A stretch of 64,000 nucleotides of DNA from Candidatus Saccharimonadota bacterium (GTDB lineage Bacteria > Patescibacteriota > Saccharimonadia > Saccharimonadales > Saccharimonadaceae): contig JAFWLB010000003.1 in the NCBI GenBank assembly GCA_017514025.1, forward strand, positions 124,001-188,000, written 5' to 3'. Shown here one piece after another: positions 1 through 64,000 of the stretch. Each line of letters starts with the position of its first letter. Positions within the stretch are counted from its first letter, which is position 1. A model generated the notes under the pieces. That model saw nothing but the letters and a program-made list of their open reading frames with translations. It had not been told where the DNA came from and did not search any database. Position numbers and translations under genes: made by a program.

Positions 1-168
1 GATACCAAAAAACTCGCCGACGAAATCCTCGCCGTCGCGGATAATTCTGTCCTCAAGGACACTCTCCGTCACAACGTCAGTCAAGAATATCAAAAAATCT
101 CGTGGGACAAAGTTGCCAAAAAATGCCTAAACGTTTATAATAATACTGTAAAACATAAGAGGAATTGA
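1..168 (+). CDS. Glycosyltransferase C-terminus (partial, GT4-like)
   Basis: An open frame runs from base 1 to a TGA stop at 166-168 and encodes 55 residues, so the gene begins outside the window. The spacing of a DTKKLADEIL helix, an NVSQEY segment and a final sW...VYNNTV helix resembles the C-terminal helices of group 1 (GT4) glycosyltransferases. That family transfers sugars from nucleotide-sugar donors onto glycans or lipids. The catalytic part is not visible, so the family call is an inference. The stop lies 2 nt before the ATG of the GH57 gene, which suggests a two-gene sugar-polymer operon. Confidence 0.6.
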   Translation, partial: DTKKLADEILAVADNSVLKDTLRHNVSQEYQKISWDKVAKKCLNVYNNTVKHKRN

Positions 169-170
169 TA

Positions 171-1367
171 ATGCGAGCGATTTGCCTTTATTTGCATATC
201 CACCAGCCCGTCCGCTATCGCGAGTATTCAATTTTTGATGTCGGAAGCGATTCCAACTATTTTAACGACGATTACCACAGTCGTCAATCCAATGAGCGCA
301 TCTTCAAAAAAGTCGCCACCAAGAGCTATCACCCCACTCTCGACCTCCTCGAACGAAGCCTCAAAAAACATCCTGATTTCAAAGTTTCCTTATCTATTAC
401 TGGCACCTGGCTCGAACAAGCCGAAAAATGGGACTATGCTCTCATCGAGCAAATTCGCCGCCTCGTCTCCACTGGCCAAGTCGAAATCCTCGGCGAGACT
501 TATTATCATTCACTCGCCTTTTTCTACAATCTAGACGAATTCAACGAGCAAGTCAACATTCACGCCAACAAAATCCGCAACTTATTCGGCGTCACCCCCA
601 AAGTTTTCCGCAATACAGAATTAGCTTACAACGACCAGCTTGCCCAGTGGGCAGAGCAAAAAGGTTACAAGGGTATCCTCGCCGAAGGTTGGGACAAAAT
701 CCTCGCGGGCAGTAGCCCCAATCACGTCTATCGTCCCATCGGCTGTCAAAATCTCAAACTCCTCCTCAAAAACTACCGCCTTTCCGACGACATTGCCTTT
801 CGTTTTTCTAATCGCGGTTGGAGTGAATGGCCGCTTACCGCGCCCAAATATCAACAGTGGCTAAACGGCGACTGTTTACGCGGCAATCTCATCAATCTTT
901 TCATGGATTTTGAAACTTTCGGCGAGCACCAATGGGCTGACACCGGGATTTTCAATTTCATGGAACAATTTATCGACTCATGGCTAGCCGAATACGAAAA
1001 CAAATTCATCACCGTCTCCGAAGCTTGCGATTTCGAACCCCCCGTCGACGAAATTTCCATGCCCGAAATCGTCACTTGGGCTGATACCGAGCGTGATCTC
1101 TCTGCCTGGGATTCCAACGCCATGCAAGCTTCCGCCACACACGATCTTTACGCTCTTCGCGATCGCGTCCTCGCCACCAAAGATCTCCAGCTCATTTCTG
1201 ACTGGCGCCATCTCACCACTTCCGATCACCCCTATTTCATGTGTACCAAATACTGGAACGATGGCGACGTCCACGCCTATTTCTCCGCCTACGCCTCCCC
1301 CTATGAAGCTTTTATGTATTTTATGAATGTCCTCCGTGATATCGAATTTAGACTTGATTCTAAATAA
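171..1367 (+). CDS. Glycoside hydrolase family 57 (alpha-amylase/glucanotransferase-like)
   Basis: A 398-aa protein of the GH57 fold, which acts on alpha-glucans such as glycogen or starch by a retaining mechanism. Visible signatures are the N-terminal HIHQP motif (residues 9-13), the block FRNTELAYND with the expected nucleophile Glu150, and MDFETFGEHQW with the expected acid/base Asp246. There is no signal peptide, so it should act in the cytoplasm. I chose ATG 171 over TTG 165 because the purine-rich AAGAGGA lies at a suitable distance and TTG 165 overlaps the previous stop. It follows a probable glycosyltransferase by 2 nt, consistent with storage or surface polysaccharide turnover. The exact specificity (amylase, 4-alpha-glucanotransferase or other) cannot be decided from the sequence. 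Confidence 0.85.
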   Translation: MRAICLYLHIHQPVRYREYSIFDVGSDSNYFNDDYHSRQSNERIFKKVATKSYHPTLDLLERSLKKHPDFKVSLSITGTWLEQAEKWDYALIEQIRRLVSTGQVEILGETYYHSLAFFYNLDEFNEQVNIHANKIRNLFGVTPKVFRNTELAYNDQLAQWAEQKGYKGILAEGWDKILAGSSPNHVYRPIGCQNLKLLLKNYRLSDDIAFRFSNRGWSEWPLTAPKYQQWLNGDCLRGNLINLFMDFETFGEHQWADTGIFNFMEQFIDSWLAEYENKFITVSEACDFEPPVDEISMPEIVTWADTERDLSAWDSNAMQASATHDLYALRDRVLATKDLQLISDWRHLTTSDHPYFMCTKYWNDGDVHAYFSAYASPYEAFMYFMNVLRDIEFRLDSK

Positions 1368-1393
1368 AATATATGATAAAATAGTCATCAGTT

Positions 1394-1603
1394 ATGGCAA
1401 AGAAGAATAATACTAAAAGAAAATTGGTCGGCTTAGTGTCCGAAGAGTCTGGTGTGCGCGCTTATTATACCAAGAAAAACACCATGAACACCCCAGACAA
1501 GCTCAGCCTCAAGAAATACGACCCAGTGCTCCGCAAGCACGTCCTTTTCGTCGAGACCAAGAAAAACCTCGGTCGCAACGAAGTCAAGGAAAAGAAGCGC
1601 TAA
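1394..1603 (+). CDS. rpmG: 50S ribosomal protein L33, cysteine-free
   Basis: A 69-aa basic protein with the L33 core ([20 protein letters not shown], then a VETKK block). It is longer than the usual 49-55 aa because of a charged C-terminal tail. All four zinc-ribbon cysteines of the C+ form are absent, so this is a C- L33. A TAAAAT box lies 11 nt upstream and there is no clear Shine-Dalgarno. It is a single-gene unit closed by an intrinsic terminator. Confidence 0.9.
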
Positions 1604-1623
1604 TCTTTAGAGACCAAAAACTC

Positions 1624-1652
1624 GGCGGGACCATTCAAAGTCCCGCCTTTTT
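1624..1652 (+). terminator. Intrinsic terminator of rpmG
   Basis: GGCGGGAC (1624-1631) pairs perfectly with GTCCCGCC (1640-1647) across an 8-nt loop and is followed by TTTTT. It ends the rpmG transcript, and the stem could also slow the opposing small zinc-protein transcript. Confidence 0.9.
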
Positions 1653-1658
1653 GATGAG

Positions 1659-1868
1659 CTAGGCAATGCCACTACCGTTACAATAGCTGCAGGGTATGCC
1701 CCAGACGTCTTTACCACGACCATTGCAGTACCCACATTTGCCCCAGCTAGACGAGGCTCGGTAACCTTGGTTATGTTCGCGCTCAATATGCTGAGCCAAC
1801 ATCTTACCAATTTCCGAACTATCGCCATACGCCACGTATCCGCAATGCGGACAAGTCTCGTGTGCCAC
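1659..1868 (-). CDS. Small zinc-finger protein (CxxC...HxxxxH plus two CxxCxGxG units)
   Basis: A 69-aa protein that I do not recognise as a named family. Residues 5-30 hold CPHCG followed by HIEREH, a C2H2-like zinc knuckle. The C-terminal half has CGYCNGRG and CSYCNGSG, the CxxCxGxG unit of DnaJ-type zinc domains. Two zinc sites are therefore likely. The start is GTG 1868, preceded by GAGGGGGTG at ribosome-binding distance. It has its own promoter (TTGCAA-17-TATAAT) just inside the helicase stop. Nucleic-acid or protein binding is plausible but not demonstrated. Confidence 0.7.
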   Translation of the reverse strand: MAHETCPHCGYVAYGDSSEIGKMLAQHIEREHNQGYRASSSWGKCGYCNGRGKDVWGIPCSYCNGSGIA

Positions 1869-1917
1869 TCATCTCACCCCCTCTAAAGTTACTACACTCC
1901 CAACCAGTATCCCCGAT

Positions 1918-1946
1918 ATTATATAAACAAATCTAACCTTTTGCAA
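1918..1946 (-). promoter_or_regulatory. Promoter of the small zinc-finger gene
   Basis: Reading the minus strand, TTGCAA (1941-1946) and TATAAT (1918-1923) are separated by 17 bp. The predicted start near 1911 gives a leader of about 43 nt before GTG 1868. Confidence 0.75.
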
Positions 1947-4900
1947 GCAAAAGCTCGATAAATTCCTTAATTTCCTTCAATCCTTTTTTATCGTCCGCCG
2001 AGATAAACACCTCTGGATCATCGATAAACTTCAGCGTCGTCACCATTTTATACACTGCCTGCATCAGCTCCACCAATTCTTTTTCGTCCTCCTCGTTAAA
2101 TTCATACTCCCGCACATGCACTTCGCCGTCTTTATCTGGCACTACAAACAAAATACAGGCTTTTTCTACCTTATATTTGGCATAATTCGGCGAATTATTG
2201 AGTAGCAGCTTATAAAATCCCAGTTGCAACATATATTTATATAGCGTCGCGTGTGATTTCCACTGATTTTTATAGTAATTCCCAGTCTTAAAATCATAAA
2301 CCACTATCTTTTTCGCCGCCTCGTCTATTATAATATGGTCAATTTTACCAGTTACCGGCACCCCGGCCACACTTAGCTTTTCTGGCGCAAAATTCACCTC
2401 AGCTTTGCCCTGTCGCAAAATATCCCCAAATTGCCTCAAAGCCACGGCTAGATCTGCCGGCCCCTTCTCTCGGATCACTCGCAAAATATCCGCCGGCAAA
2501 TCTTTTTTCTCCAACTCGTCCAGGAAAAACTTCGCCGCCGCCTCGTCCGACAATCCTTGATTCGTCACCGCCTCAAAGGTCGCATGCATCAAATTTCCCA
2601 GCGCCAAAGCTTCCGTCTCCGGCTCTCCCGGCGCCCTCAGCACATAGTTTTTGAAAAACTCTTGCGGCCCCGCATAGGCCACATCTATAAACGATGTCAA
2701 AGCCGATGCACTCATTCGCCAATTTGCCACCCGCTCCTGATAGAGCGCGTGCATTTCTGGCGTCAAATTCGCATACGGACTCAACCAATTTCGCAAATTC
2801 CCCACCACCTTCTCTGGCGCCGACAGTTCATACTCTGTTTCCACCTTTCCGCATGGCAAAAATTCTGATTTGATTTCACCGTTTTCTTCATATTCTTCCA
2901 GATATTCCAAACGCTCTGGCGATTTGCCATCAAAATCCCGCAGAGAATTAGTAATATATAATCCTTGCTCCGCTCGAGTCAGCGCTACATATAGCACCCT
3001 CAGTCGTTCACCATCCGTCATCCCTGTATGACGAATCTGGGCCAAGTTCTGTGGCAAAACCAGCAGATTATTATTTCCCTTACCAGCTCCCCACGCCCGA
3101 TGATCCGCCGAAATGATAAACACATACTTAAACTCCAACCCCTTCGCCTTGTGTGCCGACAAAATCTGCACCGCCTCGTCGCTATCCCGGTACGGACTGA
3201 GCATATTTAGCGGCATCTCCGCCTCGGTATAATCTGCCACTAACTCCATCAAATCATCTAACCGTAGTTTTTTCTCGCCAAAATGCGCCCGGAGTTTCCC
3301 CCGCAGAGCCGCGATTTTTTCATACAAACGAAACTCGGCATATTCTCCCTGGCCAGCCCAATATTCTAGAAACGGCGAACGATATCCATCCAGCTCCGCC
3401 GCCCCGATCAGATAGTCTAGCCAAATTTCTAGCGGCTCGTCAAAAGATTTCGCCACAAGCCCCGCAATAAATCGCGCCACCTCTGTTATTGCGGGGTTTT
3501 CGGACGCGCTTATATAATCAAACACCGCTCGTTTTTCTTGCCTAGCTCGTCCCACCAGCCGCACCACTTCCAGTATCGGCAAACCCCAAAACGGATAGGA
3601 CAGCACTTCCACTACCGAGCTATTTCCGCTCTTTTCATGCGCCAAATCCCACACCAGCTCCGCCATCGTCAAAATCTGGTGCACCTGTTCATCTTCCAGC
3701 AGATTATCTCGCCGCTCGTAAGCAATATTTATTCCGGGCTGCGCCTTTAGATACGGCAACAGCGGCATAAAATACTTGGTTTTATACGAAATCACCGCGA
3801 TCTTGCTTTGCCGCACCCCCGCCTTCACCAACTCCGCAATTTTCTCCGCCACAAAAGCATATTCCATATCGCTCGTCAAAAACTCGTAGCGACGAATTTC
3901 CGATGTCGCCGGATCAGGTTTATGCGCCGTCAATTCCTTATCCGCAAACCTATCCGGTGCCTGCCGAATTATCTCTCGCGAAAAGTCCAAAATCTCTTGC
4001 GTACTCCGATAATTCTCCGTCAGCGCCATCACTTCCGCCCCATAGTGGTTTTGAAAATCCGTCATGTTGGTCGAAAGCGCCCCCTGAAATTCATAAATCG
4101 CCTGGTCGTCATCCCCCACCGCCATCACCTGTGGCTGCTCATAATCCGTCAACGCCTTGATAATCGCAAACTGCGACGGATTTGTGTCCTGAAACTCATC
4201 CAACATAATAAACTGATAACATTCCTGCATCGTCGCCCGAAAACCATCGTCCTCTCGGAGCACCCGCACCGCCTCTTCGATCATATCGTCAAAATCATAC
4301 AAACCTTCCGCCCGCAAATATTCGTCATACGCCTTCATCACCTGCGCCACGCTCGCCAGCTTCAAATTCCGCACTCGGTCTTTCAACCTATACCGCCCCT
4401 TCTCATCCTTCTCAAAATAAGCATCTTTCCATTTTGACAGAGGTTTAATCTTTTGTGATGACTCGGCCTCTACCATTGCCTCTTTTAAGTCTCTCGCCAA
4501 AAAACTGATCGAACGCTCAATATTTTTGATAGTCGGATTCTTATCTGCATAATCCTTCAGTATATTATATATAGGCTGATAAGCCCCCTCGAACGACGCC
4601 TGAAACTGCCGTGGCACAACATTGGCGAGCAGCGGCGCAATCGCCTCCGACAAAACCCGCGAATCTTCCATATTCTGCTTTGCAATCACCGCCAGGTCAT
4701 CACTCGTCAGCCCCGCCGATTTCGCACTCGAAATCGCACTCACCACATCCTTGACATTGTCCTTGCGCAAAATATCTCGCCCTGATAATCCCGCCATGAT
4801 TTTCTTCACAATCTTAAATTGCCTCACTTCATCAATCGCCTCGTCCAGCCGTCGCCCGTAATCCGGCGCATAATTCGCATATTGCGCCAAAATCTCCGTG

Positions 4901-5160
4901 CCAAAACTATGGTACGTCCCGATATTTACTTTCAAACCATCATTCCCGATGATAGACTTCAGCCTCTCCCGCATATTCCGCGCCCCCGTCTCGGTAAAAG
5001 TCATACAGAGGATATTTTCTGGATTGGTATCGGTATTTTCCAATATATACGCCACCTTATGTGACAAAAGTTGCGTTTTGCCCGTCCCCGGCCCCGCTAG
5101 CACTAATAGCGGCCCTGACAAATATTCTACCGCCTTTTTCTGTGCCGCGTTTAGCCCCAT
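1933..5160 (-). CDS. UvrD/PcrA-type superfamily 1 helicase with C-terminal RecB-like nuclease
   Basis: A 1075-aa ATP-dependent 3'-5' DNA helicase fused to a PD-(D/E)XK nuclease, the layout of AddA/RecB-like repair enzymes. Helicase motifs appear in order: GPGTGKT (Walker A, residues 23-29), LDEFQDT (Walker B), VGDDDQAIYEFQGA (motif III), YRST (IV), SAHKAKGLEF (V) and VLYVALTRAE (VI). The C-terminal 200 residues carry GKIDHI and VYDFKTG (the Asp and DxK pair) followed by LQLGFYKLLL, so the nuclease looks intact. Its likely role is double-strand break end processing. The ATG overlaps the gpsA stop by 10 nt (ATGGGGCTAA), so translation is probably coupled. No separate AddB/RecC subunit is visible nearby. 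Confidence 0.88.
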   Translation of the reverse strand: MGLNAAQKKAVEYLSGPLLVLAGPGTGKTQLLSHKVAYILENTDTNPENILCMTFTETGARNMRERLKSIIGNDGLKVNIGTYHSFGTEILAQYANYAPDYGRRLDEAIDEVRQFKIVKKIMAGLSGRDILRKDNVKDVVSAISSAKSAGLTSDDLAVIAKQNMEDSRVLSEAIAPLLANVVPRQFQASFEGAYQPIYNILKDYADKNPTIKNIERSISFLARDLKEAMVEAESSQKIKPLSKWKDAYFEKDEKGRYRLKDRVRNLKLASVAQVMKAYDEYLRAEGLYDFDDMIEEAVRVLREDDGFRATMQECYQFIMLDEFQDTNPSQFAIIKALTDYEQPQVMAVGDDDQAIYEFQGALSTNMTDFQNHYGAEVMALTENYRSTQEILDFSREIIRQAPDRFADKELTAHKPDPATSEIRRYEFLTSDMEYAFVAEKIAELVKAGVRQSKIAVISYKTKYFMPLLPYLKAQPGINIAYERRDNLLEDEQVHQILTMAELVWDLAHEKSGNSSVVEVLSYPFWGLPILEVVRLVGRARQEKRAVFDYISASENPAITEVARFIAGLVAKSFDEPLEIWLDYLIGAAELDGYRSPFLEYWAGQGEYAEFRLYEKIAALRGKLRAHFGEKKLRLDDLMELVADYTEAEMPLNMLSPYRDSDEAVQILSAHKAKGLEFKYVFIISADHRAWGAGKGNNNLLVLPQNLAQIRHTGMTDGERLRVLYVALTRAEQGLYITNSLRDFDGKSPERLEYLEEYEENGEIKSEFLPCGKVETEYELSAPEKVVGNLRNWLSPYANLTPEMHALYQERVANWRMSASALTSFIDVAYAGPQEFFKNYVLRAPGEPETEALALGNLMHATFEAVTNQGLSDEAAAKFFLDELEKKDLPADILRVIREKGPADLAVALRQFGDILRQGKAEVNFAPEKLSVAGVPVTGKIDHIIIDEAAKKIVVYDFKTGNYYKNQWKSHATLYKYMLQLGFYKLLLNNSPNYAKYKVEKACILFVVPDKDGEVHVREYEFNEEDEKELVELMQAVYKMVTTLKFIDDPEVFISADDKKGLKEIKEFIELLLAKG

Positions 5161-5930
5161 TTCTCGCTCTCCCGTAAAATTTGCCCCATCAGTTTCAGGC
5201 CCTTCGGAAAGGCAATCTCTCCTCGCCGAAGCCGCTTCAGGGCCGTCAATCCCTCCACCGTCTTCTCAGGCTCAAAATAGCCTTTTTCTGCTACCTGCCG
5301 GCCAAACTCATAATTTCGCGACGGGTAGTCACAGGTAATTCTCAAATCCCCCTTACCACAGTTCAGTTCCACCGTTTCTAGCTCGCAATCGTTAAATTCC
5401 AAAATTATTTTCATTTCAAACGCCGCATCTGCCAAAAACTTTCGATATTCTCGTGTCTTCGGCTGCAATTTTAGCATCCCCGCTAATATCGCATAAACAT
5501 TTTTCAACGCTCCGCACATCAGTACCCCCCCGCGGTCATCCGTTTCGTCAAAATCCAAATATTTCGTCCCAAACATCTCAATTATCCGCTTGTCAGTCGC
5601 GGTCAAATGCGTCATTTTTCGCGCCTTGATGTCCTCCGCATACCCCGGTCCCGACATCACCATCCAATCTCTAAATTCTTCAAATATCCTGTCCGACAAA
5701 ATCCCCTTTGTCGCCACAATCAGCGGCAACTCCTTCGGCAAATACGGCAACACGTGCGCTATCGTGCTAGAAGGCACACAAACCAATATTGCTTTTGCTC
5801 GCGCCGTCGTCGCTGATAATTTTTCTTTTTTCACCCGCGGATCATAATAATCTATATCGTAGCCGTTATCAGTCAACACCCCGCCGAGTGCCGTACCGTA
5901 CGCCCCCGCGCCTAAAATTGTTACTTTCAT
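5151..5930 (-). CDS. gpsA: Glycerol-3-phosphate dehydrogenase [NAD(P)+], short form
   Basis: A 259-aa protein that would reduce dihydroxyacetone phosphate to sn-glycerol-3-phosphate for phospholipid headgroups. Visible are the Rossmann loop GAGAYGTALG, GALKNVYAILAG with the catalytic Lys, and GKGDLRITCDYPSRNYEFG, the family signature. Typical GpsA is about 330 aa, and the shortening lies mostly in loops and between the nucleotide-binding and catalytic parts. I chose ATG 5930 over the longer frame from 5954 because a TATAAT box ends exactly 6 nt upstream, which predicts a leaderless mRNA starting at this A. It is the first gene of a unit with the helicase-nuclease. Confidence 0.88.
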   Translation of the reverse strand: MKVTILGAGAYGTALGGVLTDNGYDIDYYDPRVKKEKLSATTARAKAILVCVPSSTIAHVLPYLPKELPLIVATKGILSDRIFEEFRDWMVMSGPGYAEDIKARKMTHLTATDKRIIEMFGTKYLDFDETDDRGGVLMCGALKNVYAILAGMLKLQPKTREYRKFLADAAFEMKIILEFNDCELETVELNCGKGDLRITCDYPSRNYEFGRQVAEKGYFEPEKTVEGLTALKRLRRGEIAFPKGLKLMGQILRESEKWG

Positions 5931-5936
5931 ATTACC

Positions 5937-5942
5937 ATTATA
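5937..5942 (-). promoter_or_regulatory. Leaderless-type extended -10 box of gpsA
   Basis: TGGTATAAT on the minus strand, with 6 nt between the hexamer and the ATG, so +1 should coincide with the start codon. A second TGGTATAAT lies farther upstream (hexamer 6015-6020). Confidence 0.7.
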
Positions 5943-5964
5943 CCACGCCCCCACTCCAAAAAAC

Positions 5965-6004
5965 GAGGGCTTGGCCCCGCACAGTTAAGCGCGAGGTCGC
6001 CCTC
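5965..6004. repeat. Imperfect palindrome upstream of gpsA
   Basis: GAGGGC (5965-5970) and GCCCTC (5999-6004) bracket a GC-rich centre in the gap between gpsA and the DGR accessory gene. It has no U-run and is probably not a terminator. It may be a relic of a palindromic repeat. Confidence 0.4.
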
Positions 6005-6105
6005 ATTACCTCCCATTATACCATTTTTTATTCCGCTCAAGTTTTCAATCTTCGACTTACCAGTTTACAATATAAGTGATATTAAGAAAACCGAAGGAGG
6101 TAAAT

Positions 6106-6942
6106 ATGACTGAAGAAAGTCAACCAAATACCAACCAAAATCCGGCTAAAGAAAACCCGGACATTTCCGTCAAGGAATACCGCGCAACCAAACGCAAGCT
6201 CAAAGAGCTGGAAAAGAAAAACTGCCAGAAGATTATCGCCATTCCCTGCTCTGGTGACCAAGGCTGGTACGAAATCGCTGAGCGTTCAGCCCTCATATAT
6301 TACTACGAGGTCTGTCAAAAACTAGACACCAAAAACAAATTCCTCGCAGACAACCACAGCTATTACGACCAATATGAAATCGGCTACATGCGCTCCAAAG
6401 GTGTCGACATCATCCGCGAGCGGATCAAACAGGCCGGTCTCTATCTCTCGGAAAGTGAAACCAATAATATCTACACCTTTAATCTCAACGCCAAATTTTC
6501 CAACCAAAAATTAGCCACCCTCAAAAAACGTGAGCACGGCCGCCGTCTCAACAATCTCACGCCAATCCAAGCCAACAACCTTGACCCCGAATTGCATCAC
6601 CTACTCAGCACTTCGGCCACTCGGCTACACCGCATATGTAGCTCTCGTTTGGATAAGCTCTCCAGCAGAATTAACGGTACCAAAATCATTAATCTGATCG
6701 ACAGCCTCCTCATTAAGTACCACCAAACGACCATGCTCAGCAAACACCACTGCAAACGCATCCGGTCCCAACTCGAAAGCATGCGTAAGGATATTTATCA
6801 ACTTATCCTCGAAGTCAAAATCCTCGGCGAAGCCAAACTTTGGGACCTGGAACTCTGTGCCAGTATCTCAGAATCCCTCTATGGAGCCCGCGACCGAATC
6901 GAAACTCACCTCAGAAAAATCATCAGCAAAGGGGAATTCTAA
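6106..6942 (+). CDS. Putative DGR accessory protein
   Basis: A 278-aa protein of unknown family directly upstream of the DGR reverse transcriptase, with the stop TAA touching the RT ATG. The start at ATG 6106 follows a strong GGAGG. The first 35 residues are polar and disordered-looking. The remainder is predicted mostly helical and rich in Lys/Arg, with a C-terminal 95 residues (about 190-278) of amphipathic helices. In BPP-1-type DGRs the RT partner is Avd, a basic helical-bundle protein of about 130 aa that binds RT and TR RNA. Position, basic charge and helical C-terminus suggest an equivalent role here, but this protein is twice that size and I see no sequence match to Avd. The function is inferred from context only. 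Confidence 0.6.
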   Translation: MTEESQPNTNQNPAKENPDISVKEYRATKRKLKELEKKNCQKIIAIPCSGDQGWYEIAERSALIYYYEVCQKLDTKNKFLADNHSYYDQYEIGYMRSKGVDIIRERIKQAGLYLSESETNNIYTFNLNAKFSNQKLATLKKREHGRRLNNLTPIQANNLDPELHHLLSTSATRLHRICSSRLDKLSSRINGTKIINLIDSLLIKYHQTTMLSKHHCKRIRSQLESMRKDIYQLILEVKILGEAKLWDLELCASISESLYGARDRIETHLRKIISKGEF

Positions 6943-8196
6943 ATGAAGCCAACCGCGGACTTAGAACAAATCATCAAAGAGATAGAACAACACGGCATAC
7001 GTACTTGGCTCATTGACGTCCTCACTAAAGCTTTTCGCGAAGCTCGCAAACACAAACTCAAAACTTTCAACGAACACATTTACGAAGAAAACTGGTCCGA
7101 AAACATCATCAAACTCGCCGATGCTGTTTTGGAACGCTATTATCGCCCCAGCTCTTCCATTTCTTTCGTAATCTTTGACCCCATGATTCGCGAAATCTTT
7201 GCCGCCCCTTTCGTAGACCGTGTCATCCACCATCTCCTCTACGAGCTTCAGGGCGGCTGGTGGGATCACCGTTTCATCGAGGACTCCTATAGCTGCCGCC
7301 AAAACAAAGGTACCCTCTATGGCGTCCTTCGCACGCAACAAATGATGCGCCAGGCAACCAAAAACTTCACCGAAGAAGCCTATATCATCAAGTTAGACAT
7401 TCGAGGCTATTTCATGTCGCTTCCCCGTGTCAAACTCTATGAGCGCGTCAAATGGGGCCTCAAGCAACAGTTCAAGCCATACCTCAACCGCCCTGCTGCT
7501 TTTGAGCTATACAAACTCTGCTGCTTTCTCTGGCAACAAGTCTTGTATGACGACCCCGTCAACAAGTCTCGTCGCCGCGGCCCGTTGAATGCTTGGGACA
7601 GTCTTCCACCCGAGAAGAGTCTTTATACTCGCCCTTTCGGTTTTGGCATAGTCATCGGCAATCTCACCTCCCAACTGGTCTCCAACATCTACCTAGACCA
7701 GCTGGATCGCTTTGTCAAATTCGAACTCGGGTACAAGTTCTATGGTCGCTATGTAGATGATTTCATCTTCATCGTTTCCAAAAGCCAATACGCCCAAGCC
7801 AAAAAAGACATCAAAAAAATCGAAAAATTTCTAGAAGAAGAGCTCCAGCTCACTCTTCACCCCAAGAAACGCTACTTCCAATCAGTCTACAAGGGTGTTT
7901 CGTTTCTCGGCACTCGGATTTATCCCCACTGCCGCTACCCGTCCAATCGTATCCAACAAAAATTCAAAAAAGCCCTGCATGATCTCCCTTCCGAAAATTT
8001 CAAACCCGAAACGCTCATTTCTTACTTAGGGTTTCTCAAGCACATGCAAGGTGACAAATTCGTCGCCAGAATGTTCCGGAAGTATCATCTGGACTACCGG
8101 CTCTACCTCGAACTTAGGTCTCCCGATTCTCGCCCGATCTTAGAAATCGTCGAAGACCTTCGTCAGCAGGCCATCGCCAATCAAAAACAAAAATAA
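6943..8196 (+). CDS. DGR-type reverse transcriptase
   Basis: A 417-aa RNA-directed DNA polymerase. Visible motifs are FIEDSYSCRQNKGT (111-124), the motif A catalytic Asp in KLDIRGYF (Asp152), IGNLTSQLVSN (238-248), YVDDF with the two catalytic Asp (270-274), and the LHPKK/FLGTRI blocks near the thumb. The IGNLTSQ segment, where group II intron and retroviral enzymes have QGxxxSP, is the recognised hallmark of DGR reverse transcriptases. There is no maturase, endonuclease or integrase domain. The enzyme copies the TR RNA into cDNA with errors at adenines, and that cDNA replaces the VR of the target gene. Its ATG directly follows the accessory gene stop, so translation is probably coupled. The gene converges on the TR. 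Confidence 0.95.
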   Translation: MKPTADLEQIIKEIEQHGIRTWLIDVLTKAFREARKHKLKTFNEHIYEENWSENIIKLADAVLERYYRPSSSISFVIFDPMIREIFAAPFVDRVIHHLLYELQGGWWDHRFIEDSYSCRQNKGTLYGVLRTQQMMRQATKNFTEEAYIIKLDIRGYFMSLPRVKLYERVKWGLKQQFKPYLNRPAAFELYKLCCFLWQQVLYDDPVNKSRRRGPLNAWDSLPPEKSLYTRPFGFGIVIGNLTSQLVSNIYLDQLDRFVKFELGYKFYGRYVDDFIFIVSKSQYAQAKKDIKKIEKFLEEELQLTLHPKKRYFQSVYKGVSFLGTRIYPHCRYPSNRIQQKFKKALHDLPSENFKPETLISYLGFLKHMQGDKFVARMFRKYHLDYRLYLELRSPDSRPILEIVEDLRQQAIANQKQK

Positions 8197-8200
8197 AAAA

Positions 8201-8248
8201 TCCCCACAAAATAAGGCCCCACTCTAGGGGTCTTATTTTGTAAGGGGG
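8201..8248. terminator. Bidirectional hairpin between RT and TR
   Basis: The 15-nt arm ACAAAATAAGGCCCC (8206-8220) pairs with GGGGTCTTATTTTGT (8227-8241) with one wobble. TCCCC and GGGGA extend the stem. On the minus strand the hairpin is followed by a T-rich run, so it should stop the TR transcript. On the plus strand it closes the RT operon. Confidence 0.75.
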
Positions 8249-8253
8249 ATGAG

Positions 8254-8486
8254 GGAGTCGCGGAAAAGCTACAACAAGCCTAAAGCGCCGGCTACGACTA
8301 CTCCGCTACGCAGCGCACAGACCTCCCGTTGTTGCGGTTGTTCTGGTTCGCTGGCCACACGCCACCTGAATTGAAGTTCAAGTTGTAGCCGTGGGTACTA
8401 GGAGTAGCTACCGTACTAGACCAGTAGTTCCCGTTGTTGCGGGCGTTCCACAGAGTAGTACCATTCACGTTGCCCGAGCGGACAAA
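8254..8486 (-). repeat. DGR template repeat (TR)
   Basis: A 233-bp segment aligned without gaps to 8828-9060. In the target sense (minus strand) it is rich in AAC codons, the usual DGR design, because adenine mutation of AAC reaches many amino acids and no stop codon. All 13 differences from the VR fall on TR adenines. The first 75 bp on the plus strand (8254-8328), which are the 3' end in the target sense, are identical in both copies although adenines are present. That marks the invariant initiation (IMH-like) side. Confidence 0.95.
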
Positions 8487-8598
8487 CCGAACAAGCGGCT
8501 TTTGTGGGCATCTCCTGCCTTGGATCCTCCTTGGAGAACTCAAGTTTATTACTGAACTCCGTTATTCGTGTTTTACCACGACGCGAAGTGTGCCCATC

Positions 8599-8612
8599 CG
8601 ACTCCTGTCCTT
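8599..8612 (+). repeat. 14-nt inverted match to sequence bordering the VR
   Basis: CGACTCCTGTCCTT here is the exact reverse complement of 8821-8834, which spans the outer edge of the VR. It lies within the predicted TR leader. Confidence 0.7.
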
Positions 8613-8789
8613 AGACCAATCTGCTGCCAGATGCAGACCAGAAGTTTATCGTATACTGGGGCTCTAGTGCCCCGGGCTCAGACCAAGCCTCGCCCGCACG
8701 ATGTTCCGGATTGGCTTACCCCCTGTATCCTCATTTTACCACATTTTTAATTTTTCAGCTTTTAAATTCTTTCGGCTCCAGTTAGCTGC

Positions 8790-8830
8790 AAAAAAATCCT
8801 GTCCCTGGGTTATTTTTTCCAAGGACAGGA
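8790..8830 (-). terminator. Intrinsic terminator of the DGR target gene, abutting the VR
   Basis: Arms 8797-8808 and 8819-8830 pair over 12 bp with one mismatch, and on the minus strand seven T follow (8790-8796). The hairpin overlaps the first 3 bp of the VR. A hairpin just downstream of the VR also enhances retrohoming in other DGRs, so it may serve both purposes. Confidence 0.8.
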
Positions 8831-9060
8831 GTCGCGGAAAAGCTACAACAAGCCTAAAGCGCCGGCTACGACTACTCCGCTACGCAGCGCACAGACCTCC
8901 CGCTGTTGCGGTAGTACTGGTACGCTGGCCACACGCCACCTGAACTGAAGCTCAAGTAGTAGCCGTGGGTACTAGGAGTAGCTACCGTACTAGACCAGTA
9001 GTACCCGCCGACGCGGGCGTTCCACAGAGTAGTACCATTCACGTCGCCCGAGCGGACAAA
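8828..9060 (-). repeat. DGR variable repeat (VR)
   Basis: It covers codons 519-580 of the target gene plus 44 bp after its stop. Changed TR adenines correspond to plus-strand positions 8903, 8913, 8916, 8922, 8945, 8951, 8958, 9003, 9008, 9009, 9011, 9012 and 9045. Seven are A to G and six are A to T in the coding sense. No other base differs. Confidence 0.95.
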
Positions 9061-10614
9061 GTATAGAGGATCACCGTTTTTGCCAGTAGTCCGGATCATG
9101 TTAAAGCCATTAGTGGTGAACTGAGTATTGGTAGAGCCAGCTAGGTCCTCACCGTTAGTCACACCCTGGGCCTTCAGCAACTTATTAAACTCAGAGATTG
9201 TAGTACCACCATTCGTAATACCCTTCGGCAATCTCCAGCCCGCCGGACAAATCGAGTTCGGCATCACGGTGTATTGCGCCGTATAAGCAGTAGAATCGTT
9301 CATCGCGTTAGCCGCCGTGAAGTTATAGTAGTTACCGATCTTATAGTGCGCACACTCTGCTGCAGTATGACCTGCCGTAGTACAAGCCGATAGCGTACCG
9401 TAAACCGTGTCATAGCCAGTAGTCCCGGACGTATACATATACACATCATTGCCGTTTAATTGGCCCTCTGCTTGGTATGGCAGGTAGTTTTGGTTACTCC
9501 ACCCACTTACGTTCGTAGCTTCGGCGTTATGGTACTCGAAGTCGCTAATGGTTGCTGGTGTACCAGTCACTGTGGCGTTGCCCGACGGCGTCCAGGTAAT
9601 CACACCAGTGTCACTATCTACCGAGTAGCCATTTAGCAAGGTCGTACCGTCTGCCGCATAAGCCGTAGTTAGGTTGGTGTTTTCCGAAGTCAGCTCAATC
9701 GGATTGCCATTATAAGTACCACCGATCTGGAGATCCAGGTTCTGCGTCATCCAAAGTTGCGAAGTAGTACAGTTATCTCCGTCGTAGTTGGTACAGAGCC
9801 GAGCCACCGTGTAGCTCTTGCCATCACGACCATCCACCACGGTCTTTTCCTCACCTACAACTAAACTACCGCCCCAATATTGGACATCCTGCAAGTTATC
9901 CGCTGACGGCATGCTACCGCTACTCGGGTGGACCAAAGTATATTTGACCTGCCCAGTATAAGTCCCAGCCGGTTGCGTCCCGCTAATATAGGCGCCATAA
10001 GTAGTAGTCAATTTCGAACCGAGGGTAGCATCAGTGGCAGAAGAGTAGTTAGCTACTTTTTGATAAGTAGCCGGCACGGCGTGATAGCTGTCATAGCTAT
10101 TTAGAATGGAAAGGTTGTTAGGCAAATAGGATTGGCTACTGTCGGTGACCTTAGCCAGCTTCATTGACCATTTGGAAGTAGTATCACCAGACGAATAAAC
10201 GCCAGTTTCAATATCGTAATTATCGCCTAGGGCACTACTGTGCAAAACTGTATTCTTGCCGGCCGTAGCTGGCGTAGTAGTTCCACCAGTAAAGCCTACA
10301 GCATAGATACCGTAACCATTAGGATCATTACAGAAGGTTTGGATAGTAGTACTACCTATGCCATTTTCGTATGGTTTAACTCCTCCACTAGTATAATCAC
10401 CCGACCAAATACCATTTGGCAAAGTCGCGGTGTGTTCCGTAGTGACGTTCGCCGTCATGGAGCAAGTAGCCTTTACTGTCACTGAAGCAGTAGACGACTT
10501 GCTATCGCTAGCTACATCTGTAGCAGAAACTGTCGACATCGAAAGCACCGCGCCAGACGCCACCGTCACGCCGACAAGTCCCCCTATCGTTAAAAAATTG
10601 CCTAATTTGTGCAT
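8872..10614 (-). CDS. Secreted DGR target protein with variable C-terminal lectin-like (FISUMP-type) domain
   Basis: A 580-aa exported protein. Residues 1-32 form a signal peptide (HK, a hydrophobic stretch, a likely cut near VSA-TD). Residues 33-230 are a Ser/Thr/Gly-rich beta region. From about residue 240 the pattern DGRDGKSYTVARL, QLWMTQNLDL, ICPAGWRLP, YYWSST and a final RSVRCVAE matches the Fibrobacter succinogenes major paralogous domain, a formylglycine-enzyme/C-type-lectin-like fold used by many DGR targets. Variable residues are 524, 535, 536, 538, 553, 555, 557, 565, 567, 568 and 571. Asn 526, 532 and 570 remain as in the TR. No C-terminal anchor is visible. The ATG at 10614 follows AGAAGGG, and the gene has its own sigma70-type promoter. 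A ligand-binding or host-contact role is inferred from the family. Confidence 0.93.
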   Translation of the reverse strand: MHKLGNFLTIGGLVGVTVASGAVLSMSTVSATDVASDSKSSTASVTVKATCSMTANVTTEHTATLPNGIWSGDYTSGGVKPYENGIGSTTIQTFCNDPNGYGIYAVGFTGGTTTPATAGKNTVLHSSALGDNYDIETGVYSSGDTTSKWSMKLAKVTDSSQSYLPNNLSILNSYDSYHAVPATYQKVANYSSATDATLGSKLTTTYGAYISGTQPAGTYTGQVKYTLVHPSSGSMPSADNLQDVQYWGGSLVVGEEKTVVDGRDGKSYTVARLCTNYDGDNCTTSQLWMTQNLDLQIGGTYNGNPIELTSENTNLTTAYAADGTTLLNGYSVDSDTGVITWTPSGNATVTGTPATISDFEYHNAEATNVSGWSNQNYLPYQAEGQLNGNDVYMYTSGTTGYDTVYGTLSACTTAGHTAAECAHYKIGNYYNFTAANAMNDSTAYTAQYTVMPNSICPAGWRLPKGITNGGTTISEFNKLLKAQGVTNGEDLAGSTNTQFTTNGFNMIRTTGKNGDPLYFVRSGDVNGTTLWNARVGGYYWSSTVATPSTHGYYLSFSSGGVWPAYQYYRNSGRSVRCVAE

Positions 10615-10645
10615 ACCCTTCTTCCATTAAGATTATGTTAACTCC

Positions 10646-10674
10646 ATTATATATCCCCCCCACCAAAAAAGCAA
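10646..10674 (-). promoter_or_regulatory. Promoter of the DGR target gene
   Basis: On the minus strand TTGCTT (10669-10674), a 17-bp spacer and TATAAT (10646-10651). The predicted start near 10639 gives a 25-nt leader containing the Shine-Dalgarno. The spacer contains a run of seven G. Confidence 0.85.
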
Positions 10675-10722
10675 GTGCTTTTTCACTCGCTTTTTCGTTT
10701 TTTGTTATTTTTTACATTCCGC

Positions 10723-10800
10723 AAAAAAGAAGTCCACATCTCGTGAACTTCACTTTAGGCTAAGCAGTTGATTCAATTCAGTATCTTATACTTAGCCACT
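10723..10800 (-). ncRNA. Candidate small RNA or attenuated leader upstream of the DGR target
   Basis: A full-consensus promoter on the minus strand (10807-10835) should start RNA at about 10800. The RNA would contain a 7-bp stem (10758-10764 with 10791-10797) and then an intrinsic terminator: arms 10729-10737 and 10743-10751, with six U from 10728 to 10723. The predicted size is about 78 nt, with no ORF. The same terminator lies downstream of the 10925-11800 gene. Without RNA data it could be an independent sRNA or an attenuator in front of the target gene. The rest of 10615-10924 holds only the target promoter. Confidence 0.55.
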
Positions 10801-10806
10801 ACTCAC

Positions 10807-10835
10807 ATTATACCGCAAAACTTATTTTATGTCAA
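10807..10835 (-). promoter_or_regulatory. Consensus sigma70-type promoter
   Basis: TTGACA (10830-10835), 17-bp spacer, TATAAT (10807-10812) on the minus strand. This is the only promoter seen in the window with both hexamers perfect. It drives no ORF directly. Confidence 0.8.
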
Positions 10836-10924
10836 TCATTTGTCTCGTCTTCAATATGCACAACATACTTCTTCATGCTCCTCACCCTAGCATACCCCAT
10901 TCAATATTTCAACCCCCTGCCTTT

Positions 10925-11800
10925 TTACATAGTTATCTCGGCTTTTTTGCGACGATGTTTAATAACCATTCGCACAATTGTAGCGATAATCGCCCCGATC
11001 GTCACAATCACCAGCAGCAAAAACCAAATCGGACAAATCAACACGTTCACCGCCTCTACCGACGACATCCCCAAATAATATACCGTCTGCTCCACATGCA
11101 CCATCCCCAGCAGCGGCAAATTATCAATCTCCTCCGAAATATAATGGTCCGTCCCCGGCATCACGATTTCATTGGTTTTGCCGCTCTCTCCTTCTCGCGG
11201 CCAAATCACCTCGCCCGTAAACATATTCGTAGCCTTCGTCACTATCGTTGCATCCTCGTGCACATTTCCCCAGTTCGTCAACTGGATCGAGGTCTTGATC
11301 GGCGCCGTCGCCGTATATCCCGGAATTAGATTCTCTTTGATCTCCCCCTCGTGGTTAATCTCCCCCTCCACCTGTGCATAAATAATGCTCGCCATCTCAA
11401 AAATATTATTCACCGTCACGCCGTTGCCCTCTATCCCCTGCGCAGCCGAACTCACCGCAATCGTCGCGTACTGCCCCCCACCCGCCGCATCCTCCGGCAC
11501 GGCAATTTTGAAATTGACATCTCTAGCTTCGTTGGGTTTTAGTTTACCCGTCGGCTCCTCTATAGTGATCCAATCCACCATTTTTGACAAATTCGTCTTT
11601 GTCGCCAGATCTGCCGCATACTCGGACCCCACCACGCTATATGGCGTCACAGTCACTTTATATTCAAAATCCTCTTTCGCGTCCGCTGGATTTACCACCG
11701 TAACCGACCCTTCGTAAGTCTCCCCCGGCTTCAGCACAAATCGCTGAGTCATCGGCAAAATCGAAAACATATTCGAAAAGTCACTTACCTCGTTTTCCAT
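10925..11800 (-). CDS. DUF916-like surface protein with C-terminal membrane anchor
   Basis: A 291-aa protein. Residues 15-125 resemble the first immunoglobulin-like domain of WxL-associated DUF916 proteins (VLKPGETYEGSVTVVNP, later PEDAAGGGQYATIAV). A second beta domain follows, then a transmembrane helix near residues 250-275 and a basic tail (KHRRKK), an N-out/C-in anchor. ATG 11800 has a strong GGAGG, yet no signal peptide precedes the domain, and there is no room upstream because rmuC ends at 11831. Export must rely on the C-terminal anchor, or an upstream part has been lost. It lies upstream of the DGR target on the same strand, separated by the sRNA and promoter region. Confidence 0.65.
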   Translation of the reverse strand: MENEVSDFSNMFSILPMTQRFVLKPGETYEGSVTVVNPADAKEDFEYKVTVTPYSVVGSEYAADLATKTNLSKMVDWITIEEPTGKLKPNEARDVNFKIAVPEDAAGGGQYATIAVSSAAQGIEGNGVTVNNIFEMASIIYAQVEGEINHEGEIKENLIPGYTATAPIKTSIQLTNWGNVHEDATIVTKATNMFTGEVIWPREGESGKTNEIVMPGTDHYISEEIDNLPLLGMVHVEQTVYYLGMSSVEAVNVLICPIWFLLLVIVTIGAIIATIVRMVIKHRRKKAEITM

Positions 11801-11830
11801 ATTCCTCCACTTTTACTTAATTCCATTATA

Positions 11831-12946
11831 TCATACTTCGCCAATTAATTTCACTGAGTCTGACTCGGGCAGCTCTTCTACATTTTTCAACTTCCGCTCA
11901 ATCTGGCGCGAAGTCGTTTTAGCATTTTCGATTTTGTTCGCCGATTCTTGCAATTTTTTCTGCACGCCTTCCAACAAATCGCCAAATTTGCCAAATTGCG
12001 TCTTTACCGCCCCCAGCGTCTGCCACACCTCCGCTGAGCGTTTCTCAATCGCCACCGTCCGAAAGCCCATCAAAAGCCCAGAGAGCATCACCGGCAAGGT
12101 GGACGGCGAGGCAATCGTAATATTATATTTCTGCCGCACCTCATCCGATAGTCCCGGAATCCGAATAATCTCCGCATACAGCGACTCCGTCGGCACAAAC
12201 ATAATCCCAAAGTCCGTCGTATGCGGCGGATCGATGTATTTGGTCGAAATCTTTTTCGCCTGCTCCTTCACATCCGCACTCAAAGCCTTTTGATAAGTCG
12301 CAATTTCCGTTTTGTTGCCGTTATCATACGCCGCAATCAGCCGCGAATAGTTTTCCACCGGGAACTTGCTGTCAATCGGCAAAAATACGTTTTCGTCCTT
12401 CCCCGGCATCTTCACCGCGAACTCCACCCGATCATTACTGCCTTTCTTCGTCGCAATATTCTCCTCGTACTGAGTTTTGTTTAGACTGTCCTCAATAATC
12501 GCCCCCAGTTGCACCTCACCGTAAATTCCTCGCGTCTTTACCCCCTCCATTACCTTTTTCAAATCCCCCACCCCCGTCGCCAAAGTTTTCATCTCGCCCA
12601 GACCCTGATATACCTGCGTCAGCTGCGTACTAATAGACTTAAAACTCTCGTTAAAACGCTTCTCCACGCTAGCCCTCAACTTCTCATCCACCGTCTCCCG
12701 CATCTGTTCCAGCTTTTTCTCGTTCCCAGTCTGCAAGCGCTCCAAATTTTCTGTAATTTCTTTTCTATTTTCTCGAAAATTTCTATCAATTAAAGGATTT
12801 ATCTTTTCGATTTCTCCCTCAATTCTTATCATCCTTTCTTCTAATTTTTTATAATCTTGCTTTTCGACTGGCTTAAGGATCTTATAAATCAAAAACCCTA
12901 GCATCACAATAATCACTGCCCCCATCACACCTAAAAATATATCCAT
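11831..12946 (-). CDS. rmuC: DNA recombination protein RmuC
   Basis: 371 aa. An N-terminal transmembrane helix (residues 4-24) is followed by a long coiled coil (30-110), then the RmuC nuclease-like core with TRGIYGEVQLGAIIE, LPIDSKFPVENYSRL, DFGIMFVPTESLYAEI and SPSTLPVMLSGL. Family members limit DNA inversions and are assumed to cut DNA structures. TATAAT ends 6 nt before ATG 12946, a leaderless arrangement. It sits upstream of the DUF916-like gene, with only 30 nt between them. Confidence 0.9.
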   Translation of the reverse strand: MDIFLGVMGAVIIVMLGFLIYKILKPVEKQDYKKLEERMIRIEGEIEKINPLIDRNFRENRKEITENLERLQTGNEKKLEQMRETVDEKLRASVEKRFNESFKSISTQLTQVYQGLGEMKTLATGVGDLKKVMEGVKTRGIYGEVQLGAIIEDSLNKTQYEENIATKKGSNDRVEFAVKMPGKDENVFLPIDSKFPVENYSRLIAAYDNGNKTEIATYQKALSADVKEQAKKISTKYIDPPHTTDFGIMFVPTESLYAEIIRIPGLSDEVRQKYNITIASPSTLPVMLSGLLMGFRTVAIEKRSAEVWQTLGAVKTQFGKFGDLLEGVQKKLQESANKIENAKTTSRQIERKLKNVEELPESDSVKLIGEV

Positions 12947-12952
12947 AACCCC

Positions 12953-12958
12953 ATTATA
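12953..12958 (-). promoter_or_regulatory. Leaderless-type -10 of rmuC
   Basis: TGGTATAAT with 6 nt to the ATG. Confidence 0.65.
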
Positions 12959-12974
12959 CCACAGAATAAAAAAA

Positions 12975-13051
12975 TGGAGCCGCGAACGAGACTTGAACTC
13001 GTGACCTCATCCTTACCATGGATGCGCTACTACCAACTGAGCTATCGCGGC
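12975..13051 (-). tRNA. tRNA-Thr(GGT)
   Basis: It folds as a full cloverleaf with acceptor GCCGCGA/TCGCGGC, an anticodon stem CATCC/GGATG around ATGGTAA (anticodon GGT), and an encoded CCA (12975-12977). It reads ACC and ACU. It is probably co-transcribed with tRNA-Tyr. Confidence 0.93.
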
Positions 13052-13064
13052 ACTGTTTAAAAAT

Positions 13065-13086
13065 GTGGTGCTGGAGGTAGGACTCG
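13065..13086 (-). repeat. Duplicated 3' end of tRNA-Tyr
   Basis: 22 bp identical to 13141-13162, covering CCA, discriminator, 3' acceptor arm and part of the T arm of tRNA-Tyr. It lies between the two tRNA genes with no matching 5' half. Confidence 0.8.
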
Positions 13087-13141
13087 CATTGAGCAAAGCG
13101 AAATCCGACGTCCTGCTTTTTAATGCACGTCTGCAAAGACG

Positions 13142-13227
13142 TGGTGCTGGAGGTAGGACTCGAACCTACGAAGCGCGAAGCGCGAGAGATTTACAGTCTC
13201 TTGTCATTGCCACTAGACGACTCCAGC
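13142..13227 (-). tRNA. tRNA-Tyr(GTA)
   Basis: A class II tRNA with acceptor GCTGGAG/CTCCAGC, an anticodon stem AGAGA/TCTCT around CTGTAAA (anticodon GTA), a long variable arm (CGCGCTTCGCGCTTCG) as expected of bacterial tRNA-Tyr, and an encoded CCA (13142-13144). Confidence 0.93.
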
Positions 13228-13236
13228 AGTAGTTTC

Positions 13237-13265
13237 ATTATAACAAAAACCCCGCCTGAAAACAA
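13237..13265 (-). promoter_or_regulatory. Promoter of the tRNA-Tyr/tRNA-Thr unit
   Basis: TTGTTT (13260-13265), 17 bp, TGTTATAAT (hexamer 13237-13242), 9 nt before the tRNA 5' end. It overlaps the terminator of the upstream gene. Confidence 0.75.
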
Positions 13266-13276
13266 GCGGGATTTTG
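13244..13276 (-). terminator. Intrinsic terminator of the DUF5684 gene
   Basis: CCCGC (13251-13255) pairs with GCGGG (13266-13270), flanked by A/T pairs, with five U on the minus strand (13245-13249). Confidence 0.7.
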
Positions 13277-13293
13277 TCTGTAAGCCATAAGTG

Positions 13294-13836
13294 TTACTTT
13301 TTGATAGCTTTTTTGTTATATTTGGACTTATCAAAACCGAGAATCAACCAGAAAATCGGTTGCAAGAAGAGCAAACCGATGAAATAGCCGGCTCCATGCC
13401 CAAAAGCTTTAGAAGTCCGCCAAGCATACACAATACTAACATAAATGCAAGCTACGCAAAGTATAACCGAAGCAATAATTGTCATTGGATGAGCACCGTA
13501 GTCAAAACTGTTAAGCTGAGCTTCAGTCATGGTATATGGATTGTAACCGTCAACGGCAAACATAATACTAGCACAGATCGAAATAGCAATCATCCACCAG
13601 AACCAACTTTTCATCCCTACAATTTTATACATGATGTAGACATTGTAAATTGGAATCAAGCATTTCCAACCCGGCTCACCCGCTTTTTTAAAAATTTTCC
13701 AAGTAGCGATTACGGTAAGAATATAAAACATTACGGCAAAAGCCAGCACCATTCCCACCATCGCACCAGCCGCACCACCCGCCACAGCGGCTTCTTTTTC
13801 GCCCTGAGTCAAGGCTGTCGTTGCTAAAGTTTGCAT
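13294..13836 (-). CDS. DUF5684 family membrane protein
   Basis: A 180-aa integral membrane protein with about four hydrophobic segments (24-47, 75-95, 118-138, 150-168). The motif WKIFKKAGEPGWKCLIPIYN and the end AFGHGAGYFIGL...PIFWLILGF match DUF5684, a family often linked to signal peptidase genes. The function is unknown. A Shine-Dalgarno AAGGAG precedes ATG 13836. The promoter carries an 18-bp perfect palindrome at the start site, so repression by a dimeric regulator is likely. Confidence 0.8.
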   Translation of the reverse strand: MQTLATTALTQGEKEAAVAGGAAGAMVGMVLAFAVMFYILTVIATWKIFKKAGEPGWKCLIPIYNVYIMYKIVGMKSWFWWMIAISICASIMFAVDGYNPYTMTEAQLNSFDYGAHPMTIIASVILCVACIYVSIVYAWRTSKAFGHGAGYFIGLLFLQPIFWLILGFDKSKYNKKAIKK

Positions 13837-13851
13837 AAAATAACTCCTTTA

Positions 13852-13895
13852 AATTAAGTTAACTTAATTATAGCTGAAAGATTTTATTTTTGCAA
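13852..13895 (-). promoter_or_regulatory. Promoter with 18-bp perfect palindromic operator
   Basis: TTGCAA (13890-13895), 17 bp, TATAAT (13867-13872). AATTAAGTT/AACTTAATT, a perfect 18-bp palindrome at 13852-13869, overlaps the -10 and the predicted start, a typical repressor position. Confidence 0.7.
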
Positions 13896-13980
13896 GAAAA
13901 ACATAAGCATTGCCTGTGTAAGTAGTGACTATTTTAACGAATTTTGATACTATAGAAATAAATGATAGAAAGGAGTTTTT

Positions 13981-14742
13981 ATGTTTAGCTTGAAGGGGAA
14001 AGTAGCAGTAGTAACCGGAGCATCGTCTGGTCTTGGACAGCAAATGGCCTTGGCGCTAGCACGACAAGGTGCAAATCTTGCGATTTTAGCGCGAAGAGTA
14101 GAGCGGTTGGAGGATTTTAAACCAAAGCTAGAAAAAGAAGGTGCAGAAAAAGTCGTAGCCTATAAGTGTGATGTGACCGACACCGAAAACATCAACAAAG
14201 TAGCGGAGGAAGTGGAAAAAGAATTTGGCAAAGTAGATATTTTGTTAAACTGCGCTGGGTCTTCGAAGGATAAAGGCGTGGTGGAGATGACAGATGAGGA
14301 ATGGGATTTCACCATCGCCACCGATGAGACGAGTGTGTTTAAGATGACGCGGGCTTTTGCGCGGATTATGCAGAAAAATAAATACGGACGGATCATCAAT
14401 ATTGCTTCAATGTATGGTTTGGTAGGAAATACCGAGATCCCGACCATTGCATATCACGCCTCAAAGGGCGCAGTAGTAAACTTCACCCGGGCTGTGGCGG
14501 CAGAGTTGGCGACGGACGGAATCACTTGTAATGCGATTTGCCCGGGGTATTTCTATACGGAATTGACCACAGCGGTATTAGACACCGAGCGGTTCCAGGA
14601 TTTTGCCAAGACAATGGTGCCGATGCAACGTTATGGCAAACCAGGAGAATTAGACGCAGCAGTGGTATTTTTGGCTTCAGAGGAAGCGTCATACGTGACT
14701 GGTGTAATTTTGCCAGTTGATGGTGGTTATACTTGTATATAA
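13981..14742 (+). CDS. SDR-family NAD(P)-dependent oxidoreductase
   Basis: A 253-aa classical short-chain dehydrogenase/reductase. It has the cofactor loop TGASSGLG (12-19), NCAG, a catalytic Ser in IASMYG, the YHASKG Tyr/Lys pair, and the C-terminal VTGVILPVDGGY. The sequence fits the gluconate 5-dehydrogenase/FabG-like branch, but the substrate cannot be fixed. No fatty-acid synthesis genes are nearby, so a FabG role is not supported. The start follows GAAAGGAG. Rubrerythrin follows after 20 nt with its own AAGGAG, indicating an operon. Confidence 0.82.
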   Translation: MFSLKGKVAVVTGASSGLGQQMALALARQGANLAILARRVERLEDFKPKLEKEGAEKVVAYKCDVTDTENINKVAEEVEKEFGKVDILLNCAGSSKDKGVVEMTDEEWDFTIATDETSVFKMTRAFARIMQKNKYGRIINIASMYGLVGNTEIPTIAYHASKGAVVNFTRAVAAELATDGITCNAICPGYFYTELTTAVLDTERFQDFAKTMVPMQRYGKPGELDAAVVFLASEEASYVTGVILPVDGGYTCI

Positions 14743-14762
14743 TATATTAAAAGGAGAACAAA

Positions 14763-15308
14763 ATGAAAACTCAATACGATGGAACTAAAACTTTAGAAAA
14801 TCTTAAAAAAGCTTTGGCGGGAGAATCGGAAGCTAGGACAAAATATGATTTCTTTGCTTCACAAGCCAAAAAAGATGGTTATGAACAGATTGCGGCGATT
14901 TTTGCTGAGACAGCTTTGAACGAAAAAGAACACGCCAAGATGTGGTACAAAGAATTGCACGGTGGAGCCGTAGAACTGACTGATGTAAATTTGCAGGCGG
15001 CGGCAGACGGGGAGAATTACGAATGGAATGATATGTATGTGGAATTCGCGAGAGTAGCTAGAGAAGAAGGTTTTGATGAATTGGCCGAAAAGTTTGACCA
15101 AGTAGCTGCAATCGAAAAAACCCACGAGGAACGCTACTTGAAACTTTTGAAGAACGTCAAAGACAAAAAAGTCTTTTCGCGTGACGGAGATACTATTTGG
15201 GTATGTCGAAATTGCGGGCATATTGTGATCGGCAGAGAAGCCCCGGAAGTTTGCCCAGTCTGTGACCATCCGCAAGCTTACTTCGAAATAAAACCGGAAA
15301 ATTACTAG
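14763..15308 (+). CDS. rbr: Rubrerythrin
   Basis: A 181-aa peroxide-reducing non-heme iron protein. The di-iron four-helix domain (1-140) shows [15 protein letters not shown], a [10 protein letters not shown] helix and IEKTHEERY. The C-terminal rubredoxin domain has CRNCG and CPVCDHP, a complete Cys4 iron site. It scavenges hydrogen peroxide in low-oxygen cells, using electrons from NAD(P)H through a partner. The upstream SDR may supply redox balance but is not an obvious rubredoxin reductase. Confidence 0.95.
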
Positions 15309-15320
15309 TTAAACTAAAAA

Positions 15321-15386
15321 GCAAAGTCAATTTGAGCAGACTCGTGAGCGTAGCGAGGCGTCTGCGAAAATGACTTTACTTTTTTA
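15321..15386 (+). terminator. Long hairpin terminator after rbr
   Basis: AAAGTCAATTTGAGCAGAC pairs with GTCTGCGAAAATGACTTT almost throughout (15323-15380), with a loop containing GTGAGCGTAGCGAGG and a T-run after it. It is unusually long for a terminator and may incorporate a palindromic repeat. Confidence 0.75.
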
Positions 15387-15413
15387 ATTACAAGTGTGAT
15401 ATAATATTCCTAT

Positions 15414-15489
15414 GCCGAGTTAGCTCAGTTGGTAGAGCAACGGTTTTGTAAACCGTAGGTCATCAGTTCGAGCCTGATACTCGGCTCCA
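15414..15489 (+). tRNA. tRNA-Thr(TGT)
   Basis: Acceptor GCCGAGT/ACTCGGC, anticodon stem ACGGT/ACCGT around TTTGTAA (anticodon TGT), encoded CCA. TGATATAAT (hexamer 15400-15405) lies 8 nt upstream. Confidence 0.95.
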
Positions 15490-15499
15490 TTTTTTTGTC

Positions 15500-16324
15500 C
15501 TAAATCCGCTTTCGACCAGCGTGAGTTTTAATCACCTTCGGAGCGGTTTTTGCTTTTGGCAAATTCTTTGTCGTGCCTCGCGTCGCCGTCGTGCTTGCCC
15601 CACTTCGCGTTACCGTCCGCCTCGCAGTCATCGACCGTGTCCGAGCAGCAGTCTTCTTAGCGGCCGCCCCGCGCGCTCGCGTCGTCGCCCGCCGCTTCTT
15701 CGCCTCAGTCTCTTTCACAATTTGTGCTTCTACTCGTGCTGCCGTTGCCGTCACCGCTTCCGCATCGCCCATACCCTCATAAATCGCCAAAATCTGCCTG
15801 AGCGTAGATGTCTTCGGATCTAGCTCATAAGCATTCTCCAAAGCCTCAATCGCCTTTTTGTTGTTGCCCATCTTTTCTTCCGCCTTAGCTAGGGCAATAT
15901 ACCGCGCCGGCACGTCCCCCTCCAGTTTAATCGCCTGTTGAAAAGCCATCGCCGCCTTTTCATACGCCCCCGTCTCCAGATAAATCAGCCCCACATTATG
16001 AATGGACGCCGGATTATTATCTAGCGACTGCGCAATCTCAAAACATTCCACCGCCTGCGTATATTTTTGACTTTTAGCATACAAAATCCCCAACCGGTTA
16101 TAAGCTGCAGCGTTCTTTTCGTCAAACTTCAAAATCGTCAAAAGCGCCTTTTCCGCCCGAAAAGGCTTACGTTCCTTCATCGAAGTCTGCGCCACCTGCC
16201 ACAATTTCTTCATCTGCGCCTTATATTTGGGCGACTTTTCTTCCTCTTTTGGTGCTTTCTTTGTCATCGGGAAGAAAAACACCAGATACACCGTAAATAA
16301 CAAAATCACAAAAACCGCTAACAT
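15500..16324 (-). CDS. Membrane-anchored TPR protein with basic Ala/Arg tail
   Basis: 274 aa. A transmembrane helix at residues 1-19 is followed by about four tetratricopeptide repeats (40-190; for example YNRLGILYAKSQKYTQAVECF and HNVGLIYLETGAYEKAAMAF), then a strongly basic Arg/Ala/Thr tail (205-274). TPRs bind partner proteins, and the tail may contact nucleic acid or acidic polymers. TAAAAT ends 6 nt before the ATG (16331-16336), a leaderless arrangement. The specific role is unknown. Confidence 0.75.
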   Translation of the reverse strand: MLAVFVILLFTVYLVFFFPMTKKAPKEEEKSPKYKAQMKKLWQVAQTSMKERKPFRAEKALLTILKFDEKNAAAYNRLGILYAKSQKYTQAVECFEIAQSLDNNPASIHNVGLIYLETGAYEKAAMAFQQAIKLEGDVPARYIALAKAEEKMGNNKKAIEALENAYELDPKTSTLRQILAIYEGMGDAEAVTATAARVEAQIVKETEAKKRRATTRARGAAAKKTAARTRSMTARRTVTRSGASTTATRGTTKNLPKAKTAPKVIKTHAGRKRI

Positions 16325-16330
16325 AACCCT

Positions 16331-16336
16331 ATTTTA
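16331..16336 (-). promoter_or_regulatory. Leaderless-type -10 of the TPR gene
   Basis: TGCTAAAAT on the minus strand with 6 nt to ATG 16324. It overlaps the last codons of the upstream gene. Confidence 0.55.
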
Positions 16337-16993
16337 GCATAAATCCGCCACAATATGTAGCTTCACATGCCCATTTTTACTGATATTCTCATAGGCCGTC
16401 AAAAACTTCGGAATCTTCTGGATAAACACCTCTTTACCGGTGATAAAATATGATTTTTGCAACATTTCGATCGTCAATCCTAATATCTCTAGCGCTGCCG
16501 TCCGCGCCGGTTTTTTCTTGGCCAAATTTTCCGCAATTTCCACCAAATCCGCCGGCCGCGCCGCAATCAACCGCTTCGCCAACTGCTTTTTTTGCTCGCT
16601 CGCTTTGATCGTCAGGTCAAACCCCTCTGCTGGCTTCAAAAAATACACTGCTGCCCGCGATAAAATTGTCTGGGGCAGCTTCGCCGGTGTCGCCGTAATC
16701 AAAACATAGTGCACTTTCTCCCCCGGCTCTTCCAAATTTTTCAACAGTGCATTTGCCGCCTCTATACCTAATTTATCCGCCGGCCGAATTACCACCAACC
16801 TATCCGTCGTCTGTTTCAACCCCAAACTCGCTGTCACTTTTCGCACCTGCTCAATCGTAATCGTGGTCTTTTCCTCCGGTTCTAGCATCAAAGCTTGCGG
16901 GATTTCGATACGCGCTTCCTCCGGTACCACAAAAACAGAGGTACCACCTCTGACAGCAATTTGCGGAATTTCACTTTCGTCATGAAACCACAT
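16334..16993 (-). CDS. DNA polymerase III delta'-like clamp-loader subunit, truncated
   Basis: 219 aa. The segment RLVVIRPADKLGIEAANALLKNLEEP and the following VLITATPAKLPQTILSRAAVYF match the central part of HolB/DnaX-type AAA+ clamp loaders, including the SRA sensor region. The N-terminal Walker A portion is missing, and the total is about two-thirds of usual HolB length. Delta' does not need to hydrolyse ATP, so a functional short subunit is possible. ATG 16993 overlaps the rluA-type gene by 14 nt. Confidence 0.7.
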   Translation of the reverse strand: MWFHDESEIPQIAVRGGTSVFVVPEEARIEIPQALMLEPEEKTTITIEQVRKVTASLGLKQTTDRLVVIRPADKLGIEAANALLKNLEEPGEKVHYVLITATPAKLPQTILSRAAVYFLKPAEGFDLTIKASEQKKQLAKRLIAARPADLVEIAENLAKKKPARTAALEILGLTIEMLQKSYFITGKEVFIQKIPKFLTAYENISKNGHVKLHIVADLC

Positions 16994-17861
16994 TTTTGAA
17001 ACTTTCTGGCATCTTTGACTTAAAAACCGTCCGTTTCCCGCCCGGCAAAGTAATTTCTAACTCTTGAGCATGCAAATACAGCCTTTTACCGTTACCGTCC
17101 CCATACACCGGGTCACCCACAATCGGATGCCCTAGATATTTCATGTGCACTCGAAGCTGATGCGTCCGCCCCGTCGTCGGCTTCAGCTCCACCAGAGACC
17201 GCTCACCGTTAGACGCCAAAACTTTGTAAAAAGTCTCCGCTTCCTTGCCATTGGCATCCACTCGGAAGGTCGTCGGCCGCTTTTTGTCCCGAATCATCGG
17301 CAAATCTATCCGCGCCTCTGGTAATTTCAGCTCCCCTTCTACCACCGCCCGGTAAATCTTGTGCACCTTGCGATCTTGGAACTGTTTTTTCAGAAACTTC
17401 TGTACCTCTTCCGACTTTGCCAAAATCATCACCCCCGAGGTATCCCTATCCAACCGGTGGCAAATCAAACCGAAATCCGCCAGCGTTCGTTCCGGACAAT
17501 ATTCCCCCTTTGCCTCGGACAGCAACCCCGCCGGCTTATCCACCACCAAGACGTTTTCGTCCTCATAAATAATCTTTGGCTTCACGTCAGCATTTTTCAG
17601 TTTTTCCGGCACATTCAGCTCGATCTTCACTCCATCTGGAAATTTCGCATTAGATTTTTGCACTACTTCGCCGTCCACTTTCACAAACCCGTTCTCAATA
17701 AACTTCTGCAAGGACGACCGATTATAGCTCTTATAAATTTCCATCATAATGTGATCTAGGCGCTTTTTTTCCGGCGCCTCCGGCTCTTCCGGCAACACCA
17801 CATCGCCATTCACCACCCGCGACATCTCTGGCTTGCTGAATTTTTTCCCCGTCCGGATCAT
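16980..17861 (-). CDS. RluA/RluD-family pseudouridine synthase
   Basis: 293 aa. An N-terminal S4 RNA-binding domain (35-90) is followed by the catalytic domain with HRLDRDTSG, whose Asp attacks the target uridine. RTHQLRVHMKYLGHPIVGD is also present. It isomerises uridine in 23S rRNA or tRNA; which site cannot be told. It overlaps the trpS stop by 4 nt (ATGA), consistent with translational coupling. Confidence 0.9.
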   Translation of the reverse strand: MIRTGKKFSKPEMSRVVNGDVVLPEEPEAPEKKRLDHIMMEIYKSYNRSSLQKFIENGFVKVDGEVVQKSNAKFPDGVKIELNVPEKLKNADVKPKIIYEDENVLVVDKPAGLLSEAKGEYCPERTLADFGLICHRLDRDTSGVMILAKSEEVQKFLKKQFQDRKVHKIYRAVVEGELKLPEARIDLPMIRDKKRPTTFRVDANGKEAETFYKVLASNGERSLVELKPTTGRTHQLRVHMKYLGHPIVGDPVYGDGNGKRLYLHAQELEITLPGGKRTVFKSKMPESFKNVVS

Positions 17862-18874
17862 CGTAGGCCTACTGCTTTTTGCACTTCTAGTAATTTCGCA
17901 TTGGCTATTTCGTTAGCGTACTTCTCGCCCACCTCTAGTAATTCATACACCTGCGCATCTGAAACTTCTGCAAGCCGCGTCTGAAAATCTCTCAACATAT
18001 CCGCCACGCTGCTTGCCACTTGTTTCTTTAGCTCGCCGTAACGCGTCTCCCCCGCCCAAGCCGCCGTCACTTCTGCCAGTGGCACTCCTGTCGTCAGCGC
18101 CTCAATCTGTAACAAATTCGATATTCCTGGCTGAGCCCACATATCAAACTTCACCTTGCCCAGCGAATCCGTCGTCGCCGACATAATCTTTTTTGCCGCC
18201 CGCTCCGGTGCATCATCTAGCATAATCTTCGAATTCTCCGCCTTAGTAGACTTGCTCATTTTTTTCTCTGGGTTTAGTAAATCCCGAATCCGAATCCCCT
18301 CGTCCGTCCCCATGAATTTCACCTGCTCCGACGTCTTTACCGGCACCACAAACACCTCTTTAAACCGATTGTTGAAGCGCGTCGCGAGATTCCGCGTTAG
18401 CTCAATATGCTGGAACTGATCCTCCCCGATCGGCACATACGAGGCCGAATAGAGCAAAATATCCGCCGCCATCAAAATCGGGTAATCAAAAATCGCTACG
18501 TTACAGCTTTCCCGCCCCTCAGACTTTTCCTTGTATTGCGTCATCCGCGCTGTCTCCCCCATCGTCGCCACACAGTTCAAAATCCAACACAGCTCTGAAT
18601 GTGCCGACACCCGGCTCTGCCGGTAAATATGTACATTGTCATTAATCTCCAACCCTGCCGCCAGATAATATTTGACCGTCCTCAAAATATTTTCCTGCAA
18701 ATCTCCGTCCACTTCCGAAATAATCGAATGCAAATCTGGCGCGAAGATGTTTATCTGATATTCACCGGTTTTGGAATATTTGTTGGCCAACCGCACCATC
18801 GGCAAAAGCGCCCCCAGATAATTCCCTAGCGTCAATACTGAATTTGCCCTGATTCCCGTTAAAATCGTTTTCAT
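17858..18874 (-). CDS. trpS: Tryptophanyl-tRNA synthetase
   Basis: A 338-aa class I synthetase. The HIGH-type element is LTLGNYLGA near residue 15, GEDQFQHIELTR contacts substrate, and KMSKS is intact. It is of normal length. TGTTATAAT ends 6 nt before ATG 18874, so the mRNA should be leaderless. It heads a unit with the RluA-type gene and the delta'-like gene. Confidence 0.95.
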   Translation of the reverse strand: MKTILTGIRANSVLTLGNYLGALLPMVRLANKYSKTGEYQINIFAPDLHSIISEVDGDLQENILRTVKYYLAAGLEINDNVHIYRQSRVSAHSELCWILNCVATMGETARMTQYKEKSEGRESCNVAIFDYPILMAADILLYSASYVPIGEDQFQHIELTRNLATRFNNRFKEVFVVPVKTSEQVKFMGTDEGIRIRDLLNPEKKMSKSTKAENSKIMLDDAPERAAKKIMSATTDSLGKVKFDMWAQPGISNLLQIEALTTGVPLAEVTAAWAGETRYGELKKQVASSVADMLRDFQTRLAEVSDAQVYELLEVGEKYANEIANAKLLEVQKAVGLR

Positions 18875-18880
18875 ACTTTC

Positions 18881-18886
18881 ATTATA
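18881..18886 (-). promoter_or_regulatory. Leaderless-type -10 of trpS
   Basis: TGTTATAAT, 6 nt to the ATG. Confidence 0.7.
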
Positions 18887-18914
18887 ACAAATTTGTGATA
18901 AAATATAAACAAGT

Positions 18915-18991
18915 GGGGCGTTAGCTCAGTTGATTAGAGCGCTACTATGGCATAGTAGAGGTCATGAGTTTGAATCTCATACGCTCCACCA
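18915..18991 (+). tRNA. tRNA-Ala(GGC)
   Basis: Acceptor GGGGCGT/ACGCTCC with a G-T pair at position 3, the usual tRNA-Ala identity element. The anticodon stem CTACT/AGTAG surrounds ATGGCAT (anticodon GGC). CCA is encoded. Confidence 0.95.
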
Positions 18992-19001
18992 GCGTAATTT
19001 T

Positions 19002-20306
19002 CTATAGCACCCTCGCGGAGCCAGCCCCGGCTCCGTATTTTTCTTCCATAAAATCATACCGCACCCGCACCCAGTCCAGCAGCTCTCTTATTTCCGCCTC
19101 AAAATCTCCTCGCCCCCACTTTTCCGCATCTGCCGCCATCGCCGGCCAAATTTTATCTACCATTTTCCGCATCCTTATTAACAACTCCGCCTTTCGCCCT
19201 GCCATTTTCTCTTGCCATACTGTTTTTACTTCCGCCTGAAACTCCGGTATCTCCATCAACTGGAAAAACACCTTCGAAACGTTCCCGTATTGTTGCCACT
19301 CTTCCCACTCATCCGTCTCCTCGTTGTAACGCGGCCAATCTAGAATCTCTTCGTGTCGCGCCTGATCCACCGTCGGCCCAAACGCCGCCGCCCAATTTTC
19401 GTTACCAAAAGTCATATCAAAATCCCAGCCCGGGCCAGCGTGAATTTTGTCCGCCTCCCCGTCCTTATAAAAATACTGGCTCGTAAAATAAGCGTCCACA
19501 TCCACCACCATCTCTGACAGCAAAAAATACTCCGCAAACGATCGTGTATCCACTAGCTCCGCAATCGCCGCCCAGTCTCCAGCTTCCGCCGCTATCTCTA
19601 GCCTATTAAAATCATTCAAAAATCCTCGCATCGCCTGTTCCGCCATCGTCTCATCTACCTCGTCAACTAGCACCAGCGCACTTCCCGCCTGCGTCGTATA
19701 AAAAACCTCGTTATGTCCATAAATGTTGTCCAGCTCCACCAACACTCCCGCCGGGTCTCTTAAATCCACGCTCCCTCGCCCCACCTCTGTTTTGCGTGTC
19801 GCTAAATACAGCCCCTCATACTCCCCATCCACATACAATTCCACAAACTCCCCCTCTGGCGAAAACCGCATCCCTAGCATCTGCATCACTTCCATCGCCG
19901 AGACATTTCGGATATAAGCCGAATCAAGATAATTCGCCAGTAGCACCCACTTCCGGTTCCGTCCCATATCCAAAAAATTTACTCTCTCGGCAAATTTCAA
20001 CTGCCAAGGTTTTTTCTCCTGCCCCCAAGTCGCATTGCCCCGCCCCTTGACTTCCACTTCTTCCCACTTTTGTTCTTTACCCATAGAAAGCAACGCCACC
20101 GTATTTCCAGCGTATTTAGTATCCTTGTCCCCCTCTTTCATATCTATCAAACTCACCCCGTTTAAGCCTAGCTCTACGATCGGCAAACCTCTATCTGGAT
20201 GCCCCTCCGCTTTCCCCTGACTTAAAGTCCCGATGCCAATTCCTACCCCAATTACCGCCACCAAAATCACCGCCCCCACAACAAAAAGCCACTTGCGGTT
20301 TTTCAT
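19002..20306 (-). CDS. CotH-family secreted kinase-like protein
   Basis: 434 aa with an N-terminal transmembrane or signal segment (6-28). The CotH fold is recognised from GRGNATWGQEKKPWQLKF (about 90-107), LANYLDSAYIRN and the late catalytic-type block GPGWDFDMTFGNENW. CotH proteins are atypical kinases that phosphorylate extracytoplasmic proteins in Bacillus spore coats and occur widely. A TAAAAT box ends 6 nt before ATG 20306 (20313-20318). The substrate here is unknown; neighbouring surface proteins are candidates. Confidence 0.82.
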   Translation of the reverse strand: MKNRKWLFVVGAVILVAVIGVGIGIGTLSQGKAEGHPDRGLPIVELGLNGVSLIDMKEGDKDTKYAGNTVALLSMGKEQKWEEVEVKGRGNATWGQEKKPWQLKFAERVNFLDMGRNRKWVLLANYLDSAYIRNVSAMEVMQMLGMRFSPEGEFVELYVDGEYEGLYLATRKTEVGRGSVDLRDPAGVLVELDNIYGHNEVFYTTQAGSALVLVDEVDETMAEQAMRGFLNDFNRLEIAAEAGDWAAIAELVDTRSFAEYFLLSEMVVDVDAYFTSQYFYKDGEADKIHAGPGWDFDMTFGNENWAAAFGPTVDQARHEEILDWPRYNEETDEWEEWQQYGNVSKVFFQLMEIPEFQAEVKTVWQEKMAGRKAELLIRMRKMVDKIWPAMAADAEKWGRGDFEAEIRELLDWVRVRYDFMEEKYGAGAGSARVL

Positions 20307-20312
20307 ATCCCC

Positions 20313-20318
20313 ATTTTA
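20313..20318 (-). promoter_or_regulatory. Leaderless-type -10 of the CotH gene
   Basis: TGATAAAAT with 6 nt to the ATG. Confidence 0.55.
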
Positions 20319-20341
20319 TCACAAAACTTTTTCAAAAACTT

Positions 20342-20932
20342 CTAAATCGCGTTGGCAAACACCACCAACCGGTGCGACGCGTCACCATTACCAAACGCCG
20401 TCCCTGCACAAGTCATCACCGCCACATCATATTGCGCCCCATAGAACTTCGCCCCCGCCACCGCCTTCATAAAGCTCCCCTGACCGTTTAGCTGCAATTT
20501 TCCGTCATTTTTCTCAAATAACACCACATTTGCCACCTGGTAAGCTCGCGCCACACCCCCTTCGGTAATCGTAAATTCACTCCCCACCCCTAAACTACCC
20601 AAGTTACCCAACAAATTCGCCGAGTTATGGCCATAGACCAAATTACCGGTTTTATAGATATCAGAATAGCTCAAACCGTCCGCCAAAATCTCCCCGCTAT
20701 ACGCCGTCACGGTGTAATTCACCTGTTGCGACACGCTTACCGGCACCTCATAAGCCACCGGTATAGCCGTCGTCGCCACCTCCGGCTCCGGCTCCGGCAA
20801 AGGCACCGTTTCCACTTCTCGGAAATTTGCCCCAGTCAGCTCAAAACTATCTGCCGATGCCAACATATCCGGCATCACGGTAATCCCCATCACTGCTGAA
20901 AATAATAACAAAAACAGGCGTCTAGCCATCAC
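20342..20932 (-). CDS. Secreted sortase-like transpeptidase
   Basis: 196 aa. The signal peptide is residues 1-27 (cleavage near ASA-DS), followed by a Pro/Glu-rich linker (43-60) and a sortase fold. Candidate catalytic residues are His102 in VYGHN, Cys175 in VMTCAG and Arg188 in SHRLVVF, in the order expected for sortases. It is smaller than most and has a non-standard VMTC in place of TLxTC. Sortases join surface proteins to cell wall or pilins. AGGAG precedes the ATG. It sits next to the CotH gene in a surface-protein neighbourhood. Confidence 0.75.
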   Translation of the reverse strand: MMARRLFLLLFSAVMGITVMPDMLASADSFELTGANFREVETVPLPEPEPEVATTAIPVAYEVPVSVSQQVNYTVTAYSGEILADGLSYSDIYKTGNLVYGHNSANLLGNLGSLGVGSEFTITEGGVARAYQVANVVLFEKNDGKLQLNGQGSFMKAVAGAKFYGAQYDVAVMTCAGTAFGNGDASHRLVVFANAI

Positions 20933-20975
20933 AACTCCTATCTATGACCAATTTATATCTACATTATAGCACACT

Positions 20976-21004
20976 TTGCCGATTTTGTCAATATATGCTA
21001 TAAT
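20976..21004 (+). promoter_or_regulatory. Promoter of the HD-domain gene
   Basis: TTGCCG (20976-20981), 17 bp, TGCTATAAT (hexamer 20999-21004). It is followed by a leader of about 31 nt with AAGGGG before ATG 21042. Confidence 0.75.
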
Positions 21005-21041
21005 AACAGAGGGGGTCGTACTTTTATAAGGGGTGATCAAT

Positions 21042-21908
21042 ATGCAAAAATTCCGCGTTTTCTGCCCAGCTATTGCTAGGCAATATAACAACATCATGAC
21101 CGAAGAGGCCAAACTGCACGCCGACAACTGGGATATCGTCAACGCCAAAGAGATGTGGGGCACCACCCTACAGATTCTCGAGTACACTAAAGCTAATACA
21201 GTCCTGCGTTCCTACAACTGGAACTACGGTCTGACCGATCCAGAAGCTCGCACTACTCTGGAATCCGACGGCGGTCACACCAATCTGATGTCCGCCATCG
21301 TCGATCGCGCGCTCGTCTACCGCTATGGGACTCATCTCCGTTTTACCGAAGATGGCTACACCTATCGCGAAATCATGGAAGCCGTACGACGCCACGATTT
21401 ACCAGAAAACGAGACCGGCGACATACCCGACGATGGCGCCCGCGACGAAGTCGCTAAATCCGAGTCTGATACAGCTTATCAGCTCAAATTTAGCCGACTC
21501 TCGCCTAGTCGCGAGCTCGAAAGCGAAAAACGTATCCGTTGCCTACTCGCCGAAATGGACGGGCAATCTTCGCCCACTGGCAAACTCCTCTATCTCGCTG
21601 ATAAGGTTTCTGCCGTCATCGCTGTTTTGGCTTGTGATTCTCAAGGGGAATATCCAGCCAAACACGTTACCGCTGACGACCTCACCACGCGTGATATTGC
21701 CGAAATGCGCCTCTGTGATATTGAAATCGCCTATCATGCCTATCTTGCCAGCGAGATGTGGACGATTGACTATTTCAAGGCCCGGCGCCTGGTCAAATAC
21801 GACGAAATCGGCTTTTTCACCGCCCTTATCGTCATGTTTACCCTGCAAGTCCATGGCCGTTGGTATACTTGGCGCGAAGCCGACTACTCAAACGAATATT
21901 ATTCATAA
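21042..21908 (+). CDS. HD-domain phosphohydrolase
   Basis: 288 aa. Metal-ligand residues are visible in HD order: His79 in DGGHTNL, His118-Asp119 in RRHDLP, and Asp187 in LYLADKVSAV. This resembles YfbR-like nucleotidases and other HD hydrolases acting on nucleotides. It precedes thyA-folA-glyA but is separated by a terminator, so a nucleotide-pool role is plausible but unproven. I chose ATG 21042 over GTG 21033 for its spacing from AAGGGG. Confidence 0.75.
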   Translation: MQKFRVFCPAIARQYNNIMTEEAKLHADNWDIVNAKEMWGTTLQILEYTKANTVLRSYNWNYGLTDPEARTTLESDGGHTNLMSAIVDRALVYRYGTHLRFTEDGYTYREIMEAVRRHDLPENETGDIPDDGARDEVAKSESDTAYQLKFSRLSPSRELESEKRIRCLLAEMDGQSSPTGKLLYLADKVSAVIAVLACDSQGEYPAKHVTADDLTTRDIAEMRLCDIEIAYHAYLASEMWTIDYFKARRLVKYDEIGFFTALIVMFTLQVHGRWYTWREADYSNEYYS

Positions 21909-21924
21909 CGACCCCACCCCTTAA

Positions 21925-21952
21925 AGCCCCGAACCCCATTCGGGGCTTTTTT
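21925..21952 (+). terminator. Intrinsic terminator after the HD gene
   Basis: AGCCCCGA (21925-21932) pairs perfectly with TCGGGGCT (21940-21947), followed by TTTTT. Confidence 0.9.
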
Positions 21953-21967
21953 ATGTTTAGCAGTGTG

Positions 21968-21973
21968 CTATAA
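21968..21973 (+). promoter_or_regulatory. Extended -10 of the thyA-folA-glyA operon
   Basis: TGCTATAAT just after the terminator, 18 nt before ATG 21992, with AAAGGAGG in between. Confidence 0.7.
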
Positions 21974-21991
21974 TTGTATCAAAGGAGGTTT

Positions 21992-22957
21992 ATGAGCCAG
22001 TTTGACGACCAATACATCGCGCTTTGTAAGCGCATTTTGTCCCACGGCGAAAAAATCACCAATTACGCCGGTTCCGACACCCGTAGTCAGGTCTCTGCCG
22101 CCTCCATTCCCGACCATACTGCTCAGCGCTCCTCCGAGGCCCGCACTATCAGATTACCTCACCAAATCCTTCAGTTCGATTTGTCAAGGGAATTTCCGAT
22201 TTTGACCTCTAAAAAAGTCGGCTGGAAGTCCGCCATTTTGGAAATCCTCTGGATTTACCAAGCCGCCTCCAATGACGTCCGCTGGCTACAGGATCGTGGC
22301 GTTCATATCTGGGACGAATGGGAAATCGCCAAAAACGGCACTTACCAAGGTCGTAATTTTAACCAACTTTTTACCAAAAATCACCCCAGTTTTCCCGCCG
22401 AAGATTTTGCCCATACCATCGGTACCGCCTACGGCTGGATTGTCCGCCAGTATCATCTGATCGACAACCTTATCGAGACTCTAAAAACCAACCCCGGTAA
22501 CCGCCGCATGGTCCTTTCCCTCTGGCAAAACGAATGGCTCGCCACCGCCGCTCTCCCCTCTTGTGTCTGGAATTCCCAGTGGAATTTGATTGACGGCCAT
22601 CTCAACCTCCTCGTCACCTCTCGTTCCACCGACGTCCCCCTGGGGCTCCCCTACAACATCGTCCAATACGCTCTCCTCTGTCACCTCATCGCTAGAACTA
22701 TCGGCTCTGAAGTCGGTCAATTTACTTTTATCACCAACGATGCCCACATCTATGAAAACCAAATCCCCGGCATCCGCGAACAAATCGCCCGTTACGACAC
22801 CGCCATGAAAGACGGCACGCTTCCGCCCCCTCCCACTCTCTGGCTCAACCCCAAAATCACCGATTTTTACGCTTTTGACAATTCCCGTGACCTAAAAGAC
22901 ATCAGATTAGAAAATTATCAACACCTCGGCACCATCAAAATGCCGGTCACGGAGTAG
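21992..22957 (+). CDS. thyA: Thymidylate synthase ThyA
   Basis: A 321-aa enzyme that methylates dUMP to dTMP with methylene-tetrahydrofolate, yielding dihydrofolate. Visible are the catalytic Cys in ALPSCVWNSQW, RSTDVPLGLPYN for the nucleotide, and FTFITNDAHIYENQ near the end. ATG 21992 was chosen for its ideal Shine-Dalgarno AAAGGAGG. It is the first gene of an operon with DHFR and SHMT, which regenerate its folate cofactor. Confidence 0.96.
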   Translation: MSQFDDQYIALCKRILSHGEKITNYAGSDTRSQVSAASIPDHTAQRSSEARTIRLPHQILQFDLSREFPILTSKKVGWKSAILEILWIYQAASNDVRWLQDRGVHIWDEWEIAKNGTYQGRNFNQLFTKNHPSFPAEDFAHTIGTAYGWIVRQYHLIDNLIETLKTNPGNRRMVLSLWQNEWLATAALPSCVWNSQWNLIDGHLNLLVTSRSTDVPLGLPYNIVQYALLCHLIARTIGSEVGQFTFITNDAHIYENQIPGIREQIARYDTAMKDGTLPPPPTLWLNPKITDFYAFDNSRDLKDIRLENYQHLGTIKMPVTE

Positions 22958-22959
22958 CT

Positions 22960-23433
22960 ATGTTTAGTCTCATCGCCGCTATCGGGAAAAACAGAGAGCT
23001 TGGGTCTAGAGGCCAACTCCTTTTTCATATCAAAGAAGATTTGCAATTTTTCAAAACCACTACGATGCACCACAAAATCGTCATGGGGCGCAAAACTTGG
23101 GATTCTCTCCCCGGCAAACTCCCCGGTCGCACCAATATCGTCGTTTCTCGTTACCCCGTCGAGGGTGCTGATCTCTCTATCTCTGATCTCCCCGCTTTTA
23201 TCGCCGAATATGCCACCTCCGATGAGGAGATTTTTGTCATCGGAGGCGGCACAATTTACACCGAATTTCTCCCCCATGCTAAACATCTTTATCTGACAGA
23301 AATTGCCACCACCGCCCCTGACGCCGACACTTTTTTCCCTTCATTCGACCGCAGTCAATTTTCCCGACAAATAATCCAGAAAGGAAAGGAAAATGATTTA
23401 GATTTCATCATATCCAAATACACTAAAAAATAA
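22960..23433 (+). CDS. folA: Dihydrofolate reductase
   Basis: A 157-aa enzyme that reduces the dihydrofolate produced by ThyA. It shows IAAIGKNRELG, KEDLQFFKTTT, VMGRKTWDSLP and VIGGGTIYTEFL. The residue after GQLL, usually Trp in LPW, is Phe here (GQLLFHIKEDL); Asp/Glu27 is present as Glu. It starts 2 nt after the thyA stop. Confidence 0.95.
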   Translation: MFSLIAAIGKNRELGSRGQLLFHIKEDLQFFKTTTMHHKIVMGRKTWDSLPGKLPGRTNIVVSRYPVEGADLSISDLPAFIAEYATSDEEIFVIGGGTIYTEFLPHAKHLYLTEIATTAPDADTFFPSFDRSQFSRQIIQKGKENDLDFIISKYTKK

Positions 23434-23443
23434 GGAGAAAACC

Positions 23444-24799
23444 ATGCAAGATCCAGTATTTAACTTAATCGACGCCGAAAAACAGCGCCAATCCGAGGGC
23501 CTTGAGCTCATCCCTAGCGAAAATTACGTATCAAAAGCTGTTCTAACGGCTATGGGCTCGATTTTGACCAACAAATATTCCGAGGGCTACCCCAGTTTTG
23601 AGGGCACTCCCGGCTGGCAAGAAGACAAAATCGCCACCGAAATTCTCGAAAATTACCGCTATTACGGCGGCCAAGAAAACATCGACCGCATCGAGCGCCT
23701 CTGTATTGACCGCGCTTGCCGACTTTTCCACGCCGACCACGCCAACGTCCAGCCTCACTCTGGCGCCAATGCCAACGAGGCCGTATATTTCGCTTGGTGC
23801 GACCCCGGTGATAAAATCCTAGCTATGAGCCTCCCCGCCGGTGGGCATCTCACCCACGGTTCCCCTGTTACCCGTAGCGCCAAAATCTACGATTTCATCA
23901 GCTACGGCGTCACCCCCGATGGAGATATCGACTACGCCGATTTAGAAGAAAAAGCTTTGAAAGAACAGCCCAAAATTCTCCTTGTCGGCTACTCTGCTTT
24001 TATGAAAATCCCTGATTTCGCCCGTATTGCCGCCTTAAAGGAAAAGTTACCCCACACCTTGTTCATGGCCGACATGGCTCACGTAGCCGGCCTCATCGCC
24101 GGCGGAGTGCATCCCAATCCTCTTGATTTCGGTTTTCACGTCGTCACTACTACTACCCATAAAACCCTCCGTGGCCCCAGAGGTGGGCTAATCCTCTCTA
24201 AGGGCAATGTCGCCTCACCTCTGAAAAAACCCGAAAAAACTCTCGAAAACATCCCAATTTTGATCGACCGTGCTGTTTTCCCTGGTACCCAGGGAGGTCC
24301 CCTCGAGCATATTATTGCCGCCAAAGCCGTAGCTTTTGGCGAAGCCCTGCAACCAAATTTCCAAGATTATTCTGCCAAAATCGTCTCTAACGCCAAAATC
24401 CTCGCCTCAGAGCTTTTGAAACGCGGATTCGCCTTGCAAGGCGGTGGCACCGAAAACCACCTAATTTTAGTCGATATTAAGGCTAGTTTCGACATCGACG
24501 GCAAAATCTACGAAAAAGCCCTAGACAAAGTCGGTCTCACTCTCAACGCCAACGCCCTTCCCTCTGATCAAAGCGGAGCTTTCCGCCCCTCTGGTGTCCG
24601 CCTCGGCACCCCTGCCATCACCACCCGCGGACTAAGCGAGCCAGAAATGGTAAAGCTCGCCGAATGGATGGAAAAAGTCGCTCGCCTCTGTCAAAAAGCC
24701 GGTTCAGAAGACAAACTCGACAATTTCACCTCTGATCTAGAAAAAATCCATCTCGAAGTCCAAACACTCGCCCGCAAATTCCCTATTCCTGGCGTCTAA
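23444..24799 (+). CDS. glyA: Serine hydroxymethyltransferase
   Basis: A 451-aa PLP enzyme that converts serine and tetrahydrofolate to glycine and methylene-tetrahydrofolate, feeding ThyA. LIPSENY, the TNKYSEGYP loop, QPHSGANAN and the PLP lysine in TTTTHKTLRGPRGG are intact. It is about 30 residues longer than usual (near 420), mainly through internal insertions. Together with thyA and folA it makes a minimal dTMP cycle in one operon. Confidence 0.96.
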   Translation: MQDPVFNLIDAEKQRQSEGLELIPSENYVSKAVLTAMGSILTNKYSEGYPSFEGTPGWQEDKIATEILENYRYYGGQENIDRIERLCIDRACRLFHADHANVQPHSGANANEAVYFAWCDPGDKILAMSLPAGGHLTHGSPVTRSAKIYDFISYGVTPDGDIDYADLEEKALKEQPKILLVGYSAFMKIPDFARIAALKEKLPHTLFMADMAHVAGLIAGGVHPNPLDFGFHVVTTTTHKTLRGPRGGLILSKGNVASPLKKPEKTLENIPILIDRAVFPGTQGGPLEHIIAAKAVAFGEALQPNFQDYSAKIVSNAKILASELLKRGFALQGGGTENHLILVDIKASFDIDGKIYEKALDKVGLTLNANALPSDQSGAFRPSGVRLGTPAITTRGLSEPEMVKLAEWMEKVARLCQKAGSEDKLDNFTSDLEKIHLEVQTLARKFPIPGV

Positions 24800-24806
24800 A
24801 ATATGA

Positions 24807-24812
24807 TATAAT
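24807..24812 (+). promoter_or_regulatory. Extended -10 of tRNA-Ala(CGC)
   Basis: TGATATAAT ending 9 nt before the tRNA. Confidence 0.65.
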
Positions 24813-24821
24813 GGTCACAGT

Positions 24822-24897
24822 GGGGCGTTAGCTCAGCTGATAGAGCGCGGCATTCGCATTGCCGAGGTCGCGGGTTTGATTCCCGCACGCTCCACCA
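24822..24897 (+). tRNA. tRNA-Ala(CGC)
   Basis: Acceptor GGGGCGT/ACGCTCC with a G3-T70 pair, anticodon stem CGGCA/TGCCG around TTCGCAT (anticodon CGC), encoded CCA. It reads GCG. Confidence 0.95.
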
Positions 24898-24919
24898 AAC
24901 ACCTCTCCAGGGGAACAAC

Positions 24920-24951
24920 AAAAATAACCCCGTCCTGCAGGGGTTATTTTT
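24920..24951. terminator. Bidirectional terminator between tRNA-Ala and rpsI
   Basis: AAAAATAACCCC (24920-24931) pairs perfectly with GGGGTTATTTTT (24940-24951), with T-runs on both strands. Confidence 0.9.
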
Positions 24952-24961
24952 GTTATACTCG

Positions 24962-25363
24962 TTAACGCTTCGAGAACTGTTCGCGTCGACGAGCTGAGCG
25001 AAGACCGTATTTCTTCCGCTCTTTTTCGCGCGGATCCCGCTTCATCATTCCAGCCTTCTTCAGCATCGGTCTGAGATCTGGCGCTTCAATCGTCAAAGCT
25101 TTTGAAATCGCCAACTTAATTGCATCCACCTGTCCCGCTAGGCCACCGCCCTTTACCAGAATCGTAATATCATATTCTTTTTGCTTTTCAGCAATAGCTA
25201 GCGGGTCAGTAATTTCAGCCAAATAAGTTTTGTTCCCTGACAAATACTCAAGAGCTGGTTTATCATTGATAGTAATTTCGCCCTTGCCCTTATAGAGCCG
25301 CGCCGTAGCCGTAGCGCTCTTACGCCGCCCCAGGCCATAAGTATATTTTTTCGTCGTAGCCAT
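24962..25363 (-). CDS. rpsI: 30S ribosomal protein S9
   Basis: 133 aa. YTYGLGRRKSATATARL begins the protein and GLRSARRREQFSKR ends it, the conserved S9 tail that reaches the P site. It is the last gene of the ribosomal operon. Its ATG overlaps the rplM stop by one base (TAATG). Confidence 0.97.
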   Translation of the reverse strand: MATTKKYTYGLGRRKSATATARLYKGKGEITINDKPALEYLSGNKTYLAEITDPLAIAEKQKEYDITILVKGGGLAGQVDAIKLAISKALTIEAPDLRPMLKKAGMMKRDPREKERKKYGLRSARRREQFSKR

Positions 25364-25788
25364 TATTTAATCTCCTTTGGATTTTGCGCCGTATGAGCAT
25401 GCTCTGCATCCGCAAAGACACGTAACCGCTTCAAACGCTCAGCTGCCAATTTATTCTTAGGGAGCATCCCCTTTACTGCCGAAGTAATCACGCGCGCTGG
25501 ATCTTTTTCCAAAACTTCTTCCAGTTTTAGCTCCTTCAATCCACCAGGATAACCACTGTGCCGGTAGTATTTCTTATCTACCATCTTATTGCCAGTTACC
25601 TTTACCTCTTTCGCGTTAATTACTACCACATAATCACCGTTGTCGATGTGCGGGGTGTAGGTCACCTTTGACTTGCCCATCAGTTTATCGGCAATCACTA
25701 CCGCCAATTTACCCAGCGGCATAGTACTAGCGTCAATCAGCCACCATTCACGCTTAACTTCTGACTGTTTCTGAGAATAAGTTTTCAT
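25363..25788 (-). CDS. rplM: 50S ribosomal protein L13
   Basis: 141 aa. WWLIDASTMPLGKLAVVIAD and HIDNGDYVVVINA identify L13, an early assembly protein. It overlaps rplQ by one base (TAATG). Confidence 0.97.
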   Translation of the reverse strand: MKTYSQKQSEVKREWWLIDASTMPLGKLAVVIADKLMGKSKVTYTPHIDNGDYVVVINAKEVKVTGNKMVDKKYYRHSGYPGGLKELKLEEVLEKDPARVITSAVKGMLPKNKLAAERLKRLRVFADAEHAHTAQNPKEIK

Positions 25789-26168
25789 TACTTGTCCTCC
25801 TTCTTCACCTTAAACTCGTCCACAAAGCTGATTGTCCCCATTTCGGCATTGTCTCCACGCCGATAACCAGCTCGCTCGATTTTAAGGTATCCACTGTCTC
25901 GCTCGATCTGCGGTGCAATCACATCCACCAGCAAATTCGCGGTCTCCAAACTATTCAATCGGGCAATAATCATCCGCCGATTGTGCAGGCCACCTTTGCG
26001 TGCCATCGTAATCAGCTTTTCCATTTCCCGCCGAATTTCTTTACATCGAGCCAAAGTCGTAGTTATAGATTGATATTCAATGAGAGAACACATCAGCCCA
26101 CGTTTAAGTGCCCTTCTCTGGTCTGTTTCTCGGCCGAACTTTCGACCTTTGTATCCGTGGCGATGCAT
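25788..26168 (-). CDS. rplQ: 50S ribosomal protein L17
   Basis: 126 aa. MHRHGYKGRKFGRETDQRRA is the typical L17 start, and YLKIERAGYRRGDNA the end. It follows rpoA by 1 nt, as in the alpha operon of most bacteria. Confidence 0.97.
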   Translation of the reverse strand: MHRHGYKGRKFGRETDQRRALKRGLMCSLIEYQSITTTLARCKEIRREMEKLITMARKGGLHNRRMIIARLNSLETANLLVDVIAPQIERDSGYLKIERAGYRRGDNAEMGTISFVDEFKVKKEDK

Positions 26169-26169
26169 A

Positions 26170-27120
26170 TTAGATATTTAACTCCGTTAACTTTTCTTTC
26201 ACTTCGTCCAATGCCTTCTGTCCAAAACCCTTCAAATCCTTCAAATCGGTCTCCGACAAGGTCACCAAATCCCGAATTGTCTTGATATCGTTGTTTAGAA
26301 GCGCATTGGCAGTCCGCGCCGAGAGGTCTAATTCTTCAATCGGCAACATTAGCCCAGAATCGTCCTCGTCCTCATCCGTCCCCGGCGCCGGCGCTGATTC
26401 GACCTTTGTCCCCCCAGCTAGCGCCGTATACTGATTAACCAAAATTGCCGCAGCTTCCTCAAAAGCATCTTGCGGTGACAAAGTGCCATCCGTATCTACC
26501 GTCAAAGTCAACTGCTGCAAATTAGTATCCTGACCCACACGGGTGTTTTCCACTTTATAGCGTACTCTTAGTACCGGCGTAAACACCGCATCAATCGCAA
26601 TCATATCTGAATGCAATCGGTCTTCACTGGCCTGATCGATCGTCAGATAACCCCGCCCAGTCTCCACAATAAAGCGCATTTTGAGCACCGTCTTTGGGTT
26701 ATCGATGTGACAAATCGTTTGGTTTGGATTGGCAATTTCCACCTCTGCCGGTAATTTGATATCACCAGCCACTACTCGCTTGTCACCATCCTTTTCGGAC
26801 TGTTTGTCACCCTTCATCTCCAGCGTCAATTCCACCGGCGCATCCGTATGCATTTTGAAACGGATGTTTTTGAGGTTCAGCATAATATCCACTACATCCT
26901 CGCGCACCCCAGGGATAGTGGTAAATTCATGCGTTGCGCCCTCTACTGAAAACGCCGTAATTGCTGCGCCTTTTACGCTCGAAAGTAAAACTCGCCGCAA
27001 GGAATTGCCCAGCGTGTTGCCATACCCATAATAGAGCGGCTTGATCACGAACTCAGCACTAGTCTCGCTTAAGTTTTTCACACTGTCGAGCTTTGCTTCG
27101 TGTATATTTTTTGTTGTCAT
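26170..27120 (-). CDS. rpoA: RNA polymerase alpha subunit
   Basis: 316 aa. The N-terminal assembly domain has YGYGNTLGNSLRRVLLSS. An acidic linker (DEDEDDSG) leads to the C-terminal domain (LSARTANALLNN, LKGFGQKALDEVKEKL) that contacts UP elements and activators. It has the standard position between rpsD and rplQ. Confidence 0.97.
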   Translation of the reverse strand: MTTKNIHEAKLDSVKNLSETSAEFVIKPLYYGYGNTLGNSLRRVLLSSVKGAAITAFSVEGATHEFTTIPGVREDVVDIMLNLKNIRFKMHTDAPVELTLEMKGDKQSEKDGDKRVVAGDIKLPAEVEIANPNQTICHIDNPKTVLKMRFIVETGRGYLTIDQASEDRLHSDMIAIDAVFTPVLRVRYKVENTRVGQDTNLQQLTLTVDTDGTLSPQDAFEEAAAILVNQYTALAGGTKVESAPAPGTDEDEDDSGLMLPIEELDLSARTANALLNNDIKTIRDLVTLSETDLKDLKGFGQKALDEVKEKLTELNI

Positions 27121-27132
27121 ACCCTTTTCTCC

Positions 27133-27750
27133 TTAACGTGAGTAATACTCAACGATTAATTGTTCGTTAATGCCCGGTTCTGCCTCTTCGCGTTTCGGCA
27201 AACCAGTCACTTCAATCTTCATTTTCTTAGCGTCGACCTTCAACCACGACAAAGGTGTCGCGTTTGCTGCACCAATCACATTCGGAAGATTCTTGAAATA
27301 TTCAGTCTTACTAGATTTTGGTCGTACCTCCAACACATCACCCGGATTCAAACGAATCGACGGCACGTCAATCTTATGACCATTTAATAGGAAATGCCCG
27401 TGGCTCACCAGCTGCCGTGCTTGTCGCCGGGTCAAAGCAAATCCTGCCCTAAACACCACATTGTCTGCCCGCCGCTCCAAAAACTCCAAGAGTTTCACAC
27501 CAGTCAAACCTTCTGTCTTTTGAGCTTCCTTCATAATTTTTGCAAATTGTTTTTCTAGCAAACCATACATCCGGCGCACTTTCTGCTTTTCGCGTAGCTG
27601 CGTCAAATAAAGACTGCCGCCTCGCACCCGCATGTTGGCATGCTCACCCGGAATTCCGGACTTTTTCGCCATCACCTTATGAGCTTTTGGCGCCAACGCC
27701 ACGCCCTCACGACGGCTTTGTTTTACAATCGGAGCAGTATCTCTAGCCAT
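27133..27750 (-). CDS. rpsD: 30S ribosomal protein S4, cysteine-free
   Basis: 205 aa. It has RREG, LREKQKVRRMYG, LLEFLERRADNVVFR and the S4 fold RRQARQLVSHGHFLLNG. The N-terminal zinc cysteines of the C+ form are absent. S4 initiates 16S folding. The start overlaps the rpsK stop (TAATG). Confidence 0.96.
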   Translation of the reverse strand: MARDTAPIVKQSRREGVALAPKAHKVMAKKSGIPGEHANMRVRGGSLYLTQLREKQKVRRMYGLLEKQFAKIMKEAQKTEGLTGVKLLEFLERRADNVVFRAGFALTRRQARQLVSHGHFLLNGHKIDVPSIRLNPGDVLEVRPKSSKTEYFKNLPNVIGAANATPLSWLKVDAKKMKIEVTGLPKREEAEPGINEQLIVEYYSR

Positions 27751-28202
27751 TATGGTTTCCTTTCTCCCTTTGGTCGCACGCCACCGTGCTGAATCGGGGT
27801 TACATCTGTAATACTGTCAATTCTAATCCCGGCACTAGAAATCGCTCGCACCGCCGCGTCACGCCCCAAGCCAATGCCCTTGACGTAAACATCCACGGAA
27901 TTCAACGCGTGATTTTTCTTAGCAATTTCCAAAGCCTTCTCGGCTGCCACCCCTGCCGCAAAGGCCGTGCCTTTCTTTGAACCACGGAATCCATTCGCTC
28001 CTGCACTCGAAGCCGACAACACACCACCGTTTTTATCTGAAACAGTGATAATCGTATTGTTGAAAGTGGCCTGAATATGTACAGCACCCGCATTCACAAT
28101 GCGTTTCGCCTTCTTCGACTTCTTCGTTTTCGGAGCTTGCGCCTCCACGGCCTCCCCCGCTTCCGTCGCCACCGCAGTATCTTTCACTTCTTCTTCTGTC
28201 AT
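27750..28202 (-). CDS. rpsK: 30S ribosomal protein S11
   Basis: 150 aa. The core is VHIQATFNNTIITVSD, GFRGSKKGTAFAAG and DVTPIQHGGVRP. An acidic, Ala/Lys-rich N-terminal extension of about 30 residues precedes the usual start, and the usual Cys near the C-terminus is Val. Confidence 0.96.
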   Translation of the reverse strand: MTEEEVKDTAVATEAGEAVEAQAPKTKKSKKAKRIVNAGAVHIQATFNNTIITVSDKNGGVLSASSAGANGFRGSKKGTAFAAGVAAEKALEIAKKNHALNSVDVYVKGIGLGRDAAVRAISSAGIRIDSITDVTPIQHGGVRPKGERKP

Positions 28203-28210
28203 ATTACTCC

Positions 28211-28597
28211 TTAAGTCTTGCTTGCCGCCTTAGGTTGTGCCCCACCGACCGCGATCGCCTTACCCTTACGAGTACGTGCATTCGTCCGAGTACGCTGGCC
28301 GTTGACTGGTAATTTCGCCTTGTGACGCATTCCCTTGTAGGAATTAATATCCTTAATTCGTTTAATATTGTTACTCACCAGGCGCTTCAAATCACCTTCA
28401 ACATGGTATTTCTTGGAAATAATGTCGTTGATTTTTTGTTCGTCAGCCTCGGTGAGATCTTTCACCCGAGTGGTAGGCTCGATTTTAGCCTCCGCAAGGA
28501 TTTTTTTACTGGTTGTGCGGCCAATCCCATACACATAAGTCAGTCCAATCCAGACTTGCTTATCGGAAGGAATCACCACACTAGCTATTCTAGCCAT
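28211..28597 (-). CDS. rpsM: 30S ribosomal protein S13
   Basis: 128 aa. [38 protein letters not shown] and [11 protein letters not shown] are the S13 signatures. It lies 3 nt after rpmJ and contacts S19 and the P-site tRNA. Confidence 0.97.
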
Positions 28598-28600
28598 AGT

Positions 28601-28717
28601 TTAACCCTGCCTTTGCTTATTCTTAGGTTTTTTCTTGTTGATGACCCGCAGCACGCCTTTGCGACGCACAATAATGTCATCAGGGGAGATTTTTTTAACA
28701 CTTGCACGTACTTTCAT
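28601..28717 (-). CDS. rpmJ: 50S ribosomal protein L36, cysteine-free
   Basis: 38 aa, beginning [14 protein letters not shown] and ending KPKNKQRQG, the exact L36 ends. The zinc ligands normally seen as CxxC, C and H are replaced (ISPDD, VINKK), so this is a C- L36. It lies directly upstream of rpsM. Confidence 0.93.
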
Positions 28718-28744
28718 CGTGTTAAAATCCTTTCCTTGATTATC

Positions 28745-28807
28745 GTTGCAAATCCACAACTTTTTAGCTTTTTGCAAATAAGCTAAACTGTTGTAAAAAT
28801 TACAACA
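28745..28807 (-). promoter_or_regulatory. Tandem hairpins in the infA-rpmJ gap
   Basis: Two perfect stem-loops stand side by side: TTTAGCTT/AAGCTAAA (28763-28770 with 28780-28787) and TGTTGTAA/TTACAACA (28789-28796 with 28800-28807). GTTG/CAAC at 28745-28760 adds a third. No U-run follows in the minus direction, so they look like leader structure rather than a terminator. Confidence 0.55.
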
Positions 28808-28814
28808 TTTAATA

Positions 28815-29036
28815 TTACTTGAGCCGGAAGCTGATTCTGCCCTTTGTAAGATCGTAAGGGGTTAACTCAACCTCGACCCTGTCACCCGGAACCAAACGGA
28901 TGTAGTTTTTCCGCATCCGCCCGCTCATGTGGGCAACAATAATATGACCATTCTCGAGTTCCACCCGAAATTGGGTATTAGGCAGAGCCTCCACGACACT
29001 ACCCGTGAGTTTAATCACTTCCTTTTGACTAGCCAT
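28815..29036 (-). CDS. infA: Translation initiation factor IF-1
   Basis: A 73-aa single S1-like OB-fold. [20 protein letters not shown] and [17 protein letters not shown] are typical. It binds the A site during initiation. A TATAAT box lies 13 nt upstream, in the gap after the sortase gene. Confidence 0.96.
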
Positions 29037-29070
29037 AAATTACCATCCCATTATACTATACTTTTTTCAA

Positions 29071-29769
29071 CTAGTCAACAAGAATTGCCCGCGTAAATTG
29101 CCGTGAAAGATAGGTCCCTTGGCTCTGCGACCACTCCCCCGTACAAGAAATCAACGTCACTGACTCTTTCCCATGTTCCGGCGATTTCATCGCCACCGTC
29201 ATATACTTATCCGACTCCGCCAGCGGCACCGTCTTGTTTTCCACTACTTTGTATTTAAAAATCACTCCATCTCCCCGCTCCACCTGCACAATATCCCCTT
29301 CCACTAAGTTCGGCAAACTCTTAAACACACCATAAATATGCGGCCCGCCATTATGTCCATCGATAACCATCGTGCCACCTTGCCCCGGCTTGCCCGAAGC
29401 CTCATACCACCCCACGTCAAAAATATTGTTCGGCGTATCTAATTCGCCCGCCGTGTTTACTCCCATCGGCAAAATCCGCGATTTTTTCACCCCCAACTTT
29501 TCGATCGTCAAATACCGCGGCCGATCTGGCGCCACCGTATATTCAGCTACTTCCTGTTCCGTCGGCTCCGTTTCGTCCAAATCATCGCCCGCGTTTTGCT
29601 CTGCAACCGCTCGCTCACTCCCCTCCTTTTCGCCATAATAAGCACTTTCGAACGTCGCTACTCGAATCAAAAACACCAAGAAAATCACCGCCAAAATCGA
29701 CCATATTGTCCATTTTACCACCCGACGCCAGCCACCCTTAATCTTCAAGTTCATCTCCAAAATCATCAT
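29071..29769 (-). CDS. Membrane-anchored class F/E-like sortase
   Basis: 232 aa from the first ATG; ATG 29754 is an alternative. A transmembrane helix (19-35) and an acidic linker precede a sortase domain: LTIEKLGVKKSRILP, IDGHNGG with His139, LISCTGEW with Cys209, and Arg223/Arg227 near the end. It attaches surface proteins to the wall or polymerises pilins. The start overlaps the secY stop by about 30 nt, so it is co-transcribed with secY. Most bacteria have adk and map in this place. Co-expression with the Sec channel fits a role in handling exported proteins. Confidence 0.82.
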   Translation of the reverse strand: MMILEMNLKIKGGWRRVVKWTIWSILAVIFLVFLIRVATFESAYYGEKEGSERAVAEQNAGDDLDETEPTEQEVAEYTVAPDRPRYLTIEKLGVKKSRILPMGVNTAGELDTPNNIFDVGWYEASGKPGQGGTMVIDGHNGGPHIYGVFKSLPNLVEGDIVQVERGDGVIFKYKVVENKTVPLAESDKYMTVAMKSPEHGKESVTLISCTGEWSQSQGTYLSRQFTRAILVD

Positions 29770-31171
29770 AAGTTACCATCAGTGCCCTAGAGTCAATCGA
29801 CCGCAAGTTCTCTAGCGCCACCGTCACCACGATGAGAAGCCCCGTACCCGAAATCGACAACCCAATCGGCGAACCGGTCAATACGATGAATATATAATCC
29901 GTGATAAACGGCAACATCGCCACGAGCCCCAATGCCAACGCTCCGAACAAGTCCAAACGATTCACTACCTTGCTCAAATATTTCGAAGTTGCCATACCCG
30001 GCCGCACCCCTTCGATAAATCCACCCTGTTTTTGTAAATTATTCGCAATCTCTTTCGTGTTGAAAATAATCGAAGTGTAGAAATAGGTAAACAGAAATAC
30101 CAACAAGAAATAAACTGTCGGATATACAAACCATTGTCCAGTAATCCCATTCGGATAAATCGCCGAGAAATTACTCGCCGAAGGTGCCGAGAAAGTCGCC
30201 ACCAGCCCCGCCCCCACTTCGCTACCCGGGTTTACCGACATCATCACTTGCCCCACCAGTGCCGGCAATGACAAAAACGCCGTGGCAAAAATCACCGGAA
30301 TCACCCCAGCCGCGATAATTTTAATCGGCAAAATCGATTTAATCCCCCCATAAGACGAGTTTCCGTGCACCCGCTTCGCATAGTTCACCGTGATAATCCT
30401 CTGCCCCTCGTTCAGCTTCACCAGGAAATATATTACCCCCAGCATCGCTATCACAAATCCTACCGTGATCCAGAACACCGTCGGATCCACCGGCAACTCC
30501 AACCAGCCAAACAAACTCAAAGTACCGTTGCTCGTGTCAAACAAGGCGTTACCCAGCGCCGCCATGGTCGTAGGTAGCTGCGAGATAATCGACGCAAAGA
30601 TCATCATTGAAATACCATTACCGATCCCTTGCTCCGTAATCAACTCCCCCATCCACATCAAAATCATCGACCCAGCCGTCATCGCTGTCACCGAAAGCGC
30701 CCAATCAGCAAACCCTGGCGTAAAGTCCGTCGCAATATTTGCTGACAACGCCGACTGATATAGGATAAAGATATATGCCACCGACTGTATAATCGCTAGC
30801 GGTACCGTCAAAATCCGAGTCCACTGGTTGATCTTCTTCCGCCCTGCGCCCCCGTCATTCGATAGCTCCTCCAACCTCGGAATTGCTTTCGTCAGCAGCT
30901 GTACCACAATCGAACTAGTAATATATGGTCCCAAACCCACCAAAATAATGCTAAACGACGCCAGCCCACCACCCGAAATCAAATTCAAAAACGACGAAAA
31001 GTCTGACTTATCCAAAAGGTTTGAGACCGCTTCTTTGAAGGTCGCTGCATCGCCCATCGGTACTGGAATCTGCGCCAAAAGTCGATACGCCACAATAATC
31101 CCGAGTATAATCAATACCCGTTTCAGCATATCCTTGTTTTTGAGCGATTTGAAAATAGTCTTAAAATGCAT
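29738..31171 (-). CDS. secY: Protein translocase subunit SecY
   Basis: A 477-aa protein with about ten transmembrane helices. MLKRVLIILGIIVAYRLLAQ is the first. FSIILVGLGPYITSSIVVQL (plug region), EQGIGNGISMMIF and the C-terminal cytoplasmic loops are present. I chose ATG 31171 over 31204 because AAGAGG lies just upstream and the family starts there. It is slightly longer than usual (about 430) through periplasmic loops. Confidence 0.95.
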   Translation of the reverse strand: MHFKTIFKSLKNKDMLKRVLIILGIIVAYRLLAQIPVPMGDAATFKEAVSNLLDKSDFSSFLNLISGGGLASFSIILVGLGPYITSSIVVQLLTKAIPRLEELSNDGGAGRKKINQWTRILTVPLAIIQSVAYIFILYQSALSANIATDFTPGFADWALSVTAMTAGSMILMWMGELITEQGIGNGISMMIFASIISQLPTTMAALGNALFDTSNGTLSLFGWLELPVDPTVFWITVGFVIAMLGVIYFLVKLNEGQRIITVNYAKRVHGNSSYGGIKSILPIKIIAAGVIPVIFATAFLSLPALVGQVMMSVNPGSEVGAGLVATFSAPSASNFSAIYPNGITGQWFVYPTVYFLLVFLFTYFYTSIIFNTKEIANNLQKQGGFIEGVRPGMATSKYLSKVVNRLDLFGALALGLVAMLPFITDYIFIVLTGSPIGLSISGTGLLIVVTVALENLRSIDSRALMVTYDDFGDELED

Positions 31172-31216
31172 AAAACCTCTTGATAACTTACTCCATAATA
31201 ACATACTTTTCGTTAT

Positions 31217-31246
31217 AAAAAAAGCCCCCTCAGGGGCTTTTTTTAT
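31217..31246. terminator. Terminator overlapping the rpoC stop codon
   Basis: AAAGCCCC (31221-31228) with GGGGCTTT (31233-31240), extended by A/T pairs; it has T-runs both ways. It insulates rpoBC from secY. The rpoC stop is inside the T-run. Confidence 0.9.
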
Positions 31247-34200
31247 AAGTTTTCGAGCTCTTCAGGAGTCGGCTCATCCGGAAGTGGTCTTGCTCCCGTC
31301 CCTACCGGGATCTTTCGTCCAATAATCACGTTCTCTTTCAGACCTCGCAAATGGTCAACCCGACCATTAATCGCCGCGTTAATCAACACCCGCGTAGTGT
31401 CCTGGAACGATGCTGCCGACAAGAACGAATCCGAGAAGATCGACACCTTGGTAATACCAAGCAACAAATTCGTAAAAGTTGCTGGCGTTTTTCCAGCCGC
31501 TTCCAACTCCTTGTTCTGGGTCAATACAGCCGCCTTTGAAGTGATGTCGCCCGAGACAAACTCCGAATCCCCCGAATCATTAATTTGTACTCGCGAGAAC
31601 ATCTGGCGTACTAAAATCTCCAAGTGTTTCGGCGAAATCTCGTGCCCCTGTGCCGCATACACATTCAAAACATCGTTCATAATATAGCGCTGCGTCACTT
31701 CCACGCCCTTATATTTGAGCAAATCTTGCAAATTAAGCGACCCGGCCGTCAAACGATCGCCAGCCGTAACCAAATCATTGGATTTCACGACCAGCTCAGC
31801 TTCGCCTGGCACTTCTATTCTTACTGGTGCCCCCGCCGCTGCCACCAAGATAATCGCATCTTTCACTAGCTCTACTACACCATCACTTGGTGCCTTGATT
31901 GCTGCCTTATCGCCACTCTTTTTCACCAAAGTCGCACCAGCCTTCACATTCTCACCGTCTTTTACGTTTGGTTTCCGTCCGTCCAGAGCAATCTTAGTGA
32001 TTTTACCAGACTGCGGAGCAATCTGAATTACATAACGATTGCCATCTTCCGAAACTTCCACCACACCGTCAATCGGCGCTACATAAGCTTGACCCTTTGG
32101 CGTACGAGCTTCGAGAAGCTCTTCTACCCGTGGCAAACCTCGCGCAATCGCACCAGATCCCGCTACACCAGAACCATGTTTGGTGTCTAGAGTTAGCTGC
32201 GTACCTGGCTCACCTAGGGACTGCGCAGCAATCACCCCTACCGGTTCATTCGCCGCCACCAATTCCCTAGTGGACATATCTACACCATAACTCTTGCGTG
32301 GAATTCCTTCCACAGCCGTAGTTGAAAGCACCGACTGGATTTTCACTGATTCAACTTTTTCATCAGCTTCAATCTGATCAGCCATTTCCTTAGTAATCAG
32401 CTCGTCGACTTCCAAATAACCCGGCACCGCTTCCGCCGTATACCGACCAGCAATTCTCGCACTAAAGGCAATACCTGAAAGCTCCGTTTCGTCGCGATAT
32501 ACCACAAAACCTGGATCTTCCGCTTCTTCATCGGTTGTAAACACATCCTGCGACACATCCACAAGCCGCCGCGTCAAGTACCCAGAGTCCGCTGTACGTA
32601 GCGCCGTCGACACCTGCCCCTGCCGTGCCCCTCGCGTCGCGATAAACGACTCCAAAGTGTTTAGACCCTTCTTGTACGAAGATTTCACCGGCAACTCAAT
32701 CTCATTGTTATTAATATCCACCATGATCCCAATTTCTGCCGACGCCAACTTAATATTAGAAATATTACCACGCGCGCCCGAATTCACCATCACCGCAATA
32801 TCAGTGTCCATCTCCGACAACTTCGAAGCCAAGAACTCCGAAATTCTCTTGTCGATGTCCCGCCAGTTAGCGATTGTCAGCTTATAACGCTCTTCCTCAG
32901 TCACCAATCCATCGTTGAATTGTTCCTGAATCATCGCCGTCTTAGCATCGCCTTCCGCGATGAAATCGTCAATCTCGTCATAAGTCGGGTAGTCATCTTT
33001 TGCCGTCGAAATCGAAGCAATCGTTTCGTATTCAAACGCCAAATCTTTCAAAGCGTCTGCTGTTTTCACCATCACATCCGACCCATACCGATCAAAGATA
33101 TCTGCCATCACCTTCGACAAATGCTTTTTAGTTTGCACGGCGTTATCATACGGATAATCCTTTGGCAAAATCTCGTTAAAGATCACTCGCCCGAGGGTAG
33201 TATCTCGGATTTCTCGCTTCGCAAATACCCGAATTGGCGTCTGCAATGCAATAATCCCCTGGTCATAAGCCATCTCCGCCTCGTAAATCGACGAAAACGC
33301 CTTTGGCGTGTCCGTATCCGTACCCGGCTTATCATAAGTCAGATAATACGCCCCTAGCACCACGTCCTGATAAATAGCCAAAACCGGCGAACCATCTGCT
33401 GGCTTCAAAAGGTTGTTCTTTGCCGACATCAAATCTCTAGCTTCCGCCTGTGCTGCATCAGAAAGTGGCAAATGCACCGCCATCTGGTCACCATCATAGT
33501 CAGCGTTAAAGCCCGACGCCACCAAAGGATGCAATTTAATCGCTTTACCATCGATCAAACGTGGCTGGAAAGCCTGCACCGACAATCTATGCAGCGACGG
33601 CGCCCGGTTGAGGAGCACATATTTGCCCTTAATCACTTCATCCAAAGCGTCCCACACGATAGTCTCTTTAGCTTCAATTAATCTCGAAGCCGCCCGAATG
33701 TTATTTGCATATTCATTACCAATCAACCACGAAATCACAAACGGCTTAAATAGCTCCAAAGCCATCTGTTTTGGCAAACCGCATTCGTTAAGAGACAACT
33801 CCGGTCCTACCACAATCACCGAACGACCCGAATAATCTACCCGCTTACCCAACAGATTCTGACGGAACCGCCCTTGCTTACCCTTCAAAAGGTCAGACAA
33901 AGATTTCAATTTTCGTCGTCCGTTAGTCGAATTAGCACCTCTAGAGCCTCTTGCCGCCGAATTATCAATCAAGGCATCTACCGCCTCCTGCAACATTCGC
34001 ATTTCGTTTCGACAAATCACCTCTGGCGCGTTCAAATCTAACAGTTTCTTCAATCGGTTGTTTCGGTTAATCACCCGACGATACAAATCGTTCAAGTCCG
34101 AAGTCGCAAATCGTCCACCAGGAAGCGCAATCATCGGCCGGAGATCCGGTGGAATCACCGGAATCACCGTCAACACCAAATCTGACGGCTTTATCCCCGC

Positions 34201-35055
34201 CGCTTGCATACCCTCAAGAGTCTTCAGGCGCTTCTGAATCTTCTTTTCTTTCTGTCCTTTAGCTTTTTCTTCTTCAGCGTGCAATCCTTCAATCAACTTG
34301 TCCAAGTCAATTTCATCTAGCAACTTTTTGATTGCCGTCGCCCCCATTTCTACCGTGATCAAATCCTCATATTCTTCCGGCAAATTACGATATTCTACTT
34401 CGCTAATTACTCCACCTTTTCTAAACGACTCTAGCAAACTCTTTCGCGCGTTGTAATCCGCCTCTAACTCTTCAACTTCTTTGCTCTGTTGTTCAGCTAA
34501 AGCTTTCACATCGGCGCCTTCCGCCTTGGCTTCTTTTTCGTAACGAATTTTAATCGCATCTCGCGCCGCCATCGTCTGACCTTCCAGATTTTCCAAAGTC
34601 TTCTGGATTTCCTCAGTTTTCGCATCTGTGATCAAATATGTCGCAAAATACACTACGCGTTCGATATTTTTCACTGTGATGTCAAGCAGCAATCCCAATG
34701 CTGACGGAATTCCCCGCATAAACCAGATATGCGCCACCGGTGCCGCAAGAGAAATATGCCCCATCCGTTCCCGTCGCGTAATCGATTTGGTAACCAAATT
34801 GCCCTCTTTATCCACCGCCTGTTCACGACTTCGTACACCCTTTAATTTTGAATCATGCGGGTTGATATCTTTAGTCGGCCCAAAAATCCGCTCACAGAAC
34901 AAGCCATCCCGTTCCGGCTTCTGAGTCCGATAGTTAATCGTTTCCGGCTTTGTTACTTCACCGTAGCTCCAATTCAAAATGTCGTCGCGATTCGCCACCG
35001 TCAAACGAATTGAATCGAAATCCGAAGCACTAATAGAATTATCCATCCAAGCCAT
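31243..35055 (-). CDS. rpoC: RNA polymerase beta' subunit, both zinc sites lost
   Basis: 1270 aa. The catalytic loop is NADYDGDQMA (usual Phe is Tyr). GKQGRFRQNLLGKRVDYSGRS, the bridge/trigger region (AAQSLGEPGTQLTLDTKH) and the end GTGARPLP are intact. The N-terminal zinc site, normally with four Cys between IFGP and RRERMGHI, reads KDINPHDSKLKGVRSREQA and has none. The second site before the trigger loop (SVLSTTAVEGIPRKSYG) also lacks its cysteines. I chose ATG 35055 because GAGGAG precedes it. It starts 1 nt after rpoB. Confidence 0.97.
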   Translation of the reverse strand: MAWMDNSISASDFDSIRLTVANRDDILNWSYGEVTKPETINYRTQKPERDGLFCERIFGPTKDINPHDSKLKGVRSREQAVDKEGNLVTKSITRRERMGHISLAAPVAHIWFMRGIPSALGLLLDITVKNIERVVYFATYLITDAKTEEIQKTLENLEGQTMAARDAIKIRYEKEAKAEGADVKALAEQQSKEVEELEADYNARKSLLESFRKGGVISEVEYRNLPEEYEDLITVEMGATAIKKLLDEIDLDKLIEGLHAEEEKAKGQKEKKIQKRLKTLEGMQAAGIKPSDLVLTVIPVIPPDLRPMIALPGGRFATSDLNDLYRRVINRNNRLKKLLDLNAPEVICRNEMRMLQEAVDALIDNSAARGSRGANSTNGRRKLKSLSDLLKGKQGRFRQNLLGKRVDYSGRSVIVVGPELSLNECGLPKQMALELFKPFVISWLIGNEYANNIRAASRLIEAKETIVWDALDEVIKGKYVLLNRAPSLHRLSVQAFQPRLIDGKAIKLHPLVASGFNADYDGDQMAVHLPLSDAAQAEARDLMSAKNNLLKPADGSPVLAIYQDVVLGAYYLTYDKPGTDTDTPKAFSSIYEAEMAYDQGIIALQTPIRVFAKREIRDTTLGRVIFNEILPKDYPYDNAVQTKKHLSKVMADIFDRYGSDVMVKTADALKDLAFEYETIASISTAKDDYPTYDEIDDFIAEGDAKTAMIQEQFNDGLVTEEERYKLTIANWRDIDKRISEFLASKLSEMDTDIAVMVNSGARGNISNIKLASAEIGIMVDINNNEIELPVKSSYKKGLNTLESFIATRGARQGQVSTALRTADSGYLTRRLVDVSQDVFTTDEEAEDPGFVVYRDETELSGIAFSARIAGRYTAEAVPGYLEVDELITKEMADQIEADEKVESVKIQSVLSTTAVEGIPRKSYGVDMSTRELVAANEPVGVIAAQSLGEPGTQLTLDTKHGSGVAGSGAIARGLPRVEELLEARTPKGQAYVAPIDGVVEVSEDGNRYVIQIAPQSGKITKIALDGRKPNVKDGENVKAGATLVKKSGDKAAIKAPSDGVVELVKDAIILVAAAGAPVRIEVPGEAELVVKSNDLVTAGDRLTAGSLNLQDLLKYKGVEVTQRYIMNDVLNVYAAQGHEISPKHLEILVRQMFSRVQINDSGDSEFVSGDITSKAAVLTQNKELEAAGKTPATFTNLLLGITKVSIFSDSFLSAASFQDTTRVLINAAINGRVDHLRGLKENVIIGRKIPVGTGARPLPDEPTPEELENL

Positions 35056-35056
35056 C

Positions 35057-38000
35057 TTAGAACTCCTCTCCGAGATCAACTTCTGTGTCCACTTCGTCGA
35101 TCTCCTTTATTTCGACACCTTCTTCCGCCATCATTGCCTCCGCCTCGTCTTCGTCGAGGTCAAGAATTTCTGGCTCGGCATCTTTTTTATGCTGATCATA
35201 AATTGATTGATCATCTTTAGACTTCTCAATTTCCCTAGAAGTCCGCTCAATTACATCTCCGGCGTCAGCCGATTCACCGTGATCCAAAAGATCCACTTTC
35301 AGCCCCAGACCTTGCAGCTCTTTCACTAATACATTGAAGCCTTCTGGCAACTTCGGACCTTCGATCGGTTCGTGTTTGATGATGGACTCATAAGCCTTCG
35401 CCCGACCATACACATCATCCGACTTAATAGTTAGCATCTCTTGCAAAGTCGTAGCAGCACCGTAAGCCTCCAGTGCCCAGACCTCCATTTCCCCGAAGCG
35501 CTGACCACCGTTTTGTGCTTTACCACCGAGCGGCTGCTGAGTCACCATTGTGTAAGGACCAGTCGAACGCGCGTGGATCTTATCTTCCACCATGTGATGA
35601 AGTTTCAAAATGTGCATCACGCCCACGCTAGTCCGTTCATTAAACGGTTCACCCGTTAAGCCATCATAAAGCTGTACCCGGCCGTCTTTGTTGAATCCGG
35701 CCTTTTCTAGCTCCTCATTGATTTTTTCATCTGGCACCCCGTTAAACGAAGGCGTTGCAACCTTATAACCTAGAGCTCTTGCCGCCATCCCGAGATGCGT
35801 TTCAAACAGCTGCCCCAAATTCATACGCGAAGGCACGCCCATCGGCGACAAAATCACGTCAATCGGCGTTCCGTCTTCCATAAACGGCATATCTTCTACT
35901 GGCAAAATTCGCGACACCACACCCTTGTTACCATGCCGACCGGCCAGCTTATCGCCCACGCCAATCTTGCGCATCTCGGCTACAAAGATTTTGATCTGCA
36001 TAATCACGCCAGCTTTCAGTTCATGACCCTGTTCGCGTGTGTAAACTCGCACGTCCACGACTTTACCCACCGAAGAACCGTTCATTCTCACCGATGTATC
36101 ACGCACATCTTTGGCTTTTTCACCGAAAATTGCCCGGAGCAACCTTTCCTCAGAACTCAGCTCCTGCTCACCCTTTGGCGTAATTTTACCAACCAAGATA
36201 TCGCCGTTACGGACTTCTGAACCCACCGTCACGATACCATCTTCGCCTAGATGTCTCAAAGAGTGCTCTGATACGTTCGGAATATCTCGTGTCACTTGCT
36301 CGGGGCCCAACTTAGTTTCACGTACTTCCACATCAAAATCTTTAATGTTAATCGACGTCAAAGTATCATCCTCAACTAATTTACTCGAAATCACAATCGC
36401 GTCGTCCATGTTGTAGCCTCGCCACGGCATAAACGCCACCAAAAGGTCACGCCCAAGCGCCAATTCACCGTCATTCACAGACGCACCTTCAATCAAAGTA
36501 TCGCCCTTCTTGACTTTTTGGCCTCTCGCCACTACCGTGTGCTGATTATAACAACGGTCATCATTAGTTTTCTCAAAATGTTGCAGCTTATATTCTTGAT
36601 CACCCCCGTTATTATAAGTCACAATCACGCTATCGCCATCGGCTTTCTTTACTACGCCAGGACCTTTAGCCATCACTAGCTGCGAAGTATTTTTAGCAAC
36701 CTCGCGCTCAATGCCCGTCCCCACCACCGGATTATCTTGCCGAAGTAGTGGTACCGCCTGTTTCTGCATCGCGCAGGCCATCAACGATCGGTCTACCCGG
36801 TTCTTCTCCACAAACGGAATCAAAGATGCACTCACGCCCAAAATTTCCTTGTGCGCTGCGTCAATATGCGTTACTAGCTTCGCTTCCACCTGTGCCGGCG
36901 TACCATGCACCCGCGCTGATACCCAATCTTCCACAAATTTTTTATTCTTGTCCAGTTTCACCGAAGCATCGGCAATCACCATATCATTCTCAGTGTCGGC
37001 ATCCATGTAAACCACTTCGTCCGTCACCTTACCGTTTTTCACGACCAAATACGGTGCTTCAATAAACCCATATTCGTTTATCCGAGCGTAAGTAGCAAAG
37101 TTTAGCACCAACCCCACGTTGCCACCTTCTGGCGTTTCTACGGTACAAATCCGGCCGTAATGCGTCGGGTGTGCATCCCGCACATCAAATCCAGCCCGTT
37201 CCCGCGTCAAACCCCCAGGGCCCATACTAGACAACCGTCGTTTGTGCGCCAACTCCGAAAACGGATTTACCTCGTCCATCAGCTGTGAAAGTTGTGAGGT
37301 AGCAAAGAATTCCTTTACAGCTGCTACGACTGGCCGCGAATTCAAAAGTTGCGACGGCGTTACTTCTTCAAGATTCGCCATTGACATTCGGTCGAGGATA
37401 TTGCGTTGCAACCTCAGCATCCCCAAACGGAATTGCCTCTGTACCAATTCGCCTACCAACTTTACCCGACGATTACTTAGAGAGTCAATGTCATCTGGCG
37501 CTTCTTGCGTATTATTCAGACGAATAATCTCTGCGATAATCGCTGTCACGTCGTCCATTTGCAAAGTCCGATACTCAGGCTTATTCGGCGTATCAAAACC
37601 CAGCCGTCGATTTATCTTAAACCGACCCACATTCGAATAGTCATACCGCTTCGGATCAAAGAACATTCGCTCGATCATCGAACGTGCATTTTCCACCGTT
37701 GCCAAGTCCCCCGGTCGAATCCGTCGGTAAACTTCCAAAAGCGCCTCACCTTGCGTCGAAGTGGTATCTTTTTCCAACGTCGCCTCAATATATTTCTTTT
37801 CGCCCGTGTCTACTTTTTCAAACTTCTTTTTGATCTCCGACTGGCTCATCCCGAGAGCTCGCAGAAATGTCGTCACCGGAATCTTGCGTCGCCGGTCGAT
37901 CTTCACAAACATCGCTCCGTTCGCCGCTGTCTCAAATTCCAACCACGCTCCCCGTCCCGGAATTACTTTAGCCCCATAATAACGCTTCAAACCAATCGTT

Positions 38001-38437
38001 TCCGCATTAAAGAACACCCCAGCCGAACGAATCAACTGCGACACGATCACCCGTTCCGTTCCGTTGATGATAAACGTCGCTCGATCGGTCATCCAAGGAT
38101 AATCACCAAAGTAAATATCCTGCTCCTTCTTTTCACCCGTAGCCTTGTTCTCTAGCTCCACCAACACGTGCAAAGGTGCTTCATAAGTTGCCAAGTTATA
38201 CTTTGCCTCTTGCTCCGTCTCCTTCGGATCTTTAAAATAATAATCTTTGAACCTAAGAGACAGTTTTTGCCCGGTGTAATCATCGATCGGATTTAACTCG
38301 GCAAAAACCTCCCGCAGTCCATTCTTGACGAAGTCTGCCCACGAATCTTTCTGGTGTGCCGTCAGATCCGGAATTGGCAAAGCAACGTCCCCTTCGGTGA
38401 AAAATACTCTTTCACCTGACTTGCGATTAGTAGCCAT
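35057..38437 (-). CDS. rpoB: RNA polymerase beta subunit
   Basis: 1126 aa. Visible are the rifampicin region (SQLSQLMDEVNPFSELAHKR, then RLSSMGPGGLTRERAGFDVR), GRHGNKGVVS and GGQRFGEMEVWALEAYGA. The C-terminus carries an extra acidic tail (LDLDEDEAEAMMAEEG). I chose ATG 38437 over 38530 because AGAGGT precedes it and the family starts here. It has its own promoter and a structured leader. L10/L7/L12 genes, usually upstream, are not present. Confidence 0.97.
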   Translation of the reverse strand: MATNRKSGERVFFTEGDVALPIPDLTAHQKDSWADFVKNGLREVFAELNPIDDYTGQKLSLRFKDYYFKDPKETEQEAKYNLATYEAPLHVLVELENKATGEKKEQDIYFGDYPWMTDRATFIINGTERVIVSQLIRSAGVFFNAETIGLKRYYGAKVIPGRGAWLEFETAANGAMFVKIDRRRKIPVTTFLRALGMSQSEIKKKFEKVDTGEKKYIEATLEKDTTSTQGEALLEVYRRIRPGDLATVENARSMIERMFFDPKRYDYSNVGRFKINRRLGFDTPNKPEYRTLQMDDVTAIIAEIIRLNNTQEAPDDIDSLSNRRVKLVGELVQRQFRLGMLRLQRNILDRMSMANLEEVTPSQLLNSRPVVAAVKEFFATSQLSQLMDEVNPFSELAHKRRLSSMGPGGLTRERAGFDVRDAHPTHYGRICTVETPEGGNVGLVLNFATYARINEYGFIEAPYLVVKNGKVTDEVVYMDADTENDMVIADASVKLDKNKKFVEDWVSARVHGTPAQVEAKLVTHIDAAHKEILGVSASLIPFVEKNRVDRSLMACAMQKQAVPLLRQDNPVVGTGIEREVAKNTSQLVMAKGPGVVKKADGDSVIVTYNNGGDQEYKLQHFEKTNDDRCYNQHTVVARGQKVKKGDTLIEGASVNDGELALGRDLLVAFMPWRGYNMDDAIVISSKLVEDDTLTSINIKDFDVEVRETKLGPEQVTRDIPNVSEHSLRHLGEDGIVTVGSEVRNGDILVGKITPKGEQELSSEERLLRAIFGEKAKDVRDTSVRMNGSSVGKVVDVRVYTREQGHELKAGVIMQIKIFVAEMRKIGVGDKLAGRHGNKGVVSRILPVEDMPFMEDGTPIDVILSPMGVPSRMNLGQLFETHLGMAARALGYKVATPSFNGVPDEKINEELEKAGFNKDGRVQLYDGLTGEPFNERTSVGVMHILKLHHMVEDKIHARSTGPYTMVTQQPLGGKAQNGGQRFGEMEVWALEAYGAATTLQEMLTIKSDDVYGRAKAYESIIKHEPIEGPKLPEGFNVLVKELQGLGLKVDLLDHGESADAGDVIERTSREIEKSKDDQSIYDQHKKDAEPEILDLDEDEAEAMMAEEGVEIKEIDEVDTEVDLGEEF

Positions 38438-38487
38438 TCTACCTCTTTTTTTATTAGTGTTGATAATCTTTAGCGCCGGAAGATTAC

Positions 38488-38540
38488 TGCCTAGTTTTAC
38501 TCTAGCCTCGCTACTCCTAGAGTTGCACAAAAACCAGGCA
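38488..38540 (-). promoter_or_regulatory. Structured 5' leader of rpoBC
   Basis: An outer 11-bp stem, TGCCTAGTTTT (38488-38498) with AAAACCAGGCA (38530-38540), has one wobble and encloses CTCTAG/CTAGAG (38500-38505 with 38517-38522). It lies wholly in the untranslated leader between the promoter and ATG 38437 and has no U-run. Confidence 0.6.
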
Positions 38541-38557
38541 CACTGCTTCTTGTTTCT

Positions 38558-38586
38558 ATCTTATCACATCTTAAAAACTCTGGCAA
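38558..38586 (-). promoter_or_regulatory. rpoBC promoter
   Basis: TTGCCA (38581-38586), 17 bp, TAAGAT (38558-38563) on the minus strand; leader about 115 nt. Confidence 0.75.
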
Positions 38587-38612
38587 CCCCTTTTCTTTTT
38601 CAAAATTTGTGC

Positions 38613-38618
38613 TATAAT
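38613..38618 (+). promoter_or_regulatory. Extended -10 of rpsP
   Basis: TGCTATAAT, divergent from the rpoBC promoter, 30 nt before ATG 38649 with AAGGAG between. Confidence 0.7.
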
Positions 38619-38648
38619 AAGTGGAGTTAATAATTTTAAGGAGAAAAA

Positions 38649-39041
38649 ATGCTAGCGATTCGCATGCAACGTAAAGGCCGGGCGCATTACCCTACGTACC
38701 GGATAGTCGTCCAAGAATCCCAGCGTCACCCCTTATCGGGACGCGTAGTGGCTGAGGTCGGCAATTACAATCCCGCCACTAAAGCCCTGACTTTAGACAA
38801 AAAATTGGTGGAAAAATACCTAAGTAACGGCGCCCAGCCCTCTTCACGCGTGGCGTTCATCTTAAAGAAAAACGGCGTCAAGCTACCCAAATGGTACAAA
38901 GAGCCTGCCCAAAAGCAAGCTACTGCCAAACACGCCGACAAACTCCGCAAGAACCAACCCAAAGAGGAGGCTCCTGCGGAACCAGCCCCCACCGAGGAAG
39001 CTCCTGCGGGAGAAACTCCAGCGGAAGAAGCGCAAGAGTAA
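38649..39041 (+). CDS. rpsP: 30S ribosomal protein S16 with long C-terminal tail
   Basis: 130 aa. The S16 core is IRMQRKGRAHYPTYRIVVQE through WYKEPAQKQ (about 85 residues). It is followed by a Glu/Pro/Ala-rich tail with repeated EEAPA units absent from usual S16. A terminator follows before khpA. Confidence 0.95.
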   Translation: MLAIRMQRKGRAHYPTYRIVVQESQRHPLSGRVVAEVGNYNPATKALTLDKKLVEKYLSNGAQPSSRVAFILKKNGVKLPKWYKEPAQKQATAKHADKLRKNQPKEEAPAEPAPTEEAPAGETPAEEAQE

Positions 39042-39052
39042 TTTTACCAGCA

Positions 39053-39081
39053 TAAAAATAGCCTCTAGCGGGCTATTTTTT
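39053..39081 (+). terminator. Terminator after rpsP
   Basis: AAAATAGCC (39055-39063) and GGCTATTTT (39071-39079), then TT. The khpA -10 follows at once. Confidence 0.8.
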
Positions 39082-39085
39082 GTGA

Positions 39086-39091
39086 TATAAT
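39086..39091 (+). promoter_or_regulatory. Extended -10 of khpA
   Basis: TGATATAAT, 29 nt upstream of ATG 39121. Confidence 0.65.
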
Positions 39092-39120
39092 AGAACAAAC
39101 AACTTTAAATGGAGAAAAAT

Positions 39121-39558
39121 ATGGCTACTATTGACCAGCAATTTGTAGAATACATCGTAAAAACTTTAGTCAACAATCCCGACAAAGTAGCAGTTGAACG
39201 CAAAATCGACGAAAAGGGTGTGCTCTTATCTCTCACCGTCGACCCAGAAGACGTCGGTCGCGTCATCGGCAAACGCGGCGTTACCGCCCAAGCCATCCGA
39301 GTTTTGCTCCGCGCCCTCGGCACCAAACAAGACGCTCGCTATAATCTCAAAATCGTCAACACCGACGACGAAGCTACCCCTCGCCACGCAGAGCAAGCAT
39401 CTACCTCCCCAGCAGCAGAAGAAACCGAAGAAGTCGAAGAAGTCATTTCCGAACCAGAAACCAAAGAGACGGAAACAGCCGAAGAAGAGGAAGAGACCTC
39501 CGAGCTCGCCGAAAAAACTCGCGCCGAACTCGCCGATTTGGACGATCTCGACATTTAG
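39121..39558 (+). CDS. khpA: KH-domain RNA-binding protein with acidic tail
   Basis: 145 aa. A single KH domain (1-78) has VDPEDVGRVIGKRGVTAQAI, the GxxG-type RNA-binding loop being GKRG. It is followed by a 60-residue Glu-rich tail. KhpA-type proteins bind many RNAs and affect cell division and envelope synthesis in Gram-positive bacteria. The rpsP-khpA order is conserved across many phyla. ATG 39121 was chosen for its GGAG spacing. Confidence 0.88.
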   Translation: MATIDQQFVEYIVKTLVNNPDKVAVERKIDEKGVLLSLTVDPEDVGRVIGKRGVTAQAIRVLLRALGTKQDARYNLKIVNTDDEATPRHAEQASTSPAAEETEEVEEVISEPETKETETAEEEEETSELAEKTRAELADLDDLDI

Positions 39559-39569
39559 TCAAAAAGTCC

Positions 39570-39597
39570 TTGACTTTTAGTTTTGCTAGCGTATAAT
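39570..39597 (+). promoter_or_regulatory. Promoter without downstream gene
   Basis: TTGACT (39570-39575), 16 bp, TATAAT (39592-39597). It points into a 140-bp intergenic region ending at a terminator. Confidence 0.75.
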
Positions 39598-39603
39598 TAA
39601 ACA

Positions 39604-39695
39604 TAAGCTAACTAACTGCGAGTCAGCTTACACAAAGAGTAAAGTTGAGAGCTTATCTATGTCTAAAAAAGCACCTACCGTTGAGGTGCTTTTTT
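39604..39695 (+). ncRNA. Candidate small RNA between khpA and rnc
   Basis: A strong promoter starts near 39604, and the RNA ends at a perfect terminator: AAAAAAGCACCT (39665-39676) with AGGTGC plus six T (39684-39695). The 5' part forms AAGCTAACT/AGTCAGCTT (39605-39613 with 39621-39629). The same 5' strand can instead pair with AGCTTAT near 39650, giving two exclusive folds. No reliable ORF exists. The terminator also serves rnc on the other strand. I cannot assign it to a known RNA family. Confidence 0.55.
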
Positions 39696-39733
39696 GGAGG
39701 CAAAACCTCCCCCATACCTTAATTATATCACGC

Positions 39734-40453
39734 TTATGCTTTTTTGTCAATAGCGCTATTCTCTCGGAAACTTTTCACCCCCTCCCGCGCCGCTTCTGTC
39801 TGTGCCTCTTGTTTAGAATGCCCTGTCCCTGTCCCCCGCAAGTGCTCATTCACATAAACCCCCACCGTAAAAGTCTTATTGTGATCCGGCCCCTCTTCCT
39901 TCAAAGTCTTATACACCGGTGTCACCCCCTCAGTCTTTTGTGCCAACTCCTGCATATAGGACTTCGGATCTCGCCACGACCCTTCTTCCAAAATCGCGCC
40001 AACCTTCACCAAAATGTGTTTATTGATAAACTTTTGTGCCACCTCATATCCCTGGTCCAAATAAATCGCCCCAATCACCGCCTCAAAACAATCCGCCAAA
40101 ATCGAATCGTGAGCCCTTTCTGTCCCCCTCTGCTCGCCCTTCGACATCCGCACTAGCGGTTCATAACCCAGTTCCTTACCCGCCGCACCAATCGATTCCG
40201 TCCTCACCAACGCTGCCCTTAGTGCCGTCATCACCCCCTCTGGATAATCGTAATTCCGATACAAAAAATCCGATGTCACTAATTCCAAAACCGCATCCCC
40301 CAAATATTCCAACCGCTCGTTGTGTTCATGCACAGTCTTTTGATGTTCGTTCACATAGCTCCGATGCGTGAGCGCCGTCACCAATAAATCGACATCCTTA
40401 AACTGAAACCCCAATTTTTCTTTAGCAAATTCTTGATATGGTGTTTTGTCCAT
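39734..40453 (-). CDS. rnc: Ribonuclease III
   Basis: 239 aa. The catalytic signature is NERLEYLGDAVLELV, with a second acidic helix DSILADCFEAVIGAIYLDQG. The dsRNA-binding domain (about 155-230) ends GTGTGHSKQEAQTEAAREG. It processes rRNA precursors and structured RNAs. Its start overlaps the NUDIX gene stop by one base (TAATG). Confidence 0.96.
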   Translation of the reverse strand: MDKTPYQEFAKEKLGFQFKDVDLLVTALTHRSYVNEHQKTVHEHNERLEYLGDAVLELVTSDFLYRNYDYPEGVMTALRAALVRTESIGAAGKELGYEPLVRMSKGEQRGTERAHDSILADCFEAVIGAIYLDQGYEVAQKFINKHILVKVGAILEEGSWRDPKSYMQELAQKTEGVTPVYKTLKEEGPDHNKTFTVGVYVNEHLRGTGTGHSKQEAQTEAAREGVKSFRENSAIDKKA

Positions 40454-41073
40454 TAAAAATCTCCTGACCTAATTTTTTTCTTAGCAATGAGCATCAATCT
40501 TTCGATGTCCTCATATTCAATCACATTTAGAGCTTCCGCAAAAGAGAACCACTTGATCCCCTTCATCCAACGCTCCGGTGTCGGCATTTCGTGCGAATCT
40601 AGCGCCTGCACCAGATAAATCTGCGTTGTCATCAGCACCAATTTATCCAATCGACGATATTTAAAATGAATTTTGCCCAGCCACACCAAAACCGACACAT
40701 TCCTTAGACCCGTCTCTTCCTCTATTTCTCGCCGCGCCGTCATCTTGGCCGTCTCGCCTGGCTCAATATGCCCCTTCGGGATTGTCCATCGCCCCTTCGA
40801 ATCCTGGATCAACAAAATCTCAATATCCTTTTTATCCTGCGTATACCGAAAAATTATCCCGCCCGAAGTCGGCTCACGCACCACTTCCTGGATAGCCGTC
40901 TTTCGCCGAAAAGCCGATTTTAGCTTATCAAAAGTAGACCGCTTCTCTACCGGTAACGATTCGGGGACTTTCAACTTTCGCCTGGCTAGAGGCTCATTAC
41001 TTGTCGCCGGTTTCTTGACCTGCGCCGACGGATTTGTCTTTCGCGGATTCGGATTTGGTGTTTTTCGCTCCAT
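40453..41073 (-). CDS. NUDIX hydrolase
   Basis: 206 aa from ATG 41073; GTG 41088 is an alternative. A disordered basic N-terminus (1-60) is followed by a NUDIX domain with a complete box: [20 protein letters not shown]. It hydrolyses nucleoside diphosphate-linked substrates, cleaning nucleotide pools or decapping RNA. The start lies inside the 3' end of nusB, an overlap of about 77 nt, and no strong Shine-Dalgarno is seen, so translation is probably coupled. Confidence 0.85.
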
Positions 41074-41518
41074 GGTTATCTGCTTCACTAATTCCCAGCT
41101 GCTTATAAGCCGTACCCAACACTCCGTTCACGAACCTCGATGAATTCTCTGAACCGAATTCTTTGGCCAGCTCTACAGCTTCATTAATAGCCACTTTCGG
41201 CGGGATCGCCTCCCGACATTCCGAAAGCTCATATAGCCCCATCCTAAGTACGTTTCTATCTATCGCCGCAATCGAAGCAATCGGCCACTCAGGTGCGAGC
41301 GGTGCCAGTACTTCATCCAAAGTCTCAAAATTCTTTGCCACATTTCGAGCCAAATTATAAACAAATTCCGTATCTCCCAAAGCTTTCTCGTAAGGCTCAA
41401 TATTCTTCGCAATGACGATATCTAGATCGACGTCCGGGTCTTTCGCTAGCGTTCGCAGTTCAAATTCATATAAACTCTGCAACACTATCACTCTACCTAA
41501 ATGTCGATTACTTGCCAT
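40997..41518 (-). CDS. nusB: Transcription antitermination factor NusB
   Basis: A 173-aa all-helical protein (1-135) with [30 protein letters not shown] and [20 protein letters not shown], the NusB core. A polar tail of about 35 residues overlaps the NUDIX gene. It binds boxA RNA with S10 in rRNA antitermination. Confidence 0.92.
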
Positions 41519-41540
41519 ATTTTTAATTCTTCTCTTTTAA

Positions 41541-41699
41541 TTATTTATTAGTTTTGACTTTTAAATTCGGAGTCCGCTTCTTTGTCTCAAAAGCTTTCAC
41601 CGGGGAAGTTTTGTTCACCCGCTTCGCTAGCTTCAATCGAAGATGGCTCCGTCGTAGACCCGTCTTGCGCGGGCTACTCTGTTTCTTAGGTTCAGGCAT
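41541..41699 (-). CDS. rpmF: 50S ribosomal protein L32, cysteine-free
   Basis: 52 aa, beginning MPEPKKQSSPRKTGLRRSHL; the L32 start with RRSHL is diagnostic. The usual CxxCG...CxxCG zinc ribbon is absent; the C-terminus is only basic. AAAGGAG precedes ATG 41699. It lies between the SpoU methyltransferase and nusB. Confidence 0.85.
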   Translation of the reverse strand: MPEPKKQSSPRKTGLRRSHLRLKLAKRVNKTSPVKAFETKKRTPNLKVKTNK

Positions 41700-41725
41700 C
41701 TTGCTCCTTTAAATAATATATAATT

Positions 41726-42238
41726 TTATTCATTATAGCACAATAACTGATATAGTGCAATCCCAGCCGCTACCGAAACGTTGAACGATTCCTTCCGCCC
41801 TTGCATCGGAATCTCCAAAAACAGGTCAATTATATCATACAATGAATAATCTATCCCGTCAACTTCCTCCCCTAATACCAAAACTGCTTTTTCGCCTAGT
41901 TCCCCCGCCAATCTCACATCGTTCAACTTCCGTAACCGTTCATCCCGAATATTATTCTCTAGACCCACAATCTTCCACCCCTGCTTTCGCCAATCCCGCA
42001 AATCCTTACATATATCACCAGATGAATAAATATTCACTAGCTCCTCCGCCCCCAACGCCGTTTTGTGAATATCCTTGTCTAATTTTGCTCTGAGATGCGG
42101 CAGTAAATCAGGGTCATGCACTCTCGGCGTATACCCGGAGAGCACTACCTCATCCACCCCAAATCCTTCCGCCGTCCGAAGAATCGCCCCCACGTTATAG
42201 CACGACCGAATATTTTGTAGCACCAACTTCAATTTCAT
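41726..42238 (-). CDS. SpoU/TrmH-family RNA 2'-O-methyltransferase
   Basis: 170 aa. The knotted SPOUT fold shows LVLQNIRSCYNVGAILRTAE (motif 1), LVLGEEVDGI (motif 2) and IPMQGRKESFNVSVAAGIAL (motif 3). It methylates ribose 2'-OH in tRNA or rRNA using S-adenosylmethionine; the position is unknown. It lacks the N-terminal L30-like domain of RlmB. TATCAT ends 6 nt before the ATG, a probable leaderless start. Confidence 0.88.
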   Translation of the reverse strand: MKLKLVLQNIRSCYNVGAILRTAEGFGVDEVVLSGYTPRVHDPDLLPHLRAKLDKDIHKTALGAEELVNIYSSGDICKDLRDWRKQGWKIVGLENNIRDERLRKLNDVRLAGELGEKAVLVLGEEVDGIDYSLYDIIDLFLEIPMQGRKESFNVSVAAGIALYQLLCYNE

Positions 42239-42244
42239 CTTTTT

Positions 42245-42254
42245 ATGATATAAT
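42245..42254. promoter_or_regulatory. Divergent -10 boxes for the methyltransferase and the Sua5-like gene
   Basis: Minus TATCAT (42245-42250) and plus TGATATAAT (hexamer 42249-42254) overlap. The gaps to the two start codons are 6 and 7 nt, so neither mRNA would have a leader. Confidence 0.6.
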
Positions 42255-42261
42255 ATATTCT

Positions 42262-42762
42262 ATGAAAAGTCAAAAAATTCTGACCGTCCCTACTGAAACC
42301 GTTGAAGGCTATGCTGTCAGGTTAGACGATCTTAAGGGCATCAAAGAACTGATGAAGCTCAAAAACCGCGATTTCAATTCCGGCAAAATCTTCACCCTCG
42401 TCCCTCAAAAAGTAGCCCACATCTCCACATTTTGCTTAATACCACCAGCCGCCGAGCCCCTCATCAAGAAGCACATCCCCGGCGAACTCACCCTAATTCT
42501 CCCCAAAAATCCTAATTTTCGTCATTTCTATTACGATCACTTCGACACCATTGGCATCCGCATCCCCGACTACACTCCTTTTCAAAAAATTCTCGCAGAA
42601 ACCGGCCCCCTTATCCTCACCTCTGCTAATCTTAGGGGCGGCACCCCCAAATCCATCACCGGTCACCTCCCCTCTACTATTGTCGATTTTACCGACACGC
42701 AGCACCCCCGCATCCTCCGCCAAGGCAACCTCCAAATCAACCTAGACGACTATATTCACTAA
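42262..42762 (+). CDS. Sua5/YciO/YrdC-family protein (TsaC-like)
   Basis: 166 aa. VPTETVEGYAV, PGELTLILPKN, IGIRIPDY and LILTSANLRGG are the family blocks for making threonylcarbamoyl-AMP, the precursor of t6A37 in tRNA. It is shorter than TsaC (about 190 aa). The 3' end overlaps leuS by 21 nt tail to tail. Leaderless arrangement. Confidence 0.82.
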   Translation: MKSQKILTVPTETVEGYAVRLDDLKGIKELMKLKNRDFNSGKIFTLVPQKVAHISTFCLIPPAAEPLIKKHIPGELTLILPKNPNFRHFYYDHFDTIGIRIPDYTPFQKILAETGPLILTSANLRGGTPKSITGHLPSTIVDFTDTQHPRILRQGNLQINLDDYIH

Positions 42763-45000
42763 TTTGGCTTTTTTTACAAAAATCGTCTTTCTCACTCCGT
42801 CTGCAGTATATTTTTGCACTTTCTTGTCGTCTAGCGCCATCTTCACGATTTTCTCCTCATCTTCCAAATCTACCGTGTCTACCGTCAATTTTGCTCTCAA
42901 TTTCCCGTTTACTTGCACCACTACTTCCACCGTATCAGATACCAAATATTTTTCTTCCCACTTTGGCCACTCATCATCTGTCCCTAATCTCTCCAACATC
43001 TCAGAAGCCAAATGCGGAGCAAACGGCTTCAGCATTTTTGCTAGTACCACTAAATCTTCCTCACTCGCTCCCGTCCGATATAGTTCGTTCACATATTCCA
43101 TCAACGCCGCCACCGCAGTATTAAACTGGCACTTATACACATCCTCCGTCACCTTTTTAATGGTCTTATTCCTAATGATTATATTTTTTTCGTCATTTTC
43201 GTCAAAATCACTCAGCAAATTAAAACATCTGTTTAAAAATCTATATACGCCCCCCACCGACCGCGGATCCCACGCTGCGTCTAGTTCCACCGGCCCAATA
43301 AACATCTCGTAAGTCCTGAGAGTGTCCGCTCCATACCCATCGTTTATCACGTCCAACGGGTCAATCACGTTCCCCTTGGACTTACTCATTTTTTTCCCGT
43401 CCGGGGCATTGATATAGCCATGATAAATCAACTTCTTGATCGGCTCTCGGAACGGCAAATACCCCTGATCAGCAAAGAACTTACACCAAAATCGCACATA
43501 CAAAAGATGCGCCACTGCGTGATCCGCTCCCACATAAACATCCGTCGGTGCCCAATACTTGATTGCCTCCGGATCCCAGGCATGCTTATCATCTCGCGGC
43601 GACACATACCGCCACAAATACCACGAAGAGCATGCATATCCGTCCAAAGTATCTGTTTCTCGCGTCATTTCTTCGCCATCAATTTCCACCTTCAACCAAT
43701 CCTTCGCCTTGGCAAGAGCCGATCTACCAGATTTGTCCGGTTGATAATCATCTATTTCCGGCAACAACACTGGCAACTGATCCTCCGGGATCGGGTGGGC
43801 ATTTCCTTCCTTATCATAAGCAATCGGAATCGGACAACCCCAATATCTCTGCCGGCTAATCAGCCAATCTCGCATCTTATAAGTCGTCTTTGGCGTGCCA
43901 AATTGCCCAAACTCACAAAGCTCCGTCTCCACTACTGGCAAATCAAACTTCTCCGCAAATTCCCGGTCACGTTCATCCATCGCCGGCACCGCCATAATCG
44001 CCCCCGTACCGTATCCAGCCAAAACATAATCCGCCACCCAAATTGGAATTTTTTCTTTCGTTGCCGGATTTATCGCATATGCCCCTGTAAATACTCCGGT
44101 TTTTTCTTTGTTTTCCTGTCGTTCAATCTCTGATTTCAAAAGCGCCGCTCGCTTGTAGGCCTCAACCTCTTCTCTCGCGTCATCCGTTACAATATAATTT
44201 AGCTCCGGATACTCCGGCGCCAACACCAAAAACGTCGCCCCATAAATCGTATCCGGCCGCGTCGTAAACACGGTGATATCTTTACCGCTTTTTTCAACTT
44301 TAAAATCAATCTCTGCTCCCGTCGACCGCCCGATCCAATTCTTTTGCATAGTTTTGATTTTATCCGGCCAATCCAACGCATCGATTTCATCCAAAAGCTC
44401 ATCCGCATACTCGGTAATCTTAAAAAACCACTGCTTCATTTTTTTCTTTTCGACTTCATGCCCACATCGCCAACACTTGCCGTTTTCTACCTGCTCGTTC
44501 GCAAGCACCGTCTGATCTACCGGGCACCACCACTGATAAGATTCCTTTTGATACGCCAAGCCTTTCTTGTAAAGTTGCAAAAAGCACCATTGCGTCCACT
44601 TGTAATATTCCGGATCCGAAGTATTTATCTCCCGATCCCAATCTATCGCATAGCCCAACCGCTTCGCCTGTTTCCGAAAATTCGCAATATTCTCCGCCGT
44701 CACCACCTGTGGCGCCGTCCCGGTTTTTATCGCATAATTTTCCGCCGGCAAACCAAAAGTATCATAGCCAAACGGCCGCATCACGTTTAATCTCTGTTGC
44801 TCATAAAACCGCGTCAAAACATCCACAATCGTAAAATTCCGCACATGTCCCACGTGCAGCCCCGCCCCGCTCGGATACGGAAACATCTCCGCAATATACA
44901 TTTTCGGCACACCTTTTTTCGGCTCAGCCTTAAACGGCTTTTCCTTCTCCCAAATTTCCTGCCATTTTTCTTCTATTTTCAGCGGTTCATATCTTTCCAT
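42742..45000 (-). CDS. leuS: Leucyl-tRNA synthetase, compact
   Basis: A 752-aa class I enzyme. MFPYPSGAGLHVGHV contains the HIGH motif and KMSKSKGN is intact. The CP1 editing domain retains FTTRPDTIYGATF and GTGAIMAVPAMDERD, so editing is likely kept. A zinc knuckle (WWCPVDQ, then CWRCGHEV) is present. It is about 100 residues shorter than usual, mostly in the insertion and C-terminal domains. I chose ATG 45000 by homology; TATAAT ends 7 nt upstream. Confidence 0.95.
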   Translation of the reverse strand: MERYEPLKIEEKWQEIWEKEKPFKAEPKKGVPKMYIAEMFPYPSGAGLHVGHVRNFTIVDVLTRFYEQQRLNVMRPFGYDTFGLPAENYAIKTGTAPQVVTAENIANFRKQAKRLGYAIDWDREINTSDPEYYKWTQWCFLQLYKKGLAYQKESYQWWCPVDQTVLANEQVENGKCWRCGHEVEKKKMKQWFFKITEYADELLDEIDALDWPDKIKTMQKNWIGRSTGAEIDFKVEKSGKDITVFTTRPDTIYGATFLVLAPEYPELNYIVTDDAREEVEAYKRAALLKSEIERQENKEKTGVFTGAYAINPATKEKIPIWVADYVLAGYGTGAIMAVPAMDERDREFAEKFDLPVVETELCEFGQFGTPKTTYKMRDWLISRQRYWGCPIPIAYDKEGNAHPIPEDQLPVLLPEIDDYQPDKSGRSALAKAKDWLKVEIDGEEMTRETDTLDGYACSSWYLWRYVSPRDDKHAWDPEAIKYWAPTDVYVGADHAVAHLLYVRFWCKFFADQGYLPFREPIKKLIYHGYINAPDGKKMSKSKGNVIDPLDVINDGYGADTLRTYEMFIGPVELDAAWDPRSVGGVYRFLNRCFNLLSDFDENDEKNIIIRNKTIKKVTEDVYKCQFNTAVAALMEYVNELYRTGASEEDLVVLAKMLKPFAPHLASEMLERLGTDDEWPKWEEKYLVSDTVEVVVQVNGKLRAKLTVDTVDLEDEEKIVKMALDDKKVQKYTADGVRKTIFVKKAKLVNIVV

Positions 45001-45007
45001 ATCTATC

Positions 45008-45022
45008 ATTATATCATATAAT
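45008..45022. promoter_or_regulatory. Divergent -10 boxes for leuS and the glutaredoxin
   Basis: Minus TATAAT (45008-45013) and plus TATAAT (45017-45022) are nearly adjacent. Gaps to the start codons are 7 nt (leuS) and 6 nt (glutaredoxin). Confidence 0.65.
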
Positions 45023-45028
45023 AGATAC

Positions 45029-45235
45029 ATGATTAAAGTTTACACCACCCCAACCTGCGCCTACTGTCACGCCCTCATGGACTGGCTAGACGGAAAAGGT
45101 ATCGAATACCAAGAAATGGACGCAACCAAAGAGCCAGATATCACCTCTGTACCCGTCACCGAAATTGGCGACACGCGCATCATCGGCTTTGATCGCCCCG
45201 CTATCAAAAAGGCCCTCAAATCTTTGGCAAGCTAG
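45029..45235 (+). CDS. Glutaredoxin-like protein
   Basis: A 68-aa minimal thioredoxin fold. MIKVYTTPTCAYCHALMDW carries the CAYC redox site, the cis-Pro is in SVPVTEIG, and the end is IIGFDRPAIKKAL. It reduces disulfides or donates electrons. It has a 20-nt 3' overlap with the convergent glycosyltransferase. Leaderless arrangement. Confidence 0.9.
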   Translation: MIKVYTTPTCAYCHALMDWLDGKGIEYQEMDATKEPDITSVPVTEIGDTRIIGFDRPAIKKALKSLAS

Positions 45236-46478
45236 TCACTTTTTTATAAATATTCTCAAACTTATCCAGCGTCTTTTCAAAATCATGCTCGTGGGCTATT
45301 TCGAGAGAACGCGCCGCAAAACTCCGCCGCAACTTCTCATCTGTTAAGATTTTAATCAGCGCGTCAGCAATCTCCGCAATTTCCCGCTTTTTCCCCTGTA
45401 AATCGGCCTTTTTTTCACCCGCATCTACCTCACACAAAAACCCATTCTCTCCGTTTCGGCACACCTCCGAAACTGCTCCTTTATCCACCGCAATCAGCGG
45501 CAGCCCCGAAGCCGCCGCCTCAATCAGCACTATCCCTTGCGTCTCTATTTCCGAGGCCGTCGCGAACACCCAACCTTTCTGATAAATCTCGTAAAGCTCT
45601 GGGGGTAAAATCTTTCCCAAAAACTCCACATTTGCCTGAATTCCCAAATCTGAAACCAACTTCTCCAATCTTGGCTTGTCTACTCCGTCTCCTGCAATCA
45701 AAAACTTCGCCTCCGGCACCGTCTTTAAAGCCTGTGCAAACGCCTCCACCACTATCCCCACTTTTTTCTCTGAATCTAATCTCCCCACATAAACTACTGT
45801 CGGCGCATCTGCTCGTTCCCCTGGTTTAAAACACGACAAATCTACTCCATTCGACACCGCCGCCACCGGCACCCCCAAATCTCGTCGCGCCCCAGTCAGC
45901 AACCCTCTAATCGCCTTCTCTGTCGGCATCGTTACAAAATCACTCTTACTCTGCCGATTGCGAAAATAACTAGCTAGCACCGCATTTGCTCCTTTTTTCA
46001 AAACCCGCGGCATTTTTAGAGAATCCGTCAGCACCTCCGGCTGGTTATGCTCCGTTGTCACTACCGGTATTCCGTGTCGTCGCGCGTATGAAACCACCGA
46101 CAGCCCAATCGGATCCGACACCTGCACATGCACCACATCCGGCCCAAAATCCCCCAAAATCCGTGCCACCTCTCGCTGAGGAAACACCGACACCCGCAGC
46201 CCATGCCGATAAAACAACCGTGGCCATCGTATGCCCAATACTTTTTTTCTCTCTGCTACCGGATGAATTTGATCTGGATATACTTTTACGTCCACCGATT
46301 TCAAATAATGCACTTTGATTCCATTCTCAGTTCGCGCGTAACTCCGCCTAGTCTGCGACGGACAGATCACCATCACCTCATGACCTCGCGCCTTCAGCCC
46401 CAACGCCAAATTGTGCGAAAACACTGCCACCCCGTTTATCTGTGGGTAGTAAACCGCTGTAGCAATTACAATTTTCAT
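45216..46478 (-). CDS. GT4-family glycosyltransferase
   Basis: A 420-aa GT-B enzyme. The N-terminal domain starts VIATAVYYPQINGVAVFSHN, with HVQVSDPIGL and VVTTEHNQP. The C-terminal donor domain has VYVGRLDSEKK, LIAGDGVDK and the ExxE-type FATASEIETQGIVLIEAAAS. It resembles diacylglycerol glucosyltransferases and PimB-type mannosyltransferases, so it may make membrane glycolipid. It overlaps the ctpA stop by 4 nt. Confidence 0.88.
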   Translation of the reverse strand: MKIVIATAVYYPQINGVAVFSHNLALGLKARGHEVMVICPSQTRRSYARTENGIKVHYLKSVDVKVYPDQIHPVAERKKVLGIRWPRLFYRHGLRVSVFPQREVARILGDFGPDVVHVQVSDPIGLSVVSYARRHGIPVVTTEHNQPEVLTDSLKMPRVLKKGANAVLASYFRNRQSKSDFVTMPTEKAIRGLLTGARRDLGVPVAAVSNGVDLSCFKPGERADAPTVVYVGRLDSEKKVGIVVEAFAQALKTVPEAKFLIAGDGVDKPRLEKLVSDLGIQANVEFLGKILPPELYEIYQKGWVFATASEIETQGIVLIEAAASGLPLIAVDKGAVSEVCRNGENGFLCEVDAGEKKADLQGKKREIAEIADALIKILTDEKLRRSFAARSLEIAHEHDFEKTLDKFENIYKKVTSLPKI

Positions 46479-47668
46479 AGTTTCTTAGCTTTATCCATCT
46501 GCGGGTCGCGCATTGCGTTAATATCTTCGTATGAGCGCTCCACCTCTATATCTGGCGTAATTCCTTCGCTGTTGATCGACCGCTCCTTCGGCGTATACCA
46601 TTCCGCCGTTGTCACCTTCAACACCGTCCCTCCCGACAAATCATACAAATTCTGCACCACGCCTTTACCGTAGGTCTTTTCCCCTACCACTTTTGCTTTG
46701 CCATAATCTTGCAATGCCCCAGCTACAATCTCCGAAGCCGAAGCCGTCGAACCATTCACTAACACCACTGTCTTCATATCAGAAAGAATCGCTTTACCCG
46801 AGCTAGACTTTTCCTCTGAATCACCAAAATGCTTTGATTTTTGCTTCAAAATTGTGTCGCCATCAACCCATAAACTCAACAAATCTTTCGCCGCCGCCAC
46901 ATACCCACCACCATTACCTCTAAGATCCAAAATCACCTTTTTCACCCCTTTATTCGCGAACTCCCGTGCAAATCCTTGCACCATCGTCCCAGTATCATTA
47001 TCAAATCGCGTCACTGTCACGATTGCCGTCGAATCGTCATATTCCACATAAGCCGACACGTTATTTATCTCTTCCCGTTTCATCGTAAACGACTTCTCCT
47101 CGCCATCCCGCACCACTGTCACCGTCACCTCCGTGCCCTTTTCGCCCCGCACCTTTTTGGCAATTTCTTCCGACGACAAGTTATAAACCTCTTCACCATC
47201 CACTTTGTACAATAAATCCCCCGCCAAAATCCCTGCTTTTCTAGCCGGATTGTCCGGCAAAGTCCTGAGCACCCTCACGTATCCGTCACGCAACCCCATT
47301 TCTACACCAATCCCCGCCCCCACATTGCCATGCAAATCATCATAAAAATCAGCCGTCTCCTCCGCATCCATATACGTAGTATAAACATCCCCCAAAGCTT
47401 CCGTCAAACCTTTTTTTGCCCCCTCTATTGCTGCTTCCTCTGAAATCTCTCCGTTGTAGGTAGCCGCTAATTTATCATAGACCTCATTTAGTGCCGACCA
47501 ATTCACACTTGAATTCGTTGAAGTCCCCCCACCTAGATACTGGCCAAATCCTCCAAACCAATTACTCCAATTTACCCCGATCACACCCCCCAAAATTGCC
47601 AACACTCCGCCAATAATTATCGCGTTACCAAGACTAACTTTCTTCTCTTTAAACTCGTTTTGTTCCAT
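46475..47668 (-). CDS. ctpA: C-terminal processing peptidase (S41)
   Basis: 397 aa. An N-terminal transmembrane helix (about 13-33) is followed by a PDZ domain (IGVEMGLRDGYVRVLRTLPD, then ILAGDLLYKVDGEEV) and the S41 core with catalytic Ser in VNGSTASASEIVAGAL and Lys in GEKTYGKGVVQ. It cleaves exported proteins from the C-terminus. Such peptidases often tune cell-wall hydrolases, and a CHAP hydrolase gene lies directly upstream. TGATATAAT ends 6 nt before the ATG. Confidence 0.93.
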   Translation of the reverse strand: MEQNEFKEKKVSLGNAIIIGGVLAILGGVIGVNWSNWFGGFGQYLGGGTSTNSSVNWSALNEVYDKLAATYNGEISEEAAIEGAKKGLTEALGDVYTTYMDAEETADFYDDLHGNVGAGIGVEMGLRDGYVRVLRTLPDNPARKAGILAGDLLYKVDGEEVYNLSSEEIAKKVRGEKGTEVTVTVVRDGEEKSFTMKREEINNVSAYVEYDDSTAIVTVTRFDNDTGTMVQGFAREFANKGVKKVILDLRGNGGGYVAAAKDLLSLWVDGDTILKQKSKHFGDSEEKSSSGKAILSDMKTVVLVNGSTASASEIVAGALQDYGKAKVVGEKTYGKGVVQNLYDLSGGTVLKVTTAEWYTPKERSINSEGITPDIEVERSYEDINAMRDPQMDKAKKL

Positions 47669-47674
47669 TACTCC

Positions 47675-47680
47675 ATTATA
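47675..47680 (-). promoter_or_regulatory. Leaderless-type -10 of ctpA
   Basis: CTTATGATATAAT, 6 nt to ATG 47668. Confidence 0.7.
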
Positions 47681-47690
47681 TCATAAGAGT

Positions 47691-48857
47691 TTAGAAGTGA
47701 ATATAATTATACTGGCCAACTTCCCCCGCCGGAATTGTCCTCGCCCCAAAATCACCGTATTGCATATTGCCGGAATAAAGATAAGTCGCATAGGCATTAT
47801 TATATTCCGTCACGTTGATCGAGCCGTCACCGTTCACGCTCTCTACCCAAAATACATGTCCATACGGATAGCCATCAACCTGTCCTACTGTCCCAGCCGC
47901 CGGATTTCGGTCCACCCGGTAACCTGCCGCTGTCGCATAATCATCCCAAGAATAGGCATTACCCCACGCTGGATACACCCCATAATACTCATAAGCTTTC
48001 CAAGCCGCATAGCTTACACATTCGCACACATAACCACCTAGCGCCCGTCCATCTATATATGTCATATAATAATCTTGCTTACCCGGGCAATCCCCTTGCC
48101 ACGGATAAGTATTGTCACCAGAATAATAGGCTAGACCCCCCAGACTACTTTGGTGCTCTTCCTGCCACTTCCGCTCCGCCGCCTGCTTTTCTTCGCGCGC
48201 CTGCTTCGCTACCGCCTCATAGGCGTCCGCATCATTCTGATATTTTGCCACCAAATTCTCCCGCTCCTGTCGTTTTACCACCAAATCTTCCCGCGCCTGT
48301 TTTTGCTGCGCCAATCTCTCTTCGACTTTCGCTTTATCCTCTTCCAATTCCTGCTTAGCAGCTTTAATCTTATTCGCCTGCGTATTGATCTGTTCCCTCG
48401 CCACTTCTTCCCGTGCTGCCTTTTCTGCTAAATCCGAAATCGAACTCGCCCCCGCCAAAACCCGGATCGGCTCCGCATCCGAATCAAAATGCTTCTTTAC
48501 CAAAAGCTCCGCCAGAGCCTCCCGTTCATCGTCAATCTTAGCCTGCGTCTTTTCGATCTTTGTCTTCAGCTCATCAATATCCGCCTGCGTTTCGGCAATT
48601 TCAGCTTCCTTAGTTGCAATCTCCGCTCCCGTTTCTGCTACCTTAATTTGGTACGCATTAGCCGAGCTTGAAGCCTGCGCCGCCGCTTTGTTTGCTTGCG
48701 CCTCCTTTTCCGCCGCCGCTACACATTCCGGCGAACTCGCACACGCCCGGGACAATCCACTCGCATCAAAATTATTTATGCCTAAACTCAAAAATGGCAC
48801 TACCAAAAGTACTGCCACCACTATCAAAATCAACTTCTTTTTATTTTTTGTTTTCAT
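47691..48857 (-). CDS. PcsB-like coiled-coil CHAP peptidoglycan hydrolase
   Basis: 388 aa. A signal or anchor segment (8-28) is followed by a long Glu/Lys/Ala coiled coil (55-245) and a CHAP amidase/endopeptidase domain (255-388). The candidate nucleophile Cys is in CECVSYAAWKAYEYYG, and the His is in YGHVFWVESVNGDGSI. This is the architecture of PcsB and similar hydrolases activated by FtsEX, whose genes lie directly upstream. It should split septal wall at division. TGTTATAAT ends 6 nt before the ATG. Confidence 0.88.
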   Translation of the reverse strand: MKTKNKKKLILIVVAVLLVVPFLSLGINNFDASGLSRACASSPECVAAAEKEAQANKAAAQASSSANAYQIKVAETGAEIATKEAEIAETQADIDELKTKIEKTQAKIDDEREALAELLVKKHFDSDAEPIRVLAGASSISDLAEKAAREEVAREQINTQANKIKAAKQELEEDKAKVEERLAQQKQAREDLVVKRQERENLVAKYQNDADAYEAVAKQAREEKQAAERKWQEEHQSSLGGLAYYSGDNTYPWQGDCPGKQDYYMTYIDGRALGGYVCECVSYAAWKAYEYYGVYPAWGNAYSWDDYATAAGYRVDRNPAAGTVGQVDGYPYGHVFWVESVNGDGSINVTEYNNAYATYLYSGNMQYGDFGARTIPAGEVGQYNYIHF

Positions 48858-48863
48858 ACTTCT

Positions 48864-48869
48864 ATTATA
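48864..48869 (-). promoter_or_regulatory. Leaderless-type -10 of the CHAP gene
   Basis: GCTTATGTTATAAT, 6 nt to ATG 48857. It is nearly identical to the ldh element. Confidence 0.7.
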
Positions 48870-48898
48870 ACATAAGCATTATCAAAAATGCAAATCAG

Positions 48899-49930
48899 CT
48901 AGGTTTTATGCAAGTATTTTTGCACTGCCAATCGCGCCGAAATCCGCCCGATCAATGCCCCCACCAGAATGAAGACCAAGAACACCAAAACCAGCTGGTT
49001 CGATTCTAGAACATTATTAATCTGTGACACGTCAATCCCGTATCCTGCCAATTTCGGCGACATGACCTTGAACCCAAAATAAGAAACAGTCGCTGCTAAC
49101 AATCCCGCAATCACCCCACAAATCTCCGCCTCTACCAGGAACGGCCCACGGATAAAACCTTTGTCCGCCCCCACTAATTTCATCATGTAAATTTCTTCTC
49201 GCCGCGAGAAAATCGCCATCCGGATTGTCGAGAAAATAATCAAAATCGAAATCACCAAGAACACCGCCGCCAAAATTATCCCGCCCGTGCGTGCGATCCG
49301 CGCCCACGAGGTAATCGTACTAATCTCCGCCCGGTTCACATCATAAGTTGGGGCCTTATCCTTATCCGTATTTGCCACAAATTTCTCATCCGTCTCCACT
49401 ATTTGCTTAATGCTATCCAAATTATCTACATTATAAACCTTTATCCGCATTGTCGACTGCATCTTGTCCACCATCGTTGCTGCCATCTCATCGTCAATTA
49501 TCCCCAAAATATCATCGCTCGACTCATTCTCCGTCAAAAACTTCTGATATTCTTCCTTCGAAGTCGAAGTCTCCACGCTCTTTATATTTGAATCTTTGCT
49601 AATTATCGCCGTTAAATCGTCCAATGTCTCTTGCGACGTATTTGGCTTGAAGTAAATCGTAATGTCAATCTTGTCCTTCATCATCTCGGCAGTGTTTGTC
49701 AAAATCACACTCGCTACCACCGTAATAAACAAAATGATCAGCGTAATCGCCATCACCACTGTCGCCGCCGTCGACAACCAAATATTTCGCCCAAACCCCT
49801 TTGTGCCATATTTCACCACTCGCGCTTTTTCTCGCATCACATGCCGACTACGATTTTTCTGCATCGTCTTCAGACTCTTCTTAGAAACTTTTTTCAATTT
49901 CTCTAATTTTTCAGTTTTTTCTTTGCCCAT
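48899..49930 (-). CDS. ftsX: Cell division protein FtsX
   Basis: A 343-aa membrane subunit of the FtsEX ABC system. A basic cytoplasmic N-terminus (1-50), TM1 (55-80), an extracytoplasmic domain (90-215) and three further helices (about 220-245, 270-295, 315-335) fit the four-helix FtsX layout. FtsX transmits ATP-driven change to a wall hydrolase. Its ATG directly follows the ftsE stop. Confidence 0.9.
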   Translation of the reverse strand: MGKEKTEKLEKLKKVSKKSLKTMQKNRSRHVMREKARVVKYGTKGFGRNIWLSTAATVVMAITLIILFITVVASVILTNTAEMMKDKIDITIYFKPNTSQETLDDLTAIISKDSNIKSVETSTSKEEYQKFLTENESSDDILGIIDDEMAATMVDKMQSTMRIKVYNVDNLDSIKQIVETDEKFVANTDKDKAPTYDVNRAEISTITSWARIARTGGIILAAVFLVISILIIFSTIRMAIFSRREEIYMMKLVGADKGFIRGPFLVEAEICGVIAGLLAATVSYFGFKVMSPKLAGYGIDVSQINNVLESNQLVLVFLVFILVGALIGRISARLAVQKYLHKT

Positions 49931-50698
49931 CTAAATCACTTTCCTTTTTGGCTTCAATGCATGTCCCGGCGTCTGCACCGCCCGCAACGGTCGCTTCGGC
50001 GCTGGCGCCTCGTCCAACTTATATATTCCACCTGTCTTCTGGTCATCCACAATTTTACCATGCTTCAAAGTCACTACTCGTTTTTGCAAAGTGTTCACGA
50101 TATTTTCATTATGCGTTGTCACCAAAATCGTCGTGCCAAAATCATTAATCTTTTTCAGCAGTTGAATAATCTCTTCCGTAGTCAACTTATCCAAATTTGC
50201 CGTCGGCTCATCTGCGATCAAGATTTTTGGCTGCCGCGCCACGCTTCTCGCAATCGACACTCGCTGTTGCTGTCCACCCGACAACTGGTGCGGAAACTTT
50301 TTCGCTTGATCCGCCAGATCTACTAGTTCCAAAACTTTCGGCACTGTCCGCCGGATATCCTTTCCGCTCATTCCAGCAATCTCTAGCGCAAACGCCACAT
50401 TTTCGTAAACTGTCCGCCGCGGCAAGAGTTTAAAATCTTGGAATACCACCCCCAACCGCCGCCGATAGCCTGGAATGTGCCGCTTTTTCACATAATCCAA
50501 ATCAATCCCGCCAATAATGATTTTTCCGGAATCTGGGCTTTCCTCTTTAGTAATCATCTTCATCAGGGTCGATTTCCCCGCCCCCGACTTCCCCACCAAA
50601 AACACAAACTCATTCGGCTCAATATGCAAAGACACAGAATCAAGCGCCGGCTCAGTATCACCCGGATATTGTTTCGTCACCGAATCTAAAAGTATCAT
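49931..50698 (-). CDS. ftsE: Cell division ATP-binding protein FtsE
   Basis: A 255-aa ABC ATPase. Walker A is GKSGAGKST, the signature LSGGQQQRVSIARSVA, Walker B KILIADEP and the switch His TTHNENIV. A tail of about 25 residues extends past the usual 225-230 aa. TGTTATAAT ends 6 nt before the ATG (50705-50710), and TTGAGT stands 16 bp upstream of the hexamer, inside the pheT 3' end. Confidence 0.94.
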   Translation of the reverse strand: MILLDSVTKQYPGDTEPALDSVSLHIEPNEFVFLVGKSGAGKSTLMKMITKEESPDSGKIIIGGIDLDYVKKRHIPGYRRRLGVVFQDFKLLPRRTVYENVAFALEIAGMSGKDIRRTVPKVLELVDLADQAKKFPHQLSGGQQQRVSIARSVARQPKILIADEPTANLDKLTTEEIIQLLKKINDFGTTILVTTHNENIVNTLQKRVVTLKHGKIVDDQKTGGIYKLDEAPAPKRPLRAVQTPGHALKPKRKVI

Positions 50699-50704
50699 AC
50701 CCCC

Positions 50705-50732
50705 ATTATAACATAAGTTTTTTAATACTCAA
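50705..50732 (-). promoter_or_regulatory. Leaderless-type promoter of ftsEX
   Basis: TTGAGT (50727-50732), 16 bp, TATAAT (50705-50710) with TG extension, 6 nt to ATG 50698. Confidence 0.7.
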
Positions 50733-53067
50733 TGTGGAAAGTCAAATTTTTCGTTCTTTGCCCCGGCGCTTGGTAAATCACGCCCGGCGTAATTTCAGCT
50801 TCCGGATATTTCACCTGCAATTCCTTCAAAATTTCTACGTAAGTCTTATCTGTTGTCACCGTCACATCTTCTTTCTTCTTTGGACCAAAATCAATTTTCT
50901 TCTCACCTACATTTTTCAAAATTTTCTCTAAATTCACAATTTCAAATCCTGCCACATACGGCGCCAACTTAAATTCATGTTTAACCGAATTCTTAAACTC
51001 CCCCACCACGCCCACGCATTCTCCATTCACGAAAATGTCTGCCGATCGCCTTGATTCAAACGGTTGCCATGCCCCATCATTACATTTCTGTGGCAAAAAC
51101 TCTGGCTTCACATTCAACTCTTTCATTAATTCCGCCACATACAACTTCGCCTTATAAAACGCCGTCTCCGCATTTTTACGTTCCCCCACCACGAAACCCA
51201 ACGAATTCATCTCAGTCGGCACCGGTTCTCCGCCCCACACTTTATTATAGACCTTGTTCATTTCATATAGAGCAAACTTTTCTACCGGTAATTTTTCATT
51301 GAGATATGTTTTTTCTAGCAAACTCGGTACAATCGATTGCCGCACGTATTGCAGCTCCGGCGAAATCGAATTGACAATCTTATACGACTGATCCTTCTTT
51401 TGCCCTGCCTTATCCAAAAGTCGCCCGCTCACAAAACTATAGGTCAAAACTTCATTTGCCCCAAACCTCGCCAAAATTTCCCGAATCCGTTTTTTCAACT
51501 CCCACAGCAAATTCTTTTCCGCCGTCTTATGCAGCGGCAAAGTCACCGGAATATTATCATAGCCCAGCAGCCGTCCCACTTCCTCAATTACATCTTCCTT
51601 GATATGAATATCCGTCCGCCAAGCCGGCACCGCAATCTCAAAACTGCCACGCTTATTTTTTACCTCAAACCCTACATTTTTCAAAGTCTCAACAATCAAA
51701 TTCTCATCATACCCCGTCCCCAGCAGCCCATTTATTTCATCCGTTGTAATTTTTGCAACAATCTCTGCTTTTGGCTGAGGATAAGCATCCGCGATCGTCA
51801 CCACTTTAAACCCTTCAGCCAGCATCTCGGCACAGTTCTCTGCTACGCTTAAAGTCTGATACGGCGGCTGCCCCTTCGTAAACCGCGTAATCGCCTCCGA
51901 AAAAATCCCGTGCGCCATCTGTGTCTTCCGCAAATTATAAAGGCTAAACGTCGCTGACTCCAAAATAATCTTTCGAGTATTTTCGTCAATCGCCGTAGAT
52001 TTCCCGCCCATCGCTCCCGCCAGCGCCACCGGTGTCTCATCTGAACAAATCACAATATCATTTTCGTTCAGCAAAACTTCCTTATCGTCTAGTAAAACCA
52101 ACTTTTCGCCTGCTCGCGCCAACCGTACTACAATCTCCGGCTTTTCCGAACCACCCACCTTAGCAAACTTATCGTAGTCAAACGCATGTAGCGGCTGTCC
52201 AGTAAGTAACATCAAATAATTTGTCGCGTCTACGATCGGATCCACCGGCCGCATCCCTGACTTAGCCAGCATCGTATCCACCCACGTCAAATACTTGTTT
52301 CTAAACTCCCCATGCTTCTCCAACACCACCGCACTATACCGTTGGCAAATACCCGAATCGGCAATATTGAGAAAAAGTTCGGAATGTGCTTTTCGAGGGA
52401 TTTCGGAGGCTGCTACCGAGATGGAGCGCCCGAGCCCCGTAAAGACGGGCGCGAGGGACGCGACCCGAGAAAAGTCACTTCCGAACTTCTCGCCCAATAT
52501 TCCAGCGACTTCGCGAGCAAACCCAATAATCCCAAAACAATCCGGCCGATGCGTCAAAGACTTATTTTCAATTTCCAAAATCAAATCCCTAAGCTCAAAC
52601 ACATCCGCCAGCATTTCTCCCGGCTGCGCTGTCCCCGGCTCGATCTCCACAATTCCGCTATGATCATCACCAAAATCCAACTCATCCGCCCCCGCCAACA
52701 TTCCGCACGACTCATAACCACGCATTTTTCGCTTACCAATCACAAACGGCGCATCCTCATGCACCGATGCCGGCACCACCGCTCCCGGCGCTATCCACAC
52801 CGCAAGCATTCCCTCTCGCACGTTTGGCGCACCGCACACTACCTGCACTAATTCATCCGAACCATTATTAATCTGACACAAAGTCAAATGTGTTTCCGGA
52901 ATCTTCTCGCATTTTTCTACCCGCACTATATATATATTGTCATATTTATGGGTTTCATCTATCACTCCCTCTACTTCCACTAGTCTCGCCCCAATCAATC
53001 GCACCAACTCTTCATCCGTCACGTCAATCTTTACATATTTTTTTAGCCAATTCAACGAAATTCTCAT
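50722..53067 (-). CDS. pheT: Phenylalanyl-tRNA synthetase beta subunit
   Basis: 781 aa. The N-terminal EMAP/tRNA-binding domain has VQVVCGAPNVREGM. The B3/B4 editing region follows (ICQRYSAVVLEKH), then PVDPIVDATNYLMLLTGQPLHAFDYDK, B5 (ITTDEINGLLG), the core domain and a C-terminal anticodon-binding domain. The linker before ICQRY is about 17 residues longer than usual and is encoded by a 139-bp imperfect palindrome. It overlaps pheS by 4 nt. Confidence 0.95.
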   Translation of the reverse strand: MRISLNWLKKYVKIDVTDEELVRLIGARLVEVEGVIDETHKYDNIYIVRVEKCEKIPETHLTLCQINNGSDELVQVVCGAPNVREGMLAVWIAPGAVVPASVHEDAPFVIGKRKMRGYESCGMLAGADELDFGDDHSGIVEIEPGTAQPGEMLADVFELRDLILEIENKSLTHRPDCFGIIGFAREVAGILGEKFGSDFSRVASLAPVFTGLGRSISVAASEIPRKAHSELFLNIADSGICQRYSAVVLEKHGEFRNKYLTWVDTMLAKSGMRPVDPIVDATNYLMLLTGQPLHAFDYDKFAKVGGSEKPEIVVRLARAGEKLVLLDDKEVLLNENDIVICSDETPVALAGAMGGKSTAIDENTRKIILESATFSLYNLRKTQMAHGIFSEAITRFTKGQPPYQTLSVAENCAEMLAEGFKVVTIADAYPQPKAEIVAKITTDEINGLLGTGYDENLIVETLKNVGFEVKNKRGSFEIAVPAWRTDIHIKEDVIEEVGRLLGYDNIPVTLPLHKTAEKNLLWELKKRIREILARFGANEVLTYSFVSGRLLDKAGQKKDQSYKIVNSISPELQYVRQSIVPSLLEKTYLNEKLPVEKFALYEMNKVYNKVWGGEPVPTEMNSLGFVVGERKNAETAFYKAKLYVAELMKELNVKPEFLPQKCNDGAWQPFESRRSADIFVNGECVGVVGEFKNSVKHEFKLAPYVAGFEIVNLEKILKNVGEKKIDFGPKKKEDVTVTTDKTYVEILKELQVKYPEAEITPGVIYQAPGQRTKNLTFHIEY
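52363..52501. repeat. 139-bp in-frame imperfect palindrome inside pheT
   Basis: Outer arms AATATTG/CAATATT (52363-52369 with 52495-52501) enclose AAGTTCGGAA/TTCCGAACTT, CTTTTCGAGGG/CCCGAGAAAAG (approximate) and a GCGCCCG/CGGGCGC centre (52426-52432 with 52446-52452). Arms of about 40 nt match at roughly three quarters of positions. It encodes a Ser/Ala-rich linker. Confidence 0.65.
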
Positions 53068-54026
53068 TGTCCAAACTCCCTCAAGAAATTAAGATTACCA
53101 CTTTCAAAATGTCGCACATCCGAAAGCCCATAACGCAACATCACCAACCGGTCAATTCCCCCACCCCACGCAAATCCATGGTATTCGCTCGGATCAATCC
53201 CCGCCATCCTCAGCACATTCGGATGGATCATCCCGCACCCCAACATCTCCAAAAAGTCACCTTTTTTGCCTCCTAATGATTTCGGTTTTTCAATCATAAA
53301 TTCGAGCGACGGCTCCGTAAACGGAAAATACCCCGGCTGCGTCCGAATATTTAATTTCTGCCCATAATACTTTTCAAAAAACTCCTTCAAAATCCCTAGC
53401 ATCTGTCCCATGTTACATTCTTTAGATACATATACCCCTTCACACTGATAAAAAGTATGCTCGTGCGTCGCATCCACATCTTCGTTACGATAAACTCGCC
53501 CCGGCACCACTACTGCAATTTGCCCGCCTTCGTCCAGACATTTCTTATATTTCTTTAGCACCCGATGTTGCATCGTCGAAGTATGCGCCGGCGGGATTAA
53601 CCCTTCTTCCGTTCGGAAAGTATCATAACCATCTCGCGCCGGATGATCCTTGGCAAAATTCAAAGAATCGAACATATGGAATTCGTCATCTAATTGTCGC
53701 GACTCTTCCACCTCAAACCCCATCAACTGATAAATCTCTGTCACTCGGTCCAGCTCCATCATCAAAGGATGTTTAGAACCTTGCAAAGTCGTATATAATT
53801 CTGGCATCGGCTCATTCACTCCACTCCAAGCCGTCACATCAAGTGGCAAAACCTCCACATCCAAAGCCCTTTTTTCTGCCTCCGTAATCCGCGCCAAAAT
53901 CTCCTGCTTCTGCGCATTCAATTTTCGCCCAAACTTCGCTCGCTTTTCCACTGCCACCTCACGGATTTTTGTTGCTTCCGCGTTTAGCTTTTTTAACTCT
54001 TGTTTTAACTTCTCCAACTCTTGCAT
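53064..54026 (-). CDS. pheS: Phenylalanyl-tRNA synthetase alpha subunit
   Basis: A 320-aa class II core. A coiled-coil N-terminus (1-80) is followed by HPLMMELDRVTEIYQLMGFE, DHPARDGYDTF (motif 2 region), LEFMIEKPKSLGGKKGDFLE and GCGMIHPNVLRMAGID (motif 3). A TATAAT box lies 9 nt before the ATG. It forms the alpha2beta2 enzyme with PheT. Confidence 0.95.
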   Translation of the reverse strand: MQELEKLKQELKKLNAEATKIREVAVEKRAKFGRKLNAQKQEILARITEAEKRALDVEVLPLDVTAWSGVNEPMPELYTTLQGSKHPLMMELDRVTEIYQLMGFEVEESRQLDDEFHMFDSLNFAKDHPARDGYDTFRTEEGLIPPAHTSTMQHRVLKKYKKCLDEGGQIAVVVPGRVYRNEDVDATHEHTFYQCEGVYVSKECNMGQMLGILKEFFEKYYGQKLNIRTQPGYFPFTEPSLEFMIEKPKSLGGKKGDFLEMLGCGMIHPNVLRMAGIDPSEYHGFAWGGGIDRLVMLRYGLSDVRHFESGNLNFLREFGQ

Positions 54027-54036
54027 ATATAATATA

Positions 54037-57000
54037 TTATACTACAAAACTGCGATTTCGCACATCTGCATAAACAATATTCTCCGTCAAGACCATCTCT
54101 CCCTCCATCACATATTCATTGTCAAACGTCACGGCTTTCTTTTCGTTCGGGTCTACTACCCCCTCAAACGCATATCGCTCGCTCGCATCATATTCGTTTA
54201 TATAATTATAATAATCAATAATCGCCAAAGTATCCTCTATCGTTTCTTTTGAAAGTCCCGAGTATCGCGCCAACTGCCCCTCGTATGATTCATCGATCGG
54301 ATTTTCTTTGTAATATTCATCCAAATATTCTGCCACCGCTGACTTTTCAATAATCCCCATCGATTCCGCCAAAGATTGGTCCTCGATAAACCGCTGGTAA
54401 TTCTGTTCTTTTTCTCCCCAACTATCTCCCCCCGCCACACATCTTTGCCCGCTGATGTCATCAATATGTTCAGATGTGCTGACACTACTCATTACGTCCG
54501 CAATATCACCTATAAATGGAATCCCGCCAATTATTGTATCCGCTATGTCATTACCAGTCGAACCAGCGTCATATTTATTCACAATACTCTGATCCACTAC
54601 CCCAAATGGCGACGCTCGCTCATCACAATCTTCCACATAATTCTTAAAATCGTCACCCGAAATCTTTACATTCACCACTTTTTCTTCTTCCTCTTCTTCT
54701 TCCTCGTCACCCTCTGCCGCTAGACGCATACCTCCATCCGTTGTCAAGTCTGCCACCGCCAATTTCACATTGCCCAAATCTTCCTTCGCCACCGTTTTGC
54801 CATCTTCATCCACCAAAGCCACTTCCCCCGCATCAATCAAATAATTGATCACATCTACCGGATCTTTATCTATCGTCCCCATATCTGTCACAATATACGG
54901 ATTACAAAACGCATCGCCAATCGCCCCGATCGAATATAAATATGGACAAGTTTTCTCATATTCTTCCATATTTGGCAAATTGTCCGCAATCTCCGCCGCC
55001 ACTGCCGACGTCTTTGGCGTCAAAGCCACTAGCGACGAATTCACCACCGAATTCGCTGACGTCAGAGTATTCATTAAAGTCCCTGAGCCCACAAATTTCA
55101 TCATCTGCGTCATAATCGACCCCATAAAGGTATTACTCGAGGTCACATCAAACGGACTTAGACTCTGCCGCTCAAACTTGGCATTCTCCGCCACCACTTC
55201 CGCCTGCGTCACCGCAAATCGCTGATACTTGTTAATTGTCGTCAGCGACCCCCCATTCGCTCGGTGCACACTCCCCATATACATCAACCCCCCAGATGCC
55301 AGCGCATTTCCCAGATCTTCACCCCCCAATGTTTCCACTAAATCTCGCTCCAAAGTCGCCGTTAGCCACGGTGTCAATACCGCCAAAATCCCTGACAGCA
55401 CCACCTGAATACCCACCCCCAAACCGATACCGACAGCCGCATCTTTAAATATAGTTCCTAGGCACGCCGTGAAAATACAGACAACCAAATCAATGCCCAT
55501 ATTAGCAATCGCCGCTGCCCCCTTTGCCAGTTGACAATCCCTAAACGAATCCACGCTCGAACCAATACCACCTAGCAACGTATTAGCACTACTCATCAAA
55601 TTAAAGCTCTGTACGCTCGGATCATTCGGATTTACCTTGCCTTTACCATACAGCCCGCCAATCCCCGCCGAATCCATCGCCGTCTTGTTTGTTGTCACTT
55701 CTTTCGTCGTCAATGCGGCAATTGTCCCATCACTCGCCACTCCCGCCGCCGCGCCAGTCGGCTCCAGCACTATATTCTTGTTTTCCACCTTCTCATTCAA
55801 AGTATTAGTTAATTCATGAATCGGTGCATCATCACCATATCCTGCTTTGGTTTTATCTGGTGCCTCCAAATACGCCGTCGTTAAATTAATAATCTGTGAG
55901 GCCTCACTCGCCGCCACTATCAAATTTATCACCCCGATAAAATCCATAATTGCACAACCAATCGCCACTCCGCCCTGAATTTTGCCCTTTGCTTTATTTA
56001 TTTTATCAATAGCCTCGTTCGCTTTTCCCCTTCCGAAACCTAAATTATTCTCTTGTTCATCCGTCTTTACACGTTCGCCCTCATCATCATAGCCAGTCTC
56101 GGTAGTTCGTTTTATCCCACCCCCCTCCACCGATCCAATCCTTTTCCCGATCGTCTCCTTTACCACTTTCAACCCATCACCCCCCGACTTTTCTTTCTTT
56201 TCCTTAAAATTCTGCCACATATTCCGCGTCAATTTATTATTCTTCAAAAAGTTTGAGACATTCGTTCCGTACCAGTTAGCAAACTGCCCCCGCCACGTCA
56301 TTGACCCCGCATTGTAAGCATCAAAAAACTTTACATCGCTCGCGTATATTTTATCAAACGAAACCCCTCCCACCCTACTCGCTGACCCCTCGTCCGCCGT
56401 CACGATCTTGATATTTCCACTTCCGTCATTATATTTCAATACTTTTATACCAGTTCCATTATAATCTTTATCAAACTCGATCCCCTGTCTTTTTAATTGC
56501 TCGTTCTGTTTTTTAGTAATTTTAAAAGTCTCACCAAAAATTGTACCCTTCTTCGGATTTTTTACTCGCCCCGATTCCATCTGTAACTTAAAAAACCTCG
56601 CCGATCTCGCATTTGCCGACACATGCATCGAATTAAACGAATCCTGCATCTGCGCTACCAGCGAAAACGGCTGGAACATCTGCGTCCCCGCCATAATCCC
56701 CCCCACCGCAAAAATCACCATAAAAATCCCCAAAATCGGCCCAGCCTTCCTAAACACACCTTTAAAATTACCTTTTTTCAAATCTTTCGCCGCACTCGCC
56801 AACCGCCCAGCTTTCTCTGTTGTGCTTTCCTTACCTGCATAAAACCCGCTCCGCGCTGCTTGTTCTTCCTCGCGTGCCGCTTCCATTCCGCCCTCCGGTC
56901 GCCATAACCCCCCACTCGCCGCCCCCTCTGCCTCCGACAAGGCTCCTGCCGCTACCCCTTTTGCCTCCTTTTTATCACCACCAATTTTCTCACCCCCACC

Positions 57001-57078
57001 ATTGCCGCCCAAAAAATCTGGCCGAATATCTTTCTGCGCCGACGGAGTTACTGGATCAAACTTTCGTTCATCATCCAT
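54037..57078 (-). CDS. Large multi-pass membrane protein, unknown function
   Basis: 1013 aa. A disordered Gly/Ala/Glu-rich N-terminus (1-105) precedes TM1 (112-133). A large hydrophilic region follows, then hydrophobic segments near 360-390 and 530-580, a region with scattered Cys (CPYLYSIGAIGDAFCNPYI), an acidic run of eight Glu, and a globular C-terminus. I do not recognise the family. Size and topology resemble the large membrane proteins that accompany type IV pili or secretion genes in patescibacterial genomes, but no such genes are here. A TATAAT box lies 11 nt upstream. Confidence 0.75.
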   Translation of the reverse strand: MDDERKFDPVTPSAQKDIRPDFLGGNGGGEKIGGDKKEAKGVAAGALSEAEGAASGGLWRPEGGMEAAREEEQAARSGFYAGKESTTEKAGRLASAAKDLKKGNFKGVFRKAGPILGIFMVIFAVGGIMAGTQMFQPFSLVAQMQDSFNSMHVSANARSARFFKLQMESGRVKNPKKGTIFGETFKITKKQNEQLKRQGIEFDKDYNGTGIKVLKYNDGSGNIKIVTADEGSASRVGGVSFDKIYASDVKFFDAYNAGSMTWRGQFANWYGTNVSNFLKNNKLTRNMWQNFKEKKEKSGGDGLKVVKETIGKRIGSVEGGGIKRTTETGYDDEGERVKTDEQENNLGFGRGKANEAIDKINKAKGKIQGGVAIGCAIMDFIGVINLIVAASEASQIINLTTAYLEAPDKTKAGYGDDAPIHELTNTLNEKVENKNIVLEPTGAAAGVASDGTIAALTTKEVTTNKTAMDSAGIGGLYGKGKVNPNDPSVQSFNLMSSANTLLGGIGSSVDSFRDCQLAKGAAAIANMGIDLVVCIFTACLGTIFKDAAVGIGLGVGIQVVLSGILAVLTPWLTATLERDLVETLGGEDLGNALASGGLMYMGSVHRANGGSLTTINKYQRFAVTQAEVVAENAKFERQSLSPFDVTSSNTFMGSIMTQMMKFVGSGTLMNTLTSANSVVNSSLVALTPKTSAVAAEIADNLPNMEEYEKTCPYLYSIGAIGDAFCNPYIVTDMGTIDKDPVDVINYLIDAGEVALVDEDGKTVAKEDLGNVKLAVADLTTDGGMRLAAEGDEEEEEEEEKVVNVKISGDDFKNYVEDCDERASPFGVVDQSIVNKYDAGSTGNDIADTIIGGIPFIGDIADVMSSVSTSEHIDDISGQRCVAGGDSWGEKEQNYQRFIEDQSLAESMGIIEKSAVAEYLDEYYKENPIDESYEGQLARYSGLSKETIEDTLAIIDYYNYINEYDASERYAFEGVVDPNEKKAVTFDNEYVMEGEMVLTENIVYADVRNRSFVV

Positions 57079-57104
57079 ATATAATATATATTATACCGCT
57101 TACG

Positions 57105-57341
57105 CTAAATAAACACAATCGAGATAATCGACAAAATCGCCAGCACTATCAGCACCAACCAAATCCAACTAAATCGCCCGGTCTTTTTCATATTTTTGAC
57201 ATACTCCGAGTCTTCAGCAAAATCCGGATCTGCATTCCCCTCAATATCGGCTGTCTTCTGTGCCCGTTCCCTGAGATCCGCATCAATTCGCCGCGAGAGC
57301 TCATTTTTTTTAGTATCTTCTTTGTTTACAATTACTCCCAT
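57105..57341 (-). CDS. Small C-tail-anchored membrane protein
   Basis: 78 aa. A charged N-terminus (1-55; KKNELSRRIDADLRERAQKT) precedes one C-terminal transmembrane helix (58-77), giving an N-in tail anchor. AGGAAAA lies upstream of ATG 57341. It lies 26 nt upstream of the 1013-aa gene on the same strand, so the two are probably co-transcribed and may work together. The family is not recognised. Confidence 0.7.
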   Translation of the reverse strand: MGVIVNKEDTKKNELSRRIDADLRERAQKTADIEGNADPDFAEDSEYVKNMKKTGRFSWIWLVLIVLAILSIISIVFI

Positions 57342-57372
57342 AATTTTCCTAAATAAGTTAATAACTTTTTTT

Positions 57373-57399
57373 ATTATATCACAAAAAATATGCTATAAT
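57373..57399. promoter_or_regulatory. Divergent promoters for the tail-anchored protein and the aquaporin-like gene
   Basis: Minus TATAAT (57373-57378) and plus TGCTATAAT (hexamer 57394-57399) share the 86-bp gap. Both genes have Shine-Dalgarno sequences. Confidence 0.6.
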
Positions 57400-57427
57400 A
57401 GGACTAATTATTATTAAAGGAGGAATA

Positions 57428-58348
57428 ATGGCGACCAAAAAGTCGAAATCGTCGAACAAGTCCAAAAAGGACGAATCGACCAAACCCAAAACTGCCGAGA
57501 AGACTGCCAAAAAGACAGAAGTCGAGGCCGTTAAAACCAACGATACAAAGAAAACTACTAGCGAGAAAAAATCTTGCCTAACTGGTTTCTTTGCTAAAAA
57601 ATATGACGAGAAAGAAAGTGTTCTCACCGTTTTCAAAAATCCTAAGTTCTATGGCTCTTTGCTAGGTGAAGTCATCGGCACAATGCTTTTGGCGCTGCTG
57701 ATTTTTGCTTTGTTCTTGATGGGCTTACCCAACATTGCTACCTACGCATTCGCAGTCATCGCACTGCTAATTGCGGTTTACGCTTTCTCGGGCAGCTGTC
57801 TCAACCCTATCATCGCCGTCGGCATGATGGCTTCTCGCCGCATGTCCGTGATTCGCGGCGTTATGTACATCATCGCTGAAATCGTCGGTGCCTGGATCGG
57901 CTGGATGATTTTCAACGGTTTTCACCTTGCTGGTGGCGAAACCGCCTATGACATCCCAGCTGTCACGGCCCTCGCCGAAAACGGTTTCTGGCCTATCGCT
58001 ATGGTTGAGTTGCTTGGTGCAGCCATCATCGCGTTCTTCTTTGCCAGAGCGCTCAAATACAAGCGCAGCGTCTTCACCTTCGGTGCAGTCGTTAGCGGTG
58101 GTCTAATCTTGGCTATTTTGATCGGCTACGTCGTTGCTGCTGCCTTCCTTGGCACCAACAACAGCTTTGTCATGAATCCAGCTATTGCCACCATGTTGCA
58201 AATCTTCCCGCAATCTGGCGAGAACTTTGGCGAAATCCTCGGCGGCATCTGCCAAGCCCTATCGCTCTATGCCATCATCCCGATGGTCGGTGGCGTTATC
58301 GGCTTCTACCTATCAGACTTCGCCGGCAAACTTTCTAGCGAAGACTAG
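57428..58348 (+). CDS. Aquaporin/MIP-family channel, divergent
   Basis: 306 aa. A Lys/Thr-rich cytoplasmic N-terminus (1-62) precedes six hydrophobic segments. The two half-helix motifs are SGSCLNPIIAVG (NPI at 126-128, usual NPA) and SFVMNPAIATML (NPA at 250-252), in the spacing of MIP channels. It conducts water or small solutes. AAAGGAGG precedes ATG 57428. Confidence 0.8.
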   Translation: MATKKSKSSNKSKKDESTKPKTAEKTAKKTEVEAVKTNDTKKTTSEKKSCLTGFFAKKYDEKESVLTVFKNPKFYGSLLGEVIGTMLLALLIFALFLMGLPNIATYAFAVIALLIAVYAFSGSCLNPIIAVGMMASRRMSVIRGVMYIIAEIVGAWIGWMIFNGFHLAGGETAYDIPAVTALAENGFWPIAMVELLGAAIIAFFFARALKYKRSVFTFGAVVSGGLILAILIGYVVAAAFLGTNNSFVMNPAIATMLQIFPQSGENFGEILGGICQALSLYAIIPMVGGVIGFYLSDFAGKLSSED

Positions 58349-58351
58349 CTA

Positions 58352-58382
58352 ATAAAAAATAGCCCCTAGGGGCTATTTTTTA
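58352..58382. terminator. Bidirectional terminator between the channel gene and metG
   Basis: AAAAATAGCCCC pairs with GGGGCTATTTTT around a TA loop. It overlaps the metG stop codon and serves both convergent genes. Confidence 0.9.
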
Positions 58383-59798
58383 TTGTTTCGGGAATAATGG
58401 CATCTTTGGTGGTTCAATTTTGCCAGCAAAAATTTCCGTAATTTTACTAGCCGTTGCTGGCAAAAACGGCTGCAACATCTGGTTTACGACTAGCAAATCC
58501 TTCACCAGACCACTCAAACATTCTCGCAGTTTTTCTGTTTCACCGTTTTTCGCCAACACCCACGGCTTTTCTTCGTCAATCCGTTTGTTCAGTTCCTGTA
58601 CCTTTCCCCACACATAATCAAATGCCTTGGTGTATTCAAATTTGTCCATGAAATCACTATAATCTTTATCTAAATCAGTTTTAAAATCACCTTCAATTTT
58701 TATATCATTTTTTACACACATCGTTGCCAATCTCTGCACCAAATTCCCCAAATCATTAGCTAGCTCTGTTTCGTAAGCCCGCTCAAACTTTTCCCACGTA
58801 AAATCCGAATCAGCAAAAGTATCCACATGGCGCAAAAAGAAATATCGAAACGCGTCTGGTCCATATTTATCAATTACCTCCGCCGGATTTACCACGTTGC
58901 CAATCGACTTGCTCATTTTTTGCCCATCCGCTAGCACCATTCCATGCGACACCAAAACTTTAGGTAATTCCAACCCCAACCCTAATAGCATCGCCGGCCA
59001 AATAATTGCATGAAAACGCAAAATATCTTTCCCTACAAATTGTGCCGCCGCCGGCCACCATACCTGGTAATCATCGGCATCTGGATAGCCTATCACCGTC
59101 AAATAATTCGCCAAAGCATCCATCCATACATACATTACCTGCGATTCATCACCCGGTACCGGCACCCCCCATTCCAACTGAGTTCTCGGTCTAGAAATCG
59201 ACACATCCGGCGAATCAGCCAGCAGTTTCAATATCTCCTTTTTGCGAAACTCCGGCAAAACCAACATCTCATCCGACTCGATCGCTTTTTTAATTTTTTC
59301 CTTAAAATCTGCAATTCTCAAATAATAGTTCTTTTCCGCTAGTTTTTCATACGGTTTTTGATGATCTGGGCAAATCCCCCCATTTTCTTCATATTCTTTG
59401 TCCGTGATAAAGCGTTCACAGCCTGTACAATACCACCCCTCATAGGTGTCCATATATATATGGTCACTCAATCGCCGCCAAATCTCTTGCACCCGTCGCT
59501 CATGTTCTTTATCAGTTGTCCGCACATAATCCGTATACTCCACCCCCAACTTACTGATAAACTTCACAAAACCTTCAGTTTTCAAATTCACAAAATCCTG
59601 TACCGCCACACCCTCATCAATCGCCTTCTGCCAAATTTTACTACCGTGCTCATCCGCTCCAGCCTGCAAACGTACCTCGTCGCCACACATTCTATAATAC
59701 CTAGCACAAACATCGGCCAAGCAATAATCCATTGCATGACCGATGTGTGGCTCTCCGTTCATATACGGAATCGCCGTCGTCACATATTTCTTCGTCAT
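58380..59798 (-). CDS. metG: Methionyl-tRNA synthetase
   Basis: A 472-aa class I enzyme. [15 protein letters not shown] carries [16 protein letters not shown] carries KMSKS, and a partial zinc knuckle CTGCERF...CPDHQ is visible. It lacks the C-terminal tRNA-binding domain of longer forms. A TAAAAT box ends 6 nt before the ATG (59805-59810). Confidence 0.95.
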
Positions 59799-59804
59799 GA
59801 AGAT

Positions 59805-59810
59805 ATTTTA
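59805..59810 (-). promoter_or_regulatory. Leaderless-type -10 of metG
   Basis: TAAAAT, 6 nt to ATG 59798. It overlaps the stop region of the upstream gene. Confidence 0.5.
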
Positions 59811-60854
59811 CAATACTTCACAGGTAAATTCAAGTGACTCGTAATTTGTCTGGATACCGCCCCGCGTCTTATCAACGCTACCTTCTTTATCGACCGGCAA
59901 GAAATAAGTAGCCGCGCTAGTCGAAGTTATCGCCTCCGCATCAACTTCAAGATTTCGCTCCTCAACTGGTTCCGCTGTTGAAGCGTCGTTGCCACTATAA
60001 GTGACCGATTCCACCAGGCTAACTGTGCTCAATGCGTCGTTATCATCAAAAGTTGCCGAAATTTTCAGCGTGCCCTCAGTCGCATTGGTATATTTTGCCA
60101 ATTCCGCTGCCGTCATTGCCCGCGCACAACTCAGTGTCCCCGCTTCTGCCAAATCACTATCCGTAGTCGCTTCATCACCATCACTACCCTCAGTGTCATC
60201 GTCAATCACTACCGGATTATTTGGCGTAGTCGAAACCGGTGGATTACTCGTCGGGTTGCTCGTCAGCTGGAATATCAACACCCCGGCAAGTGCCACCACA
60301 ATCAAAGCCGCCACCACAATCAAAGCAATCAAGGTAGTCTTGTTCGCCTTCTTCTTTGGCGCTGCTACTCCTGCCGCACCAGCCGCCGCTGTATCTGGCT
60401 GCGTAGCTGGATCATTAAACGCTACGCTCGGAGTCTGTTTGTCATCACTATTCACAAACGGATTTGCCGCCGCACCAGCTGCCATATCTACCGGCTCTGA
60501 CGCTGGAGCTTGCGCTTCTGCTGGCCCATTCACAGCTGAACCAATCGAACCCGGCACCGGCTCTGCCGCCTTCATCGGAGCCTTTAATTCTTCTTCTACT
60601 GGATCTGGCTCTGGCGCTGGTTCTGGTCGCATAATCGGATCCGTCGCCGCCAAACCATCCGATTGTGCCGTAGGATTACCGGTCGGATTAATAATCGGGT
60701 TCACTGGCGGAGTCGTCATCCCACCTGCCGCCGTTGATGGCGTAGGTGCACTCGCGGCTCCAGGCGCCGCCGGCGCTGCATTAGCTGCCGGATTTGGTGC
60801 TACCGGCTCTGGTGCCGGATTAGCATTTGGTGTTGGATTGCTGTTTGGATCCAT
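59808..60854 (-). CDS. Membrane-anchored Pro/Ala-rich protein, unknown function
   Basis: 348 aa. A Pro/Ala/Asn-rich disordered cytoplasmic part (1-170) is followed by KKKANKT, one transmembrane helix (173-196) and an extracytoplasmic domain (200-348) with two Cys (LSCARAM, FTCEVL) that may form a disulfide. Proteins of this layout are common in Saccharibacteria, but their function is unknown. AAGGAAAG precedes the ATG. Confidence 0.7.
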   Translation of the reverse strand: MDPNSNPTPNANPAPEPVAPNPAANAAPAAPGAASAPTPSTAAGGMTTPPVNPIINPTGNPTAQSDGLAATDPIMRPEPAPEPDPVEEELKAPMKAAEPVPGSIGSAVNGPAEAQAPASEPVDMAAGAAANPFVNSDDKQTPSVAFNDPATQPDTAAAGAAGVAAPKKKANKTTLIALIVVAALIVVALAGVLIFQLTSNPTSNPPVSTTPNNPVVIDDDTEGSDGDEATTDSDLAEAGTLSCARAMTAAELAKYTNATEGTLKISATFDDNDALSTVSLVESVTYSGNDASTAEPVEERNLEVDAEAITSTSAATYFLPVDKEGSVDKTRGGIQTNYESLEFTCEVL

Positions 60855-60934
60855 TTTCTCTTTCCTTCAAAATTAATTTTTTAAATATAATGCTTTTGTT
60901 TATTATATCACACATTCGTAAAAATCAAAATCTA

Positions 60935-62776
60935 TTATCTTCCTCCAAATCCTCCACCACCGCCCCCGCCGCCGGAAAATCCACCACCCCCACCACCAGA
61001 AAATCCAGACGACGAACCTCCGCCCGAACTAGACATCATCGTCGCAGTAGTAGCATACGCAGCAGTACTACGCATCATCCGTGAAATCTCGTAAGCCGTC
61101 AACTCTCGCATCAAATAATCTGGCTCGTCAATTTCTTTCACTTTACAATACTCCTTCATCTCCGCCATCCAACTTTCCTCCAATCCAAACACCGCCGCAT
61201 ACGGCAATAATTTCTCATACAATCTCACAATCCCTGTCGCTGAAGTATCTGCACCTTTTACACTTTGCAAAAACTTCAACCGTTCCGCCTCCGCCATCCT
61301 GATGTATAATTCCAGCCCCTCCATATATCTTGCCATCTCCAACCCCCTATTGGTATGACCCGCATATTTTCGCACTCTGCTATTCAAATAAACTATTATA
61401 GCCGTACTCACCGCTATCATTCCTAGCACCGTAAGGTAAAAACCTCCATAAAACACCATGACTTTTCCATAGCTCCCACCCGCAGTCACCATGTCTGCCA
61501 ACACTCCCAACAAGAAATAGCTAGCCGCAATCACCATCACTTCATACACGAATATTCTCGACCACACTCCTGACGCTCCCCCTCCACTACTACCCATCCT
61601 GTACTTATCTTCCACCAACCCATCTTTTTTTAAATCTCCCAAAATCTTATTTTCCATTGTTTTCTTCAGGGTCAACAATTTACTATCCGCCGCATACCTC
61701 TTTACTTCAATAGCATCTCCCGCCTTCACCCGCGTTCCACCATTCAGTATCGCCAAAAGATCCGCATACTCGCCCGCCACATCCTTTTTCACCAGAATAC
61801 TCCATTTTTTCTTTTCGCCCTTTTGCAGCTCAATCTTTCGTTCTGTCGCTAGCCCTAGCAGCATCGCCACCTTCACATCCTTCTTCTTGCCTAAATAAAT
61901 CTCCGTCATCTCCGCTAGGCTATACTCTCGGTTTGGCTGATACTCCGGTTTTACAAACAATCCTTTGTAATACTTTTCCTTTGCCTGTGATTTCAAAAAC
62001 TTCCTCACTGCTAAACCTATTGACACTACACACAACACCCCTACTCCCACTGCCAACCATACATAAGCGTAATCCTTTTCCGGTGTCGGCACTACATAAC
62101 TCCCCGGCATGAGCTCCACATCAAAAGTCAAATTTTCATAGCTACCTAAGCTCATCGCCACAAACTCCACCCCATCGCTAATCTCCGTAGTTTCACATCT
62201 ATCCTGCCCGCTCTGACCGTATTTTCCCACATAACACCAACTCTTGCCACTCCATACCCCCGCATCCTCAAAATGCACTCTAGCCGTCACCTTGTTAAAC
62301 CTCTGCCTGGCCCCATTGCCATTCGTATCCCAATACAACTCTTGATAACTACCAAAATCCGTTACTACTTTTTCAAATTCATACTCAAACTGATAAACTT
62401 GCTCCCCCGTCACATATTCTTCTGTACCAGTACAAACATTATAATAATTGTTCTCTTTTTCAATACTATAAATCGCCTCCGCCACCCCGTTTCGCGTCAC
62501 TTTAATATCCTCACGCGTCAAATTCGGCAATGTAATGTTTACTCCATTCTGATTTGTAAACAAAATCTGCCGACAAATCCCTTTATTTTGATTAAAATCC
62601 GGAAATACCGCCGTCACATTTTCTACTACCTTAAGATGCGATATCCCCTCCGCATCTTTACTCAAATAATAATCCCCCGTAAAATCACTAAAATAAAAAT
62701 CATTCACATCCGCATACACTGGTACTGCAAACACCGCCGGCATTACCAATATCAAAACACCTATCCACTTCTTCAT
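60935..62776 (-). CDS. DUF2207-family membrane protein with Gly-rich tail
   Basis: 613 aa. The signal peptide (1-22, cleavage near VYA-DV) is followed by an extracytoplasmic beta domain (25-230), a TM at about 237-258, a cytoplasmic winged-helix-like region (280-385) and two more TMs (about 405-460). The C-terminal tail has SSSGFSGGGGGGFSGGGG-type repeats. The order matches DUF2207. The function is unknown. TGATATAAT ends 6 nt before the ATG. Confidence 0.82.
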   Translation of the reverse strand: MKKWIGVLILVMPAVFAVPVYADVNDFYFSDFTGDYYLSKDAEGISHLKVVENVTAVFPDFNQNKGICRQILFTNQNGVNITLPNLTREDIKVTRNGVAEAIYSIEKENNYYNVCTGTEEYVTGEQVYQFEYEFEKVVTDFGSYQELYWDTNGNGARQRFNKVTARVHFEDAGVWSGKSWCYVGKYGQSGQDRCETTEISDGVEFVAMSLGSYENLTFDVELMPGSYVVPTPEKDYAYVWLAVGVGVLCVVSIGLAVRKFLKSQAKEKYYKGLFVKPEYQPNREYSLAEMTEIYLGKKKDVKVAMLLGLATERKIELQKGEKKKWSILVKKDVAGEYADLLAILNGGTRVKAGDAIEVKRYAADSKLLTLKKTMENKILGDLKKDGLVEDKYRMGSSGGGASGVWSRIFVYEVMVIAASYFLLGVLADMVTAGGSYGKVMVFYGGFYLTVLGMIAVSTAIIVYLNSRVRKYAGHTNRGLEMARYMEGLELYIRMAEAERLKFLQSVKGADTSATGIVRLYEKLLPYAAVFGLEESWMAEMKEYCKVKEIDEPDYLMRELTAYEISRMMRSTAAYATTATMMSSSGGGSSSGFSGGGGGGFSGGGGGGGGFGGR

Positions 62777-62782
62777 ATTTTT

Positions 62783-62814
62783 ATTATATCAAATCATAAC
62801 GCTTATGTTATAAT
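62783..62814. promoter_or_regulatory. Divergent leaderless-type promoters (DUF2207 gene and ldh)
   Basis: Minus TATAAT (62783-62788) and plus TGTTATAAT (hexamer 62809-62814). Each hexamer ends exactly 6 nt from its ATG, so the 44-bp gap would be almost fully used by two -10 elements. Confidence 0.75.
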
Positions 62815-62820
62815 AATTAC

Positions 62821-63732
62821 ATGAATAATAAAATTATGATCGTGGGGACTGGCAATGTTGGCGCTTCCATCGCCTTTGCTTTACTCAACCAACGCACCGC
62901 CGTCAATGAAATCGTTTTGACTGACATCATCGCTAGCGACGCCGAAGGTGAAGCTATGGACTTAAAAGACGCCCTCGCCGTTTCCCCTAGTTATGTCAAA
63001 ATCAGCCACGGCACCTACAAGGATGCTCGCGATTGTGACGTCGTCGTCATTACCGCCGGAGCCGCTCAAAAACCTGGCGAAACCCGCATGGCTCTTCTCA
63101 AAAAAAACGTCAACATCTTAAAGGGCATGATCGAACAAATCATGGCCTCCGGTTTCAACGGTATTTTCTTAGTAGTATCTAACCCCATGGACGTTCTGAC
63201 TTATTTCACTTATAAATTTTCCGGTCTTCCCGCCGAAAAAGTCCTCGGCTCTGGTACTGTCCTAGATAGCGCTCGTCTCAGAACCCGCATCGCCAGCTAT
63301 CTAGATATCAATCCCAAATCTGTCCACGCTCACCAAATCGGCGAACACGGCGACACCGAACTAACATTATGGTCTCTCGCCGACGTTGGTGGTCAGCCTA
63401 TCACCGAGTTATTACCTGCCAAAGTTCGCACCGACATTTCCAATTTCGTCAAAAACGAAGCCTACGACATCATCGACAAAAAGGGTGCTACTTATTACGG
63501 CATCGCCACTTGCGTCGCCCAAATCCTCAACGCCATTTTAAACGACGAACACCGTGTCCTCGCCGTCTCCTCGCTTGATCCTTTCTCGGACACTTCTTTC
63601 GGCTTTCCTTCGGTCATCGGTCGTAGTGGCGTCATCCGCCGCCTCGACCTCACTCTCTCCGAAAAAGAAGGTGTCGCCTTGCAAAAATCCATCAACACTC
63701 TCAAGAAGGCGATCTCCTCTATCAAATTTTAA
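62821..63732 (+). CDS. ldh: L-lactate dehydrogenase
   Basis: 303 aa. It has a Rossmann GTGNVGASIA, substrate residues Gln83 (AAQKPGETR, lactate rather than malate specificity) and Arg89, catalytic Asp149/Arg152 and His176 in IGEHGDTE. It converts pyruvate to lactate and regenerates NAD+, the end step of fermentation. Leaderless arrangement. Confidence 0.94.
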   Translation: MNNKIMIVGTGNVGASIAFALLNQRTAVNEIVLTDIIASDAEGEAMDLKDALAVSPSYVKISHGTYKDARDCDVVVITAGAAQKPGETRMALLKKNVNILKGMIEQIMASGFNGIFLVVSNPMDVLTYFTYKFSGLPAEKVLGSGTVLDSARLRTRIASYLDINPKSVHAHQIGEHGDTELTLWSLADVGGQPITELLPAKVRTDISNFVKNEAYDIIDKKGATYYGIATCVAQILNAILNDEHRVLAVSSLDPFSDTSFGFPSVIGRSGVIRRLDLTLSEKEGVALQKSINTLKKAISSIKF

Positions 63733-64000
63733 CTACTGTAGCGACTGAAAATAGAGCATCAGCTCTTCTCGCACAAAATCATCTTCTACTTTTTCCAGTT
63801 CTTCCAAAAACTTCGGTGCCTGTTTTTCTAGTCTCGCCCGCCGGTATTTTTCATAATCCTCTTGCTCCGCTTCCGAAAGCGCCGTAGGAAAATTCCGTCC
63901 CTTATAATGCAATAACAATTCTGGTAAACGCGCATCATCAAATTCTGGATGGAAATCCGCCAGTTTATTAACATCCGCCGCCCGTACCGCCACCGTCTTC
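63733..64000 (-). CDS. sbcB: Exodeoxyribonuclease I C-terminus (partial)
   Basis: The frame is open to the window edge (88 codons visible), so the gene starts beyond 64000. LPELLLHYKGRNFPTALSEA matches the ELLFRYRARNFP-type block near the end of SbcB/ExoI, a 3'-5' single-strand DNA exonuclease. The nuclease domain is not in view. It converges on ldh, with stops abutting. Confidence 0.8.
   Translation of the reverse strand, partial: KTVAVRAADVNKLADFHPEFDDARLPELLLHYKGRNFPTALSEAEQEDYEKYRRARLEKQAPKFLEELEKVEDDFVREELMLYFQSLQ

Follow-up and report, generated by a model that had tools for sequence, protein, structure and literature searches.

The BPP-1 type of diversity-generating retroelement (DGR), from a Bordetella phage, is laid out in the order mtd-avd-TR-brt, TR being the template repeat. 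To our knowledge, which does not extend to the main surveys, a structured 5' leader has not been reported for a DGR, nor has a replication bias of natural DGR targets. So-called inverted DGRs, found in Shewanella, Vibrio and Photobacterium, form DiGReF group 4 and account for 3 reverse transcriptases (RTs) in a set of 155 elements (PMC3521204).

In the window, the 64,000-nucleotide stretch of DNA analysed here, ORFs and repeat comparison delimited a complete DGR at 6106-10614, made up of an accessory gene, an RT gene, a TR and an exported target (Table 1). Each of these parts, together with the variable repeat (VR), lay where the original prediction had placed it; that the TR runs antisense to the RT gene is an addition to that prediction. 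That the cassette belongs among DGRs is secure, and its build is distinct.

Table 1. Features of the DGR locus, in window coordinates
Feature	Position	Strand	Remarks
Accessory gene	6106..6942	+	278 aa; MutS-domain-I-like N-domain and Avd-type four-helix bundle
DGR-type reverse transcriptase	6943..8196	+	417 aa; IGNLTSQ, YVDD
Terminator-like hairpin followed by U-run, predicted 3' end of TR transcript	8198..8253	-	Fold of -33 kcal/mol over 90 nt; sequence
Template repeat (TR)	8254..8486	-	233 bp; antisense to RT gene
Putative 5' leader of TR transcript	8487..8738	-	-10-like box TAAAAT at 8738-8733; 5-bp helix 8595-8591/8510-8506
Inverted repeat, hairpin/terminator of target gene	8794..8827	-	Directly 3' of VR; sequence
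Variable repeat (VR)	8828..9060	-	233 bp; 13 substituted adenines
Target gene	8872..10614	-	580 aa; signal peptide, beta-sandwich, FISUMP/C-type-lectin end in VR
Substituted VR adenines	9045, 9012, 9011, 9009, 9008, 9003, 8958, 8951, 8945, 8922, 8916, 8913, 8903	-	TR/VR comparison

The reverse transcriptase and the exported target

Both motifs originally read in the RT are present in its ORF, and the first of them fits the (I/V/L)GxxxSQ motif of DGR-family RTs. The protein matched Pfam RVT_1 (2e-10). When a profile of the RT family was compared with solved structures, the RT of the BPP-1 DGR (8ub7) was the best match at E 1.2e-44, and the next best reached 2e-15. These matches indicate that the enzyme belongs to the DGR RT family.

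The target showed a signal peptide by inspection and matched TIGR02145 (FISUMP) at E 2e-11, over the cut-off for that family. Its last 62 codons and the stop lie inside the VR, in agreement with the predicted copy at the C-terminus. DGR targets carry a C-type-lectin or Ig fold where their genes end in a VR, and the present gene likewise ends in its VR, with a FISUMP domain of the C-type-lectin type there. The structural model had a pLDDT of 76, rising to 84-93 at the C-terminus, and the C-terminal domain gave a Z of only 7.7 against the Legionella Lcl lectin domain (8q4e). With an exported target and a C-type-lectin-type domain at the VR, varying surface recognition is plausible; the protein would recognise the surfaces of a host or of neighbours. 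A pilin- or TasA-like sandwich was considered for the N-domain and set aside, its Z lying below 8 and too weak for use. No copies of the N-domain were found elsewhere in its own genome.

Ahead of the target gene, on the minus strand, 10835-10720 holds a perfect sigma-70 promoter (TTGACA-17-TATAAT), after which two hairpins (z -4.2) and a U-run occupy ~83 nt. This element stops 105 bp short of the gene and is a candidate small RNA or leader attenuator; it had no Rfam match and no copy in other DGR loci.

The VR differs from the TR at adenines

The TR and VR of the window are 94.4% identical over 233 bp, with 13 mismatches. Read on the target coding strand, the TR holds 50 A in those 233 bp. The 13 variable sites listed in the original prediction proved to be TR adenines without exception, an outcome with a chance probability of ~5e-10 if mismatches were random, while none of the 183 non-A positions differed. 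Substitutions were A>G in 7 cases and A>T in 6, and every one affected codon position 1 or 2. Could the two copies be a chance repeat or the product of gene duplication? Both are ruled out because the differences are A-specific.

When 90 DGRs from across the genus were pooled, the VR differed at 1899/5231 TR adenines (36%), compared with 106/15058 other bases (0.7%). Adenines of AAC, the hotspot reported for BPP-1 (PMC12875486), were changed in 70%. The 90 TR/VR pairs contained 868 A>G, 803 A>T and 228 A>C changes, the last being about four times rarer than either of the others. Adenines preceding G were hardly altered in these pairs (3-5%).

We wondered if the window might hold an inactive remnant, a DGR whose parts persist while its VR is no longer rewritten. 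Its VR is altered at 26% of TR adenines (13/50), among the lowest rates, as a remnant's might be. However, all window ORFs are open and the catalytic motifs of the RT are intact. Moreover, TRs of different DGRs are only ~70% alike, yet TR and VR here agree at every non-A position; hence the window VR was homogenised recently. We consider a remnant very unlikely, and the window's own copy is probably active.

Footprints of activity came from two genome pairs of the genus, closely related within each pair, a near-identical genome of the window's species not having been found. In one pair (L034/L035), the RT region had 7 differences in 2003 bp and the TR 1/207, whereas the VR had 26/207; 24 of those 26 fell at TR adenines, and one mirrored the TR change. 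In the other (L043/L138, RT 96% identical), all three TR substitutions recurred in the cognate VR, and the VRs differed at many adenine sites. We conclude that TR-to-VR copying continued after the genomes parted. The pattern looked for in the original prediction, in which VRs vary at TR adenines and the TR stays nearly fixed, was seen in both pairs.

Host genomes and insertion site

The window belongs to a gut-associated, Saccharibacterium-like genome (G000) that is 679 kb in size and 97% complete, and the nearest named relatives of its RT come from 'Candidatus Saccharibacteria' of goat duodenum and water-deer ileum. The RT was carried by 94/174 genomes of the genus, in up to four copies per genome. 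G000 has three DGRs, the window's and two more (L036, C6:256396-257607; L037, C5:230582-231619), each having a TR of its own, a single VR and a differing target; a search of the genome for additional VRs of the three TRs found none. Among 129 distinct RT loci, the TR lay immediately beyond the 3' end of the RT gene and antisense to it in 101 and was in sense orientation in 4 exceptions; the rest yielded no TR/VR pair, often because the contig ended. Contigs frequently stop 1-3 kb from the RT, long contigs included (L129, L133, L146), and mixed VR alleles or repeats may break assembly there.

DGRs are common in phages, and the window RT has a match among the PHROG RT families as well. Perhaps, then, a phage- or plasmid-borne DGR sits in this chromosome by chance? 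The target had no PHROG match, and the flanks contain UvrD, gpsA, RmuC, SDR, rubrerythrin-like and WxLIP-like genes, which are housekeeping or cell-surface genes; as originally reported, no phage genes were seen among them. Seven relatives have gpsA next to the WxLIP-like gene, with ~9-50 bp and no cassette between the two. The cassette lies between these genes in G000 and G035 and beside them in G009. We conclude that the insertion is chromosomal, because relatives keep empty sites, and regard a phage or plasmid element as exceedingly improbable. Both these sites and the relatives of the RT agree with the patescibacterial chromosomal location first proposed. In G056, the gpsA-WxLIP site has a gene like the target N-domain alone (L118, 2262-2927), with neither lectin end nor DGR.

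A two-domain accessory protein

The gene upstream of the RT had been described as basic and helical. A helical bundle was indeed present in its AlphaFold model (pLDDT 91), but the protein has two domains, and the N-terminal one (~residues 22-150) is alpha/beta; the four-helix bundle occupies residues 161-276. Against BPP-1 Avd (4dwl), the bundle gave Z 15.3 with an rmsd of 1.6 over 109 residues, and against 8ub7 Z 15.0, though S23-type bundles score equally high (Z 17). It also matches Avd-like phage proteins, and one accessory homologue matches the PHROG family 'Avd protein of DGR' (1.6e-4). By this Avd likeness, which S23-type bundles equal, and by the PHROG match, the cassette has the Avd/accessory protein of a DGR.

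The window protein had no match in Pfam or NCBIfam; Pfam and PDB sequence searches with its homologues gave a helix-turn-helix in some and no family for the main part. Against the MutS_I profile (PF01624), the N-domain scored 26.6, the maximum of 100 shuffles being 19.7; the alignment was co-linear over 100 columns, at a low probability (36%) and with no Pfam hit. Foldseek listed no solved match for the N-domain as modelled within the full protein. We describe the protein as a putative fusion of a MutS-domain-I-like domain to an Avd four-helix bundle, 'MutS-I-like' denoting a low-probability match. Wu et al. 2018 reportedly described MutS-like (MSL) DGR accessory proteins, which perhaps have the same N-domain.

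The long accessory gene was present at 109/129 loci. A Cro/CI-type helix-turn-helix is added at the N-terminus of 6/41 accessory proteins (L051, L057, L060, L061, L017 and L074), which suggests DNA binding or self-regulation. We found no MutS_I domain in G000, in 11 genus members or in G046 and G048, while 11/14 control genomes had one. The hosts may therefore lack mismatch repair, and DGR mutations could then be spared.

A structured region 5' of the TR

Where might the template RNA carry its recognition structure? The gap between the 3' side of the TR and the RT stop codon had a median of 42 nt in 90 DGRs of the genus. The last codons of the RT showed no extra synonymous conservation, in a test that structure without sequence conservation would escape. 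For want of such constraint, the idea that the 3' end of the RT gene conceals an antisense spacer was rejected.

On the other side, TATAAT occurred 150-340 nt 5' of the TR in 61/100 leaders, compared with ~10 in shuffles and 31 on the opposite strand, where a weaker excess was thus also seen. The window leader alone folded with a z of -2.1; together with a sister locus, it gave an alifold energy of -26.9 versus -10.6 (sd 3.0) for shuffled alignments. In the window's clade, the 5-bp helix was compensated at 5/5 pairs over six loci. In one clade of eight, 22/39 pairs within the leader had compensatory changes, and the covariation score was reached by 0/500 shuffles. A single covariance model for all leaders detected its own clade alone and missed those of other clades, and no Rfam family was found for the leader. 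The sequence flanking the VR on its 3' side had z below -2 in 40/90 loci versus 32/155 control flanks.

Leader covariation was slight in some clades (the L069 group), as it would be if the region 5' of the TR lay outside the template RNA and were the relic of a promoter or some unrelated small RNA. However, the conserved region begins at the promoter-like box and continues into the TR on the same strand, and its structure is kept by compensatory changes across several DGR clades. We judge an unrelated element unlikely. The leader probably belongs to the template RNA and would be recognised by the RT/accessory protein.

Target orientation and replication

Cassettes occurred in two orders. In 81, the target, accessory and RT genes follow one another on one strand and end at an inverted TR; in 20, including the window, the accessory and RT genes face a TR and target that both lie on the other strand. 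Strands were called where flank GC skew was > 0.1, confirmed at fourfold sites, and the G-rich strand was taken as leading, an assumption backed by gene orientation and by the rRNA of one locus, which lay on that strand. The leading strand carried the target in 77/80 cases, the RT in 64/80 and flanking genes in 406/614. At skew thresholds of 0.03 and 0.15, the target was on the G-rich strand in 81/87 and 66/67.

Does this bias merely reflect the strand preference of long or exported genes, and not a need of retrohoming? Such genes do favour the leading strand: 87/117 (74%) of those of >=450 aa and 69/98 (70%) of exported/membrane genes of >=300 aa. The target nevertheless exceeded both controls (p 3e-5 and 3e-6). 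Furthermore, the RT tree showed 12 changes of layout, 11 of RT strand and 3 of target strand. Seven independent pairs of unlike layout gave a mean of 6.4 pairs with opposite RT strands (median p 0.03), compared with 0.6 with opposite target strands. In E. coli, the BPP-1 DGR likewise edits 8- to 25-fold more in the same target orientation (PMC12875486). We regard simple strand preference as rather doubtful, though still a serious contender. Our exploratory strand analysis suggests instead that the target has to be co-directional with DNA replication, and its natural orientation fits the dependence on replication direction that BPP-1 DGR editing showed in E. coli.

Proposed mechanism and significance

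Taken as a whole, the locus is very probably best explained as a cellular DGR whose template RNA has a 5' leader and which rewrites a lectin-like exported target. A minus-strand promoter would give a transcript in which the TR is preceded by a structured 5' leader and followed by a short 3' hairpin. The RT and the two-domain Avd-type protein, to which the leader may bind, would copy the TR into cDNA with misincorporation opposite adenines. This cDNA, perhaps entering via the lagging-strand template, would take the place of the VR, at the 3' terminus of the gene for the exported lectin-like protein, while the TR stays fixed. With 42 TR adenines of the window in codon positions 1 or 2, such replacement would vary the binding surface.

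It is a tentative proposal, about which we are almost evenly divided, that one Saccharibacteria genus holds a separate DGR architecture: an independently transcribed template RNA with a 5' recognition structure, a MutS-I-like/Avd fusion in MutS-less hosts, and lagging-strand-dependent retrohoming that holds the target co-directional while the RT module flips. Its novelty is provisional. Inverted DGRs are already known, though they were rare (PMC3521204).

With many natural repeats, these cassettes test by which route DGR cDNA enters a chromosome, orientation with replication having so far been measured in one phage system in E. coli. For biochemistry, they provide a differently arranged template RNA and an accessory protein with two domains. 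Over half of the genomes of the genus, at less than ~1 Mb, devote up to four cassettes to surface-protein variation.

Comparison with known DGRs

The common DGRs of Patescibacteria (cf. clade 2 of Roux et al. 2021, PMC8144416) are likewise cellular and have CPR hosts. A sense TR ahead of the RT prevailed among the other Patescibacteria sampled. In seven DGRs from the phylum, this TR measured 112-132 bp and was placed upstream of a shorter RT at a distance of 190-430 nt; unlike the cassettes of the genus, they had no long accessory gene beside the RT. A search of the phylum (L250-L264, L278-L284) showed a second, shorter DGR RT type, with ~50 residues fewer between motifs, to be widespread in Patescibacteria, in the canonical VR-TR-RT order.

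With BPP-1, the cassettes share A-specific mutagenesis, the AAC hotspot, a DGR RT, an Avd four-helix bundle, a C-type-lectin target end and a hairpin after the VR. Unlike in BPP-1, the TR is 3' of the RT and antisense, ~42 nt from the RT stop, no extra synonymous constraint was seen at the RT 3' end, and Avd is fused to another domain. The conserved RNA structure lies 5' of the TR here, whereas BPP-1 has a structured 3' spacer (PMC12875486).

In DiGReF group 4, as in the window's cassette, the RT faces one way, whereas the TR, VR and target belong to the opposite strand. In contrast to the rarity of that group, the antisense TR was found here in 101/105 loci in which a TR was found, and in 81 loci, again unlike group 4, target and RT share a strand and the TR alone is inverted.
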